Virus record (IMG/VR): IMGVR_UViG_3300042446_002075
Coordinates: 1 to 47,485 of that record
Length of the DNA stretch: 47,485 nucleotides
Reading direction: 5' to 3' (one strand)
Source: a virus
The notes beneath the pieces are model-generated. The model worked only from the letters and a program-made list of their open reading frames with translations. It was not told the DNA's origin and made no database searches. Below are positions 1-47,485 of the stretch, piece by piece (the first letter of the stretch is position 1; the number at the start of each line of letters is the position of its first letter). A program made the translations under genes and the position numbers.

Positions 1-117
1 TGTTTCTTCGATTTGCATACGATAATTTCTTCCTGATCTGAACTCAATAGCGTATTGTTTATCTACTGCGAGCCGCAATAGATTTTTCAATACTTTTTGT
101 GTATTATTTTGTGCCAT
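1..117 (-). CDS. Unknown protein, N-terminal part only
   Basis: An open frame starts at the ATG at 117-115 on the minus strand and runs off the left edge of the window; 39 codons are visible (begins MAQNNTQKVLKNLLRLAV). Its start overlaps the 3' end of the upstream gene (stop at 104-106) by 14 bases, the same overlap style as the other genes in this minus-strand cluster, which supports it being real. Nothing in the visible part suggests a function. Confidence 0.5.
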   Translation of the reverse strand, partial: MAQNNTQKVLKNLLRLAVDKQYAIEFRSGRNYRMQIEET

Positions 118-457
118 TTTCAAAAAATCCTATATTTTTGAAAAATAAAACTTCTTTATGTAATAATTCCATTTTATCTTTTAAGTATGGATATGCGGTA
201 TTTGTGACCGGACGTACAGTAAATTCAGTACGCGACACACGATAATCAAATGCGACTGATCCTATACAATCTACTCTATTATAATAAATGCAAAATGATC
301 CTGCCACACAATCGTTGATCATCTTTTTCATTAATTTAATATTTTCGGTGTATCGTTCTTTATTGGTAATGCTATTGACTACACTAACCCCATAGCGTTC
401 ACGTTTACACAATTCTGCATAGACATACAGCATTTTACGCACATCATTGAGTTGCAT
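104..457 (-). CDS. Unknown phage protein, about 117 aa
   Basis: Short acidic/basic mixed protein without a recognised motif, signal peptide or membrane helix. A TTG lies two codons further upstream, but the ATG at 457 is preferred because GGGG sits about ten bases before it. The gene overlaps the end of its upstream neighbour by 14 bases and the start of its downstream neighbour by 14 bases, so the set is probably translationally coupled and read from the promoter at 1048-1076. I do not recognise a family. Confidence 0.6.
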   Translation of the reverse strand: MQLNDVRKMLYVYAELCKRERYGVSVVNSITNKERYTENIKLMKKMINDCVAGSFCIYYNRVDCIGSVAFDYRVSRTEFTVRPVTNTAYPYLKDKMELLHKEVLFFKNIGFFENGTK

Positions 458-806
458 CAGCAAGCATCCCCATATTATCCAAGTTTTCTATTTCTTCAAA
501 AACTAAAAGTAATTCTTGATTAAATTCAATGATTGTATAATTTCCATCAATATGTTCGCCATAATTAATTTCAGAACTTACATATTCTAGAATACCAATT
601 TTATTAAATGGTATTCTTGGATTATAGATATTAATTGTGCAATATTCAATTGTATTCAAAATTTCAAATAAGTCTTGATACGATATATCATACGAGAATA
701 AAATTTGTTTATTATGGTTATTATTTTCTATTACTTCGATTATATATTTCTTTTGAATCAAAATATAAACATACTTTTCAAAATGTTGATTATTATTCGT
801 TGGCAT
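444..806 (-). CDS. Unknown phage protein, 120 aa
   Basis: AT-rich gene rich in Ile, Asn and Glu; the N-terminus is MPTNNNQHFEKYVYIL and the rest looks like a small alpha/beta fold with many aromatic and hydrophobic strands. There is no Cys/His cluster, no signal peptide and no membrane segment. The start overlaps the stop of the gene at 793-996 by 14 bases and the end overlaps the next gene, so it is the middle member of a coupled minus-strand series. Function unknown. Confidence 0.65.
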   Translation of the reverse strand: MPTNNNQHFEKYVYILIQKKYIIEVIENNNHNKQILFSYDISYQDLFEILNTIEYCTINIYNPRIPFNKIGILEYVSSEINYGEHIDGNYTIIEFNQELLLVFEEIENLDNMGMLADATQ

Positions 807-996
807 AATTCCACCCAGTATCTAAACCACTAAACCACCAGCCTGTTTCGCCTTCTAATAGTTTTTTTGCAGCAATACTATCAGTTAAAATACTTTCGGT
901 ATAAATGAGCATATCCCGCTCGAATTGATCGGCGGGAATATAATATACCATTTTATCAGCAGTTATGAACCGCTTGTATAAATCTTTATCCATCAT
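793..996 (-). CDS. Unknown small protein, 67 aa
   Basis: First gene of the coupled minus-strand series ending at the left edge. A sigma70-like promoter (1048-1076) lies just upstream, giving a leader of about 45 bases. Two ATG codons stand in tandem at the start (MMDKDLYKRF); GGA about eight bases before the first serves as the ribosome site. The C-terminal half is rich in Trp and Gly (ETGWWFSGLDTGW). No family recognised; too small to guess a role. Confidence 0.65.
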   Translation of the reverse strand: MMDKDLYKRFITADKMVYYIPADQFERDMLIYTESILTDSIAAKKLLEGETGWWFSGLDTGWNYANE

Positions 997-1047
997 TTAA
1001 TCCATTCCAACTTGTAACGATAGCAATATAGTCGGTTGCCTTGCATG

Positions 1048-1076
1048 ATATTACATCACACAAGGCATTATGTCAA
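1048..1076 (-). promoter_or_regulatory. Sigma70-like promoter inside an inverted repeat
   Basis: On the minus strand TTGACA (1076-1071), 17 bases, TAATAT (1053-1048). The spacer and the start of the transcript form a 13-bp inverted repeat with two G-T pairs (arms at about 1055-1067 and 1037-1049, five-base loop), centred on the -10 box. The right arm would be the first part of the RNA, whereas the left arm is upstream of the start. It could be a repressor site, or a hairpin that forms only in read-through RNA. Serves the genes from 996 leftwards. Confidence 0.65.
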
Positions 1077-1088
1077 CACATCAAATGA

Positions 1089-1379
1089 TCAGACTGGATC
1101 ACCTTTTGCTTCATTTTGAATTTCTTCAATTTCTGTTGGAAGTTCAACACAGGTATAAAATACCTTTACCGAATCTTGTCCAGTAGATTGCAGAATGTCA
1201 ACCAATAATTGACCGCCGTTATGACAATTTTTTTCCATTTCTGCAAGAGTATTGCCTTTTCCATTAGCCATAACACCAGACTGAATCACATCACCGGGAA
1301 TATACTTTTCCCCTTCCCAGTCTGGTGGCGAATATGCAAGAGCAATAATTGTAATATAAACAAACCAGCCAGTTTCCAT
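1089..1379 (-). CDS. Unknown small exported or membrane-linked protein, 96 aa
   Basis: Begins METGWFVYITIIALAYSPPDWEGE: a short hydrophobic stretch near the N-terminus (about residues 5-17) that could be a weak membrane anchor or signal, followed by a polar, acidic domain with two Cys residues (about positions 52 and 77). AAAGGA lies about 11 bases before the ATG. It lies downstream of the glycosyltransferase on the same strand, past the hairpin at 1405-1432, and before the promoter at 1048-1076. No family recognised. Confidence 0.6.
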   Translation of the reverse strand: METGWFVYITIIALAYSPPDWEGEKYIPGDVIQSGVMANGKGNTLAEMEKNCHNGGQLLVDILQSTGQDSVKVFYTCVELPTEIEEIQNEAKGDPV

Positions 1380-1404
1380 TTTTGTTTTCCTTTTGTTGTG
1401 TTAA

Positions 1405-1432
1405 GTTAATACAGAACTACATCTGTATTAAC
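1405..1432 (-). terminator. Hairpin at the end of the glycosyltransferase gene
   Basis: Perfect 11-bp inverted repeat (GTTAATACAGA / TCTGTATTAAC) with a six-base loop, overlapping the TAG stop of the glycosyltransferase. No U-run follows in the minus direction, so it may protect the 3' end of the mRNA or act as a weak terminator rather than a classical intrinsic terminator. Confidence 0.5.
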
Positions 1433-2448
1433 TATCTTGCCTTTATCAAAATATTGATGAACTGCTCGTAGCAATTCTCCCACGTCCATTTTCTTGATTT
1501 GTCATATATCACTTCTCGATCTAAGTAAAGACATTTGTTGACAGCCTCTGTCAAATCTTCCGACATATAACCAGTGATTCCGTTTTCAATAATGTCTTTT
1601 GGTCCTGTTACTGGATATGCAGCAACAGGTGTTCCACAAGCAAGTGCTTCTATATTGACTACGCCGAAAGTGTCAGCCTTTGATGGAAAAACAAATACAG
1701 TTGCTTTCCTGTAGTAATCACCAAGCTCTTTTCCAGTTTTCTTACCGACAAATAAAACATCTGGATATCTCTTTTTGAGTGTTTCAAGATACGGTCCATC
1801 ACCCACAAGTACTTTTTTAGCATTAGGAATATAAATTGAGCAAAAATCATCAAGACCCTTTTCCTGACTTACTCTGCTTACGCATAGAAGCGTAATATTC
1901 TGATCAATATTTGTGCTGGTATTTGATGGATAGAAAATATCTCGGTCAACGCCACGAGTCCATGATCTGATGTCTTGTGTAAAACCCTTATCTTTTAATT
2001 CCTGAACCATGCTATCAGTAGTTGTAAGAATAACAGAAGACCCCTGATATAATTTTCGTATTAACTTCCATCCAAGATCAACAGGAATAAATGACCACTT
2101 AGCATTGATAAATTCGGGAAACTTTGTATGACACGATGTTGAAAACGGAATTCCTAATCTTATACAAGTTCTAATAAAAGATATTCCAAGTGTGCCTTCT
2201 GGTGTTGCAATATGTATATGATCCCACTTTTGTTTTTTGAGAAGTTTTCGTATATGAAACGGATTTGGTAAACCAATTTCAATTTCTGGATAGAACCAAA
2301 GCGAAAATCTTATCTTGCAACGGCGAGGATGATAGACATGAATTGTATCACCATTTTTCCTTGCTTGATAAACTAAGTTGGAAAGGGTAGTTACAACTCC
2401 GTTTACTTGTGGATGCCAAGCATCAGTAATCAGTAGTATCTTGCTCAT
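1432..2448 (-). CDS. GT4-family glycosyltransferase (glycolipid type)
   Basis: 338 aa, the usual length for a GT-B fold GT4 enzyme. The N-terminus has the WHPQVNGVVTTL signature (residues 11-22) typical of diacylglycerol/glycolipid glycosyltransferases such as SqdX- and MgtA-type enzymes; the C-terminal half has a nucleotide-sugar binding pattern with VGDGP and the E-x7-E type motif in DTFGVVNIEALACGTPV. It would transfer a sugar from a nucleotide donor to a membrane lipid or to lipid A/LPS; the acceptor is not visible. Its start overlaps the end of the LpxH-like gene by 26 bases, so the two are co-translated and probably act on the same envelope lipid. A phage copy suggests remodelling of the host surface during infection. 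The family call is firm; the substrate is inference. Confidence 0.9.
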   Translation of the reverse strand: MSKILLITDAWHPQVNGVVTTLSNLVYQARKNGDTIHVYHPRRCKIRFSLWFYPEIEIGLPNPFHIRKLLKKQKWDHIHIATPEGTLGISFIRTCIRLGIPFSTSCHTKFPEFINAKWSFIPVDLGWKLIRKLYQGSSVILTTTDSMVQELKDKGFTQDIRSWTRGVDRDIFYPSNTSTNIDQNITLLCVSRVSQEKGLDDFCSIYIPNAKKVLVGDGPYLETLKKRYPDVLFVGKKTGKELGDYYRKATVFVFPSKADTFGVVNIEALACGTPVAAYPVTGPKDIIENGITGYMSEDLTEAVNKCLYLDREVIYDKSRKWTWENCYEQFINILIKAR

Positions 2449-3187
2449 ATTTTTCCATTCTATATTCTAGTACTTCAAAGCTTCCATCTATATGTTCAAG
2501 TAGTGCTGTTCCAGATTCAACCCAATCTCCACAATTCATATATTCTATTCCATTGATGTCTTTTATAGCTGCGACATGAATATGACCACATATAATTCCA
2601 TCGTATTTTTCTTCAATGCAGTATTCGGAAAGTTTAACTTCAAAGTTATTGATGAAGTTCAACGCTTCTTTGGTATTCTGTTTAAGCCACTTACTAAGGC
2701 TCCAATATTCCATACCTAACATATTACGAACTTTATTAAAGTGAATGTTAACCCAAATCATAAAGTTGTATGCAACATCTCCTATGTGCATCAACCATTT
2801 ATTATCAAGCATCAGCGAATCGAAGAAGTCTCCGTGTATGATTAGATATCTTTTTTCGTTTATTGCTTTATAGTCAATTCGATCAAGAAGTTGTATGTTT
2901 CCTATTTCAATGTCAAATTGAAGAAATTTACGAAATGCTTCGTCGTGGTTGCCAAGTATATAATATACCTTCGTACCTCTTTTTGCAGCAGTCAATATAC
3001 GTCTTATAACATTTGCATGACTTTGTGGGAAAAACCATCTTTTTCTTAGTTGCCATCCGTCTATAACGTCACCAACAAGGAAAAGATTTTCGCATGTATT
3101 TGTCTTTAAAAAGGAACAGAGGGAATCTGCTTGACACCCTCTGGACCCTAAGTGTATATCGGAAATGAAAATACTATTATAATGCAA
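2423..3187 (-). CDS. LpxH-like metallophosphoesterase
   Basis: 254 aa calcineurin-like phosphoesterase with all metal-binding motifs in order: SDIHLG (D10, H12), GDVIDGW (D40), LGNHDE (N80, H81), HGDFFD and GHIH near the C-terminus. This pattern and length match the UDP-2,3-diacylglucosamine pyrophosphatase (LpxH) group of lipid A synthesis and its relatives that sit beside GT4 genes in bacterial genomes. The start is a TTG at 3187-3185 with AGAGG seven bases upstream; no ATG occurs before the first catalytic motif, so the TTG start is needed. A TATAAATA late-type promoter lies about 30 bases upstream. Overlaps the glycosyltransferase by 26 bases. Activity on lipid A precursors is inferred from family and context. 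Confidence 0.88.
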   Translation of the reverse strand: MHYNSIFISDIHLGSRGCQADSLCSFLKTNTCENLFLVGDVIDGWQLRKRWFFPQSHANVIRRILTAAKRGTKVYYILGNHDEAFRKFLQFDIEIGNIQLLDRIDYKAINEKRYLIIHGDFFDSLMLDNKWLMHIGDVAYNFMIWVNIHFNKVRNMLGMEYWSLSKWLKQNTKEALNFINNFEVKLSEYCIEEKYDGIICGHIHVAAIKDINGIEYMNCGDWVESGTALLEHIDGSFEVLEYRMEKYEQDTTDY

Positions 3188-3216
3188 GATATTACCTCTT
3201 GTTTTTACTCACTTGA

Positions 3217-3224
3217 TATTTATA
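3217..3224 (-). promoter_or_regulatory. T4-type late promoter box TATAAATA
   Basis: Exact TATAAATA on the minus strand, about 30 bases before the TTG start of the LpxH-like gene. In T4 this is the whole late promoter, read by the gp55-sigma/clamp system. No -35 element is visible. It would place the lipid-modifying pair under late control. Confidence 0.5.
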
Positions 3225-3278
3225 TAGTTACACGACAGAATCCAATAGACAATGGAATCATAGACCAATATTAAGAAG

Positions 3279-3325
3279 AACGCAACACATTGCGTTTCGT
3301 GCATAGATAATTAATCCATGCACGA
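3279..3325 (-). other. Two adjacent hairpins after the HNH gene
   Basis: AACGCAA/TTGCGTT (3279-3285 with 3290-3296) and TCGTGCAT/ATGCACGA (3297-3304 with 3318-3325) stand back to back 25-70 bases downstream of the HNH gene stop. Neither has a clear U-run. Likely transcript-end structures separating the HNH gene from the lipid pair. Confidence 0.45.
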
Positions 3326-3350
3326 TACAGGTCGCCATTTTTTCATTTTA

Positions 3351-3914
3351 TCAACACGGTTCAAGTTCCTTACCATATTTTTCAGTCAATTCCGCACGAC
3401 ATTCAGCAGAAATTGATCGGGTCAATGTATGCATCCATTGTGAAAAACTGTATTGATTTCCTTTTGAATCTTTCCATCCATTCTTTTCAAATTCTTCTGC
3501 ACGTTTGCGATAACGCCGCTCTCTTGCCAACCGCTGCGATTCTCGCACACTCAGCTTTGTTCCTTCTGGATTTCCCTTGCCAGACATAAACACATCAATA
3601 TCGGTGACGCCACGCCGTGTATTGCACCGCTCACAGGCCATTGCAAGGTTTTCCATATCATCGCTACCGCCTTTTGAACGGGGAATAATATGTTCAACTG
3701 TTGCACTATTTGATTTGCCGCGAAGATGTGTAGCATCACAGCCACACCAACAACAATGCCAATTTTGTGCTTCTGCAAGTCGCGTCCGCACATAAATGCG
3801 AACAGACAATTCATATTTCAATTCACTATATTTTGGATTACGATACTTTTTCCAAAATGGATCATCCAATGCTGGCGGCATTTCGTGGATGATAAGAGGA
3901 AGATTGATTTGCAT
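3351..3914 (-). CDS. HNH endonuclease
   Basis: 187 aa from the ATG at 3914, chosen because GGAG stands seven bases upstream and the stop of the upstream gene lies one base before it; an upstream in-frame start would overlap that gene heavily. The core has CCWCGC (C54/C57), [11 protein letters not shown] (H75) and ACERCN (C94, C97, N98), i.e. an HNH beta-beta-alpha-metal fold with two CxxC zinc knuckles. It would nick or cleave DNA; in phages such genes are free-standing homing nucleases or packaging helpers. It is far from the terminase here and has higher GC than the phage core, so a mobile-type nuclease is more likely. The specific role is open. Confidence 0.85.
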
Positions 3915-3915
3915 T

Positions 3916-4194
3916 TTACATGCTCCAATATGTTTCAGAAGCAGGCGACATATAGATGGGAGTATTGACAGGTTCTTGATAGTCAAGCCCACTCATCAGA
4001 TTTTTGCGAGTAACTTTCTTTTCCACATTGGCATAGAAATTGGTCGCATCAGTGATGGAATAGTCATCCACATTGATAGCAATTTTTTTGCTATACCGTG
4101 TGAGTGCCGCCTTTGCTGCACCTTTGGTAGCATAGGTCTGGCTGTTACGTTCCAGCAAGATCGTGGTATCGGTGTTGTAAACTACAAAAGCCAT
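3916..4194 (-). CDS. Unknown protein, 92 aa
   Basis: Start taken at the ATG at 4194 ([14 protein letters not shown]), which has AAGGAA eight bases upstream; the frame is open further but without a better ribosome site. The protein has alternating strands and basic patches ([14 protein letters not shown]), resembling small phage proteins of the 'AAKAAxTR' type, but no known motif. It is coupled to the HNH gene, one base separating its stop from the next start. Confidence 0.65.
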
Positions 4195-4252
4195 TTTGCG
4201 TTCCTTCGTTTCCATACACATGCATAGCATGATTCGATATGACGTGTCAAAC

Positions 4253-4280
4253 GAAAAAGGCGAGGTTTCCCCCGCCTTTT
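4253..4280 (-). terminator. Rho-independent terminator, minus strand
   Basis: On the minus strand AAGGCG, a G-rich loop region and CGCCTT followed by TTTCG; on the plus strand the same stem is followed by TTTTCTTC, so it may work both ways. It ends the tRNA/small-membrane-protein transcript and lies just before the gene at 3916-4194. The stem resembles the terminator at 46791. Confidence 0.65.
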
Positions 4281-4284
4281 CTTC

Positions 4285-4442
4285 TTATTTCAACCACGAA
4301 AGATGCAATGCAGTCAGCATAGAACCAAGGGTAAAAATAACCCCATACAATACTGTTTGTGCATTTACACCGCCAAAGACATGCTGCCGATGATAAATCC
4401 AACAGATATGACGGCAGAATGAATAATAAATTTCTTTTTCAT
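4285..4442 (-). pseudogene. Small two-helix membrane protein, reading frame broken by one base
   Basis: From the ATG at 4442 (AGGA eight bases upstream) the frame reads MKKKFIIHSAVISVGFIIGS then stops at 4365-4367 after 25 codons. In the next frame, starting at the same GTCTTTGGCGG site, it continues as GGVNAQTVLYGVIFTLGSML and ends in LHLSWLK with a stop at 4285-4287. Joined, the two halves make a 52-residue protein with two membrane helices, like its neighbour at 5232-5447. The shift falls in a short T run, so it may be a one-base deletion, an assembly error or a -1 frameshift. Confidence 0.45.
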
Positions 4443-4483
4443 TTCCATTTTCCTTTTTGTTGTGGTTGATATAACGTTATTAT

Positions 4484-4560
4484 TGGTAGACCCTTTCGGA
4501 CTCGAACCGAAATATTCAATCTTATGAGGATTGTTCATTCACCAGTTATGATAAAGGTCC
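4484..4560 (-). tRNA. tRNA with CAU anticodon (Met, or Ile2 if modified)
   Basis: 77-base cloverleaf on the minus strand with CCA encoded: acceptor GGACCTT/AGGGTCT, D stem TCAT/ATGA, anticodon stem CAATC/GATTG around loop CTCATAA (anticodon CAT), T stem TTCGG/CCGAA with loop TTCGAGT. It lacks the GGG/CCC anticodon stem of an initiator tRNA. The C4-G69 and C5-G68 acceptor pairs are those that mark tRNA-Ile2 for TilS in E. coli, and a TilS-like gene lies at 43836, so this may read AUA rather than AUG. A further 10-bp flanking stem (4475-4484 with 4564-4573) probably guides processing. Confidence 0.88.
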
Positions 4561-4586
4561 ACTAATAATAACGGTATTAAGAGAAT

Positions 4587-4680
4587 TGGTAGGGATGGTG
4601 GGATTCGAACCCACAATGTGATCATTAATCAGTGAGGCATTTTAAGTGCCTTGCGTTTCAACCAGTTTCGCCACATCCCC
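4587..4680 (-). tRNA. tRNA-Leu (UAA)
   Basis: 94-base cloverleaf on the minus strand with encoded CCA: acceptor GGGGATG/CATCCCT, anticodon stem AGGCA/TGCCT around CTTAAAA (anticodon TAA), a long class II variable arm, and T arm GTGGG-TTCGAAT-CCCAC. It reads UUA, a codon used heavily in this AT-rich genome. It lies upstream of the CAU tRNA and downstream of the structured non-coding region, so all three may be cut from one transcript. Confidence 0.93.
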
Positions 4681-4689
4681 GCACGATTT

Positions 4690-5176
4690 GAGTCTTTTTT
4701 ATGGTCATACTCAGGACCGTCTACTCTATACTTAATTACATTCTATCTAAGGTGCTTACTTACTACTATCGCGTTTCATCATGTCGTCACTATGGCACAG
4801 CATTTTGATTCGGTCAAGCTAGTTTTCAGGCATTGCAGGCTCACCCTGCTTAGATTAATCGCCACGTCATGATTAGCATTCCTCTGGTTTATTTTCTAAG
4901 GATTGACCGATTGACGACTTCGGTATGTTTTCGTCTTTCTATGTGTTGCTATACTAATAATAAAATTAGCGTTTTACGGTTGATCGCGAGATTTATACAT
5001 GAACTTCATGGTAGTCTCCATAGCGTTGCGGTTGACTGATAGAAAACACTGTTATTTTGTTCGGGTGAGCCACGTCCCTACACTATAGGCTCTATTATGA
5101 GACAAATTATTAAAGATTACACTAGGGCGAGTCTCGAATTTTAATCATATTTAGTACACCTTGTTTTGCTTTCCGT
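4690..5176 (-). ncRNA. Candidate structured non-coding RNA upstream of the tRNAs
   Basis: About 500 bases between the tRNA-Leu gene and the gene at 5232 hold no credible coding frame longer than about 11 codons. A sigma70-like promoter (5183-5211) points into it. On the minus strand it can form a hairpin GCAGG/CCTGC (4835-4849), an enclosing 8-bp helix (4810-4817 with 4903-4910), a CTAAT/ATTAG hairpin, and a 9-base pairing between 4838-4846 and 5063-5071 that competes both with the hairpin and with a local GAGCC/GGCTC stem (5067-5092). This alternative pairing looks like a structured or switching RNA. It may simply be a processed tRNA leader. No known RNA family is recognised. Confidence 0.4.
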
Positions 5177-5182
5177 AAGACA

Positions 5183-5211
5183 GTTTTAGTCGATTCGGCG
5201 GATAGTGTCAA
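5183..5211 (-). promoter_or_regulatory. Sigma70-like promoter for the non-coding RNA/tRNA transcript
   Basis: Minus strand TTGACA (5211-5206), 17 bases, TAAAAC (5188-5183). It lies 20 bases after the stop of the gene at 5232-5447 and reads toward the tRNAs. Confidence 0.55.
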
Positions 5212-5231
5212 CAAGTATTTTCGTTATCGTG

Positions 5232-5447
5232 TCAGCCCCACAGATAAATCCCAGATGCAACCCAGACCACAATAAGAAAAAGCATACGCCCATTCATATA
5301 TGCAGTACCGCGAGGATAACCAGATACACGATAAAGATCAGACATTCTTTTATTGTGTTTCCTATTGACAATTGCATCAGCAATCAACAGCAGAAAAACA
5401 ATAGAAGTAATAGTAAACCCAGAATACGCTACAACAGTTGAAAACAT
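5232..5447 (-). CDS. Small membrane protein with two helices, 71 aa
   Basis: Two hydrophobic segments (about residues 5-26, and 53-70) separated by a basic loop with NRKHNKR; predicted topology places the loop in the cytoplasm. AAAGGA lies eight bases before the ATG. It sits between the regulator-like gene at 5595-6008 and the tRNA transcript promoter. Similar in build to the broken gene at 4285-4442. It could be a holin-like or superinfection-exclusion-type membrane protein, but the sequence alone does not decide this. Confidence 0.7.
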   Translation of the reverse strand: MFSTVVAYSGFTITSIVFLLLIADAIVNRKHNKRMSDLYRVSGYPRGTAYMNGRMLFLIVVWVASGIYLWG

Positions 5448-5550
5448 TTTATTTCCTTTCAGATGTTAGAATCGCATGACTACATACAATATATCATGAC
5501 AGCGAGTGTGCCGCAACAGATTTTTTAGCATTGTCTTACAAAAAGAATAT

Positions 5551-5574
5551 AAAAAAGGGGGCATAAGCCCCCTT
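5551..5574 (-). terminator. Rho-independent terminator, minus strand
   Basis: GGGGGC-TTAT-GCCCCC followed by TTTTTT on the minus strand, immediately downstream of the gene at 5595-6008. A classical strong intrinsic terminator. Confidence 0.88.
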
Positions 5575-5594
5575 GTGTTCTTGTGATTGTTAAC

Positions 5595-6008
5595 TTATTC
5601 GGTAACAAGTTCCCGATTTTCGATTTGTTCAGCTTCGGCTTGTTCAGCTTCCATTTCTTCCGCTTCCGCTTCTGCAATTTCTTCGGCTTCGGTCGGTTCA
5701 CCGATCATCTTGCGACCCGCATCAGTCAGCATATAGCCTTTGGCTGGCCGTCCACGAGTTTCTGCCTTGATATCAAAGGTTTTCAGATAACCAAGTTGAA
5801 CAAGTTGGTTCATCAACGGGCGAGAAGGAATTTCTTCCTTGTCATCAATAAAGATTGCAGTCAAAGCACGCACGATGTTCTTTTTTTCTGCAAAGAGTGC
5901 TTTTGGACCCCGCTTTGTGCCAGTTGCGGCAACTTTTGCATTCTTTTCGATTTCGGCAATCACATTTTCGGTGACAGCATCAACCACGGATTCATCAACA
6001 GTGTTCAT
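5595..6008 (-). CDS. Winged-helix-like DNA-binding protein with acidic tail, 137 aa
   Basis: Start chosen at the ATG at 6008 (MNTVDESVVDAVTEN) because AGAGGA stands nine bases upstream; the frame is open upstream but without a ribosome site. Residues 30-110 carry a basic region (GTKRGPKALFAEKK) and a segment RGRPAKGYMLTDAGRKMIG that looks like the wing and last helix of a winged helix-turn-helix. The last 30 residues are a Glu/Ala-rich tail (EEIAEAEAEEMEAEQAEAE). It has its own promoter (6053-6081) and a strong terminator, and higher GC than its neighbours. A transcription regulator is likely; the target is unknown. Confidence 0.65.
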   Translation of the reverse strand: MNTVDESVVDAVTENVIAEIEKNAKVAATGTKRGPKALFAEKKNIVRALTAIFIDDKEEIPSRPLMNQLVQLGYLKTFDIKAETRGRPAKGYMLTDAGRKMIGEPTEAEEIAEAEAEEMEAEQAEAEQIENRELVTE

Positions 6009-6052
6009 GTCTATTTCCTCTATATGGGGCATCATCGCCCTTCGGTAACACT

Positions 6053-6081
6053 CTTTTAGCTCTCGAATCACCCCATGTCAA
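6053..6081 (-). promoter_or_regulatory. Sigma70-like promoter, minus strand
   Basis: TTGACA (6081-6076), 17 bases, TAAAAG (6058-6053), upstream of the regulator-like gene and divergent from the late promoter at 6198. The -10 is far from consensus. Confidence 0.45.
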
Positions 6082-6197
6082 TATGTATTTTCATTGTTAA
6101 TGCAGATAGTGATACATAATGCAGAACCTAGTTTCGTCGGTATTGTATGAATAACCAACAAAATATAATAAATCTAGTCTAAAAAACGCAAAAAAAA

Positions 6198-6205
6198 TAT
6201 AAATA
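6198..6205 (+). promoter_or_regulatory. T4-type late promoter box TATAAATA
   Basis: Exact TATAAATA 29 bases before the tail tube start, embedded in an A-rich stretch. Right place for late transcription of tail and packaging genes. Confidence 0.65.
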
Positions 6206-6234
6206 AAGTAAAGCGAATTCCAAAGGAGAGACAG

Positions 6235-6885
6235 ATGGCTATTCAAAACTTAATTAATATGAGTGTTCCCACTGATGCAAGAACAGGTGCTTTATTAATG
6301 CCTAAATTACAAAATCGTTTTAGAGTTTCATTTGACTTTGATTCGGGTAGATATATTACTGGAAACGCAGTTAGCGTTACTAGACCAACATTAGCATTTG
6401 ATCCCATCACACTAGAAGTTTATAATTCAAGAGTATATATTCCCGGTAAACATACATGGAATACAGTTGATGTTGTTATACGCGATACAGTATCAAATAA
6501 TACAATTAAACAAATTGAAGGTCAATTAACTCGTCAAATTGACATGGCTACACAAAGCGTTCAACGTTCTGCATCTGCATTCAAATTTCAAACAACAATT
6601 GAAACATTAGATGGTTCTAATCCAATCGGCGGAAGTATTCCTACTACTAGTATTTTAGACACTTGGTCATTACTTGGATGTTATATTGAAAATGTTGCAT
6701 ACGGCAATAATGATTATGCATCGTCTGATCCAATTACAATTACGATAACTCTAAAATATGATAATGCAATTCATGCTCATGCTGGCGTTCCTGATGGTCT
6801 TTCTGCGACTAACTTTACCCCAGATTTTGGAATTTTATCAACTGGTCAGGGTAATATACCGCAAGCTGGTAGAGCTGGTTTCTAA
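6235..6885 (+). CDS. 19: Tail tube protein, gp19-like
   Basis: 216 aa, longer than T4 gp19 (163 aa) but like the versions in marine T4-like phages. N-terminus NRFRVSFDF...YITGNAVSVTRPTLAFDPITLEVYNS follows the tube-fold pattern (a beta strand pair and a loop that contacts the next ring), and the C-terminal half has ILDTWSLLGCYIENVAYG followed by ITITITLKYDNA, the last long beta strands of the fold. It would form the hexameric tube of the contractile tail. Strong ribosome site (AAAGGAGA) and a TATAAATA late promoter lie just upstream. A second tube-fold gene follows directly. Confidence 0.88.
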   Translation: MAIQNLINMSVPTDARTGALLMPKLQNRFRVSFDFDSGRYITGNAVSVTRPTLAFDPITLEVYNSRVYIPGKHTWNTVDVVIRDTVSNNTIKQIEGQLTRQIDMATQSVQRSASAFKFQTTIETLDGSNPIGGSIPTTSILDTWSLLGCYIENVAYGNNDYASSDPITITITLKYDNAIHAHAGVPDGLSATNFTPDFGILSTGQGNIPQAGRAGF

Positions 6886-6896
6886 TATATTAGAAA
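6879..6896. repeat. 18-base perfect palindrome between the two tube-fold genes
   Basis: TTTCTAATATATTAGAAA overlaps the stop of the tail tube gene and ends ten bases before the next ATG. In RNA it gives an 8-bp AU hairpin, which may tune the ratio of the two tube-fold proteins. The next gene has no clear Shine-Dalgarno sequence. Confidence 0.6.
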
Positions 6897-6906
6897 CTAT
6901 TTAAAT

Positions 6907-7548
6907 ATGGGAATTAGCCTTTCAGAAATTTATGGAAATCTAGGAATTACGACAACTGATCCAGTTATGTCGAAAATTCCTAGATTTAAATTCAACTTTT
7001 TACTTGAAATACAATTAGGCAATAATTCAAGTGGCGTTATTAAATTTGAACGTGTTCGCACAGCAACCTTACCTGAAGTTTCATTTGATACTAAAATTAT
7101 GAATCAATATAATGTAAAGCGAGTAGTGCAATCAAAAATGAATTATGGAACATGCACCGTTGCATTTTATGATACATATGATAATGATTTTTTAACAAAA
7201 ATAGCAATTCCTTATTCTAAAAATTATTACAATAATGGCGACGGACTTAATAAAATTAGTGATACATTCGCGACTACTGATTCTATAACATCTAATGACA
7301 ATGCAATTATTGGAAATTTCGGATTAACTACCACCACACCAGCAAATAGATATTTTATTCCTGAAATTAGAATTAAAAAAGTAGGTCCAGATGCTAATAT
7401 TTTTGATCATATCATGAAAAATTGTATGATAACCAGTATAGCAGGAGATACAATGGATTATGGTGATAGTCAGCCTGTGCAATTTACCGTAACCTTTCAA
7501 CCGGAAAGAATGGAATTAACTAGTAATCCAAATTCAACAACTAGATAA
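6907..7548 (+). CDS. Second tube-fold protein (tail tube or tube-baseplate junction)
   Basis: 213 aa. The ending CMITSIAGDTMDYGDSQPVQ then FTVTFQPERME is the typical last strand pair of the gp19 fold, and the N-terminal RFKFNFLLEIQ...VRTATLPEVSFDTKIMNQYN matches the first strands and loop. It is therefore a paralogue of the preceding protein. In T4 the tube fold also occurs in the baseplate junction proteins gp48 and gp54; which role this copy has cannot be told from sequence. No good ribosome site is visible, so coupling to the upstream gene is likely, through or despite the palindrome at 6879. Confidence 0.78.
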   Translation: MGISLSEIYGNLGITTTDPVMSKIPRFKFNFLLEIQLGNNSSGVIKFERVRTATLPEVSFDTKIMNQYNVKRVVQSKMNYGTCTVAFYDTYDNDFLTKIAIPYSKNYYNNGDGLNKISDTFATTDSITSNDNAIIGNFGLTTTTPANRYFIPEIRIKKVGPDANIFDHIMKNCMITSIAGDTMDYGDSQPVQFTVTFQPERMELTSNPNSTTR

Positions 7549-7552
7549 TAGC

Positions 7553-7987
7553 ATGGCTCGATTCCATCAAGGCCAATACGAAATAAAAAATCCAAGCAAA
7601 TATTTGGGAAAAAAAATACCATATGCAAGATCATCTTGGGAATTCAAAATGATGGATTTTTTTGATAATAATCCGAGTATTATTGGTTGGGCAAGTGAAT
7701 CACATCGTATCCCGTATGTTCATCCATTTACTAAAAAGATAACTACATATGTTCCTGACTTCTTTGTAGTATATAAAAATGCACAAGGAATCACCGTAGC
7801 TGAAATGCTAGAAGTAAAACCAAGTTCACAAATTTTAGAAAATGCAAAAAAGAAAAGTGATGTTATTGCTGGAGTCATTAATCAAGAAAAATGGAAAATG
7901 GCAAAACAATGGTGTGATCAGCAAGGAATTGGATTTAGAGTTGTTACGGAACATGAAATTTACAGAAAGTCTGGAAAGAACAAATGA
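7553..7987 (+). CDS. 4: Head completion nuclease, T4 gp4-like
   Basis: 144 aa with the PD-(D/E)xK layout of the T4 gp4 (gp50/65) head-completion family: RSSWE (E30), YVPDFFV (D69), MLEVKP (E87, K89). The length fits the family (about 150 aa). It would trim or protect the packaged DNA end and complete the head. It lies between tail tube and terminase genes, as in other T4-like late operons, and overlaps the small terminase gene by four bases (ATGA). Confidence 0.85.
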   Translation: MARFHQGQYEIKNPSKYLGKKIPYARSSWEFKMMDFFDNNPSIIGWASESHRIPYVHPFTKKITTYVPDFFVVYKNAQGITVAEMLEVKPSSQILENAKKKSDVIAGVINQEKWKMAKQWCDQQGIGFRVVTEHEIYRKSGKNK

Positions 7988-8532
7988 CAAAAAAATTAGA
8001 AGATTTCTTTAATTTAAGTAACGAAGAAGATGATATACATATATCAGATACGTTAGATATTGAAGTAGTGAATGAAAAAGAAAAAGAATTAATAACATAC
8101 GATTTCACAGAATTATCTGGTGTATTGAGCGAAGTAGATAAAATTGATCAAGCATTGGGTCCAGTAAAAGGATTAGAAATATTAGATAGTGAAATGGATG
8201 CATTATCTAAACGAGCTATGGAAGTATTTGAATTATTGATTGATATAGGTCAAAATGTCGAAGATAAAAATATTGCTCCTGTATTTGACGCTGCATCAAA
8301 AATGTTAAGTGGTGCAATTTCTGCAAGCCAAAGCAAGATGGATAGAAAATTAAAAGCAATTCAATTGCAGTTACAGAAAGCAAAATTAGATCAAGATCAA
8401 GAAAAATTTGAATGGAAAGTAAAAGAACGTAAGAATAATGGCGATGATGCAGTTCCGATTGATGGCACATCAGAAAGAATTTCAATATCTCGTTCTGACC
8501 TAATTCGTGAAATTCTTGATAAAAAACAATAA
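7984..8532 (+). CDS. 16: Terminase small subunit, gp16-like
   Basis: 182 aa, starts MTKKLEDFFNL like other T4-type small terminases; the middle (about residues 60-150) is strongly helical (ILDSEMDALSKRAMEVFELL, then a basic coiled-coil QLQLQKAKLDQDQEKFEWKV), which in T4 gp16 forms the oligomeric ring. It recognises DNA and stimulates the large terminase. Two genes separate it from gp17. The ATG overlaps the stop of the gp4-like gene, showing coupling. Confidence 0.8.
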   Translation: MTKKLEDFFNLSNEEDDIHISDTLDIEVVNEKEKELITYDFTELSGVLSEVDKIDQALGPVKGLEILDSEMDALSKRAMEVFELLIDIGQNVEDKNIAPVFDAASKMLSGAISASQSKMDRKLKAIQLQLQKAKLDQDQEKFEWKVKERKNNGDDAVPIDGTSERISISRSDLIREILDKKQ

Positions 8533-8557
8533 ATAAAAGAAAAGAGGATTTTACGCC

Positions 8558-9091
8558 ATGAAAAGACTACAACAATATCTTATGGAATCGCAAAAAACAT
8601 ACGAATTTCGTATGAAAACTATTGTAGAACTTACAGATGATCAACTAGATAAACTTGAAAATCATTTAAGAAAGTATGAAGCGTATGACATAGAAACACC
8701 TAAAAGAACTATTATGCAAAGTGCCCCACTAGATTTTTATAATAGTGGTGCATGTGAAGTTTATATTATTGATTTCAAAACAAAACTACCAGTCAGTCCA
8801 CAAATTTTACTTAATGAAATAGTTTCAAAATTGGGAATTGGCGAGGGAAATGTTCGCATTCGTAATAGAGCAGAACCACTTGATGAAATAGATACAAAAT
8901 ATCTTGAAGATAATGGAAAAGATACTAGTAAAGAAAAAAAGAAAAAAGCCCTATTGACTGATCCAGACTATAAAGAAGTTAAAAATCCAAAAGCCGATGA
9001 TTATCATGGTGAAAAACATAAAACAAAGTTTATGCGTGAACTAGAAAAAGCTAGAAAACCATTAACAACTGAATACAAGATAAAGAAATAA
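8558..9091 (+). CDS. Conserved T4-like virion-associated protein, function unknown
   Basis: 177 aa. The N-terminus MKRLQQYLMESQKTYEFRMK resembles the 'ESxKTYxFR' start of a protein family found near packaging genes in marine and other T4-like phages; the tail is a Lys/Glu-rich, probably disordered region. A GAGG ribosome site lies 11 bases before the ATG. Placement between gp16 and gp17 suggests a head or packaging role. I am sure it is a real gene; the function is not known. Confidence 0.7.
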   Translation: MKRLQQYLMESQKTYEFRMKTIVELTDDQLDKLENHLRKYEAYDIETPKRTIMQSAPLDFYNSGACEVYIIDFKTKLPVSPQILLNEIVSKLGIGEGNVRIRNRAEPLDEIDTKYLEDNGKDTSKEKKKKALLTDPDYKEVKNPKADDYHGEKHKTKFMRELEKARKPLTTEYKIKK

Positions 9092-9103
9092 TAGGAGATT
9101 ATC

Positions 9104-9895
9104 ATGTCAATAGATATTGAATTAATAAAAAAATTAGCAGGACTATTGAATATGAATTCTGTTGTTGCTAATAATACACCTGCAGTAATTGAGCCAGAAC
9201 AGTCTGCCCCATGCGGTTGTGATGCAGAAACAAGTGGTAGTAATATGCGTAAATTCATAGATGCTACTACATTTGAAGAAATTGATGAAGAAGATGAAGA
9301 TGGTGAATGGGCAAATAGCACTGATCATTTTGATGGTAAACGTCGCGATCATGGACAACCAACTGGTGCAGTAGTAGATACTAGCCTTCGTAGGCATTTA
9401 GGGGCAAAAGCAATGCCTGTAAGAATTGAAGAATCGGATGAAAATTCAGAAGAAGATGAAGAAAAATCTGCGGAAGAAGAATTAGATGAAGCCTTTGTTA
9501 ATGAAGATATCAAAGATAAATTAAAAATAATGACATTGCACGGTATGCATACTACTGAGAGCATGATAGAATCATACAAAAGACACAAAGACAGAACCAA
9601 AGAGCGTCAGAAACAACGTATTAAAAATAAAGCAAAAGATAAAGTAATAGCAACTGTTGGTGGTGGAAACCTTAAAGGAATGGCATCGGTTGAAGAAGCT
9701 TCTGTTCCCGTTCAAAAAGTTGCAAAACTTCCATCATTGCCAAATAAAAAAGCATATGATATTGAAAAAGCAAGCGAAACCAAGAAAAAAGTATCGTTGA
9801 AACCAGAACCTTGGAAAAATAAAAAAGAAACTAAAGAAATGGTAAAAGAAAGTGTCGATCTTATCAAGTTGAAAAAGAATGCTGGACTCCTTTAA
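9104..9895 (+). CDS. Acidic/basic low-complexity head-region protein, 263 aa
   Basis: Starts with IELIKKLAGLLNMN and ends with LIKLKKNAGLL, two versions of a short helix that also ends the protein at 28227-28667. Between them lie a long Glu/Asp-rich segment (about residues 55-140) and a highly basic segment (about 155-190, RHKDRTKERQKQRIKNKAKD). This charge split is typical of internal head or scaffold-core proteins. CGC near residue 37 is the only Cys pair. Tight spacing to the genes on both sides. No enzymatic motif. Confidence 0.6.
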   Translation: MSIDIELIKKLAGLLNMNSVVANNTPAVIEPEQSAPCGCDAETSGSNMRKFIDATTFEEIDEEDEDGEWANSTDHFDGKRRDHGQPTGAVVDTSLRRHLGAKAMPVRIEESDENSEEDEEKSAEEELDEAFVNEDIKDKLKIMTLHGMHTTESMIESYKRHKDRTKERQKQRIKNKAKDKVIATVGGGNLKGMASVEEASVPVQKVAKLPSLPNKKAYDIEKASETKKKVSLKPEPWKNKKETKEMVKESVDLIKLKKNAGLL

Positions 9896-9920
9896 GGGGT
9901 TCAGTTTCTAAAGGAACAAC

Positions 9921-11477
9921 ATGCCATTAGTCAATGATATAGTAAAACAGCCAAATCGTGAGGAATTATTAAGTGCAGCAGAAATAAGAGAAATCGCATT
10001 ATGCACAATGGACCCAAAATATTTCATAAAAAATTACTGTTATTTACAACACCCTACTAAGGGCAAAATGAGATTCTTATTATTTGAATATCAAGAAAGA
10101 TTAATTGATGTGTATCATGGATATAGAAACAATATATCCATGCTTCCACGTCAAAGTGGCAAATCACAATGTGCGGCTGCATATCTATTATGGTATGCTA
10201 TGTTTAATCCTGATAGCACAGTATTAATTGCAGCACACGTTTTCCGTGGTGCCCAAGAGATTATGAGCAGAATAAGATTTATGTATGAAAATATACCAAA
10301 TTTTATTCGTGCAGGTGTCAAAGCATATAATCGTGGTAGTATTGAATTTGATAACGATAGCAGAATAGTTGCACAAGCCACGACTGAAAATACTGGCCGT
10401 GGTATGTCAATTTCATTAGTTTATCTAGATGAATTTGCATTCGTTCCGCCTAACATTGCAAGTGAATTTTGGACTTCTCTTTCTCCAACACTATCAACTG
10501 GTGGTAAATGTATCATTACTAGCACCCCAAACCAAGATAATGATCAATTTGCACAAATTTGGAAACAAGCAAATAAAACATTAGATCAATATGGAAATGA
10601 TAGCGGAATTGGTGTAAATGGATTTAAACATTATATTGCTCATTGGAATGAACATCCAGATCGTGATGAAAAATGGGCAGAAGTTGAACGTGGAAAAATT
10701 GGCGATGAAAGATTTATGCGTGAGTTTGAATTAAAGTTCGTTGCATATGATGAAACATTAATCAATAGTATATATTTAAGTAATATGAATACACAACGTG
10801 ATCCTTACATGAAATTAGGCGAAGTTCGATTTTATGAACCAATAATAGATGGTCATATGTATTTGGTAGCATTGGACCCAAGTTTGGGAACAGGCGGGGA
10901 TAATGCAGCAATACAAGTATTATCGTTGCCAGATTTGAAACAGGTAGCAGAGTGGCAACATAATTTGACACCAATAAAAGGTCAAATTATTGCATTGAAA
11001 ACAATATGTGATTACATTTATAATAAAGCACCAAAAAGTGAATTATATTATAGTGTAGAAAATAATACAATTGGTGAAGCAGCTTTGGTTACTATATCTG
11101 AAATGGGTGAAGAAAATATACCCGGCGTATTTTTAAGTGAACCTAAGAAAAAGCAGAGTGTTCGCAAATATAGAAAAGGTTTTACAACAACTCATAGTTC
11201 AAAAATATCAGCATGTGCTAAATTAAAACAATGGATTGAAACAGACAAAATGAATGTATCTAGTAAAAATTTAATAAATGAATTAAAAACATTTGTGGCT
11301 AGTGGAACATCATATAAAGCAAAACAAGGCGAAACTGATGATCTTGTAATGTCACTAGTATTAGCTATTCGTATGGTATTAATTGTTAGCAAATATGAAG
11401 AAGATACTTTTGAACAAGTGAGAGAAACATTTGATGATGAAGATTATGATACACCAATGCCTATGGCATTTCTATAA
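9921..11477 (+). CDS. 17: Terminase large subunit, gp17-like
   Basis: 518 aa, slightly shorter than T4 gp17 (610 aa). The N-terminal ATPase domain has Walker A PRQSGKS (residues 76-82), Walker B LVYLDE (D170, E171) and the coupling motif ITSTPN near 200. The C-terminal RNase H-like nuclease has ALDPSLGTGGDN (first Asp near 319), VENN near 376 and a final DDLVMS near 475. It pumps DNA into the prohead and cuts the concatemer. AAAGGA precedes the ATG. The T4-type late box at 11473 overlaps its stop codon and serves the next gene. Confidence 0.95.
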   Translation: MPLVNDIVKQPNREELLSAAEIREIALCTMDPKYFIKNYCYLQHPTKGKMRFLLFEYQERLIDVYHGYRNNISMLPRQSGKSQCAAAYLLWYAMFNPDSTVLIAAHVFRGAQEIMSRIRFMYENIPNFIRAGVKAYNRGSIEFDNDSRIVAQATTENTGRGMSISLVYLDEFAFVPPNIASEFWTSLSPTLSTGGKCIITSTPNQDNDQFAQIWKQANKTLDQYGNDSGIGVNGFKHYIAHWNEHPDRDEKWAEVERGKIGDERFMREFELKFVAYDETLINSIYLSNMNTQRDPYMKLGEVRFYEPIIDGHMYLVALDPSLGTGGDNAAIQVLSLPDLKQVAEWQHNLTPIKGQIIALKTICDYIYNKAPKSELYYSVENNTIGEAALVTISEMGEENIPGVFLSEPKKKQSVRKYRKGFTTTHSSKISACAKLKQWIETDKMNVSSKNLINELKTFVASGTSYKAKQGETDDLVMSLVLAIRMVLIVSKYEEDTFEQVRETFDDEDYDTPMPMAFL

Positions 11478-11480
11478 ATA
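11473..11480 (+). promoter_or_regulatory. T4-type late promoter box TATAAATA
   Basis: Exact TATAAATA overlapping the terminase stop codon, 21 bases before the next ATG; the transcript would start close to that gene's ribosome site (AAGGA). Confidence 0.6.
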
Positions 11481-11501
11481 ATACCAAATAAGGATAAAAT
11501 T

Positions 11502-12794
11502 ATGGCTATAGATGTTGCAAAAATTTCTGAAAAGATTTTCAAAATAATGAAAGCATACGGACATCAATTATCTCTTTTCACAGATGATGGAAAAGATACA
11601 CTTGATCCAACTGAGGCAAGAAGATTTTATTCAAAAGATAAAAATATTATGATAAATTTTGAAACTAGTGCTGAAAAACATATTATTAAAGTTAATGTAG
11701 GTGGTAATATTGATTTACAAGATTTAAAGCCGTTACTGGGTAGTGTCCGTAATTTAGCCAATCAACAGGCATTGACATATTCTTTAAGAAAATTTGGTCA
11801 CAATATTAAACCAAAAGATTTTGTCTATCAAGCTGAACAAGAAAAACAAATTTCTGAATCATTTTCTAAGCCATATGGAACAATAAAAACTTCAAGACAA
11901 AAATTTGAAAATGCAACATTATATATTAGACACAGTAAAAAAGTTGATGAAGAAATAAGAGGAAGTCGTTCCCGTAATATACATGCAATATTTGTAGAAA
12001 ATTCAAGTGGAGAACGCTTTAAGTTTCCATTCAATAATATTAATGCAGCAAGAGCAATGACAGTTCATGTTAGCGAAGGTGGTACACCGTATGATAATAT
12101 TGGTAAAGGAATTATCCATCTGTCAGAAGAAATTGAAACACTAAAAAAATTCAAAAAGAAAAATAAAACTTTACAAGAAACATCAGATGAATTTATTCAA
12201 TATGTTTCTGAAAGAATAAACACAATTGGACGCCAATTTACTCAAATGAATAATCATAAAGGATATAGTAGAAATATCGAAACATTTATGACAGAAAATA
12301 ATATTGATGAAGTTGATGATTCTATATTTGAAGAATTTGGTATAACTTTTAACGAAGATGAAAATAAATCATTTGTATTTAATATAGCAAAAAAACTTAA
12401 AGAAGATAAAAAAACAAGTTCGCGAATAGAAGAATTTGTAAGAGATATATTAAATGGAAAAAAGATAGAATTCGCCCGATCATCATTTGATTCTGATCCA
12501 AGAAATCCAGATAATTTTGAATATAAAACAGAAGAGGCAAGACTTTCTGCATGGTTTGGATATTTTTCAAAAAATGCAAAAGATGAACAAATAGCTGATA
12601 TTATGGCACAACTTAGTGATGACGTATATCAGTTAAATAAAAAACATCTAGACCTTGCAAAAAAACTATTGACATCACTGATGAATGGTGCTATAGTTAC
12701 ATCACAATCAAACAAACAAGATGGTTTGTTAGAAAGCATTTCCCAAGAACTCGATGATAAGTTATCCACTATTTGTGGAATTTATTTAGACTAA
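11502..12794 (+). CDS. Conserved T4-like structural protein, 430 aa
   Basis: N-terminus IFKIMKAYGHQLSLFTDDGK with DPTEARRFY is like a protein found in many marine T4-like phages beside structural genes. No enzyme motif, signal peptide or membrane segment. The C-terminal half is mostly helical and Lys/Asn-rich. It has its own late box (11473) and is closed by a terminator (12815-12842), so it is a late gene. A virion role is inferred from promoter type and neighbours. Confidence 0.65.
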   Translation: MAIDVAKISEKIFKIMKAYGHQLSLFTDDGKDTLDPTEARRFYSKDKNIMINFETSAEKHIIKVNVGGNIDLQDLKPLLGSVRNLANQQALTYSLRKFGHNIKPKDFVYQAEQEKQISESFSKPYGTIKTSRQKFENATLYIRHSKKVDEEIRGSRSRNIHAIFVENSSGERFKFPFNNINAARAMTVHVSEGGTPYDNIGKGIIHLSEEIETLKKFKKKNKTLQETSDEFIQYVSERINTIGRQFTQMNNHKGYSRNIETFMTENNIDEVDDSIFEEFGITFNEDENKSFVFNIAKKLKEDKKTSSRIEEFVRDILNGKKIEFARSSFDSDPRNPDNFEYKTEEARLSAWFGYFSKNAKDEQIADIMAQLSDDVYQLNKKHLDLAKKLLTSLMNGAIVTSQSNKQDGLLESISQELDDKLSTICGIYLD

Positions 12795-12814
12795 TCTTGG
12801 TAAACCGATTTTAT

Positions 12815-12842
12815 TAGTTGTTCGGAGAATACAACTATTTTT
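12815..12842 (+). terminator. Intrinsic terminator before gp32
   Basis: TAGTTGT/ACAACTA seven-bp stem with a nine-base loop followed by TTTTT. Ends the late structural transcript and insulates gp32. Confidence 0.65.
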
Positions 12843-12844
12843 AT

Positions 12845-12864
12845 CTAACACTTGACTAACACTT
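12845..12864 (+). promoter_or_regulatory. Tandem repeat CTAACACTT in the gp32 leader
   Basis: CTAACACTT occurs twice, two bases apart (12845-12853 and 12856-12864), ending next to the AGGAGA ribosome site of gp32 (ATG at 12877). In T4, gp32 represses its own translation by binding the mRNA leader; this repeat is a candidate for a similar site. No clear promoter is visible here. Confidence 0.4.
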
Positions 12865-12876
12865 AGGAGAATAATT

Positions 12877-13848
12877 ATGTCAACATTAGCAGAAATCAGA
12901 AAAAAATTACTAGAACAAGAGAACCGTTCAAAAGGAAATAATAGTGGATATGCAGATACTACACTATATCCATTTTGGAATACAGATGTAGGAACAACAA
13001 CTACAACTAGATTCCTACCAGATGGAGACGATTCAAACGTATACTTCTGGAAAGAACGTCAAATGATCAAGATTCCTTTCAGTGGAATTAAAGGTGGAGA
13101 CGAACACAAGCAAGTAAAAATTACTGTTCCTTGTGTTGAAATGTGGGGAGATCGTTGCCCAATTCATGACGAAATCCGTCCTTGGTTTAAAGACTCGGCT
13201 ATGGAAGAAATGGCAAAAACTTATTGGAAAAAGCGTAGCTTTGTGTTCCAAGGTTTTGTAGTAGATTCTTCTTTAAAAGAAGAAAATATTCCAGAGAATC
13301 CTATTCGCCGCTTCTTGTTTACTTCTGAAATATTTAATATTGTCAAAGCAGCACTGATGGACCCAGATTTTCCTGAAATTCCAACAGATTATGAAGCTGG
13401 AACCGATTTCAAACTAGCCAAAACTACAAAAGGCCAATATGCAAATTGGACAACATCTTCATGGGCGAGACGTGAACGTAGCTTAACTGATGTAGAACGT
13501 GATGCAATTCAAACTCACGGTCTATTCAATCTTTCCGAATTCTTGCCAAAGAAACCCGGTGAAAAAGAACTTCAAGCAATCTTTGATATGTTTGAAGCAA
13601 GCGTTGATGGTCAACTTTATGATCCTGAACGTTTTGGTGAATTTTATCGCCCCGCTGGCATGGCAGGAATGACAGACAATCCAAATAATAGTGAGGAAGC
13701 TGGAGATGAGCAATTGTCAAAAGTAAAACCATCACAAAAACCTGCTGCAAAAGTTGTAGAAAAGCCAGTTGAACAACCAGTTGACAATTCTACAAAGCAA
13801 AGTGCCCAAGATATTCTTGCAGCAATTCGTAACCGTAAATCTTCATAA
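12877..13848 (+). CDS. 32: Single-stranded DNA-binding protein, gp32
   Basis: 323 aa (T4 gp32 has 301). The N-terminal basic arm MSTLAEIRKKLLEQENRSK is the cooperativity (B) domain; the core has a zinc site H77-x8-C86-x7-C94-x2-H97, a variant of the T4 H-C-C-C set; aromatic-rich segments around YPFWNTD and YFWKERQ line the DNA cleft; the C-terminus is low-complexity but ends in a helical DILAAIRNRK rather than a purely acidic tail. It coats single strands in replication and recombination and works with UvsX/UvsY. Hairpins stand on both sides of the gene. Confidence 0.92.
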   Translation: MSTLAEIRKKLLEQENRSKGNNSGYADTTLYPFWNTDVGTTTTTRFLPDGDDSNVYFWKERQMIKIPFSGIKGGDEHKQVKITVPCVEMWGDRCPIHDEIRPWFKDSAMEEMAKTYWKKRSFVFQGFVVDSSLKEENIPENPIRRFLFTSEIFNIVKAALMDPDFPEIPTDYEAGTDFKLAKTTKGQYANWTTSSWARRERSLTDVERDAIQTHGLFNLSEFLPKKPGEKELQAIFDMFEASVDGQLYDPERFGEFYRPAGMAGMTDNPNNSEEAGDEQLSKVKPSQKPAAKVVEKPVEQPVDNSTKQSAQDILAAIRNRKSS

Positions 13849-13862
13849 ATTGTAGATTTCTT

Positions 13863-13890
13863 ATAGTCAAGGGGTAATTCCCTTGACTAT
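13863..13890 (+). terminator. Hairpin after gp32
   Basis: Perfect 11-bp stem ATAGTCAAGGG/CCCTTGACTAT with a six-base loop, followed by CTTAATT rather than a U run. Probably an mRNA end or stabiliser between gp32 and uvsX. Confidence 0.65.
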
Positions 13891-13914
13891 CTTAATTATT
13901 AAATAGGAGAAAAT

Positions 13915-15018
13915 ATGGTAAAACCATTTGATATTTCGCGGTTGCGAAAAAGTTTAACTAAAAGTGTTCCGGGAATGAGTGTTGGGTTTCGTGATCCAGA
14001 TACATGGATTTCAACAGGTAACTACACACTAAACAAACTTATTAGCGGAGACTGGCATAAAGGTGTTCCTCTTGGTAAAGTTACAGTTTTTGCAGGCGAA
14101 AGTGGTAGCGGTAAATCATTTCTTGCAAGTGGTAATATTGTAAAAAATGCACAAGAACAAGGTATTTTTGTTATATTAATTGACAGTGAAAATGCACTAG
14201 ATAAAACTTGGTTAAATGCGTTAGACGTTGATACATCAGAAGATAAATTGCTAAAATTGAATGTAGCAATGATTGATGATGTTGCAAAGATAATCTACGA
14301 TTTCATAAAAGAATATAAAGCAGACTACGCAGATAAACCTGATGCAGAACGACCAAAAGTATTATTTGTTATAGATAGTCTTGGTATGTTGCTAACTCCA
14401 ACCGATATAGATCAGTTCTCAAAAGGTGATCTAAAAGGTGATATGGGTAGAAAACCAAAAGCATTAAAGGCATTGGTGACAAATTGTGTCAATATGTTTG
14501 GCGATTATAATATTGGATTGGTTGCGACTAATCACGTTTACGCATCACAAAATATGTTTGATCCTGACCCAGTAGTATCTGGTGGTAGTGGATTTATTTT
14601 TGCATCTAGTATTCTAGTTGCTATTAATAAATTAAAACTTAAAACTGACGAAAATGGGGCTAAAACTACAGACGTTCAAGGTATTCGTGCAGTATGTAAA
14701 GTAATGAAAACTAGATATGCTAAACCATTTGAAAAAGTTGAATTAGAAATTCCATATAGTACAGGACTTGATCCATATAGCGGAATGTTTGACTTTTTTC
14801 AAAAAGCTGAATTACTTAAAAAAAGCGGAAACAGATGGGAATACATCAGTGAAAGCACTGGAGAAGTAATAAAGTTATATGAAAAAGAATGGAATAGAAA
14901 TACTAATTCTTGTTTAGATACAGTTATGTCAGAATTTGACCAACTTATTACTCTTTCATTGGGCAACAATGTCGAAACAGTTTCAGAAGAAATTGATGTA
15001 GAAAATCAATCTGAATAA
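13915..15018 (+). CDS. uvsX: UvsX, RecA-like recombinase
   Basis: 367 aa (T4 UvsX has 391). Walker A GESGSGKS (61-68), Walker B KVLFVIDSLG (D154), and the loop and core pattern NYNIGLVATNHVYASQ follow the RecA fold. It forms filaments on single-stranded DNA and drives strand exchange for recombination-dependent replication, with UvsY as mediator and gp32 as the protein to be displaced. AGGAG precedes the ATG. A hairpin follows the gene. Confidence 0.95.
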   Translation: MVKPFDISRLRKSLTKSVPGMSVGFRDPDTWISTGNYTLNKLISGDWHKGVPLGKVTVFAGESGSGKSFLASGNIVKNAQEQGIFVILIDSENALDKTWLNALDVDTSEDKLLKLNVAMIDDVAKIIYDFIKEYKADYADKPDAERPKVLFVIDSLGMLLTPTDIDQFSKGDLKGDMGRKPKALKALVTNCVNMFGDYNIGLVATNHVYASQNMFDPDPVVSGGSGFIFASSILVAINKLKLKTDENGAKTTDVQGIRAVCKVMKTRYAKPFEKVELEIPYSTGLDPYSGMFDFFQKAELLKKSGNRWEYISESTGEVIKLYEKEWNRNTNSCLDTVMSEFDQLITLSLGNNVETVSEEIDVENQSE

Positions 15019-15041
15019 AAAAACAACAAAAACATATATAG

Positions 15042-15066
15042 ATGAACGGGATTTATTCCCGTTCAT
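15042..15066 (+). terminator. Hairpin after uvsX
   Basis: Perfect 10-bp stem ATGAACGGGA/TCCCGTTCAT with loop TTTAT, followed by TTGTATT. Similar in design to the hairpin after gp32. Confidence 0.65.
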
Positions 15067-15090
15067 TTGTATTATAAAGGAATAAATATT

Positions 15091-15321
15091 ATGATTGATA
15101 AAGAAATTAGTCTGTTCTTGGAAATATGGGATACTGTAAAAGTTTATATTCCAATTAAAGAAAAACAAGAAGCAGCACAACATGTTTTGCAAATGTTAGA
15201 TGAATATGGAATAGATATAGAAGAACATAAAATTGAAATGTCAGATCACTGTTCTATTTTGGAGAGTGCAATTAAAGATATTTTAGCTGGATATGATGAT
15301 ATAGAAGACGATATGGAATAA
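15091..15321 (+). CDS. Unknown acidic protein, 76 aa
   Basis: Start at the ATG at 15091 (MIDKEISLFLEIWDTV), with AAAGGA ten bases upstream; an upstream ATG lies in the uvsX hairpin and has no ribosome site. The protein is helical and very acidic at the end (AGYDDIEDDME). It lies between uvsX and the uvsY-like gene with only three bases to the latter, so it belongs to the recombination operon. No family recognised. Confidence 0.65.
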   Translation: MIDKEISLFLEIWDTVKVYIPIKEKQEAAQHVLQMLDEYGIDIEEHKIEMSDHCSILESAIKDILAGYDDIEDDME

Positions 15322-15324
15322 AAA

Positions 15325-15783
15325 ATGAGTGGATGGCTACAAAAAGTTAGAAATAATATGAATACCATCGTAGATGCAATTTCATATTATGAAAAAGAAA
15401 TCTCAGAAGCAAGAAAAGATATTAGTTTAGCAGGAAATGTTGAAAGAAATGCCAGAGACATGCCCGGAATAGTTGAATATAGATTTTATCAATTACAAGA
15501 GATAGAATCTATACTAGAATATCTAAATATTGAATTGAGAAAAATGCGTAGTCATTCATTTAAAAAATTCTTGGAACATTATAATAAACAATTATCAAGC
15601 CGTGATGCTGAAAAATATATTGATGGTGAACCAAATATTGTAGACATGACACACCTAATAAATGAATTTGCATTAGTGCGTAATAGTATGCAGGGAATTA
15701 TAAAAGCACTTGAACAGAAATCATTTTCTATTAATAACATTATAAAATTACGAGCAGCAGGTCTCGAAAACATAGAACTATAA
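15325..15783 (+). CDS. uvsY: UvsY-like recombination mediator
   Basis: 152 aa, close to T4 UvsY (137 aa). The C-terminal half is the best match: a helix with LVRNSMQGIIKALEQKSFSI followed by NNIIKLRAAGLEN parallels the 'ALDAIKSRGFAIKHIQDMRAFEAG' ending of UvsY. The rest is helical with a basic patch (RKMRSHSFKKFLEHY). UvsY forms a hexamer that loads UvsX onto gp32-coated DNA. Position just after uvsX supports the call. The identity is low, so this remains likely rather than proven. Confidence 0.62.
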   Translation: MSGWLQKVRNNMNTIVDAISYYEKEISEARKDISLAGNVERNARDMPGIVEYRFYQLQEIESILEYLNIELRKMRSHSFKKFLEHYNKQLSSRDAEKYIDGEPNIVDMTHLINEFALVRNSMQGIIKALEQKSFSINNIIKLRAAGLENIEL

Positions 15784-15788
15784 ACTAG

Positions 15789-15818
15789 TTGACAACATAC
15801 TCAGAATCGGTTTACAAT
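15789..15818 (+). promoter_or_regulatory. Sigma70-like promoter with spacer-encoded inverted repeat
   Basis: TTGACA (15789-15794), 18 bases, TACAAT (15813-15818). Start expected near 15825. CAGAATCGG in the spacer (15802-15810) pairs with CTGATTCTG (15828-15836), which abuts the GGAG of the next gene, so only read-through RNA could fold over that ribosome site. Confidence 0.72.
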
Positions 15819-15845
15819 GTGTTAAGCCTGATTCTGGAGTATACT

Positions 15846-16622
15846 ATGACCTGCAAGACACCAAACATCCCACATACGTTAAAAATGCCAATGCCGAATA
15901 ACCCATTTCGGGTTATGGATCATGTTGGCGTTTTGGGACTGGATTATGTTCTTGGTATTTCTGATGCAATTTATACGGTGCATGGATACAAACAGTTTGT
16001 AGATAATGCATCAGAAGTTATATCAGTAATATCTTCCCTTGTTAATAACAGAGGTACTTCTTATTGTGTCACTGATCCTGCTATCATGAAAGAACGTAGA
16101 GAATTCTTATCAAACGAATATGTGATGAAAACAATGGAAGGAAAACTATCACAGTTTGACTTATCATTCATCAACATTTTGTCTGATGAAAAGTTTGACG
16201 AAATGATGCGAGCAAATCCGAATAAAATAACTTTGTCTAATAATAGTTTCAAATCATTGGCCGCAGCATTTCCAAAAGTATATAAAGAAACAAAAGAACG
16301 CACATATTTCAATGATGTGATCAGTGAGGTTGCATCAAAAAGTTCATATGTAGGCGACTTGAAAAGTCGTTATAATTTTAAACTTAAACTTTTATCAAAA
16401 CGATTTGTGTCTGATAAGGGATTTTGGGTTGTCAATGCTCTTAACGAAGAAAAAGATATTGTTACATTTTTTGATGCAAAGGCAACATCTGATCCAACAT
16501 GCGATTTATACAAAATTAAAGTAGGTGACATGTTTAAACTTAGAGGAACTGTAGTTAAGCACAATTTCTCAACTTACACCAAATGTAAAGAAACACGGCT
16601 GTCTAGGATTGTTTATTCTTGA
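15846..16622 (+). CDS. Unknown protein with OB-like C-terminus, 258 aa
   Basis: Start set at the ATG at 15846 because the promoter -35 box lies at 15789 and GGAG stands seven bases before this ATG; the earlier in-frame ATG at 15789 is within the promoter. The first 140 residues are helical. The C-terminal 90 residues contain strands such as DKGFWVVNALNEE, DIVTFFDAK and GDMFKLRGTVVKHN, like a small beta-barrel nucleic-acid-binding domain. Own promoter, within the recombination region. No known family. Confidence 0.65.
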   Translation: MTCKTPNIPHTLKMPMPNNPFRVMDHVGVLGLDYVLGISDAIYTVHGYKQFVDNASEVISVISSLVNNRGTSYCVTDPAIMKERREFLSNEYVMKTMEGKLSQFDLSFINILSDEKFDEMMRANPNKITLSNNSFKSLAAAFPKVYKETKERTYFNDVISEVASKSSYVGDLKSRYNFKLKLLSKRFVSDKGFWVVNALNEEKDIVTFFDAKATSDPTCDLYKIKVGDMFKLRGTVVKHNFSTYTKCKETRLSRIVYS

Positions 16623-16647
16623 CATCCCACGATGATTCGCGTAATGT
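16619..16647 (+). promoter_or_regulatory. Sigma70-like promoter
   Basis: TTGACA (16619-16624), 17 bases, TAATGT (16642-16647). The TGA inside the -35 box is the stop codon of the preceding gene. Drives the AAA+ ATPase gene. Confidence 0.68.
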
Positions 16648-16680
16648 CACTTCATGACCAAATGAAAGGGACACTACACT

Positions 16681-17715
16681 ATGACTAACAAAGTTCGAAT
16701 CCATGATGGCCGTGTTCGTAACATCACCATCAAAAACATGACGTTTGGCCTGATCCAAGGTCTTAAGACTGGCAATTCTGGTTCGTGGATCACGGTTGAC
16801 CCGCGTTCTGCTGAAGGAACTGGTTCTGATGCGATCAAGGCTCTTGGTGCAACGGTAATTCGTGTCAAGGTTGATACCAATACTTGTTTTGAAATCTTCG
16901 ATACTGGTTCTACGCCTTCCGCAGAATCTGCGTTTGTCGAAGAAATCGAAGAAACTGATGATGAAATCATGGAACGTCTTCGTGAACGGTTTGCAATCCT
17001 TGAAGAAATGACTGGTGCATGTGTTGATGGTACGATTCGCGGCATGGTTGTTGCAGGTCCGCCCGGTGTTGGCAAATCCTATGGCATTGAAAAAGTCATT
17101 GATATGGCCCATGTGTGCAGCACTATCGGAAACGGTGAAGCAAAGTTTGGCATGGAAAAGGGTGCGGCAACTCCGATTGGCCTTTACAAGATGATGTTTG
17201 AATATTCTTCTCCCGGTTCTGTCTTGGTTCTGGATGATTCGGATACCATCCTGTTCGATGATACGTCGTTGAACTTGCTGAAGGCTGCACTGGATAGTGG
17301 CAAGCGTCGTCGAATTTCGTGGCGGTCTGAAAGCCGTGCATTGGAAAATGCTGGTGTTCCCGATAGTTATGATTTTGAAGGATCGGTGATTTTTGTTACC
17401 AACCTCAAACTTGAAGCTGCACGGGGCAAGATTGGTGATCACATGCAAGCCCTTTTGTCTCGCTGCCATTATCTTGATCTGACTATCAATACTACCCGTG
17501 AAAAATTCCTTCGTTGTAAGCAAATCATTCAAGATGGTATGCTTGCTCGCTACGGGTTCAATGAAGAACAAAAAGATGAAATCTTGAATTATGTTTATGA
17601 TAATCAGGATCGTCTGCGGGAATTGTCGCTTCGCATGGTTTCCAAGATTGCCGACCTGTATAAGATGTCTCCTAAGCGGTGGAAGCAATTGGCGGAAAAT
17701 ACCTGCATCCGCTAA
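16681..17715 (+). CDS. AAA+ ATPase of phage type, 344 aa
   Basis: Central ATPase domain with Walker A AGPPGVGKSYG (about residues 125-135), Walker B SVLVLDDSD (about 180-188), a sensor-1-like VIFVTNL and an arginine-rich SRCHYLDL segment. The N-terminal 90 residues are a separate domain (MTNKVRIHDGRVRNITIKN). It does not look like the gp44 clamp loader; it is closer to stand-alone phage AAA+ proteins of unknown target, possibly a remodelling or helicase-loading factor. GC content and codon choice are clearly higher than its AT-rich neighbours. It has its own promoter and terminator, so it is expressed as a single unit. Confidence 0.82.
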   Translation: MTNKVRIHDGRVRNITIKNMTFGLIQGLKTGNSGSWITVDPRSAEGTGSDAIKALGATVIRVKVDTNTCFEIFDTGSTPSAESAFVEEIEETDDEIMERLRERFAILEEMTGACVDGTIRGMVVAGPPGVGKSYGIEKVIDMAHVCSTIGNGEAKFGMEKGAATPIGLYKMMFEYSSPGSVLVLDDSDTILFDDTSLNLLKAALDSGKRRRISWRSESRALENAGVPDSYDFEGSVIFVTNLKLEAARGKIGDHMQALLSRCHYLDLTINTTREKFLRCKQIIQDGMLARYGFNEEQKDEILNYVYDNQDRLRELSLRMVSKIADLYKMSPKRWKQLAENTCIR

Positions 17716-17721
17716 TACCGC

Positions 17722-17750
17722 TTGACTTCTGGCAAAACTAATGCTAATAT
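17722..17750 (+). promoter_or_regulatory. Sigma70-like promoter for uvsW
   Basis: TTGACT (17722-17727), 17 bases ending in TGC, TAATAT (17745-17750). Expected start near 17757, inside the left arm of the following terminator hairpin. Confidence 0.72.
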
Positions 17751-17751
17751 G

Positions 17752-17783
17752 TGGGGTAGCAAATAACTGCTACCCCATTTTTT
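17752..17783 (+). terminator. Rho-independent terminator of the AAA+ gene
   Basis: TGGGGTAGCA/TGCTACCCCA ten-bp stem (17752-17761 with 17768-17777), followed by TTTTTT. RNA from the promoter at 17722 would start within the left arm and lose half the stem, so this should stop only transcripts coming from upstream. Confidence 0.85.
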
Positions 17784-17825
17784 ATTTACAAATATGTGGC
17801 AAGGACAGGAATAACGAAAGTAATA

Positions 17826-19280
17826 ATGACAATAGCAAAAATAATATTAAAAAATGAAGTTGCTTGTAGTATAAATGGTTTAGACTTGGACACTAGAAAA
17901 AAATTATCAGAGAAATATAGTTTTTTTGTTCCTCATGCCAGATATTCCCCAAGTTTCAAATTAGGACGTTGGGACGGTAAGATAAATTTCTTTTCTATAG
18001 GTGGAAGCACATATAATAATTTATTAGAAGAAATAGTTCCTGATCTGATCCAGAGCGGATACGAGGTAGACATAGAAGACAATCGGGTTGCCGCCAATAT
18101 AGGCACACTAGAACCAGTTGAACGAAACACATTTGCCCATATAATTTGGCCCGAGGGACATCCCTTTGAAGGCAAACCAGTAGAACTACATGATCATCAG
18201 ATAAATGCGATCAATCAATATCTAGAAAATCCACAATGTATTCAAGAATTAAGTACTAGTGCGGGAAAAACTATTATTACTGCTGCATTAAGTCAACGTA
18301 TTGAGAAATATGGCAGAAGCATTGTAATTGTTCCCAACAAAAGTTTAGTTGAACAAACGTTGGCAGATTATGAAAACTTTGAATTAGATGTTGGTGTTTA
18401 TTATGGCGACAGAAAAGATTTAGACAAAACTCATACGATATGCACTTGGCAAAGTCTAGAATCACTTGAACGGCAGAAGCGGGATGAAAAGCGATCAGAT
18501 GCAGTTGAAGAATTTGTTTCTGGTGTATGTTGCGTGATTGTGGATGAGGTTCACGGTGCTGATGCAGCGGCATTGAAGCGGTTATTATCTGGTCCTATGG
18601 CTAACATTCCGCTGCGATGGGGTTTAACTGGTACTATACCTAAAGACCAAGGATCACAAATGTCAATCAAGGTAAATCTTGGTCCGATAGTAAACAAAGT
18701 AAAAGCATCTGATTTGCAAGAATTAGGAATTCTTTCTAGTTGTAATATAAATGTATTACAGACACAAGAAAATATTATTTACAGTAATTACCAAAGTGAA
18801 TTAAGCTTTTTGGTTACTGATCCTGTTCGACTAGATTGGATGGCAGAAAAGATCAAAGAAATATCATGTAGTGGTAACACATTAGTTTTAGTTGATCGTA
18901 TAAAAACTGGTGAAGAACTGGTTGCTAGAATAGAAGATAGTGTTTTCGTCAGTGGCGAGGTAAAGCAGAAGAAAAGAAAAGAAGAATATAAAGACATTAA
19001 TTTAGGTGAAGGCAAAATATTAGTTGCAACATTCGGCGTAGCCGCAGTTGGCATTTCTATAACAAGATTACACAATGTAGTTTTGATAGAACCGGGAAAA
19101 AGTTTTGTAAGAGTAATTCAAAGTATTGGCAGAGGATTACGAAAAGGATTTGACAAAGATCATGTTAATATATGGGATGTTTGTGCAAATGCGAAATACA
19201 GTAAAAAACACCTTACTGAACGTAAAAGATTCTATTCAGACGCAGAATATCCTTTTACTATAAAGAAAATTTACAGATAA
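17826..19280 (+). CDS. uvsW: UvsW, superfamily 2 DNA helicase
   Basis: 484 aa (T4 UvsW has 503) from the ATG at 17826, whose N-terminus aligns with UvsW; a GTG ten codons earlier is an alternative. An N-terminal DNA-binding domain contains FKLGRWDGKINFF (as 'YGNWDGRI' in T4). Helicase motifs follow: Walker A STSAGKT (143-149), DEVH box (240-243), the motif III region LTGTIP, and motif VI QSIGRGLRKG. UvsW unwinds R-loops and branched DNA, moving the phage from origin- to recombination-driven replication. Driven by the promoter at 17722. Confidence 0.92.
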   Translation: MTIAKIILKNEVACSINGLDLDTRKKLSEKYSFFVPHARYSPSFKLGRWDGKINFFSIGGSTYNNLLEEIVPDLIQSGYEVDIEDNRVAANIGTLEPVERNTFAHIIWPEGHPFEGKPVELHDHQINAINQYLENPQCIQELSTSAGKTIITAALSQRIEKYGRSIVIVPNKSLVEQTLADYENFELDVGVYYGDRKDLDKTHTICTWQSLESLERQKRDEKRSDAVEEFVSGVCCVIVDEVHGADAAALKRLLSGPMANIPLRWGLTGTIPKDQGSQMSIKVNLGPIVNKVKASDLQELGILSSCNINVLQTQENIIYSNYQSELSFLVTDPVRLDWMAEKIKEISCSGNTLVLVDRIKTGEELVARIEDSVFVSGEVKQKKRKEEYKDINLGEGKILVATFGVAAVGISITRLHNVVLIEPGKSFVRVIQSIGRGLRKGFDKDHVNIWDVCANAKYSKKHLTERKRFYSDAEYPFTIKKIYR

Positions 19281-19295
19281 CAAAGGAGAAATAAA

Positions 19296-19796
19296 ATTAA
19301 AGTATTAACTTTAGAAAACACCACATTAGAAATAGATTATGTTCCTGAGCAAATAGATGATATAAGATATAGTGTGCTAGATTATAGCGATAAAAAGAAT
19401 GCTGATTACATTTTTCAACCATTAGTATTCTTAGAAATATTTACATCACCAGCCGCAGTAATAAGTATTGGTCCACATGTAATAAAAGTTCCACTTGACT
19501 GGAGCATAATTATATGCGAAAGTGATGCAGGCGATCCAGAAGTAGTTCCTATTACTTCATTAAATGATCGTGGTTTTAGTGCATTTTGCTTTAATCCGTT
19601 AACCGGATTTTTGCCAGACTTCATGGAAATCAAAATTCTAAACATATATAACGAAGTAAAATGGTATATGCCGAAACTAAAACAAGGACATTTTTTATCA
19701 GTTCCGCTACAAGATAAAAATAATCCAATATGTGCATTTTTTATAAAAGAAACAGCAAAAGTTCCAGACGTATTGGACATAAGGGATTTATGGTGA
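19296..19796 (+). CDS. Unknown protein, 166 aa, probable ATT start
   Basis: The frame is closed upstream by the uvsW stop (19278). Between that stop and a GTG at 19374 no ATG, GTG or TTG occurs in frame, but AAAGGAGA stands at 19283-19290 with ATT at 19296 in the right position, and the sequence from there (KVLTLENTTLEIDYVPEQ) reads as a normal N-terminus. Translation from ATT is therefore proposed; such starts are very rare (infC is the classical case). The protein is a beta-rich single domain with no known motif, ending four codons inside the next gene. Placed between uvsW and gp62, so it may act in replication. Confidence 0.62.
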   Translation: MKVLTLENTTLEIDYVPEQIDDIRYSVLDYSDKKNADYIFQPLVFLEIFTSPAAVISIGPHVIKVPLDWSIIICESDAGDPEVVPITSLNDRGFSAFCFNPLTGFLPDFMEIKILNIYNEVKWYMPKLKQGHFLSVPLQDKNNPICAFFIKETAKVPDVLDIRDLW

Positions 19797-20263
19797 CAAT
19801 AGATAAATTAGATATTAAACAAGTATTGGGTGCAGTAGACAATAGAGATTTTGAATGGATCAATACATTGTCTGATGAAGATAAAAAGAAATTATCAGTA
19901 TGGCAAATAATGAGATTTGTTAGCAGTTGCGACTCTTCTAATAAAGAAATAACTCGCCATTATCTTCAAATGACTAATGATATTGTTAATACTCATTTCA
20001 ATTCGTTGAGACTACATCCAGAGTTGCAATTTAGATTATTGCAAGTGTGTGGTATTGGATCAAAACAATACCACGCATGGATTGCACCAACTAAAAAAGA
20101 AAAAAGTAACAAAGTAAAAAATTGGCTAGAAAGTCAGTTTCCAGAATATAACGATGATGAGATTGATTTGTTGTTTAGAAATAATACAACAAATGAACTC
20201 AAATCATTTGCTATGGAAAAAGGACTACAAGATAAAGAAATATTAGATATATTTGGAAAGTAA
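19790..20263 (+). CDS. 62: Clamp loader small subunit, gp62-like
   Basis: 157 aa from the ATG at 19790, overlapping the end of the previous gene (TTATGGTGA), with AAGGG five bases before it. The second half matches the conserved gp62 pattern: a helix ending FRLLQVCGIGSKQYHAWIAP, then KVKNWLESQFPEYNDDEIDL, then a final helix, equivalent to 'FDYLLNTVRKRKRFSKW...YGYSDAKA' in cyanophage gp62. gp62 sits with four gp44 ATPases to load the sliding clamp gp45; gp44 is not in this window. The divergence is high, so confidence is moderate. Confidence 0.62.
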   Translation: MVTIDKLDIKQVLGAVDNRDFEWINTLSDEDKKKLSVWQIMRFVSSCDSSNKEITRHYLQMTNDIVNTHFNSLRLHPELQFRLLQVCGIGSKQYHAWIAPTKKEKSNKVKNWLESQFPEYNDDEIDLLFRNNTTNELKSFAMEKGLQDKEILDIFGK

Positions 20264-20264
20264 T

Positions 20265-21035
20265 ATGTATACCTGTGATAAATGTAGTAAATCTTTTACA
20301 AGAGAAGGATGGTTTAAGAAACATGTATGTGGTGATACCATTAAAGTCTCTAAAAAAATATCAGTTGAAACAGAAACGTTTGTGTGTGAATATTGTGATA
20401 AATCATTCACTCGTGAAGGATGGCTAGAACGCCATATGTGTGACAAGAAAAAAAGATTTTTTGAAAAAAATGATAAAAGTGTAATAGCTGGATTTGCTGC
20501 ATTTAATTATTGGTATAAAATAGCAATGAATGCAAAAAAAGATAAAACATTTGAACAGTTCAACAGTAGCAGATACTACAAATCTTTTGTTAAGTTTGGA
20601 GAATACATAGTCACGTCTAAGATAACTGATTGGGAATCATATGTTAGATGGTTATCGCAAAATAATACAAAATTGGAAGATTGGGCTAAAGATTCTATAG
20701 TAAACCAATTTTATATTATGCTAAACAAAATAGAATCTCCTGATCGTGCAGTTGAAAAATTTATATTAGTTGCAGAAGATTGGGGAGATAAGACTGGATA
20801 TCATTGGAGTGATTTCTGGGAGAAAGCAAATCCATATCTTATACTTGACTATATAAAAGAAGGAAAGATAAGTCCATGGATATTATTCTCATCAATTACT
20901 GCACAAGAATTCGTAGATAATTTACCAGACGAAATGGTTCATATTATTATAGAAAATGTAGACGTTGATTTTTGGAAAAAGAAAACTAAAAATAACAAGG
21001 AAGATGTAGAATGGATAAACCAATTACTGCCATAA
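20265..21035 (+). CDS. Protein with two tandem C2HC zinc fingers, 256 aa
   Basis: Begins one base after the gp62 stop. Two near-identical fingers fill the N-terminus: C4-x2-C7-x12-H20-x-C22 and C41-x2-C44-x12-H57-x-C59, each sharing KSFTREGW between the second Cys and the His. The rest (about 70-256) is helical and aromatic-rich with many Trp residues and no enzyme motif. The fingers probably bind DNA or a replication protein. It lies between gp62 and the DnaE-like gene and overlaps the latter by 25 bases, which suggests joint function. No family known to me. Confidence 0.75.
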   Translation: MYTCDKCSKSFTREGWFKKHVCGDTIKVSKKISVETETFVCEYCDKSFTREGWLERHMCDKKKRFFEKNDKSVIAGFAAFNYWYKIAMNAKKDKTFEQFNSSRYYKSFVKFGEYIVTSKITDWESYVRWLSQNNTKLEDWAKDSIVNQFYIMLNKIESPDRAVEKFILVAEDWGDKTGYHWSDFWEKANPYLILDYIKEGKISPWILFSSITAQEFVDNLPDEMVHIIIENVDVDFWKKKTKNNKEDVEWINQLLP

Positions 21036-21604
21036 TATCAACTGATATTGATATTGATACACCAGATAGAAATAGTTTACTAAATCTGTTTCCTCATACT
21101 CCTGCTATGATTATTCGTAACAATAGAAAGGTTAAACACAACACTGGTGTTTACTTTCATAAAGTTCCGGTTGATCCATATACCGGATATTGCAATGTGG
21201 ACTATGAAACTGCAGAAGATTTAGGATTTTTTAAGTTAGATATTTTGAATTTGAATATTTATAAATCAGTAAAAAATGAAGAACATCTATTAAAATTAAT
21301 GAATACAGAACCAGTATGGGAACTATTATCTAGTGAAGAATTTTGTGATATGTTATTTCAATTAAAAGGACATCATGGCGTATGTGCAACAATGAAACCA
21401 AACTCCATAGAGCAGTTAGCTGCAGTTTTAGCCATGATACGACCATCAAAAAATTATTTAATTGGCAAAGATTGGGATACCATATTTGCAGAAGTATGGG
21501 TTCCACCAGAAGATGGAAGCTATTATTTTAAAGCATCCCATTCTATAAGTTATGCAATGACAGTGGTTGTTCATATGAATTTAATTTGCGAAGAAGTTAT
21601 GTAG
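21011..21604 (+). CDS. Miniature DnaE-like (DNA polymerase III alpha) protein
   Basis: 197 aa, about one sixth of a DnaE. Three blocks match the polymerase core in order: DIDID at 12-16 (DnaE PDFDVDF, two catalytic Asp), EDLGFFKLDILNL at 69-81 (DnaE 'AGLVKFDFLGL', third catalytic Asp = D77 here), FQLKGHHGVCATMKPNSIEQ then LAAVLAMIRP at 116-145 (DnaE '[34 protein letters not shown]'), and FKASHSISYAMTVV at 173-186 (DnaE 'FNKSHSAAYALVSY'). PHP, thumb and C-terminal domains are missing and about 80 residues between the last two blocks are deleted. Whether it can polymerise is unknown; a DNA-bound accessory or remnant is as likely. AAGGA precedes the ATG. Confidence 0.68.
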   Translation: MDKPITAIISTDIDIDTPDRNSLLNLFPHTPAMIIRNNRKVKHNTGVYFHKVPVDPYTGYCNVDYETAEDLGFFKLDILNLNIYKSVKNEEHLLKLMNTEPVWELLSSEEFCDMLFQLKGHHGVCATMKPNSIEQLAAVLAMIRPSKNYLIGKDWDTIFAEVWVPPEDGSYYFKASHSISYAMTVVVHMNLICEEVM

Positions 21605-21983
21605 TAGGTAATCTTCGTATAAGTTGTATGTTTCTTTTTTTACTTCTTTTAATCAATAAATTTCTTAAAGAAACTGAAGGACCATATAATATTTCAAAGT
21701 CCTTATTAGAAAAACTCATCAATGAATATTTAAATAATTCAAATCTTTTGCCCATTATAATATTAATTGGTAAAAGTCGGTTGGTTTCCCACCACCATTC
21801 GCTTCCCAATTCTATGAACTTTAGTTTTTCTTCTTCTGTTTTAATTAAATGATAAACGTATATACTTGTTACAGTTATATCAGTATTTTGTATAATACCG
21901 ATATATTCATTTTTTCCACATTGGGCTACGCTTAGAAACGGAAATTTATCCGACAAAATTTTATATTGTTCAATGTTAGACAT
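21597..21983 (-). CDS. Unknown protein, 128 aa, on the opposite strand
   Basis: The only minus-strand gene in the replication region. AAAAGGA lies before its ATG (21983) and the product is compact, with Trp-rich middle (GSEWWWETNRLLP) and basic C-terminus (RNLLIKRSKKRN). Its 3' end overlaps the end of the DnaE-like gene by eight bases. It looks like an inserted cargo gene. No motif recognised. Confidence 0.62.
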   Translation of the reverse strand: MSNIEQYKILSDKFPFLSVAQCGKNEYIGIIQNTDITVTSIYVYHLIKTEEEKLKFIELGSEWWWETNRLLPINIIMGKRFELFKYSLMSFSNKDFEILYGPSVSLRNLLIKRSKKRNIQLIRRLPTT

Positions 21984-22031
21984 TATTGTTTTAAATTCCT
22001 TTTAATAAATATATCTTATAGGAGTATGCAC

Positions 22032-22805
22032 ATGGCACAACGAGAGATCGCATCTGGATTTATTTATCCACAAACCGCAACTGTCTTAACTGGGACTACT
22101 AGATTTGGAAAAGATGCACATACACCTTTCCGCATATTGAAAGGTGTCGATACTAGTATTCAATTTTTTATAAAAAGCCAAAACGGTAAAAGTGTAAAGT
22201 TAAGAAATAAAACTTTTTTTGCAACTATAATCAAGGCAACCGATAAAGATATATTAGTTTCAAAAGAAATGAAAGTTGTCGATACAGAAAATGGAATAGC
22301 AAAATTAGTAATAACTGCAAATGATACTATACTATTTAACGTAGGATATTACGATCTTGTAATTCAGGTCAGAGAAGATTCTGGTGAAATAACACCTCTA
22401 TATAATAATAGTACTTATCAACAAAAATATTCATTAGAATTGATGGATAATTATATAGATATTTCGCCAAATGTATATGAAGTAACTAATTTTTCATTGG
22501 ATAATACATTCTATTATAGTGATAAAATCGCAGGAACTGCACAAAATCAAAGTACGTTTGGTGTTTCGACTATCGCAATATATGGAAATAATTATGTTGG
22601 TAAAGTTGGAGTAGAAGCTACACTTGAAAGCACTCCAACATATCGAAGCTGGTTCCCAATTGACTTGGACAGAGTTAAAGGAAAAGTAGAATATAACGGA
22701 TTAACTGGCATTGAACCATATGTATTTGAAGGTAAGTTTTTTTGGATAAGATTTGTACTAAGCAAGACATCAGGAAGCATTGACAAAATTCTCTATTCAT
22801 GCTAA
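22032..22805 (+). CDS. Beta-rich structural-type protein, 257 aa
   Basis: Start at the ATG at 22032 with AGGAG eight bases upstream. The sequence is a chain of beta strands without Cys pairs or enzyme motifs (TPFRILKGVDTSIQFFIK, IAKLVITANDTI, GYYDLVIQVRED), typical of a tail or baseplate protein with immunoglobulin-like or BppU-like strands. It stands oddly between replication genes. The promoter of the primase gene overlaps its 3' end. Function is inferred from composition only. Confidence 0.55.
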   Translation: MAQREIASGFIYPQTATVLTGTTRFGKDAHTPFRILKGVDTSIQFFIKSQNGKSVKLRNKTFFATIIKATDKDILVSKEMKVVDTENGIAKLVITANDTILFNVGYYDLVIQVREDSGEITPLYNNSTYQQKYSLELMDNYIDISPNVYEVTNFSLDNTFYYSDKIAGTAQNQSTFGVSTIAIYGNNYVGKVGVEATLESTPTYRSWFPIDLDRVKGKVEYNGLTGIEPYVFEGKFFWIRFVLSKTSGSIDKILYSC

Positions 22806-22808
22806 TAT
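22780..22808 (+). promoter_or_regulatory. Sigma70-like promoter giving a leaderless primase mRNA
   Basis: TTGACA (22780-22785), 17 bases ending TGC, TAATAT (22803-22808), then six bases and the ATG at 22815. The transcript should start at or next to the ATG. ATTCAT in the spacer (22795-22800) is complementary to the start ATGAAT. Confidence 0.72.
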
Positions 22809-22814
22809 CAGCCT

Positions 22815-23834
22815 ATGAATCATCCTTTTACTCAATTTATAATCAAAACGATTCCATATGGATGGAAACCGACTTCTGGCGGATGGGTAAGTGGCAACTG
22901 TCCTGTATGTGTATTCAATGGTGAACCACGTCCTGATACAAAAAGACGTGGTGGATTCCATATTGAAAATGATATAGTTGCATATCATTGCTTTAATTGT
23001 AATTATCATTGTGGATGGAATCCAACAACTGCTATTCATAAAAAACTAGAAAACTTATTAGTATATCTTGGTGCAGATAGAAATGAAATTAAAAAATATG
23101 CACTTATGATATTTGCCAACAAAGGCGAAGCTACTGTTGAAAAATATGTAAAGCCAGAGTGGCAAAAAATAATAAAAACATGGACTCCAATAGAATTACC
23201 CAATAATTCGAAAAAGCTATTTGAGATTGAAGATATAGAAATTGACTCTCAACCATACAATTCTATATTATATCTAAATGATAGAGAGTTATGTTTTCAT
23301 CAAGACTGGTATTATAGTGATTACAAAAGTATAGGAAAAGATTTTTCCAAACGAGTTATCTTGCCATTGAGATATAAGAAACAAATAGTTGGATATGCGG
23401 CGAGAGTAGTAGGAAATAAAAAACCATCTGAACCAAAATATTTGATAAATGTTCCCAAAGATTATGTGTTTAATTTGGATAATCAAACATATAATAAAAA
23501 GTATGTGTTTGTAACCGAAGGATATTTTGATGCATTGATGGTAGATGGTGTTGCGATAGGAAGTAATGCATTAAGTGATATACAAGCAGATATCATTGAA
23601 TCTTTGGGTAAAAATATAATAGTAATACCAGATAAGAACGAAGCTGGAAAAAAATTAGTAAATGCTGCGATTGAACGAGGATGGGGAATATCTTTCCCAC
23701 CATGGGAAAACGACATAATAGATGTAAACGATTCAGTTAACAGATATGGTAGACTTTTCACTGTTCGTACAGCCTTGCAATTCGCAGTAGAAAATAGATT
23801 AGAATCAAAAATAAAAGCACAACTATGGTGCTAA
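22815..23834 (+). CDS. 61: DNA primase, gp61-like
   Basis: 339 aa (T4 gp61 has 342). Zinc-binding domain with C29-x2-C32 and C59-x2-C62 around GGFHIENDIVAYHC; TOPRIM domain with VFVTEGYFDALM (E235) and VIPDKNEAGKK (D273). It makes RNA primers for lagging-strand synthesis and pairs with the helicase encoded ten bases downstream. The gene has no Shine-Dalgarno sequence; its promoter places the ATG at the transcription start. Confidence 0.92.
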   Translation: MNHPFTQFIIKTIPYGWKPTSGGWVSGNCPVCVFNGEPRPDTKRRGGFHIENDIVAYHCFNCNYHCGWNPTTAIHKKLENLLVYLGADRNEIKKYALMIFANKGEATVEKYVKPEWQKIIKTWTPIELPNNSKKLFEIEDIEIDSQPYNSILYLNDRELCFHQDWYYSDYKSIGKDFSKRVILPLRYKKQIVGYAARVVGNKKPSEPKYLINVPKDYVFNLDNQTYNKKYVFVTEGYFDALMVDGVAIGSNALSDIQADIIESLGKNIIVIPDKNEAGKKLVNAAIERGWGISFPPWENDIIDVNDSVNRYGRLFTVRTALQFAVENRLESKIKAQLWC

Positions 23835-23843
23835 AGGAAAAAA

Positions 23844-25223
23844 ATGTCAGAAGAATACTCACTAGATTTACAAAAGCTTTTTATAGAGTTTATGCAAAAT
23901 GACCATGATCTTTTTGTAAGATGTAATAATATTACACGTCCTAGCTTTTTTGATAGACAACTAAGATCAGCAGTTCGGTTTATTCAAGAACATTCGCAAG
24001 AATATAGTAGTATGCCTTCTTCACAACAAATAAAGGCAAAAACAGGATTGGAGTTGTCAGGTATTACTGATGATATTGAATCACATAAAAAATGGTTTCT
24101 TGATGAATATGAAAAATTTTGCAGACATAAAGCTCTCGAAGAAGCAATCATTGAAAGTATGGAAAAACTTAAAAAGCACGAATATGGTGCAGTTGAACAC
24201 CTTATAAAAGAAGCGGTGTCAATCGGTTTGGCGAAACAAATCGGGATGGATTATTGGAGCAACCCATTGGAAAGACTTAAAGATATACAAAATAATAAGC
24301 CTGCTATCTCAACAGGATGGAAATCTATCGACGCAATTTTATATGGTGGCTTTGAACGTGGAACATTGAATATTTTTGCAGCACCATCTGGACATGGTAA
24401 AAGCCTTTTCTTGCAAAACATATCACTAAACTGGGCATTAGATGGATATAATGTAATATATGTTAGCTTAGAACTTAGTGAAAAGTTGTGTTCAATGCGT
24501 TTCGATAGTATGCTAACAGGATACGGAACCAGAGAATTATTCAAAAACATTGATGACGTTACATTGAAATTAGGAATGATTTCAAAAAAGGCAGGAAGTT
24601 TGCAAATTGTGCAATTGCCTAATGGCATTACTGTTAACGACATTAGAGCATATGTAAAAGAATATACTATTCAAACTGGCAAAAAAGTAGATGCATTGGT
24701 GATAGATTATCTTGATCTTATGATGCCAGCTAAACAAAAAGTTTCATTAAGTGATGTATCACTAAAAGATAAATTAGTTAGTGAAGAATTAAGAAACTTG
24801 TTTATTGAAGGTGATTATCTTAGTGCTACTGCATCACAAATTAATCGTCAAGGTTTAGATGAGCCAGAATATGGAATGGGAACTATTGCTGGTGGTTTGA
24901 CTAAAATTTATACCAGTGACAATGCTATTGGTATTCATGCTAATAGAGCGATGAAAGAGCGTGGTCGTATTCAAATTGAATTCATGAAAACTCGTAGTAG
25001 TGGCGGCGAAGGTAAAAAAGTTGATTTGGCATATGATATTCAATGTATGCGTATTTTAGATTTACCTGATGATCAAGCCGATGTTGATATTAGTAATAAC
25101 AGTGGAATTTATCAAAAGATAAAAGAAAAGCAAAGCGGATCATTGTCTGACCAAGCTGCTGCAAAAATTCCTCAACGAATTGATGCAGATAGACTCCGTA
25201 ATATATTGAAAAGAGCAGAATAA
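23844..25223 (+). CDS. 41: Replicative DNA helicase, gp41-like (DnaB family)
   Basis: 459 aa (T4 gp41 has 475). N-terminal helical domain, then a RecA-like motor with Walker A APSGHGKS (180-187), YVSLELS (about 206-212), Walker B ALVIDYLDL (D288), ATASQINR and a C-terminal MKTRSSGGEGK arginine-finger region. It forms a hexamer that unwinds the fork and activates the primase. AAAGGA precedes the ATG; read with the primase gene. Confidence 0.94.
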   Translation: MSEEYSLDLQKLFIEFMQNDHDLFVRCNNITRPSFFDRQLRSAVRFIQEHSQEYSSMPSSQQIKAKTGLELSGITDDIESHKKWFLDEYEKFCRHKALEEAIIESMEKLKKHEYGAVEHLIKEAVSIGLAKQIGMDYWSNPLERLKDIQNNKPAISTGWKSIDAILYGGFERGTLNIFAAPSGHGKSLFLQNISLNWALDGYNVIYVSLELSEKLCSMRFDSMLTGYGTRELFKNIDDVTLKLGMISKKAGSLQIVQLPNGITVNDIRAYVKEYTIQTGKKVDALVIDYLDLMMPAKQKVSLSDVSLKDKLVSEELRNLFIEGDYLSATASQINRQGLDEPEYGMGTIAGGLTKIYTSDNAIGIHANRAMKERGRIQIEFMKTRSSGGEGKKVDLAYDIQCMRILDLPDDQADVDISNNSGIYQKIKEKQSGSLSDQAAAKIPQRIDADRLRNILKRAE

Positions 25224-25225
25224 TC

Positions 25226-25254
25226 TTGACACGGATAAATAGATATGCTATATA
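25226..25254 (+). promoter_or_regulatory. Sigma70-like promoter
   Basis: TTGACA (25226-25231), 17 bases ending TGC, TATATA (25249-25254). Start expected near 25261, leaving a leader of only about six bases before the ATG at 25267; GGGG is upstream of the predicted start. Confidence 0.68.
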
Positions 25255-25266
25255 TGGGGTAATGTT

Positions 25267-25545
25267 ATGAGAAAAAAGACTCGATCAATATTAGAAGAGT
25301 TAGACAGTATTGGAAAATACTATGACAAAAAACAAATAATTGAAAATACTGCAAAAAATCTTATAGCAAGTGCTACGAATTTAATATCTTTGATAAAAGA
25401 AACTTATGGAGAAGAAACTTCTTCTGATCTTGAAAAACGTTTTTTTAGTAGTATAAGAACTGGCGATGAAAAGAAATTTATTAGAGGCATAAGAAAAGTA
25501 GATGAAGACCCAGACGATAGCAAAACAACCAACGTGGAAACTTGA
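25267..25545 (+). CDS. Unknown small helical protein, 92 aa
   Basis: MRKKTRSILEELDSIGKYYD followed by helices and a polar, acidic end (RKVDEDPDDSKTTNVET). It overlaps the nucleotidyltransferase gene by 44 bases, an unusually long overlap, so the two are linked in expression. Short-leader promoter directly upstream. Family unknown. Confidence 0.7.
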   Translation: MRKKTRSILEELDSIGKYYDKKQIIENTAKNLIASATNLISLIKETYGEETSSDLEKRFFSSIRTGDEKKFIRGIRKVDEDPDDSKTTNVET

Positions 25546-26389
25546 AAATGGGTCTATGCCCAATGCTGGCGTAATACACATAAGCGACATAAATTCAACT
25601 CTACAAATGCTTGAGACATATTTAAAAATTGACTTAATTAATAATACAATTGGTAGTGTGGGAAAAAGAATATATTCTGGTGACATAGATATTGCGTTAG
25701 AAAATACCGATCCTAACTTTATTGACGACATGATAGCCAAACTAAAAACAATCCCTGAAGTAATTAATGTTAAAAAAACATCTGTCATTATGACAACTAT
25801 AAAAATACCTAATTGGAATTCAAAAAAATATATAGGTGTTAATGGGACAGGATTTGTTCAAGTAGATTTTATGTTTGGACATGATGTAGATTTATTAAAG
25901 CTATTTTATCATAGCCCATTAGAAAGCGAAAGCAAGTATAAAGGCGTTTATAGAAATATCCTTTTAGGTGCTATTGCTCATTTCTATAATAGAAAATTTA
26001 GTGAAGAACTTATAATTAAAGATATACCAACATACGAAGAAAGATACTTTTGGTCTGCACAACTTGGATTATATAGAGGAAGATCATACGCAATATTATC
26101 AAGTGATAAAAATAATGTATTAAAGAAAAAGATCAATTCATCAATGCAAAATTATCTCGATTGTAGTAATACAGCAATAAAAGTGGCAAAAGAATTAAAA
26201 CTTTCTGGTCCAGATAGTCTTTATAGCTTTGAAACTTTGTATAATGATATAAATACAAGATATAATAGTGAACTATTATTTCTAATATATGATGAATTTA
26301 TTAATAATAGATATGTCAAGGAAATGGGAATACCAGTTGAACTACAAGATTTTATAAGGACCAAACATCATGGATTTGTCATTCGTTAA
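25502..26389 (+). CDS. Polymerase-beta-type nucleotidyltransferase, 295 aa
   Basis: The core motif is complete: GSVGKRIYSGDIDIAL with G51-S52 and D61-x-D63, followed by a third carboxylate in FVQVDFMF (D122). This is the catalytic triad of the Pol-beta nucleotidyltransferase fold. The C-terminal half is helical. Substrate is not visible; relatives add nucleotides to tRNA, proteins or drugs. Start taken at 25502; a shorter form from the ATG at 25556 also keeps the motif. The stop overlaps the next gene by 20 bases. Phage homologues with known function do not come to mind. Confidence 0.75.
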   Translation: MKTQTIAKQPTWKLENGSMPNAGVIHISDINSTLQMLETYLKIDLINNTIGSVGKRIYSGDIDIALENTDPNFIDDMIAKLKTIPEVINVKKTSVIMTTIKIPNWNSKKYIGVNGTGFVQVDFMFGHDVDLLKLFYHSPLESESKYKGVYRNILLGAIAHFYNRKFSEELIIKDIPTYEERYFWSAQLGLYRGRSYAILSSDKNNVLKKKINSSMQNYLDCSNTAIKVAKELKLSGPDSLYSFETLYNDINTRYNSELLFLIYDEFINNRYVKEMGIPVELQDFIRTKHHGFVIR

Positions 26390-27059
26390 AGACTTAAATG
26401 AAAGCAGCCAATACAGAACTAGATTTTCTCTTGCAAATGTAACCCCACGGGTAATTGCAGACCATGCATTTATTGATATGATAACCTTATGGATATTATA
26501 TAATGAATATGATTATGCACCAACCTCAGTTGAATACGCAAGAAAAACACTAATGTTTGGAAACTTTGATATGTATCGTCAGAGTTCTACTGATTTATAC
26601 ATGACCCTTCATATATTAATTTCAAAAAATTTATCTCTTGTTAAGCATGATGAATCAGCTAAACTGTTTTTTCAAAGAATATATTTAAATCCTACTATAA
26701 TTAATGTATTTTTGAAGAAAATAACAAATAACTCATTGGTTTCATTATCCGCTAGACAAGTATTACAAAAATTAGAACGTGAATTAAAAATTGAAGATAG
26801 TAATTATAGAAGCATAAGACGACTTGCACAAAATTGGGGATTTTTAACAAATATTCAAAAATCATTGGTAATTACAAAAATACTTCAATTTTACAATGCT
26901 CATGCAAGCAGAAGCGAACTTATGTCAGTTTTAAGTGACTTGGCAGAAGTAAAAGGATTTATAATTGATGATGCAGATATACAAATGAATCAAAATAATG
27001 ATATAACTTCTGTATCCAAATTAGCTACATTAGGTGTAACAAAATACAATAAGGAATAA
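26370..27059 (+). CDS. Unknown helical protein, 229 aa
   Basis: Overlaps the nucleotidyltransferase gene by 20 bases and the next gene starts four bases after its stop, so it is part of the same transcript. All-helical sequence with no Cys pairs or active-site motif (RVIADHAFIDMITLWILYNE, SLSARQVLQKLERELKIED). May be a partner of the nucleotidyltransferase or a T4-like structural protein. Not recognised. Confidence 0.65.
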   Translation: MDLSFVKDLNESSQYRTRFSLANVTPRVIADHAFIDMITLWILYNEYDYAPTSVEYARKTLMFGNFDMYRQSSTDLYMTLHILISKNLSLVKHDESAKLFFQRIYLNPTIINVFLKKITNNSLVSLSARQVLQKLERELKIEDSNYRSIRRLAQNWGFLTNIQKSLVITKILQFYNAHASRSELMSVLSDLAEVKGFIIDDADIQMNQNNDITSVSKLATLGVTKYNKE

Positions 27060-27063
27060 CTTT

Positions 27064-27540
27064 ATGCCATTGCCTACCTCTAGAGGTGAATGGACTACCG
27101 ATATTACATCTACAGAAGAACTAGACAACTTTACTGTATATACATTGGTAGACATAACCAATACTGAAATCACAGACCCAGACTTATTCGATACATTAGA
27201 ATACAACCAATATCAAAATTTAAATACTATATTACAAGTTGTTGGAATGAGAACGCAGCCAATAGTTATTAGCGTAATTGCTAAAAAATCTGCAAATCTA
27301 AAAAACTTTAAATTTGGCTCACAATATTCTGGAAAACATAGTGTATGGATTATAAAATTTTCAAGCGAATATAAAGATGCATGGCTAAAAGAAAATGATC
27401 CAAGCTTCTTTTTAAAAAAAGACATTGATGGAATTGCATATATTTCTTCATTAGAAGAAACTGTAAAATTCGATGTTGATATATTTAATACTAGTTCAGT
27501 TAAATATAAAAATATATACTTTGAAAACAACAACATATAA
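27064..27540 (+). CDS. Unknown T4-like protein, 158 aa
   Basis: MPLPTSRGEWTTDITSTEEL followed by an alpha/beta body with IVISVIAKKSANLKNF and many aromatic residues; the first 40 residues resemble a virion-adaptor start. No catalytic motif. Spaced four bases after the previous gene. After it lies an 88-base AT-rich gap with the hairpin ATGGTG/CACCAT. Confidence 0.6.
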   Translation: MPLPTSRGEWTTDITSTEELDNFTVYTLVDITNTEITDPDLFDTLEYNQYQNLNTILQVVGMRTQPIVISVIAKKSANLKNFKFGSQYSGKHSVWIIKFSSEYKDAWLKENDPSFFLKKDIDGIAYISSLEETVKFDVDIFNTSSVKYKNIYFENNNI

Positions 27541-27628
27541 TATATAAAGTTTATTTTTGTATTAATACAAGTAAATAATGGTGGATAGATTTATTCACCA
27601 TAAAATAACCGTTACTTGGAGAGGCATT

Positions 27629-27880
27629 ATGGAATTTGATTATAAGGAATTGTCTGAGTTAAAAACAGAAATCGCTGTTATAAAAGAAAGACAAAAAACA
27701 ATTGATGAACGTCTTATTGAATTACTGACTCAAAATAAAACGATGACAGATGAATTAAAAGCATATAGAGAAGAAGCGACTAGACCCAGTAAGGAATTAA
27801 CGACAACATTAATTCGATCATCTGCTATGGTTATTGCTTCATTGTTTGCAGCATTGATGTCAATTATTTTTATGCAATAA
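27629..27880 (+). CDS. Coiled coil plus C-terminal membrane helix, 83 aa
   Basis: Start at the ATG at 27629, with GGAGAGG six bases upstream. Residues 5-55 form a charged coiled coil (LKTEIAVIKERQKTIDERLI), then one membrane helix (about 62-82, SSAMVIASLFAALMSIIF). This is the build of the XhlA (haemolysin) family of phage lysis helpers. The next gene encodes a protein of the same design. Confidence 0.72.
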   Translation: MEFDYKELSELKTEIAVIKERQKTIDERLIELLTQNKTMTDELKAYREEATRPSKELTTTLIRSSAMVIASLFAALMSIIFMQ

Positions 27881-27894
27881 CTTGGAGAAATAAA

Positions 27895-28188
27895 ATGGGA
27901 AATTTGGAAGATATCGTAGAGCTAAAAGATCAGGCTAGTGAATTTCAAAAAAATATTCATGACATAAAAGTAGATGTAGCAATAATAAAAGAAAAATACA
28001 ATCATATGAATGACCGAGTTTTAAAGATTGATGAAAATTTTTCCGAATTAGTATCTACTGTATATACTATGCGGAATGAAAATACAGAACAGCATAAGTC
28101 TATGATTAAGGCTTTAATTGCAGCATCTGCAACTATTAGTGCAAGTTTTATCGGAGCAATTGGATTAATAATTTCTGTATTGTTGTGA
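27895..28188 (+). CDS. Coiled coil plus C-terminal membrane helix, 97 aa (paralogue)
   Basis: Same architecture as its upstream neighbour, with matching phrases VDVAIIKEKYNHMNDRV versus TEIAVIKERQKTIDERL and a final membrane helix (ALIAASATISASFIGAIGLI). GGAGA precedes the ATG. The tandem pair probably arose by duplication and may form hetero-oligomers in the inner membrane, as in lysis or holin-anchoring complexes; that is inference. Confidence 0.72.
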   Translation: MGNLEDIVELKDQASEFQKNIHDIKVDVAIIKEKYNHMNDRVLKIDENFSELVSTVYTMRNENTEQHKSMIKALIAASATISASFIGAIGLIISVLL

Positions 28189-28226
28189 TAAATAAACTTA
28201 TATAAGCATAGGAACGGTAATAGAAG

Positions 28227-28667
28227 ATGAAAAAACCAACGAAAAAAAATAAACCAAGTGCTTCTTCGAAATTTTCTTACATTTTGAAGAAGCACTTTAA
28301 TCTTGACTATACCGATAATGATTTAAAAAATGCATTAGAAAATATGGGTATTTCTGATATAGTTTCACTAGACATTGCTATCGAAAATAAAGATATAAAT
28401 TCTATAAAAGAAATATTCAATAAGACTATTCAGCTAGAATATACTATACCTAATAGAGCAAATTTACCATCGGCTGCACAGAATAGACCATCTGTTTCAA
28501 CTTCAAAAACTACAACTAAACCAATCGGTAGTTTGAATTCTACAGAATTCAATGCACAACAAAAATTAGATACCGAAAAAGAAAAAAAAGATCAAGAATT
28601 ACAAAATGAAATAAAATCTAAAGAAGAAGAATTAGAAACTATTAAAAGATTAGCAGGAATAAAATGA
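28227..28667 (+). CDS. Lys/Glu-rich protein ending in a KRLAGIK helix, 146 aa
   Basis: Basic N-terminus (MKKPTKKNKPSASSKFSY), a short ordered segment, a Ser/Thr/Pro-rich linker, then a charged coiled coil ending ELETIKRLAGIK. The final helix echoes IKKLAGLL and KKNAGLL in the protein at 9104-9895. It overlaps the following gene by four bases. A small head-associated or scaffold protein is possible. No known family. Confidence 0.6.
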   Translation: MKKPTKKNKPSASSKFSYILKKHFNLDYTDNDLKNALENMGISDIVSLDIAIENKDINSIKEIFNKTIQLEYTIPNRANLPSAAQNRPSVSTSKTTTKPIGSLNSTEFNAQQKLDTEKEKKDQELQNEIKSKEEELETIKRLAGIK

Positions 28668-28867
28668 GAACAATAACTGGAATCGGTGGTATTTCTTTAT
28701 TTTTAAACAATAAAGAATGGGATTTGATACAAGATAAATCAGAAGTATTCTTGCGTTCATCTTTGAAAGATGATCAAAAATATCTGGCTAGTCAAATGCA
28801 TAGACGAGGAATATTAACTGCGTCTAGAGTAGATGGCGATATTAAATACAAATTGAATAAAAATTAA
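28664..28867 (+). CDS. Unknown basic protein, 67 aa
   Basis: MRTITGIGGISLFLNNKEWD then a helical, basic body with HRRGILTASRVDG. It overlaps the preceding stop by four bases and the next start is one base after its own stop, so it is an embedded operon gene. The segment LASQMHRRGILTASRV looks like a winged-helix recognition region, which would suit a small DNA-binding protein, but this is weak. Confidence 0.6.
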   Translation: MRTITGIGGISLFLNNKEWDLIQDKSEVFLRSSLKDDQKYLASQMHRRGILTASRVDGDIKYKLNKN

Positions 28868-28868
28868 T

Positions 28869-29351
28869 ATGATTAACATAACATATAATATATTTGAAGA
28901 ATTGGTAGAAAATGCCATAAATGATATAGTTTCAGAAAGTAACTATAACAATAATTTAAAATTAGCTTCATTAACCAAAATTGAAAATGGAAATATTACA
29001 GTTGGTGACTATACTATTAATAAAAAAATTATTAGTTTATGGGGAGTAAAAAAATCATTTTATGATGTCTCCTGCGATAATAGATTAGAAGTAGAAAATA
29101 TTGGTTCTAGTCTATTATTATTTAAAATATTATTAAAATTATTAGACAATCGAACAATAACTGAAAATGATCCATTGCCAATACTTAATGCAAGATATGT
29201 AGGAATTATATCAGATGCCTTATATTATAAATCAAGATTATTAAGTAATGGTTACAAAAGTGATACTACTAAAAATGTGTATCAAGCAAAATATGAAGGT
29301 TGTATAGATGCACTTCATCGAGTCAACGAACAAATTAATAAAATTTCATAA
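28869..29351 (+). CDS. Unknown protein, 160 aa
   Basis: Asn/Ile-rich, mixed helices, no Cys pairs or membrane segment. Begins one base after the previous stop without its own strong ribosome site, so it is translated by coupling. Ends 31 bases before the scaffold-like protein gene. No family recognised. Confidence 0.6.
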   Translation: MINITYNIFEELVENAINDIVSESNYNNNLKLASLTKIENGNITVGDYTINKKIISLWGVKKSFYDVSCDNRLEVENIGSSLLLFKILLKLLDNRTITENDPLPILNARYVGIISDALYYKSRLLSNGYKSDTTKNVYQAKYEGCIDALHRVNEQINKIS

Positions 29352-29382
29352 ATAATAGAAATAAACATATTGGAGAACAGAA

Positions 29383-30177
29383 ATGTTTTTAGAAGATTTT
29401 GACACCCCCGCACAACGTTTTGGAAAAATCCAAAACTATTTGAGAGAAAATTATAATTGTGAAATTGCACCCGACACTTTGACATATTCTCGCGTAAATC
29501 ATTTACTAAAAGAAACGAAAGAAAAACTTTCGAAGTTAGATGAAAAGAAAAATGCAAAAGAATATGCAAAATTACAAATAATCTCAGAAGGTTTAAAGCT
29601 TTGGAAACTTGCCCCAGTGCAAACTGAATTGACTAGTCCTGCTATTAGAGAAGCATTAGATGATAGCAATATGGAAGAAGCAAAAGTTATTATTGCTGCT
29701 GAAGAAATGACAGATAAACTACAAAAAATGATTGAAGACTTGGCAGAAATGCAAGTTCAGCAATTAATTCCAATTATAGATGCAATGAAAGCAGAAATTG
29801 GAAATGCAGAAGCCAGCCAATTTAATGACGTTGTTGATGGTTCATTGGGTGAATTGTTAGATTTGGCTAAGTCAACAAAAGACAAGCTAACAACTGCTAT
29901 ACAAGTAGCAAGCGGTCAGCAATCAGGCAACGACATGGGTGCAGACATTAACCCAGAAGATGAATTTGGAATGCCAAGTGATATCGAATTAGGTGGCGAA
30001 CCAGATCAATTCGCAGGTGACGATGCTGCAGCGGGCGATATGGGTCCAGAAGGCAGAACAATGAAAGGCGAAAGCATTAATTACATGAGTGCATTGTCTG
30101 AAGTAAAATCTGCAATGAAAAATGGAAAAATTTCTAAAGTTGCATTAGAAAATGTAATAAGCAGAATTAAAAAGTAA
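29383..30177 (+). CDS. Conserved marine T4-like virion or prohead-core protein, 264 aa
   Basis: N-terminus MFLEDFDTPAQRFGKIQNYL and the central helices NMEEAKVIIAAEEMTDKLQK, MIEDLAEMQVQQLIPIIDAM, then KAEIGNAEASQFN are typical of a protein found in cyanophages and other marine T4-like phages, where it is a structural protein of unknown place. Residues 195-235 are Gly/Asp-rich and flexible; the end is a basic helix (MKNGKISKVALENVISRIKK). GGAG precedes the ATG. Scaffold or internal head role is inferred from composition. Confidence 0.72.
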   Translation: MFLEDFDTPAQRFGKIQNYLRENYNCEIAPDTLTYSRVNHLLKETKEKLSKLDEKKNAKEYAKLQIISEGLKLWKLAPVQTELTSPAIREALDDSNMEEAKVIIAAEEMTDKLQKMIEDLAEMQVQQLIPIIDAMKAEIGNAEASQFNDVVDGSLGELLDLAKSTKDKLTTAIQVASGQQSGNDMGADINPEDEFGMPSDIELGGEPDQFAGDDAAAGDMGPEGRTMKGESINYMSALSEVKSAMKNGKISKVALENVISRIKK

Positions 30178-30186
30178 GAGAAATAT

Positions 30187-30561
30187 ATGCGTTATCAACA
30201 GTTAGTTATCGAATCAGACTATATAGAAAATCTAAAAAGTGAAATAATTAATTTATTAACTATTGCATCTTCTAGAGATATTAAAAGTTTGCGAACCAGC
30301 TTTTTGGTTAAAGATTTGCAAAATATGGGATTTGATGTTAATATAAATACTATACTTTCTATAATGAATGATTTAGATATAGTATCTACTGCTGACAACA
30401 AAAAAATAGAAATAGCAACAAAAGATAAAGAGAATGATCAAGAAGAAATTGATGTTCCTGATTTCGGAGAAAATAAACCATTTGGCGGGTTTGAAGATAA
30501 TACAACTGACCCAATAGATGCTGCAGCTAAACGCCAAGCAACAAAGGATATAAAATTATGA
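30187..30561 (+). CDS. Unknown protein of the same operon, 124 aa
   Basis: N-terminal 75 residues form a small helical domain (SLRTSFLVKDLQNMGFDVNI, a winged-helix-like pattern); the C-terminal 45 are acidic and disordered with a PFGGFEDN motif. It follows the scaffold-like gene by nine bases and overlaps the next by four. Found in this order in other T4-like phages as far as I recall. Function unknown. Confidence 0.62.
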   Translation: MRYQQLVIESDYIENLKSEIINLLTIASSRDIKSLRTSFLVKDLQNMGFDVNINTILSIMNDLDIVSTADNKKIEIATKDKENDQEEIDVPDFGENKPFGGFEDNTTDPIDAAAKRQATKDIKL

Positions 30562-30875
30562 TTCCTTTATTCACCGCAGAAAATGCAAGAGTAAACTCGA
30601 AAAATGATTTAATAATATTTGATGAAATCGTATATATTTCTAGAGTTATAATAAATCAAAGTTTAGATGGAACTTATCAAGCCACTGTATCTAGTGGAAC
30701 TACTATGACAACCACATCAGTATATTACCAATCATGGATTGGGACATCTCCTGATCGTCAAATATATGAACAAATGGCATCAGTTATACAATATTTTGAA
30801 AAACTAGGATATACTATTACTCGTAAAACAAATGCGATAACAGGTAATACTATATCTTGGTTTGTTCAATGGTAA
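30558..30875 (+). CDS. Unknown protein, 105 aa
   Basis: Small beta-rich domain, many Thr/Ser and aromatic residues (TTTSVYYQSWIGTSPDRQIY), with a final strand ending in SWFVQW. No catalytic motif. Coupled to the preceding gene by a four-base overlap (ATGA). Could be a virion decoration or tail protein. The exonuclease promoter begins eight bases after its stop. Confidence 0.6.
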   Translation: MIPLFTAENARVNSKNDLIIFDEIVYISRVIINQSLDGTYQATVSSGTTMTTTSVYYQSWIGTSPDRQIYEQMASVIQYFEKLGYTITRKTNAITGNTISWFVQW

Positions 30876-30882
30876 AAAGTTC

Positions 30883-30911
30883 TTGACAATCTAATCAAAA
30901 TCTAGTAGTAT
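30883..30911 (+). promoter_or_regulatory. Sigma70-like promoter giving a leaderless exonuclease mRNA
   Basis: TTGACA (30883-30888), 17 bases, TAGTAT (30906-30911), then six bases and the ATG at 30918, the same -10 to ATG distance as at the primase. TAGTATACTA (30906-30915) is a perfect palindrome over the -10. Confidence 0.68.
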
Positions 30912-30917
30912 ACTAAT

Positions 30918-31601
30918 ATGATAACATATAATCCACAATATAATTACACACCATTGAATCGTATAGATTCTGATAACGGCAGGAAGTATAATACTCCTAC
31001 TGGAAACTTACCAAGTGTTACCACTATTCTTAGTGCAACAAAATCTCAAGAAAGTAAACAAAAACTCCAACAATGGAGAAATAGAGTAGGTGATGCCGAA
31101 GCTACGAAAATTACTAATGAAGCAGCTAATGTTGGAACAATAATGCATGGAATTCTAGAACATTGGGTTCTAGGCAAAGAACACGATCCGGGAAATAATG
31201 TAATTCATCGCCAAGCCAAAATGATGGCAGAAAAAGTAAAAGAAAATATATCACCATATATTTCTGAAATATGGGGCAGTGAAGTAAATTTATATTATCC
31301 AGATTTATATGCAGGAACCGCAGACTTAGTAGGAATGTGGAAAGGAAAACCAGCTATATTGGATTTCAAACAAACAAACAAACCGAAAAAGATAGAATAT
31401 GTCACTGACTATTATCTGCAGCTTACTGCATATGCGTTGGCTCACAATGAATTATATGGGACTAATATTAAAGAAGGACATATATTAATGTGTAGTAGAG
31501 ATTTAGATTATCAACAATTTGATTTATTGCCAGATGATTTTAGTTATTGGGAAGATCAATTTCTTTCAAAACTTGAAGAATATTACAATTTAACAAAATA
31601 A
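30918..31601 (+). CDS. RecB/Cas4-type PD-(D/E)xK exonuclease, 227 aa
   Basis: Motifs of the RecB-like nuclease fold are in order: GTIMHGILEHW (H77), E122, AGTADLVG (D136), AILDFKQTNK (D149, K151) and YYLQLTAYA (Q168). It is a Mg-dependent DNA exonuclease, which in T4-like marine phages occurs among recombination or nucleotide-scavenging genes. There is no Shine-Dalgarno sequence; the ATG coincides with the predicted transcription start. Its 3' end meets a homing endonuclease gene reading in the opposite direction. Confidence 0.85.
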   Translation: MITYNPQYNYTPLNRIDSDNGRKYNTPTGNLPSVTTILSATKSQESKQKLQQWRNRVGDAEATKITNEAANVGTIMHGILEHWVLGKEHDPGNNVIHRQAKMMAEKVKENISPYISEIWGSEVNLYYPDLYAGTADLVGMWKGKPAILDFKQTNKPKKIEYVTDYYLQLTAYALAHNELYGTNIKEGHILMCSRDLDYQQFDLLPDDFSYWEDQFLSKLEEYYNLTK

Positions 31602-31605
31602 GATA

Positions 31606-32430
31606 TCATAATTTTTGTGGTTTATTGCATTGTGATAGATGATATCGAGTAAACACCCTCTTATTAATTTCATTTCCGCAATGTAAACAACATAACATCG
31701 GCAAATTAGTTTGCATTTGTGATAATTTAATTTTATGATCTTCTGATTTGGGTTTACCTTCATGTAATAACTTTAATTTATGTTTTGTTTCTAAAGAAAC
31801 TGGAGGACGATTTAATGCACTGTCTGATTGTTTTTTTCTGGTTTCTGAAGATGCAGATTTTCCGAGTTTTGAAGCTCTTAGCTTATTTCTGGTTTCTTCT
31901 GTTATTTCTCTGCCCTTCATATTTTCTTTATGGCTATCTGATTTTGGTTTTCTCATATTTTGTTTATGTATTTCACTAAAAGGTTTTCCGAGTTTTGCGG
32001 CACTAATTTTCTTTCTAGTGGATTCGGACATTTCTTTTGTAGTTTTAACTCCTTTTTGTATCAGACTAATAGCTTCTGAATGCATAGTTTTTATGTTGGC
32101 GTATGATCTTGCCGTTATAAATTTATTATATTTTTTTGAATAAACAAATCTTATTAATGCACAAACCATCTTTGCTTTTGGGATTCCAGTTAACATTTTT
32201 GGAAGCAATAAGTGACATATGAAATGTTCTTTTGCCGTTAGTTTCACTATATTTTTTGCATCATTGGGGTTGCCCTCTAACCAACCAATTGGTCCTTTTC
32301 TAAATCTAGAAATATAAAAACATTCTGGAATTATATGGTGTTTTTCTGTATACCCGATATTAACTCTATCAGATGCTTTTTTTATTATGGAATAATACCA
32401 TTTAGTATATTTGTTATCTATAAATACCAT
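31606..32430 (-). CDS. Homing endonuclease with NUMOD3 repeats
   Basis: 274 aa. N-terminal HNH-type motif YTEKHHIIPECF with LTAKEHFICHLLL (mobile 'HHIIP' nuclease group), followed by several NUMOD3-like DNA-binding repeats such as SESTRKKISAAKLGKPFS, ITEETRNKLRASKLGKSAS and VSLETKHKLKLLHEGKPKS. The C-terminus has a zinc knuckle (LCCLHCG...H..C). AAGGA stands upstream of the ATG at 32430. It lies alone on the minus strand between plus-strand genes, four bases from the exonuclease stop, as expected of a free-standing selfish gene. Confidence 0.9.
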   Translation of the reverse strand: MVFIDNKYTKWYYSIIKKASDRVNIGYTEKHHIIPECFYISRFRKGPIGWLEGNPNDAKNIVKLTAKEHFICHLLLPKMLTGIPKAKMVCALIRFVYSKKYNKFITARSYANIKTMHSEAISLIQKGVKTTKEMSESTRKKISAAKLGKPFSEIHKQNMRKPKSDSHKENMKGREITEETRNKLRASKLGKSASSETRKKQSDSALNRPPVSLETKHKLKLLHEGKPKSEDHKIKLSQMQTNLPMLCCLHCGNEINKRVFTRYHLSQCNKPQKL

Positions 32431-32508
32431 TGCTGTTGTTCCTTATGACAATAGAATAGTTGGGATGACTGCCAAGAAAATCCGCGAACTATATTATTTA
32501 TCTTTCGC

Positions 32509-32537
32509 TTGACATTTATTATTGGGCGTGCTATAAT
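32509..32537 (+). promoter_or_regulatory. Consensus sigma70 promoter
   Basis: TTGACA (32509-32514), 17 bases ending TGC, TATAAT (32532-32537): a perfect consensus. Drives the tail-fibre-like gene at 32572. TTTATTATT in the spacer (32515-32523) is complementary to 32543-32551 in the leader, but these are plain AT runs. Confidence 0.82.
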
Positions 32538-32571
32538 TGGTAAATAATAAAAAGATATAAAGGAAACTCAT

Positions 32572-33255
32572 ATGGCGACAACTAGAATTTCAAAAATAAA
32601 AGTAAGAAGTGGTCAATTAAGCGATTTGCCTGTTCTTGATCCTAGTGAATTTGGCTATTCGACTGACGAACATCGTCTTTTTATTGGTAATACAGAACTA
32701 ACAGTAGGAACAGGCAATGGAACTAATAGAATATTTAATATTCCAATATCAAGTAATTTTCCACTACCAACCAATAATTTAGAAAATCCAAAGTTTTTTG
32801 TGAATGGTAGTCAACGTAGTGATATTGTTATTGGTGGAACAACTGTAACTTTTGCCACCGCACCTGTACTAAATGCAATAGTAACTATAAAATTCAATAG
32901 CGAAATAGCATTAGTAAATTCTACTGAAACCCCAAGTTCATTAGTATTTAATGCTGCTACTCCATTATTTTTAGACACTAATTTTACATTTAATTATACT
33001 ATATATGATACATGTTATATAGATTATACTATTAGGTTAACAAATAATACTGGATTTAGAATGGGTAGAATTAGGTTGATGGTAGATAAAAACAATGCTG
33101 AATTTAAAATAGATGATGAATACAATTCATTAACAAATACAACAGAGATAGATTTTGATGCTAGATTATCTGGAAATTATTGTTATCTTACTTATAAAAA
33201 TAATACAGTATCTCCCGCAGTTTTTAAATATACGTTTAAACTATGGAAGATGTAA
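32572..33255 (+). CDS. Tail-fibre-type protein with tropism-determinant N-terminus, 227 aa
   Basis: Starts ISKIKVRSGQLSDLPVLDPS followed by EFGYSTDEHRLFIGN, the typical 'IKVRxGxxxDLPxLxxGExGYxTDxxRLFIG' capsid/tail attachment module found at the start of many phage tail fibres and the major tropism determinant. The rest is a string of beta strands without catalytic motifs. It likely forms a trimeric fibre or baseplate spike that contacts the host. Own consensus promoter; AAAGGAA before the ATG. Overlaps the next gene by 13 bases. Confidence 0.75.
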   Translation: MATTRISKIKVRSGQLSDLPVLDPSEFGYSTDEHRLFIGNTELTVGTGNGTNRIFNIPISSNFPLPTNNLENPKFFVNGSQRSDIVIGGTTVTFATAPVLNAIVTIKFNSEIALVNSTETPSSLVFNAATPLFLDTNFTFNYTIYDTCYIDYTIRLTNNTGFRMGRIRLMVDKNNAEFKIDDEYNSLTNTTEIDFDARLSGNYCYLTYKNNTVSPAVFKYTFKLWKM

Positions 33256-33713
33256 AAATAAAAAAAATATATTGGCAAAGATCACCAGAACAAAGAATAG
33301 AACTATGGAGAAGATTTAGAAGAAGTTTTTCTTCTACTGATACAGCAGAAATTTGTAATGAAAGTTGGTCATGGTGGATAATGTCACCAGATGTAAATCG
33401 AACAATTGATCCATATAATCCAAATACATGGCTAACGTTTTGGGAAATGATTCAATTGGGAGAAACATGCAAATATAGCAAAGCCGTGGGTGCGGCTTTT
33501 ATGATACACTATCTAAATTCTAATCTAGATATTGTTATATCTAGGGTTTATGATAAAAATAAAAACGATATATACATTACCACATTAGTAGAAAACAAAT
33601 TTCTACTGCATCCTGAATATACCGAGGTAATGGAAATGAATAATGATTATGTAATTCAGGAAACGTGGTCAATTAAAAAAATATTAGAAATTATAAAATA
33701 TAGGTCTGCGTAA
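33243..33713 (+). CDS. Unknown Trp-rich protein, 156 aa
   Basis: Overlaps the fibre gene by 13 bases. Many Trp and Arg residues near the N-terminus (IYWQRSPEQRIELWRRFRRS, ESWSWWIMSPDVNRTIDPYN). Compact alpha/beta composition, no Cys pairs. Coupling to the fibre gene suggests a chaperone or attachment partner for the fibre, but there is no motif to prove it. Confidence 0.62.
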   Translation: MEDVKIKKIYWQRSPEQRIELWRRFRRSFSSTDTAEICNESWSWWIMSPDVNRTIDPYNPNTWLTFWEMIQLGETCKYSKAVGAAFMIHYLNSNLDIVISRVYDKNKNDIYITTLVENKFLLHPEYTEVMEMNNDYVIQETWSIKKILEIIKYRSA

Positions 33714-33838
33714 TAATATGGAAGTTTCTATTTTAATATTAGAAATATTCATCAATTACCTATAATAATTAAACATACTCCTGCACATAATAATGATGTG
33801 GGCTATAACTTTTTGGTTTACGAATATAAGGATTAATA

Positions 33839-36088
33839 ATGTCAAATGTAATAGAATTTTCTCGCGATAAAGATACAAGGGATATCATGTCAGATGCCAA
33901 ATTCTACGAGGGATACTCTCGGTGGAATGATGATAAAGGCAGATACGAAACATGGAATGAAGCTGTCGAACGTGTTATGAACACACACAGAGAATTTTAC
34001 AAAAATAAGATGACTCCTGAATTGGAATCACTTATTAACGAAGCTGAAGAATTATACAAGCAAAAGTATTTCTTGGGTGCCCAAAGAGCGTTACAATTTG
34101 GTGGCGATCAGTTGTTAAAGAATCATATGAAACTATATAACTGCACAAGTTCATATGCAGACCGTACAGAATTTTTTGGAGAATATTTTTGGATTCTATT
34201 AAGTGGTTGCGGTGCTGGTTTCTCTGTGCAACAGCATCATATTGCAAAACTTTCTAACATTCAAAATAGAACTAAATCTTCAAAAATTCATGTAATCGAA
34301 GATTCTATAGAAGGATGGGCAGAAGCAGTTGATGTATTACTTTCGTCATATTTTGTTGGTGGTGGTAAGCATCCAGAATTTGAAGGACGTAGAGTATACT
34401 TTGATACATCTTCGATCCGTCCAAAAGGCTCAAAAATTAGTGGGGGATTTAAAGCACCGGGTCCAGAACCGCTACGCCGTGCATTAGATAAAATTGAATA
34501 TTTGCTTCAAGGTCTAGTTCTAAAAGGTGAAACTAAATTAGCATCTATCAATGTATACGATATTTGTATGCATATCGCAGATGCAGTTATCAGTGGTGGT
34601 GTTCGTCGTGCAGCAACCATCTGTTTATTTTCAATTAACGATGAAGAAATGATGAGTGCGAAAACCGGAAATTGGTTTGCAGAAAATCCACAACGTGCAA
34701 GATCAAATAACAGTGCAGTTATTGTTAAAAATACTGCAACATACGAACAGTTTGACTATATTATGCAAAAAGTTAAACAATTCGGTGAGCCAGGATTCGT
34801 TTTTGTCGAATCAACTGAACATGCAACCAATCCATGTGTTGAAATTGGTATGTTTCCACAATATATTGATGAAAACAAAGTAAGTCATAGTGGATGGCAA
34901 GGTTGTAATCTTGCAGAAATAAATGGTGCAAAAGCTAATTCAAAGGAAGAATTCTATAAATCAATTCGTGGTGCTGCCATTGTTGCAACTCTACAAGCTG
35001 GTTATACTAATTTTAAATTTGTCAGTGAAGTAACTAAAAAAATCTTTGAACGTGAAGCACTTCTTGGTGTTTCTATCACTGGATGGATGAATAATCCACA
35101 TGTATTACTTAATGAAGTAGTGCTAAAAGAAGGTGCTGAACTTGTAAAAACTATAAACAAGCAAGTTGCAAAACTAATTGGCATTAATCCAGCAGCAAGA
35201 ACTACTTGTGTTAAGCCAGCAGGAAACGCATCTGTTATTCTTAAAACTGCAAGCGGTGTTCATGGTGAACATTCACCCCGTTATATCCGTAACGTGCAAA
35301 TGAATAAAGATACAGAAGTTGCACAGCTTATTCGCAAAACAAACCCCTACATGGTTGAAGAAAGTGTATGGAGTGCAGGAAGAACTGATTATGTTATTTC
35401 ATTTCCAGTTATTGCACCAATGAGTTCTGTTTTCCGTAAAGATTTGTATGGTCTTAATCTACTTGAAAAAGTAAAACTAATTCAAAACTCTTGGGTAGAA
35501 TTTGGAACAGACGAAGCATTATGTGTTGATCCAACGGTTCGTCATAATGTATCAAATACTATTTCAGTATTGCCAGATCAATGGGAAGAAGTTGGAAAAT
35601 ATATATTTGACAACCGTAAAAGTTTTGCTGGTGTTAGTCTAATGAGTGCATCTGGTGATCGTGATTATAATCAAGCACCAAATACAGAAATTCTTACTGA
35701 GCAAGAAATTGTTAAAAAATATGGACGTGGTGCTATGTTTGCTTCTGGTTTGATTGTTGACACTTTTAAAGGTTTCAATGATTTGTGGGAAGCCTGCACT
35801 ATTGCACAAATGGAAACTGATCACGGTGACAAAGAAAAAAGCGATGTTCGTGCAGAGTGGATTCGTCGTTATCGTAAATTCGCAGAAAGCTATTTTGATG
35901 GTGATCTAAAGAAAACAGAACATTGCTTAAAAGATGTTCATCTATTACATCGTTGGGCAAAAATTCAACAACATTTTGTTAGTATAGACTTTGTTGATGA
36001 ATTAGAAGAAAAGAAATATATTGACATTGATACCATGGGTTCAGCAGCATGTGTTGGAACTAAAGATGGTTTAGGTTGTGCAATTTAA
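33839..36088 (+). CDS. nrdJ: Class II (B12-dependent) ribonucleotide reductase
   Basis: 749 aa, the length of monomeric adenosylcobalamin-dependent ribonucleoside-triphosphate reductase (Lactobacillus type, about 739 aa). Key residues: C102 in NCTSS (first redox Cys), the NPCVEIG block with N331, C333 (thiyl radical) and E335, C356 in GWQGCNLAE (second redox Cys), and SGGVRRAATI typical of the barrel. The C-terminal Cys pair C738/C747 recharges the active site. It makes deoxynucleotides without a separate radical subunit, so it depends on host or environmental B12. A glutaredoxin gene follows. GNRA-capped terminator closes the transcript. Confidence 0.95.
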   Translation: MSNVIEFSRDKDTRDIMSDAKFYEGYSRWNDDKGRYETWNEAVERVMNTHREFYKNKMTPELESLINEAEELYKQKYFLGAQRALQFGGDQLLKNHMKLYNCTSSYADRTEFFGEYFWILLSGCGAGFSVQQHHIAKLSNIQNRTKSSKIHVIEDSIEGWAEAVDVLLSSYFVGGGKHPEFEGRRVYFDTSSIRPKGSKISGGFKAPGPEPLRRALDKIEYLLQGLVLKGETKLASINVYDICMHIADAVISGGVRRAATICLFSINDEEMMSAKTGNWFAENPQRARSNNSAVIVKNTATYEQFDYIMQKVKQFGEPGFVFVESTEHATNPCVEIGMFPQYIDENKVSHSGWQGCNLAEINGAKANSKEEFYKSIRGAAIVATLQAGYTNFKFVSEVTKKIFEREALLGVSITGWMNNPHVLLNEVVLKEGAELVKTINKQVAKLIGINPAARTTCVKPAGNASVILKTASGVHGEHSPRYIRNVQMNKDTEVAQLIRKTNPYMVEESVWSAGRTDYVISFPVIAPMSSVFRKDLYGLNLLEKVKLIQNSWVEFGTDEALCVDPTVRHNVSNTISVLPDQWEEVGKYIFDNRKSFAGVSLMSASGDRDYNQAPNTEILTEQEIVKKYGRGAMFASGLIVDTFKGFNDLWEACTIAQMETDHGDKEKSDVRAEWIRRYRKFAESYFDGDLKKTEHCLKDVHLLHRWAKIQQHFVSIDFVDELEEKKYIDIDTMGSAACVGTKDGLGCAI

Positions 36089-36096
36089 TTAACTAA

Positions 36097-36118
36097 AGTG
36101 GGGGAGAAATCCCCCACT
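36097..36118 (+). terminator. Hairpin after the reductase gene
   Basis: AGTGGGGGA/TCCCCCACT with a GAAA (GNRA) loop, followed by AATTTATG. Very stable stem, weak U-run; likely mRNA end or partial terminator. Confidence 0.75.
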
Positions 36119-36134
36119 AATTTATGAAAGAAAT

Positions 36135-36392
36135 ATGAAAATGACAGAAAATAATTCAACTGCAATAATATGGTCAATCAATAACTGCCCATACTGTAGC
36201 CAAGCAAAAAACTTTTTAAAACAAAAAGGCATCGCATACGAAGAAAGAAATCTACAAGAAGGAACATGGTCAAAAGCACAATTATTAGAAAGTGTTCCAA
36301 ATGCAAGAACAGTCCCACAAATATTTTTAGATGATAAATATATTGGTGGATATGACAAATTAGTAGAACATTTTAAGAAAGAAAATAAATGA
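36135..36392 (+). CDS. grx: Glutaredoxin
   Basis: 85 aa, full-length glutaredoxin: CPYC active site (C18, C21), ARTVPQIF cis-Pro loop, and IGGYDKL at the glutathione-binding turn. It supplies electrons, most likely to the ribonucleotide reductase just upstream. A second ATG two codons in is an alternative start. Overlaps the next gene by four bases. Confidence 0.93.
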   Translation: MKMTENNSTAIIWSINNCPYCSQAKNFLKQKGIAYEERNLQEGTWSKAQLLESVPNARTVPQIFLDDKYIGGYDKLVEHFKKENK

Positions 36393-36712
36393 TAATTAAT
36401 GTAATTAAATCAATGGACGTAGTATCGCTAAAACTCACCAGTAGTGAAGAAATAGTAGGAATGTTTGTTGAAAAAACTACAACAGGAATTAAATTGAGAA
36501 AACCATTAGCATTAGCAATGTCACAAAATGGGCCAGCACTGACACCATATTTTATTACAGGTGACGTAATGGCCGAAGCATCAGAAATGGAATTTAATTT
36601 AAACACAGTAGTTGCTATGATTAAAACCTATAAACCATATGCTGATGCATACACCCAGTCTACTACGGGACTAGATTTAAGCACTAAATCAAAATCAGGA
36701 TTAATAATATAA
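36389..36712 (+). CDS. Unknown conserved protein, 107 aa
   Basis: N-terminal pattern VIKSMDVVSLKLTSSEEIVG followed by MFVEKTTTGIKLRKPLAL is like the strand order of an Sm-like barrel, seen in a family of small T4-like phage proteins. No catalytic residues. Coupled by four-base overlap to the glutaredoxin gene and by a shared base to the PAAR gene. Role unknown. Confidence 0.6.
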   Translation: MIINVIKSMDVVSLKLTSSEEIVGMFVEKTTTGIKLRKPLALAMSQNGPALTPYFITGDVMAEASEMEFNLNTVVAMIKTYKPYADAYTQSTTGLDLSTKSKSGLII

Positions 36713-36987
36713 TGCCAGAAATTCATCGCAACAATGACAAAAGAGTGTGTGGAGCAACCACTATTGTAACAGGACAATCTACTGTTTATTTAAATGGTGA
36801 ATTAATCGCTGTAGAAGGCGATCAATGCACCCATGCAAATGGTGAATTAAAAGCGGATACTAATACTGGTAAGTTATATATAAATGGAAAAAAAGTAGTA
36901 TACAATGGAAGCAATGCGTATCCAGACAGATTTAGGCATTTAAATCCATCAGCTTCCAGTGGAAGCAGCGATGCACATGCAGAATAA
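36712..36987 (+). CDS. PAAR-type spike tip protein, 91 aa
   Basis: Pattern of PAAR proteins: N-terminal PEIHRNNDKRVCGATTIVTG with VYLNGELIAVEGDQCTH, and further short beta hairpins (GKLYINGKKVVYNG) with Cys/His (C13, C39, H41) able to bind the metal at the cone tip. It caps the central spike of contractile tails (T4 gp5.4). It lies directly before the tail lysozyme gene, so the two form the puncturing device. Confidence 0.85.
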   Translation: MPEIHRNNDKRVCGATTIVTGQSTVYLNGELIAVEGDQCTHANGELKADTNTGKLYINGKKVVYNGSNAYPDRFRHLNPSASSGSSDAHAE

Positions 36988-36998
36988 GGAATAATATT

Positions 36999-37616
36999 AT
37001 GGCAATTGCACCACAAACACCATCTATACCAAGAAAAAGTGATAGAACTAAACCTCCAGCCAATGGCAATTGCAGTGGATCAGGTGGTGGATCAGGTGGT
37101 GGATCAGGTGGTGGATCAGGTGGTGGATCAGGTGGTGGATCAGGTGGTGCTGGTCAAGATTATACTAATAGATTTAATGAAACTTCTGCACAAGATATGT
37201 ATGGTTGTTTGCGAAATACGGTTGGATTAAGTCACAATCAAGCAATTGGTGCCCTAGCAAATATAAATCGTGAATCTTCTTTTAATTCGGCGGCAGTCGG
37301 AGATAATGGAAATTCTTTTGGATTATTTCAATTTAATAGACCAGCAGGTAGAGCAGACCCGTTTTTAAATGCAGTTCCTGATTGGCAAACAAATCCATGT
37401 GGACAAGCAACATATATGTTTACTAAAGACAGTGCAGGAAAAGCATATGCAGCAAGAGATTTTTCTTCTCCACTAGATGCTGCAAATTATTTTACGAATA
37501 ATGTAGAAATCCCACAAGATAGAGCAGCATACACTGCACCTGGTGGGTATAATTCACAAATTGTTGATGATCTTACTACCAGTATACCAAATACTGATGG
37601 TAGCATAACTGCATAA
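36999..37616 (+). CDS. Tail-associated lysozyme with GGGS linker, 205 aa
   Basis: A short N-terminal segment (1-25), then a 25-residue linker made of repeated SGGG units (26-50), then a lysozyme-like domain: AIGALANINRESSFNS (catalytic Glu E92), FGLFQFN, and later AARDFSSPLDAANYFTNN, matching the phage tail lysozyme family. It would cut peptidoglycan when the tail tip enters the periplasm. T4 gp5 joins lysozyme and spike in one chain; here the enzyme is separate and lacks a beta-helix. The linker is encoded by a perfect DNA repeat (37077-37148). Confidence 0.82.
   Translation: MAIAPQTPSIPRKSDRTKPPANGNCSGSGGGSGGGSGGGSGGGSGGGSGGAGQDYTNRFNETSAQDMYGCLRNTVGLSHNQAIGALANINRESSFNSAAVGDNGNSFGLFQFNRPAGRADPFLNAVPDWQTNPCGQATYMFTKDSAGKAYAARDFSSPLDAANYFTNNVEIPQDRAAYTAPGGYNSQIVDDLTTSIPNTDGSITA
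37077..37148 (+). repeat. Six perfect 12-bp tandem repeats coding for SGGG
   Basis: GGATCAGGTGGT repeated six times without a mismatch inside the tail lysozyme gene. Perfect identity down to the third codon positions points to recent slippage or expansion, so copy number is likely to vary. Confidence 0.95.
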
Positions 37617-37632
37617 TAGGCAAGGATAAAAA

Positions 37633-39171
37633 ATGGCAAATACTATGACCCCAATGGAAGGATTGCAATCAGTAAATGAATATCTTGATACTAGACACCA
37701 TATAGATAAAAATGTGACCTCCAATATTAATGATTTTGGTAGAGTTGTTTTTCAAGCAGGATATGATTTTAGCACTAGAGAAATACTTTGTAATTTATTA
37801 GCTGGCAGAGGTTTATTATTACCTAATTTACAAATATGTTTGAGCATTAATCTAAAAGCTATATTGGGCGTAGATAAGTTACAACAACAATTACGAAATG
37901 CACTTTCGAAACTAGATACTGCATTTGACAGTTTTTTACAACATACTGGAATTAATAGTATTTTGAGCAGATTAAATTCTGCATTGGGAGAAATAACTCA
38001 AATTGCAAATATGATTAATTTTTGTGGAAAACCATTAACTCCAATATCTATTCCAAATACTTTAGAAAATGCTATGCAAAGTTTTCTGGGAAAAGGAAAA
38101 TCATTGATAGATAAGATAGGATCAATTGTTCCTGATGAAATTGGTGGGTGTCTTGCATTTGACGGAAAAGATTTTAATTTAAGTCTATTTGGTGGCGGTA
38201 TATTAGGAGATTTATCAGCAAATTGGGAAAGAGTAAGCACAGGTGGATTAACACAAAGTGAACTTGATTTATATGAATCAAGAATAAACGATGTTATTAT
38301 AGAAGTTGATACTCTTATAACAGATGAAAATAATACTAGTAGTGTAGTAGAATATGGTGGTAGTGATTTTAATGAAGGAACCGATACTCCATTAAACACT
38401 AACCTTGGAGTTGTTCATAATCCCGAATCTGCGGGAATACAATCAAATGCAGCAATCGCTTCACAATTACAATCGCTATATAATAGATTTGCTGGATATC
38501 CCGTAATTGATTCTAACGGAACTGTTCATGACAACGTATTTAAACTTATATTAGATGACAAAATGATTGATCTATTACGTAAAAAATCAAATACAGCACA
38601 ACCAGTAATTACACAAGAACCAATATATAATTATTGCAATGAAATTGTAGGATATAAAACTACATCAATTCAATCAGTTCAAGAAACTAGTAATGGTATT
38701 TCACCAGCCACCCCTATTTCCGCACCGGGATTTTTAGCCAATGGATTAGATACAAGCAATGAAGCATATGTTGCTGCCAATACCGTTACTGGTTCTGCGA
38801 CAAATACTGTTGTAGTCGATTATGCTACCGAAACAGCAGAAACTACTAGCCTAACGCCAGTTGAAGTTGTATTCGCTACACCTCTTACTATTGCAGCAAA
38901 TGAATCAATATTCTATACAATTACTGCAGTAGGAAGATTAAAAGCAAATGGTTCTACTACTATAATTAAAAAAATAGGCGTAATATATAGTTTCAATGGA
39001 TTAATTACAGTTTCACCAGATAATATAACTACTCAAATATACGGTGATAACACTGGTATTAATTGGGATTCATATGCACAAAATGATAATTCTCAAATAA
39101 AAATTTATGTTAAGGGAGCAAATTCTACTGACATAATATGGAAAGTCAAACTTGAATACGAAAAAGTTTAA
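37633..39171 (+). CDS. Large virion structural protein, 512 aa
   Basis: Begins EGLQSVNEYLDTRHHID, with a helical N-terminal 200 residues containing two hydrophobic but amphipathic stretches, and a beta-rich Thr/Ser-rich C-terminal 150 residues (TNTVVVDYATETAETTSLTP) that looks like a fibre or carbohydrate-facing domain. AAGGA precedes the ATG. It follows the PAAR and lysozyme genes, so a baseplate or tail protein is likely; similar proteins occur in marine T4-like phages. No enzymatic motif. Confidence 0.65.
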   Translation: MANTMTPMEGLQSVNEYLDTRHHIDKNVTSNINDFGRVVFQAGYDFSTREILCNLLAGRGLLLPNLQICLSINLKAILGVDKLQQQLRNALSKLDTAFDSFLQHTGINSILSRLNSALGEITQIANMINFCGKPLTPISIPNTLENAMQSFLGKGKSLIDKIGSIVPDEIGGCLAFDGKDFNLSLFGGGILGDLSANWERVSTGGLTQSELDLYESRINDVIIEVDTLITDENNTSSVVEYGGSDFNEGTDTPLNTNLGVVHNPESAGIQSNAAIASQLQSLYNRFAGYPVIDSNGTVHDNVFKLILDDKMIDLLRKKSNTAQPVITQEPIYNYCNEIVGYKTTSIQSVQETSNGISPATPISAPGFLANGLDTSNEAYVAANTVTGSATNTVVVDYATETAETTSLTPVEVVFATPLTIAANESIFYTITAVGRLKANGSTTIIKKIGVIYSFNGLITVSPDNITTQIYGDNTGINWDSYAQNDNSQIKIYVKGANSTDIIWKVKLEYEKV

Positions 39172-39174
39172 CGC

Positions 39175-39203
39175 TTGACATAAGGTCATATTCGTAGTAT
39201 AGT
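39175..39203 (+). promoter_or_regulatory. Sigma70-like promoter
   Basis: TTGACA (39175-39180), 17 bases, TATAGT (39198-39203). Start expected near 39210. Its spacer is almost entirely the left arm of the inverted repeat at 39182-39243. Confidence 0.78.
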
Positions 39204-39243
39204 TACACATTGTTATTAATGTGAGAAATACGAATATGACCTT
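39182..39243 (+). promoter_or_regulatory. 15-bp inverted repeat joining promoter spacer and start codon
   Basis: AAGGTCATATTCGTA (39182-39196, promoter spacer) and TACGAATATGACCTT (39229-39243, containing the ATG at 39236) are perfect complements with a 32-base loop. RNA started at the local promoter lacks the left arm; read-through RNA from upstream would bury the start codon. In T4 the same logic delays lysozyme (gene e) translation. Confidence 0.8.
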
Positions 39244-40087
39244 TATTACTTTTCCTTCACCTCAGTTAAATGCTGCAACAGGGTTTTTACCATCGTCGGT
39301 ATTCACTAATCCGCTGCTAGTCAATAAAAAAACAAATGATATTACCGACTATCCATATACTGCAAAAGAATGGATGATAAAATATCTAAAAATTGATCCA
39401 GAATATATAGAACCAATGTTCGATTTCTTTAAAAGAAACTTGATTACATTTCATATGGAAAAATCTGAAAAACCAGAATCAAAATATCGTGAATATTTAA
39501 AACTATGCGTGACTGACCGACTACGGATTAGTGAATCTGGTATGGGTTATAATCTAGACAATCCAAATGAAACAGATGATTATAATTCATCTTATTCAAA
39601 AAATATGTCTGGATTTTTACGTTATATGATCCTTCATTTTGAAGAAGATCGCATTATAGATATTATTTCTAAAAAATATAATATTGAAAATAATACAATA
39701 AATGACATACTGAAATTAAAAAACTATAAAAAACAAATTTCTAGAAAATCATTTTTTGAACTATTAGAAAATGCTGAAGATTTAGATGCTGATATTTCTT
39801 CTAGTGACGAGATAGGGCATTTTAGAACTTTCAATATAGTAAAAACTATATTTTCTTACAATTATCACAAAAAATGTAACTTTTTATGTGTTGGTGAGCA
39901 TAATTCCGCTCACTTTATAGTCAAATGCGACACAAATTTAGACAATCCTGTACTAAACTACATACAAAAAAAGTTCGATAATGAAAAGTTTGCAGTAAAT
40001 ATAGTTAGTGGACATATGAAAGTAGCAACAAACTTAAATGGGTTTGATTTGCTTCTGCTATCCAATGGATCGTGGATTCTTCCATAA
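39236..40087 (+). CDS. Unknown protein, 283 aa, with start codon in a regulatory repeat
   Basis: Start set at the ATG at 39236 (MTFITFPSPQLNAATG), with GAGA upstream; a GTG five codons earlier has no ribosome site. Mixed alpha/beta protein; C-terminal part has HKKCNFLCVGEHNSAHFIVK and a hydrophobic end. No known motif. It has its own promoter and the inverted repeat described above, so its timing is tightly set. Its neighbour is the endolysin gene, so a role in lysis timing or host takeover is possible but unproven. Confidence 0.72.
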   Translation: MTFITFPSPQLNAATGFLPSSVFTNPLLVNKKTNDITDYPYTAKEWMIKYLKIDPEYIEPMFDFFKRNLITFHMEKSEKPESKYREYLKLCVTDRLRISESGMGYNLDNPNETDDYNSSYSKNMSGFLRYMILHFEEDRIIDIISKKYNIENNTINDILKLKNYKKQISRKSFFELLENAEDLDADISSSDEIGHFRTFNIVKTIFSYNYHKKCNFLCVGEHNSAHFIVKCDTNLDNPVLNYIQKKFDNEKFAVNIVSGHMKVATNLNGFDLLLLSNGSWILP

Positions 40088-40091
40088 TGAC

Positions 40092-40120
40092 TTGACAATT
40101 GTAGTTTTCATCGGTATGAT
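40092..40120 (+). promoter_or_regulatory. Sigma70-like promoter for the endolysin gene
   Basis: TTGACA (40092-40097), 17 bases, TATGAT (40115-40120), about 65 bases before the endolysin ATG. GTATGA-N6-TCATAC (40114-40131) is an inverted repeat across the -10, and GCTGC/GCAGC forms a leader hairpin. Confidence 0.75.
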
Positions 40121-40184
40121 GTAAGTCATACTGTGTCCCTATTGCTGCTGTGTTATGGCAGCATATTAGAAAAAAGGAAATAAC

Positions 40185-40682
40185 ATGATTGCGAATATCT
40201 TATTTGCGATTGTGGTTCAAAACTTGGCGGTCGATCCAGCCATGATTATAAATATTATAGAAACAATGACGAACCACAATACAGAAACAGAAATTAACAT
40301 TCAACTTACTGAGAAAGAATTGAATTGTTTAGCACTAAATATATATCACGAGTCACGTGGTGAACCATTAGAAGGGCAACTAGCGGTAGCATCTGTAACT
40401 CTAAATAGAGCATCAGATGACCGTTACCCTGATAATGTTTGTTTGGTGGTTTGGCAAGACAGTCAATTTTCATGGACTAGTGACCGAAATAGTGACAAAC
40501 CAAAAGATGAAAAATCTTGGAAAATTGCACAAAACGTTGCGATGATGGTTTCTTCGGAATATAGTCCAATTATTGATGTTACCGATGGAGCAACTATGTT
40601 TCACGCAGTGGGATCAAAGCCAAGATGGCGAAAACGATTTGAAAAAACCGCCCAAATTGGTGGTCACGTCTTTTATAGGTAA
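40185..40682 (+). CDS. SleB/CwlJ-type cell wall hydrolase (endolysin)
   Basis: 165 aa. The hydrolase_2 domain is clear: NCLALNIYHESRGEPLEGQL (catalytic Glu E56), AVASVTLNRASDDRYPDNVC, QFSWTSD and a final MFHA...PRW...IGGHVFYR. It cleaves peptidoglycan. The N-terminus (1-28) is moderately hydrophobic (MIANILFAIVVQNLAV), like a signal-anchor-release sequence, so export by Sec without a holin is possible. AAAGGA precedes the ATG. The long membrane protein follows six bases downstream. Confidence 0.88.
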   Translation: MIANILFAIVVQNLAVDPAMIINIIETMTNHNTETEINIQLTEKELNCLALNIYHESRGEPLEGQLAVASVTLNRASDDRYPDNVCLVVWQDSQFSWTSDRNSDKPKDEKSWKIAQNVAMMVSSEYSPIIDVTDGATMFHAVGSKPRWRKRFEKTAQIGGHVFYR

Positions 40683-40688
40683 TTAATA

Positions 40689-42338
40689 ATGAAAATATTA
40701 GGAAAAATAACGTTGGCGGTTGCACTAAGCATTAGTGTTGTTGCCGCATATTATAGTATTGCTGGCTTAACTGCAATATTTGCCTCTGCCGCTATATCGG
40801 TAATAATAATGGGAACTGTTTTAGAAATTGCAAAAATAACTACAGCAGTATGGCTTCATATAAACTGGAATAATACTCCATTTTTAATGAAAACATATTT
40901 AACAACTGCTACAATAGTTCTTATGTTTATTACGAGCATGGGCATTTTCGGATTTCTAAGTAAAGCTCACGTAGAACAAACTGCAATATCTCTAGAAAGC
41001 GTGGCAACTCTTGAACAAATTGATAAAAAAATATTTGATCAAGAAGAAGCAATAAAGACAGGTCTTTCAGAAATAGAAGCACTTTCAAATACTAAAGGAG
41101 TTGCTGTAGATAATATTCAAAAACAAATTGATGAAGAACAAAAAAATATTGATAAGATAGTAGCCAGAATACAACCGTCTATAGATGAGCAAAATTCTAT
41201 TATTCAAAAAATAGAAATGTTTAATCAAGATAGATTGAGCAAAATAGATTCAGAGATTGAAAAAGTTACTACCGAGTTGGAACAGTTAAAAATAGAACAA
41301 AAGAATTTGTCAGGAAACCAACCTAATCAAACAGATAAAACTATTATCATTGAAAAAAATGCAAAATTAGCAAGTTTGAAAAAGAGTTTGATAGAAATAG
41401 ATAATTTATTATCTAACCAATCAAAACAAAATATAAAAACTCTACAATCTATAATAGGCGTAAACGTAGATGGTATTAATGGTACAGAAACTCGTGCCAC
41501 TATTCAGTCTTATCGAAATAATTTAATTTCCGAAATATCAACTGCTGAAGAAGAAATAAAAGTTATATCGGAAACTGACTCAACCAATAAAAAAGAACGA
41601 GAAGATTTCTTAACAAAAAGAAATCTAGAATTATTATCATCAATAAAAGCATTAGAAGAAAAATTACAAGTTCTACAGACAGAAAGAACTACACTGTTAA
41701 ATTCTACTGACCCCAGAATTATAGAAGCACAGAAAAAAATTGAAAATATCAGATTAACAGTTGACGATCAATTAAAACAAAGTAATGCTCTTATACAGTC
41801 ATTGCGGGATGAATTGGTAAAAGCTTCAAATATTTCAGTAGAAGATTCTATATTAACTCAAAGAAAAAATATAGAATCTTCTAGAGAGGTGATTTCTAAC
41901 TTGACAAGTGAAAAATTTAGTGTAGAATCAGAGTTAAGAAAATTAGAAGCAGAAGTTGGCCCAGTAAAATATATTGCAGAAATGGCATATGGAGTTGATG
42001 CTAATAAAAATGCATTAGAAACTGCGGTAAGATGGGTAATTTTACTATTGGTATTTGTGTTTGATCCATTGGCGGTAGTATTAGTTCTTGCAGGAATAAG
42101 AACACTAGAACAATCAAATTTGATTGATAAAACTAAACCAACTCTTACAGAGGAAAATATTAATACCAAACCTTATGTTAAGCGTAAGTATGTTTCTAAG
42201 AAAAAAACAGAACCTATTGTGGAGAACGAAACGCAGCTAGAAATGTCTTTTCAACCAATAGAAAAATATACAAAGAAATCAAATCCTACAAAAAAGCAAT
42301 CACGCCCACCAGTTTTAATTCAAAAACCAAAACAATAA
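40689..42338 (+). CDS. Long coiled-coil membrane protein with PG-binding-like segment, 549 aa
   Basis: Three N-terminal membrane helices (about 7-21, 24-45, 69-90), then about 340 residues of coiled coil, then one more membrane helix (448-470, WVILLLVFVFDPLAVVLVLA) and a basic, Pro-rich cytoplasmic tail. Inside the coiled coil, residues 250-280 (LQSIIGVNVDGINGTETRAT...) resemble the peptidoglycan-binding type 1 motif ('LGVxxDGxxGxxTRAAI'). It starts six bases after the endolysin gene, so it may bridge membrane and wall during lysis. The PG-binding reading is tentative; membrane and coiled-coil parts are certain. Confidence 0.75.
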   Translation: MKILGKITLAVALSISVVAAYYSIAGLTAIFASAAISVIIMGTVLEIAKITTAVWLHINWNNTPFLMKTYLTTATIVLMFITSMGIFGFLSKAHVEQTAISLESVATLEQIDKKIFDQEEAIKTGLSEIEALSNTKGVAVDNIQKQIDEEQKNIDKIVARIQPSIDEQNSIIQKIEMFNQDRLSKIDSEIEKVTTELEQLKIEQKNLSGNQPNQTDKTIIIEKNAKLASLKKSLIEIDNLLSNQSKQNIKTLQSIIGVNVDGINGTETRATIQSYRNNLISEISTAEEEIKVISETDSTNKKEREDFLTKRNLELLSSIKALEEKLQVLQTERTTLLNSTDPRIIEAQKKIENIRLTVDDQLKQSNALIQSLRDELVKASNISVEDSILTQRKNIESSREVISNLTSEKFSVESELRKLEAEVGPVKYIAEMAYGVDANKNALETAVRWVILLLVFVFDPLAVVLVLAGIRTLEQSNLIDKTKPTLTEENINTKPYVKRKYVSKKKTEPIVENETQLEMSFQPIEKYTKKSNPTKKQSRPPVLIQKPKQ

Positions 42339-42350
42339 AAGGAAATATAA

Positions 42351-42818
42351 ATGCAAAACGAAAATAGTGTATTCACTGTTACATATCCTAGCTTATATCT
42401 TACAGGATTGGATAATATAAGTGTATTATTCTTAGGAATGGATGAAAGTCAATTAGAAAAAATCCATGCGGTATTTGAACAATCATATTATGAAAATGAA
42501 ATAGTATTTTATGTAACTGAAAAATCATTAGATGATGAAACAATTGCATGGGCTAACCTCATTGCACCAACCGTAAATTTTTTGGTTGTAAATACTGATA
42601 ATCTAAATAGTGTTGAGGCTACTTTGGCATTTGCTATAGAAGAATATGCAAAAAATCCAAAAGTGATATACATGTCATTTAATCATGCTCAAAATGCATT
42701 ATCAAAACTTATTAGCCATCTAGGAACACCTGTTATAAAAACTATGGAAGAATTTGCCGAATTGATTTCATATGTTTCTGAATCAGATGAACTATCAGGT
42801 GGCAAAGACGAAGAATAA
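42351..42818 (+). CDS. Unknown alpha/beta protein, 155 aa
   Basis: Strand/helix alternation like a small Rossmann-type domain (ISVLFLGMDESQLEKIHAVF, NFLVVNTDNLNSVEATLAFA, KVIYMSFNHAQNALSK) with an acidic end. No nucleotide-binding loop is present. Begins 13 bases after the membrane protein with AAAGGA before the ATG. Family unknown. Confidence 0.65.
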   Translation: MQNENSVFTVTYPSLYLTGLDNISVLFLGMDESQLEKIHAVFEQSYYENEIVFYVTEKSLDDETIAWANLIAPTVNFLVVNTDNLNSVEATLAFAIEEYAKNPKVIYMSFNHAQNALSKLISHLGTPVIKTMEEFAELISYVSESDELSGGKDEE

Positions 42819-42870
42819 AATACAAAATAGAGAATTTATTATTCTATTTTTAAGTCATTAGGAGTTACAC

Positions 42871-43173
42871 ATGGCAGAAATAAAAACAAAAAGAAAAACA
42901 AAAACAAAAATAAACATAGCCGAACCAAAAAAATGGAATGTAGTATTTTATAATGACGACAAAACTCCTATGGATTTTGTGATTGCTGTTTTGGAAGAAG
43001 TTTTTCATTACAATAATGAGAAAGCAATGGAAATGACCCTGCGTATTCATGAAACTAATTCACAAATAGTTGCTACTTATAATTATGAAATTGCAGAACA
43101 AAAAACTTCTGAAACTCTTATGCTGGCTAGAAATTTTAACTTCCCATTTAGAGTAGAATTAATTCAAGAATAA
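42871..43173 (+). CDS. clpS: ClpS-like N-degron adaptor
   Basis: 100 aa. The ClpS core is plain: KKWNVVFYNDDKTPMDFVIA then VLEEVFHYNNEKAMEMTLRI with H60 at the expected place, and a final IVATYNYEIAEQKTSE strand-helix. The N-terminal 20 residues are very basic (KTKRKTKTKIN), unlike most host ClpS. ClpS brings proteins with destabilising N-termini to ClpAP; a phage copy could redirect host proteolysis or block it. AGGAG lies before the ATG. A hairpin overlaps its 3' end. Confidence 0.92.
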   Translation: MAEIKTKRKTKTKINIAEPKKWNVVFYNDDKTPMDFVIAVLEEVFHYNNEKAMEMTLRIHETNSQIVATYNYEIAEQKTSETLMLARNFNFPFRVELIQE

Positions 43174-43180
43174 TTAATTC
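43156..43180 (+). terminator. Hairpin over the end of the ClpS gene
   Basis: Nine-bp perfect stem GAATTAATT/AATTAATTC with a seven-base loop, overlapping the stop. No U-run. The following 100 bases are non-coding, with a second stem GTTGCAG/CTGCAAC, before the gene at 43282. Confidence 0.5.
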
Positions 43181-43220
43181 TGCGTTGCAGAAAATGCATA
43201 CCGACATTGCTGCAACTGCA

Positions 43221-43250
43221 TTGGTATATTGCTACAAACCATGATATATA
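43221..43250 (+). promoter_or_regulatory. Possible sigma70-like promoter
   Basis: TTGGTA (43221-43226), 18 bases, TATATA (43245-43250), 32 bases before the next gene. Weaker than the other promoters in this window. Confidence 0.35.
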
Positions 43251-43281
43251 CTTATGCATAGAATAAAAATGGAGAGTACGA

Positions 43282-43437
43282 ATGAAATTTTTTAATTTGT
43301 TTAAAAAAGAGCCACGCATAAAAGACGAAGACTTGCTAAGAGTAGCAAAAATCGAATATAAAAAAGATTATATGGTTGCATATAACTGGATGAAGTTAAA
43401 CCCCGGAAAAAATCCAGAAATGGGAGAATTTAGATAA
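43282..43437 (+). CDS. Unknown small basic protein, 51 aa
   Basis: ATG at 43282 with GGAGAG eight bases upstream; MKFFNLFKKEPRIKDEDLLR followed by an aromatic/basic body. Its stop shares a base with the next ATG (TAATG), a clear sign of coupling, which supports it in spite of its size. No motif. Confidence 0.68.
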   Translation: MKFFNLFKKEPRIKDEDLLRVAKIEYKKDYMVAYNWMKLNPGKNPEMGEFR

Positions 43438-43628
43438 TGAAAAATATTATTACCTCTTTTATTAACTATATAAATGATTTAAAAAAGTCAGATGAACAAA
43501 AATATCTAGAAAACTCAATGGATGCCGTAGACTTAGAATATCGCCAAAAAAATATCATGAATGGAACTGCTCCATACCAACAGTATTACAATCATACAAA
43601 AAATTATCTATCAGATAATAGATATTGA
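43437..43628 (+). CDS. Unknown small protein, 63 aa
   Basis: Coupled to the previous gene by a shared base. MKNIITSFINYINDLKKSDE then an Asn/Tyr-rich C-terminus (APYQQYYNHTKNYLSDN). Helical N-terminus, no membrane segment, no known motif. Confidence 0.6.
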   Translation: MKNIITSFINYINDLKKSDEQKYLENSMDAVDLEYRQKNIMNGTAPYQQYYNHTKNYLSDNRY

Positions 43629-43653
43629 TTTTTTTATTATTATGTGATACTAT
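43625..43653 (+). promoter_or_regulatory. Possible sigma70-like promoter
   Basis: TTGATT (43625-43630), 17 bases, TACTAT (43648-43653), overlapping the stop of the previous gene and 22 bases before the coiled-coil gene at 43676. Confidence 0.42.
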
Positions 43654-43675
43654 ATGATTCTATTAGGAGAAAAGT

Positions 43676-43852
43676 ATGTCATCACAAGATTATACAAATA
43701 TAAAAACGTCTGATAGAATATCAGAACTAGAAAAAAATGTAGAGTTGTTACAAAGAAACGTTTTTGACTTGCAACATCAACTACAAAATGCTTATATCAG
43801 GATAGACACGTTAACCAAAGATATGGCAAGCACACATGATTCGGATTCATAA
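43676..43852 (+). CDS. Small coiled-coil protein, SlyX-like, 58 aa
   Basis: Almost the whole protein is one heptad-repeat helix (SDRISELEKNVELLQRNVFD then LQHQLQNAYIRIDTLTKDM), in size and pattern like the bacterial SlyX family. AGGAGA stands before the ATG. It overlaps the TilS-like gene by 17 bases. Role unknown; it could be a partner of the enzyme encoded next. Confidence 0.68.
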   Translation: MSSQDYTNIKTSDRISELEKNVELLQRNVFDLQHQLQNAYIRIDTLTKDMASTHDSDS

Positions 43853-44447
43853 CCCAGTTGGAACTAAACTTCCTCGCAACATTATGGTTGCATGTAGTGG
43901 CGGTGCGGATAGCATCGCCATTACTCATTTTCTTGCAATAAAACATGATGTCACCGTTGCATACTTTAATCATGGAAATGAATTTGATGCTATGAGCGAA
44001 GAATGGGTTTATGATTGGTGTAAAAACAATTCAATTAAGTTTATAACTGCAAAAATTACACGAGAAAAAAGCAAAAACGAAAGTAACGAAGAATACTGGA
44101 GAAATGAAAGATATGAATGGTTTCATTCGTTGAATAATATTATTGTGACTGCACATCATCTTGATGATTGTATTGAAACATGGATTTGGTCTAGTCTTAA
44201 CGGCGAAGCTAAGATTATTCCATATAGCAATAGAAATGTTATTCGTCCATTCAGAACCAATAAAAAACAAGAACTGGTAGAATGGTGTAATCGACATAAT
44301 GTGGAGTATTTGACTGATCCTTCTAACCAAGACACAAAATATATGCGTAACTATATTAGAAATAATATGATGGATCATGTCCTTCATGTTAATCCGGGAA
44401 TTTCAAAAGTAATTCGCAAGAAAATTATCGAACTATTGAATTTCTAA
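43836..44447 (+). CDS. tilS: TilS-like tRNA(Ile)-lysidine synthetase, 203 aa
   Basis: N-terminal PP-loop ATPase: ACSGGADSIAITHF (P-loop at 21-26), then AYFNHGNEFDAMSEEWVYDW, IVTAHHLDDCIETWIWSS (the HHLDD motif of TilS), RPFRTNKKQELVEWCNRHN and DPSNQDTKYMRNYIRNNM, the last being the TilS 'DPSN...RN.IR' signature. The C-terminal domains of E. coli TilS (432 aa) are absent, as in short versions. TilS turns C34 of tRNA-Ile2(CAU) into lysidine so that it reads AUA. The phage also encodes a CAU tRNA (4484-4560). Overlaps the coiled-coil gene by 17 bases. Confidence 0.88.
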   Translation: MIRIHNPVGTKLPRNIMVACSGGADSIAITHFLAIKHDVTVAYFNHGNEFDAMSEEWVYDWCKNNSIKFITAKITREKSKNESNEEYWRNERYEWFHSLNNIIVTAHHLDDCIETWIWSSLNGEAKIIPYSNRNVIRPFRTNKKQELVEWCNRHNVEYLTDPSNQDTKYMRNYIRNNMMDHVLHVNPGISKVIRKKIIELLNF

Positions 44448-44472
44448 AATAAATAAATATAAAGGATTTCAT

Positions 44473-45054
44473 ATGGCACATTATGTATTTTTGCATGGAG
44501 CAAACTCAAGTAGTAATAGTTTCAATTATATTATTTCACAACTACAATTAAATAAAAAAGACTTCACTATGATTGATTATAAAAGTTCGGACGGATTTTA
44601 CTTCAATCTAGAAAATATGATGAACAAATTATCAAATAAAAATAAATTGTTTATGGTAGGACATAGCTTAGGAGGAATATATGCATTGCATTTATCAAAA
44701 CTAGTTGACGTAATTGGAGGAATAACCATTGGAACCCCATTTTCAGGAAGTTCATTAGCTGATTGGGCAAGATTTATGATCCCAAATTATCAATTGTTTC
44801 GTGATGTTGGTAGAAATAGTCACCCAATTATAATGGGAAAAAAAATTAATATAAATGTTCCATGGACACAATTAATTAGCACCAAAGGGCGAGTTCCATG
44901 GATGCTTGCAGATAATGATGGTGTAGTGACTATCAGAAGTCAAAAATCTCGAAACGATATGACACATATAGAATTACCATATAATCATTATGAAATAATG
45001 TGTGCCCAAGAAACCCCAAAATTAATATACCAAGAACACAAAAAAATCTCTTGA
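44473..45054 (+). CDS. Alpha/beta hydrolase (esterase/lipase type), 193 aa
   Basis: YVFLHGANSSSNSF is the oxyanion-hole strand; GHSLGG (63-68) carries the nucleophile S65; candidate acid D149 in ADNDGVV and H172 in YNHYEIM complete the triad. The build fits small lipases/acyltransferases rather than peptidases. Substrate unknown; envelope lipid or lysis-linked ester cleavage is possible. AAAGGA before the ATG. The TGA stop is part of the -35 box of the next promoter. Confidence 0.82.
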   Translation: MAHYVFLHGANSSSNSFNYIISQLQLNKKDFTMIDYKSSDGFYFNLENMMNKLSNKNKLFMVGHSLGGIYALHLSKLVDVIGGITIGTPFSGSSLADWARFMIPNYQLFRDVGRNSHPIIMGKKININVPWTQLISTKGRVPWMLADNDGVVTIRSQKSRNDMTHIELPYNHYEIMCAQETPKLIYQEHKKIS

Positions 45055-45079
45055 CATAACGCACCGAATCAAGTATTGT
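45051..45079 (+). promoter_or_regulatory. Sigma70-like promoter
   Basis: TTGACA (45051-45056), 17 bases, TATTGT (45074-45079). The stop of the hydrolase lies within the -35. Drives the small membrane protein and the SPFH gene. Confidence 0.7.
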
Positions 45080-45110
45080 ATAGGTGTGGCTAATCTGAAA
45101 AGGAAATAAA

Positions 45111-45290
45111 ATGGAATATGCTTCACTTGTTGCCGTATGTCTTGTACTCCCTATTGTGGCTCTGTTGCTTTATTCAATTTTTCGACTTTTTAAAAATAGC
45201 AATGGCAACAGTTATTCATACGAAGAAACTATCGACGAAAATGGTAATACGATTACTAAAGTGATTGACAACAATCCCGAATCAACGTAA
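45111..45290 (+). CDS. Small membrane protein, 59 aa
   Basis: ATG at 45111 with AAAGGA eight bases upstream and a promoter 32 bases further up. One membrane helix (about 5-25, SLVAVCLVLPIVALLLYSIF) and a polar, Asn/Glu-rich cytoplasmic tail. It is followed after 49 bases by the SPFH gene and may act with it. No family recognised. Confidence 0.75.
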   Translation: MEYASLVAVCLVLPIVALLLYSIFRLFKNSNGNSYSYEETIDENGNTITKVIDNNPEST

Positions 45291-45339
45291 GTTTGTCAAA
45301 CTACAACAACACAACCAACAACCTATCAGGAGAACATGA

Positions 45340-46785
45340 ATGTTCAGTCTTTTTATCGCAATGTTCTTGCTTATTGTAGCAGGAATTGCATCTATCCTTA
45401 TGCGAGTCAATCACCTTCTTCCATTTCGCAAATATGTGATCATGGGGTCAGTGACTCTTGCTGCAATTTTCGTCATTTCGTCAACATATTACACAACCGA
45501 TGCTGGTCACAATTATGTTGTCGAAAATACTCTTTTTGGAACAATCGACGTTTATACAGAACCTGGTCTGCATTTTATGATCCCCGGCTTCACTCGAATT
45601 ACTTCCTATAAACAAGCCGCAACAATCAATTTCACCAATAATGAAATGACCAATCCTAACGAATTTACTCGTTCAGAATCGGCAGTTTCTATTGCATTTG
45701 CCGACACCTATACTGCAGATATTCCAGCAACTTTTCGTTTTAGGTTGCCAATTGACTCGACACAGATGATCAAACTTCACAAAGAATTTCGTAGTTTCGA
45801 CAATCTTGTTGGTGCAGTCCTTACCAAAAGTGCAATCGACGTTATCGTTATTACGGGAACACAATACACTGGTGAAGAATTTTTCCAAGGTGGGGTAAAC
45901 TCTTATAAAGTTCAACTTGTCGATCAGCTTCAAAATGGTATCTATCAAACTCGTCGTGAGCAAGTTTTGGTAGAAGAAACAGAAGTTGCGGCAGTTAGTT
46001 CGTCAAATTCGAATGCAAACCTGTTGGAACAAACAACTCGCAAAGTCTGGAAAAACGTTATCTTGACTGATGCAAATGGACAAGCTTTGCGGCTTGGAAC
46101 ACCACTTGGTCAATATGGGATTGAAGCAACTCAAGTCACTATCGGTAATCCAATTCCAAGCGAAAAGCTGGACGGATTGCTTGAAAATAAACGTAATCTT
46201 GTTGCAAAACGTATCTCTGCTATCGAACAATTGCAAACCGCAGAAGCAGAAGCACAAGCTGTTCAGCAAGAAGGCGAAATTGAAAAGCGGCGTCAAATTC
46301 AAGTTGCACAACGTGAAAAAGAAGTTGCAATTATTCAACGTCAACGTGAAGTTGAAGCAGAAAAGCAAATTGCAGAAAAAGAAACTGTTATTCGTGAAAA
46401 AGAGCGTGAACTTGCTGTGATCGACAAGCAAAAAGAACTTGAAGTTGCAGAAGCAAACCGTGATATCCAAAAAGCTGCCGCAGAAGCTGCTGTATTCGAA
46501 GCAACCGCTATCCGTGAAAAGGGTCTTGCAGAAGCTGAAGTTGACAGTGCAAAATTGGCTGCAAAACAAGTTGCTAAAGATATTTATATGGCAGAAATTC
46601 AGCGTGACATTGCCAAAATTATGTATCCTGCTCTTGCTAACGTGAAGATCACTATGCCACAATTCTATTCGGCTGGTGGTTCTGGTGATGCTGCTCCTAC
46701 TTCTCTTGATGTGTTTACTACTCTTGGTGCACAAAAACTTCTTGAAGAACGTGCAGCACAAACGGAAGCAGTTCCAGTACAATAA
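45340..46785 (+). CDS. SPFH/band-7 (stomatin/prohibitin-like) membrane protein, 481 aa
   Basis: Two N-terminal membrane helices (about 3-20 and 31-50), then the band-7 domain (about 55-290) beginning YYTTDAGHNYVVENTLFGTI with TEPGLHFMIPGF, then a long Glu/Lys/Ala coiled coil (about 300-440) and a Gly/Ala-rich end. Such proteins form large rings on the inner membrane that organise proteases and lipids. The start is the second of two overlapping ATGs (45340), the one in frame. GC is clearly higher than in most neighbours. Promoter upstream, strong terminator downstream. Its job in the phage is unknown; membrane protection or FtsH control are possible. Confidence 0.92.
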   Translation: MFSLFIAMFLLIVAGIASILMRVNHLLPFRKYVIMGSVTLAAIFVISSTYYTTDAGHNYVVENTLFGTIDVYTEPGLHFMIPGFTRITSYKQAATINFTNNEMTNPNEFTRSESAVSIAFADTYTADIPATFRFRLPIDSTQMIKLHKEFRSFDNLVGAVLTKSAIDVIVITGTQYTGEEFFQGGVNSYKVQLVDQLQNGIYQTRREQVLVEETEVAAVSSSNSNANLLEQTTRKVWKNVILTDANGQALRLGTPLGQYGIEATQVTIGNPIPSEKLDGLLENKRNLVAKRISAIEQLQTAEAEAQAVQQEGEIEKRRQIQVAQREKEVAIIQRQREVEAEKQIAEKETVIREKERELAVIDKQKELEVAEANRDIQKAAAEAAVFEATAIREKGLAEAEVDSAKLAAKQVAKDIYMAEIQRDIAKIMYPALANVKITMPQFYSAGGSGDAAPTSLDVFTTLGAQKLLEERAAQTEAVPVQ

Positions 46786-46790
46786 CAAAC

Positions 46791-46815
46791 AAAGGCGGGG
46801 AAACCCGCCTTTTTT
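46791..46815 (+). terminator. Rho-independent terminator
   Basis: AAAGGCGGG/CCCGCCTTT with a GAAA loop and a run of T. Sits directly before the promoter at 46817. Confidence 0.9.
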
Positions 46816-46816
46816 C

Positions 46817-46845
46817 TTGACTCTTGTTGCAGCAAAAAGTATACT
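46817..46845 (+). promoter_or_regulatory. Sigma70-like promoter for the HD hydrolase gene
   Basis: TTGACT (46817-46822), 17 bases, TATACT (46840-46845), placed two bases after the terminator's T-run. Confidence 0.76.
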
Positions 46846-46871
46846 AACTATAGAATAAAAGGAATCACATC

Positions 46872-47333
46872 ATGACGAACATAAAAGGCGAAATGCTGTC
46901 AAAGGCGATCCATATTGCCACGAATGCTCATCATCTGCAATTTGACAAAGGCGGAAAGCCCTATATCCTCCACTGCTTTAGGGTCATGAATTATCTGGGT
47001 ACAGACGATGAAGAACTACAATGCATGGCATTGCTGCATGATGTTGCCGAAGATACCAAAATATCTTTTAAAGAAATGAAAAATGCTGGAATGTCGGATA
47101 GAGTCATTGCTGGAATTCGTCTTGTGACCAAGATGCAAGGCCAAACCTTCGAAGAATATAAAGAACTTGTTATGTCTACAGTTGATTCGATGAAAGTCAA
47201 GAAAGCTGATCTTACTGACAATTCTGATATTCGTCGCCTCAAAGGCATCAGTGAGAAAGACATTGAACGCACCGTGAAGTATCAACGCTTCTATTGGGAA
47301 ATTGAAGCAAAACTGAAAGAAATGGCAGAATAA
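46872..47333 (+). CDS. HD-domain hydrolase, SpoT/MESH1-like, 153 aa
   Basis: HD-fold with H34 (YILH), H56-D57 and E60-D61 in LLHDVAEDT, and D113/N117 in KKADLTDNSD, in the order of the (p)ppGpp hydrolase group (RelA/SpoT N-terminal domain and the small alarmone hydrolase MESH1, about 180 aa). DKGGKPYILH near the start is typical. It lacks synthetase and regulatory domains. It could remove ppGpp and keep host growth functions on during infection. AAAGGA before the ATG; own promoter. Other nucleotide substrates are possible. Confidence 0.82.
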   Translation: MTNIKGEMLSKAIHIATNAHHLQFDKGGKPYILHCFRVMNYLGTDDEELQCMALLHDVAEDTKISFKEMKNAGMSDRVIAGIRLVTKMQGQTFEEYKELVMSTVDSMKVKKADLTDNSDIRRLKGISEKDIERTVKYQRFYWEIEAKLKEMAE

Positions 47334-47335
47334 TC

Positions 47336-47485
47336 ATGCATATGACATTAATTATAATGATGTGGCTTATAAGTATAGTTGGATATTTTGTAGCAAAAAC
47401 CAATAAAACAACTACGTTGTTTTGGTTGATTGCCCTTGTTGCTAATACCTGCAGCCTTGCTTTGGTACTTATCATGGCTATCCTA
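47336..47485 (+). CDS. Membrane protein, N-terminal part, runs off the window
   Basis: Two bases after the HD gene stop an ATG opens a frame that reaches the right edge (50 codons visible). Two hydrophobic segments (about 4-18 and 29-50, MTLIIMMWLISIVGYFVAK and FWLIALVANTCSLALVLIM). A second ATG two codons in may be the true start. No ribosome site of its own; coupled to the HD gene. Confidence 0.6.
   Translation, partial: MHMTLIIMMWLISIVGYFVAKTNKTTTLFWLIALVANTCSLALVLIMAIL

Follow-up and report, generated by a model that had tools for sequence, protein, structure and literature searches.

The window analysed here, meaning the whole 47,485-base stretch of an IMG/VR record classed as a fragment (G+C 33%), comes from a virus of bacteria and carries near its right end a gene that we call mini-tilS (43836..44447, plus strand, ATG start). 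Its 203-aa product corresponds to the catalytic, N-terminal PP-ATPase domain of lysidine synthetase without the C-terminal domains CTD1 and CTD2. Directly upstream is a 58-aa open reading frame, read from the sequence (43676..43852, plus strand), whose end overlaps the start of mini-tilS by 17 nt, which suggests that the two genes are co-translated. Also upstream is a gene for a ClpS-like adaptor of the N-degron type (42871..43173, plus strand; PF02617, 4.6e-25), and directly downstream is a gene resembling those for alpha/beta-hydrolases (44473..45054, plus strand), which matches Pfam Abhydrolase_6 below the cut-off and is syntenic, with 68% identity, in a related contig, G038. Because this downstream gene encodes a hydrolase, the missing domains have not been split off next door. 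ARAGORN called two tRNAs and no others in the window; both lie near its left end on the minus strand: one with a CAU (CAT) anticodon, of the Ile2 type (4484..4560), and its neighbour, a tRNA-Leu(UAA) (4587..4680), which reads TTA as a preliminary description of this DNA had stated.

The large terminase was nearest, among annotated phages, to those of the jumbo phages PA5oct and MIJ3 (54%), and a search of annotated phages with the DNA of 42-47 kb returned no match. G038, a near-complete IMG/VR contig of 317,722 bases, is a closer relative, with a terminase 74% identical to that of the window and collinearity over 6.2-47.3 kb (~41 kb). The order ClpS, mini-TilS, hydrolase, HD is common to G038 and the right end of the window, and the G038 site that matches the window tRNAs (23.3-24.4 kb) has the order HNH endonuclease, CAU tRNA, Leu(UAA) tRNA; both mini-tilS and a CAU tRNA thus hold collinear positions in the two genomes. 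The window probably represents roughly one sixth of a jumbo phage genome, and the absence of a gene from it therefore means little. A search of 26 larger contigs with related terminases showed tilS in only 2; most of the 26 are too short for conclusions.

Some window genes were not found in G038. Adjacent glycosyltransferase-like and LpxH-like metallophosphoesterase reading frames (1432-3187, minus strand), host-like surface genes named by eye from their translations, had no counterpart there, and a B12-dependent-type ribonucleotide reductase (33839-36088), with a glutaredoxin-like reading frame at 36135-36392, had no G038 match though its neighbours match. ARAGORN also called a tRNA with anticodon CUA, of the amber suppressor type, in G038 (138544-138617, equal to L291:18544-18617), and from this call it is possible that TAG is recoded in that phage.

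Sequence and structure comparisons confirmed that the gene at 43836-44447 encodes a TilS-like enzyme, as had been proposed from its motifs. The product contains SGGADS (the PP-loop), HHLDD and DPSN...RNYIR, it matches TIGR02432 (lysidine_TilS_N) with 124.7 bits against a curated cut-off of 93.6 (4e-36) and Pfam ATP_bind_3 at 8.9e-34, and its PDB sequence matches are the TilS proteins of E. coli, Aquifex and Geobacillus. An AlphaFold (AF2) model had a pLDDT of 95.1, and the first five Foldseek ranks for this model were all TilS (2e21, 1ni5, 1wy5 and 2e89 were best), with TM scores of 0.77-0.82 by query length. The motifs SGGxDS, HHxDD..ET (HxLDD/E), R..RY and RN..R are invariant or more than 90% conserved in 45 diverse phage sequences. 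It is extremely unlikely that the product is instead another PP-loop tRNA enzyme, such as a TtcA/TtuA-like thiolase or a QueC-like protein: these proteins belong to one superfamily with TilS, and weak matches to PAPS reductase were seen, but the model scored over cut-off is specific to TilS, the first-ranked fold is TilS with TtuA, LarE and QueC lower in the list, and the CxxC pair is absent from the sequence, which argues against a thiolase or QueC assignment.

Whether a tRNA with a CAU anticodon stands for Met or for Ile depends on TilS, which is considered to make this distinction with the aid of its C-terminal domains. The published classes are type I, with CTD1 and CTD2, and type II, with CTD1 only; in bacterial type I enzymes CTD2 contacts the acceptor stem, and lysidinylation by the E. 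coli and Burkholderia proteins depends on CTD2 residues (PMC12514573). The phage protein shares its catalytic N-terminal domain, motifs and fold with the type II enzyme of Aquifex aeolicus (1wy5/2e21/2e89), but the latter has 317 aa including a C-terminal domain, whereas the phage protein ends after the catalytic domain. Its domain is likewise homologous to the catalytic domain of type I enzymes (E. coli 1ni5, Geobacillus 3a2k), but these have CTD1 plus the acceptor-stem reader CTD2 (PMC12514573), and the phage form has neither.

This reduced form is a property of a whole family. IMG/VR was searched with the phage homologues and named phages were added, yielding 159 viral loci, which formed 61 clusters when grouped at 90% identity. 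All of these loci encode proteins of 195-210 aa, whereas the complete bacterial relatives (76 genes, the closest in the GTDB collection) encode 291-563 aa; no TilS of intermediate length was found among these loci and genes. Looking for a C-terminal tRNA-binding domain, we found 0-13 aa beyond the catalytic domain in the complete viral copies of the first set, compared with 92-253 aa in bacteria. Since the C-terminal domains are missing, mini-TilS is a TilS variant that is neither type I nor type II. One branch separates the phage from the bacterial sequences (SH-aLRT 99; 37 vs 38 rows), which fits a single phage TilS family that lost, or never had, these domains. A domain of this kind might have given up lysidinylation and might, for example, bind CAU tRNA and compete with host TilS or MetRS, or shield tRNAs from host anticodon nucleases; the absence of the two C-terminal domains from all viral copies examined and the separate phage branch speak for this, but the near-invariance of the catalytic motifs across the 45 diverse sequences and the over-cut-off score to TIGR02432, an equivalog-domain model, speak against it, and we consider such a change of function improbable.

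The preliminary description had also reported a CAU tRNA with C4-G69 and C5-G68 at 4484-4560, and both the ARAGORN call and the acceptor pairs bear this out. The acceptor stem consists of G1-U72, G2-C71, A3-U70, C4-G69, C5-G68, U6-G67 and U7-A66, with discriminator A73, and the anticodon loop is CUCAUAA. Initiator features (a C1xA72 mismatch and a GGG/CCC anticodon stem) are absent, the tRNA having G1-U72 and the stem CAATC/GATTG. When it was aligned with related tRNAs, 100% of cells were paired and two-sided changes occurred in 14 of 21 pairs, a value as high being found in 0 of 500 shuffles; full pairing together with such compensatory changes indicates that this tRNA is maintained under selection. 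The pairs C4-G69 and C5-G68 had been put forward as marks that help E. coli TilS to tell tRNA-Ile2 from tRNA-Met. They do bear on the identity of the tRNA, but the phage enzyme is without the CTD2 by which bacterial type I TilS contacts the acceptor stem, and it may recognise the tRNA in another manner.

The assignment to the Ile2 class came from the kind of Met/Ile2 classifier that had been suggested as a check, a position-weight comparison built on 43 Ile2 and 45 elongator-Met bacterial CAU tRNAs, taken from some 140 genomes in two bacterial phyla plus a few more, labelled by anticodon loop with the two labelling positions unscored. In leave-one-out trials 86 of 88 tRNAs were classified correctly, one of the two misses appearing to be mislabelled, and held-out E. 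coli tRNAs fell on their correct sides (ileX +19.9, after extension by one base to 77 nt; metT -29.7). The window tRNA scored +41.7 bits for Ile2 against elongator Met, with +28.9 bits from the acceptor stem alone, and its 5' acceptor strand, GGACCTT, is identical in a Bacillales Ile2. Two simpler measures were rejected: C4-G69 and C5-G68 alone, which occur in 26 and 33, respectively, of the 43 bacterial Ile2 tRNAs, and identity to E. coli tRNAs, which was not decisive (ileX 55% vs metT 52%). ARAGORN names the window tRNA Met, reading only the anticodon, and one CAU tRNA of MIJ3 is Met-e-like, but given the classifier scores and the lack of initiator features it is very unlikely that the window tRNA belongs to the elongator tRNA-Met class instead of being the TilS substrate. 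The IleRS elements of E. coli are U12-A23 and C29-G41; the window tRNA carries A12-U23 and A29-U41, to which we give low weight since the IleRS of the host may differ.

At the collinear site in G038 (24083-24159) the CAU tRNA is of a different kind, 56% identical to that of the window, and a CAU tRNA with 73% identity to the window's is located in the large tRNA cluster of G038 (139709-139785). CAU tRNAs seem to have been exchanged between places in these phages.

Both TilS and tRNA-Ile2 have been reported from phages before. The TilS of MIJ3 and PA5oct (PMC6892783) belongs to one family with the window protein (42% identity, 203 aa), and by the classifier MIJ3 also has an Ile2-type CAU tRNA. 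The MIJ3 protein was reported with function unknown and with a suggested role in the upkeep of host viability, and the portion of that report available to us draws no link to the phage's own tRNAs (PMC6892783). Phage-encoded TilS has also been reported, by annotation, from pelagimyophages (PMC7029224) and from RsoM2USA, but the latter protein is nearly full size at 349 aa compared with 203 aa here (PMC8504454). T4-like phages have a tRNA-Ile2(CAU) that requires lysidine, as here, with the modification ascribed to host enzymes in the accessible part of that study (PMC1524935), and lysidine (k2C34) has been shown on a vibriophage tRNA according to the accessible part of a review (PMC13191261); unlike the window phage, neither case comes with a phage TilS in those parts of the two sources.

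Two CAU tRNAs of MIJ3 (LR588166; L008:6831-6907 and L008:7312-7388) match base for base over a 59-nt body, which extends from position 8 to the end of the T stem, but their acceptor stems are entirely unlike: the tRNA with CCCTCGG (C1-G72) scores as Met-e and the one with GGGACTT as Ile2. The pair looks like an acceptor-stem swap that changed tRNA identity. As the two differ only in the acceptor stem and the enzyme is without an acceptor-reading domain, they sharpen the question of how a one-domain TilS selects its tRNA.

A connection between the enzyme and the phage's own tRNA was indicated by gene position. In 9 of the 61 clusters mini-tilS has a tRNA at a distance of no more than 500 bp, and in all nine the nearest is a CAU tRNA, 8-57 bp away, although CAU tRNAs account for 19 of the 223 tRNAs in mini-tilS loci (8.5%). 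On the tree this adjacency requires three changes, or approximately three independent origins, and a conservative chance estimate was therefore computed as 0.085^3, ~6e-4. In loci L053 (20.6 kb), L018 (13.8 kb) and L055 no tRNA was found other than the adjacent CAU tRNA. Classifier scoring took in five of the nine adjacent tRNAs (leaving out L325, L026, L379 and L369), and these five lean to Ile2 by +1.6 to +33.7 bits. The adjacent tRNA of L011, 57 bp from mini-tilS, resembles the window's kind, being 78% identical to the G038 tRNA that is itself 73% identical to the window's. No other evidence speaks as strongly as this physical linkage for an action of the enzyme on the phage's own CAU tRNA. 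Linkage was used in place of a test of whether mini-TilS and Ile2 tRNA are present or absent together, which was dropped because fragments dominate the collection and T4-like phages have Ile2 tRNAs without a detectable mini-TilS relative. We also found tmRNA genes on three mini-tilS contigs (L018:9115-9515, L055:7858-8294 and L308:14732-15120); in L018 a tmRNA, mini-tilS and a CAU tRNA follow one another within 1.6 kb.

The two genes are separated by 39 kb in the window, by 55 kb in G038 and by about 7 kb at least in MIJ3, and 50 of the 59 scorable clusters have no adjacent CAU tRNA. Among the mini-tilS contigs of at least 100 kb, an Ile2 tRNA was not found in 2 of 10 (G017 and G034, both fragments), and the CAU tRNAs of G020 and G036 were ambiguous by the classifier. 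Mini-TilS could thus be a true lysidine synthetase that has host tRNA-Ile2 as its main substrate, with the phage tRNA an ordinary T4-like Ile2 that host TilS could also modify. The clusters without an adjacent CAU tRNA and at least one large contig (G034) without an Ile2 tRNA favor this explanation, as do the Ile2 tRNAs of T4-like phages, in which a protein search of annotated phages found no mini-TilS relative; the host enzyme can presumably suffice for phage Ile2 tRNAs, as is presumed for T4-like phages in the accessible part of that study (PMC1524935). A target in the host only, however, does not predict that the nearest tRNA is CAU in nine of nine clusters, and we regard this explanation as unlikely. 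In openly licensed papers, literature searches recovered no report of linkage between TilS and a phage CAU tRNA or of a one-domain phage TilS family; as far as these papers show, the pairing and the one-domain form are new, while TilS and tRNA-Ile2 of phages have separately been published.

The window had been described as AT-rich with frequent ATA codons, and codon counts agreed: there are 32.6 ATA per 1000 codons, and 39% of the Ile codons are ATA. The value was 41.9 per 1000 in G038 and also in a 50-kb sample of MIJ3, where ATA accounts for 57% of Ile codons vs 43% expected from four-fold sites. A host with few AUA codons had been proposed for the window phage; such a host is found for MIJ3, its nearest cultured relative, since P. 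aeruginosa, on which MIJ3 grows, uses AUA at 0.9 per 1000 (PMC12514573). Observed/expected ratios for ATA were 0.80 in the window, 1.04 in G038 and 1.32 in MIJ3, and ATA stood at 0.25-0.53 of expectation in mini-tilS-free phages of similar G+C (RaK2, 121Q, T4 and CBB). Across mini-tilS phages the relaxation was weak and not significant (median observed/expected 0.61, n=38, vs 0.44, n=7; p=0.057) and no difference was seen between mini-tilS loci and terminase-related fragments in which tilS had not been detected; we make no claim that phages of this kind in general avoid AUA less.

The Ile2-type tRNA, and the CAU tRNAs adjacent to mini-tilS in related phages, give good support to the proposal of an AUA-decoding pair that belongs to the phage itself. 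Given the gene, its fold and catalytic motifs, the tRNA class, the recurrent linkage and the high AUA usage, it seems probable that these phages encode a two-part AUA-decoding module, in which a single-domain TilS makes lysidine at C34 of a phage tRNA-Ile2(CAU). Lysidine formation, the choice of substrate and the benefit during infection are the steps that we infer. The tRNA at 4484-4560 would be transcribed as a tRNA-Ile2 with a CAU anticodon, and mini-TilS, by the known chemistry of TilS, would adenylate C34 and add lysine, using ATP and lysine, to form lysidine. The lysidine-bearing tRNA would then be charged with isoleucine and read AUA instead of AUG, so that AUA-rich phage genes could stay translatable at times when the host has little tRNA-Ile2 or TilS capacity or is losing it, and a limit on AUA decoding during infection would be relieved. 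Because mini-TilS is without the C-terminal domains with which bacterial TilS holds the tRNA, recognition must occur otherwise, probably via the anticodon arm and phage-specific surface residues. A broader proposal, whose chances we judge to be even, is that a third class of lysidine synthetase has arisen in large phages, made of one domain and working without the C-terminal tRNA readers that have been considered necessary; dedicated to phage tRNA-Ile2, it would act as a self-sufficient switch of CAU from AUG to AUA reading that is independent of host TilS.

With an AUA-decoding module of this kind, phages carrying the pair could use AUA freely whatever the host does, and the decoding kit would let an AT-rich virus use this codon at ~45x the rate of its host, going by the figures for MIJ3 and P. 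aeruginosa. Enzyme and tRNA together would offer a concrete reason for the presence of TilS in phages such as MIJ3, where it has been listed without a function. A viral family that consists of the catalytic domain only would imply either another way of choosing the tRNA or a lesser need for discrimination, and this widespread one-domain family offers a direct way to test what lysidine formation minimally requires.
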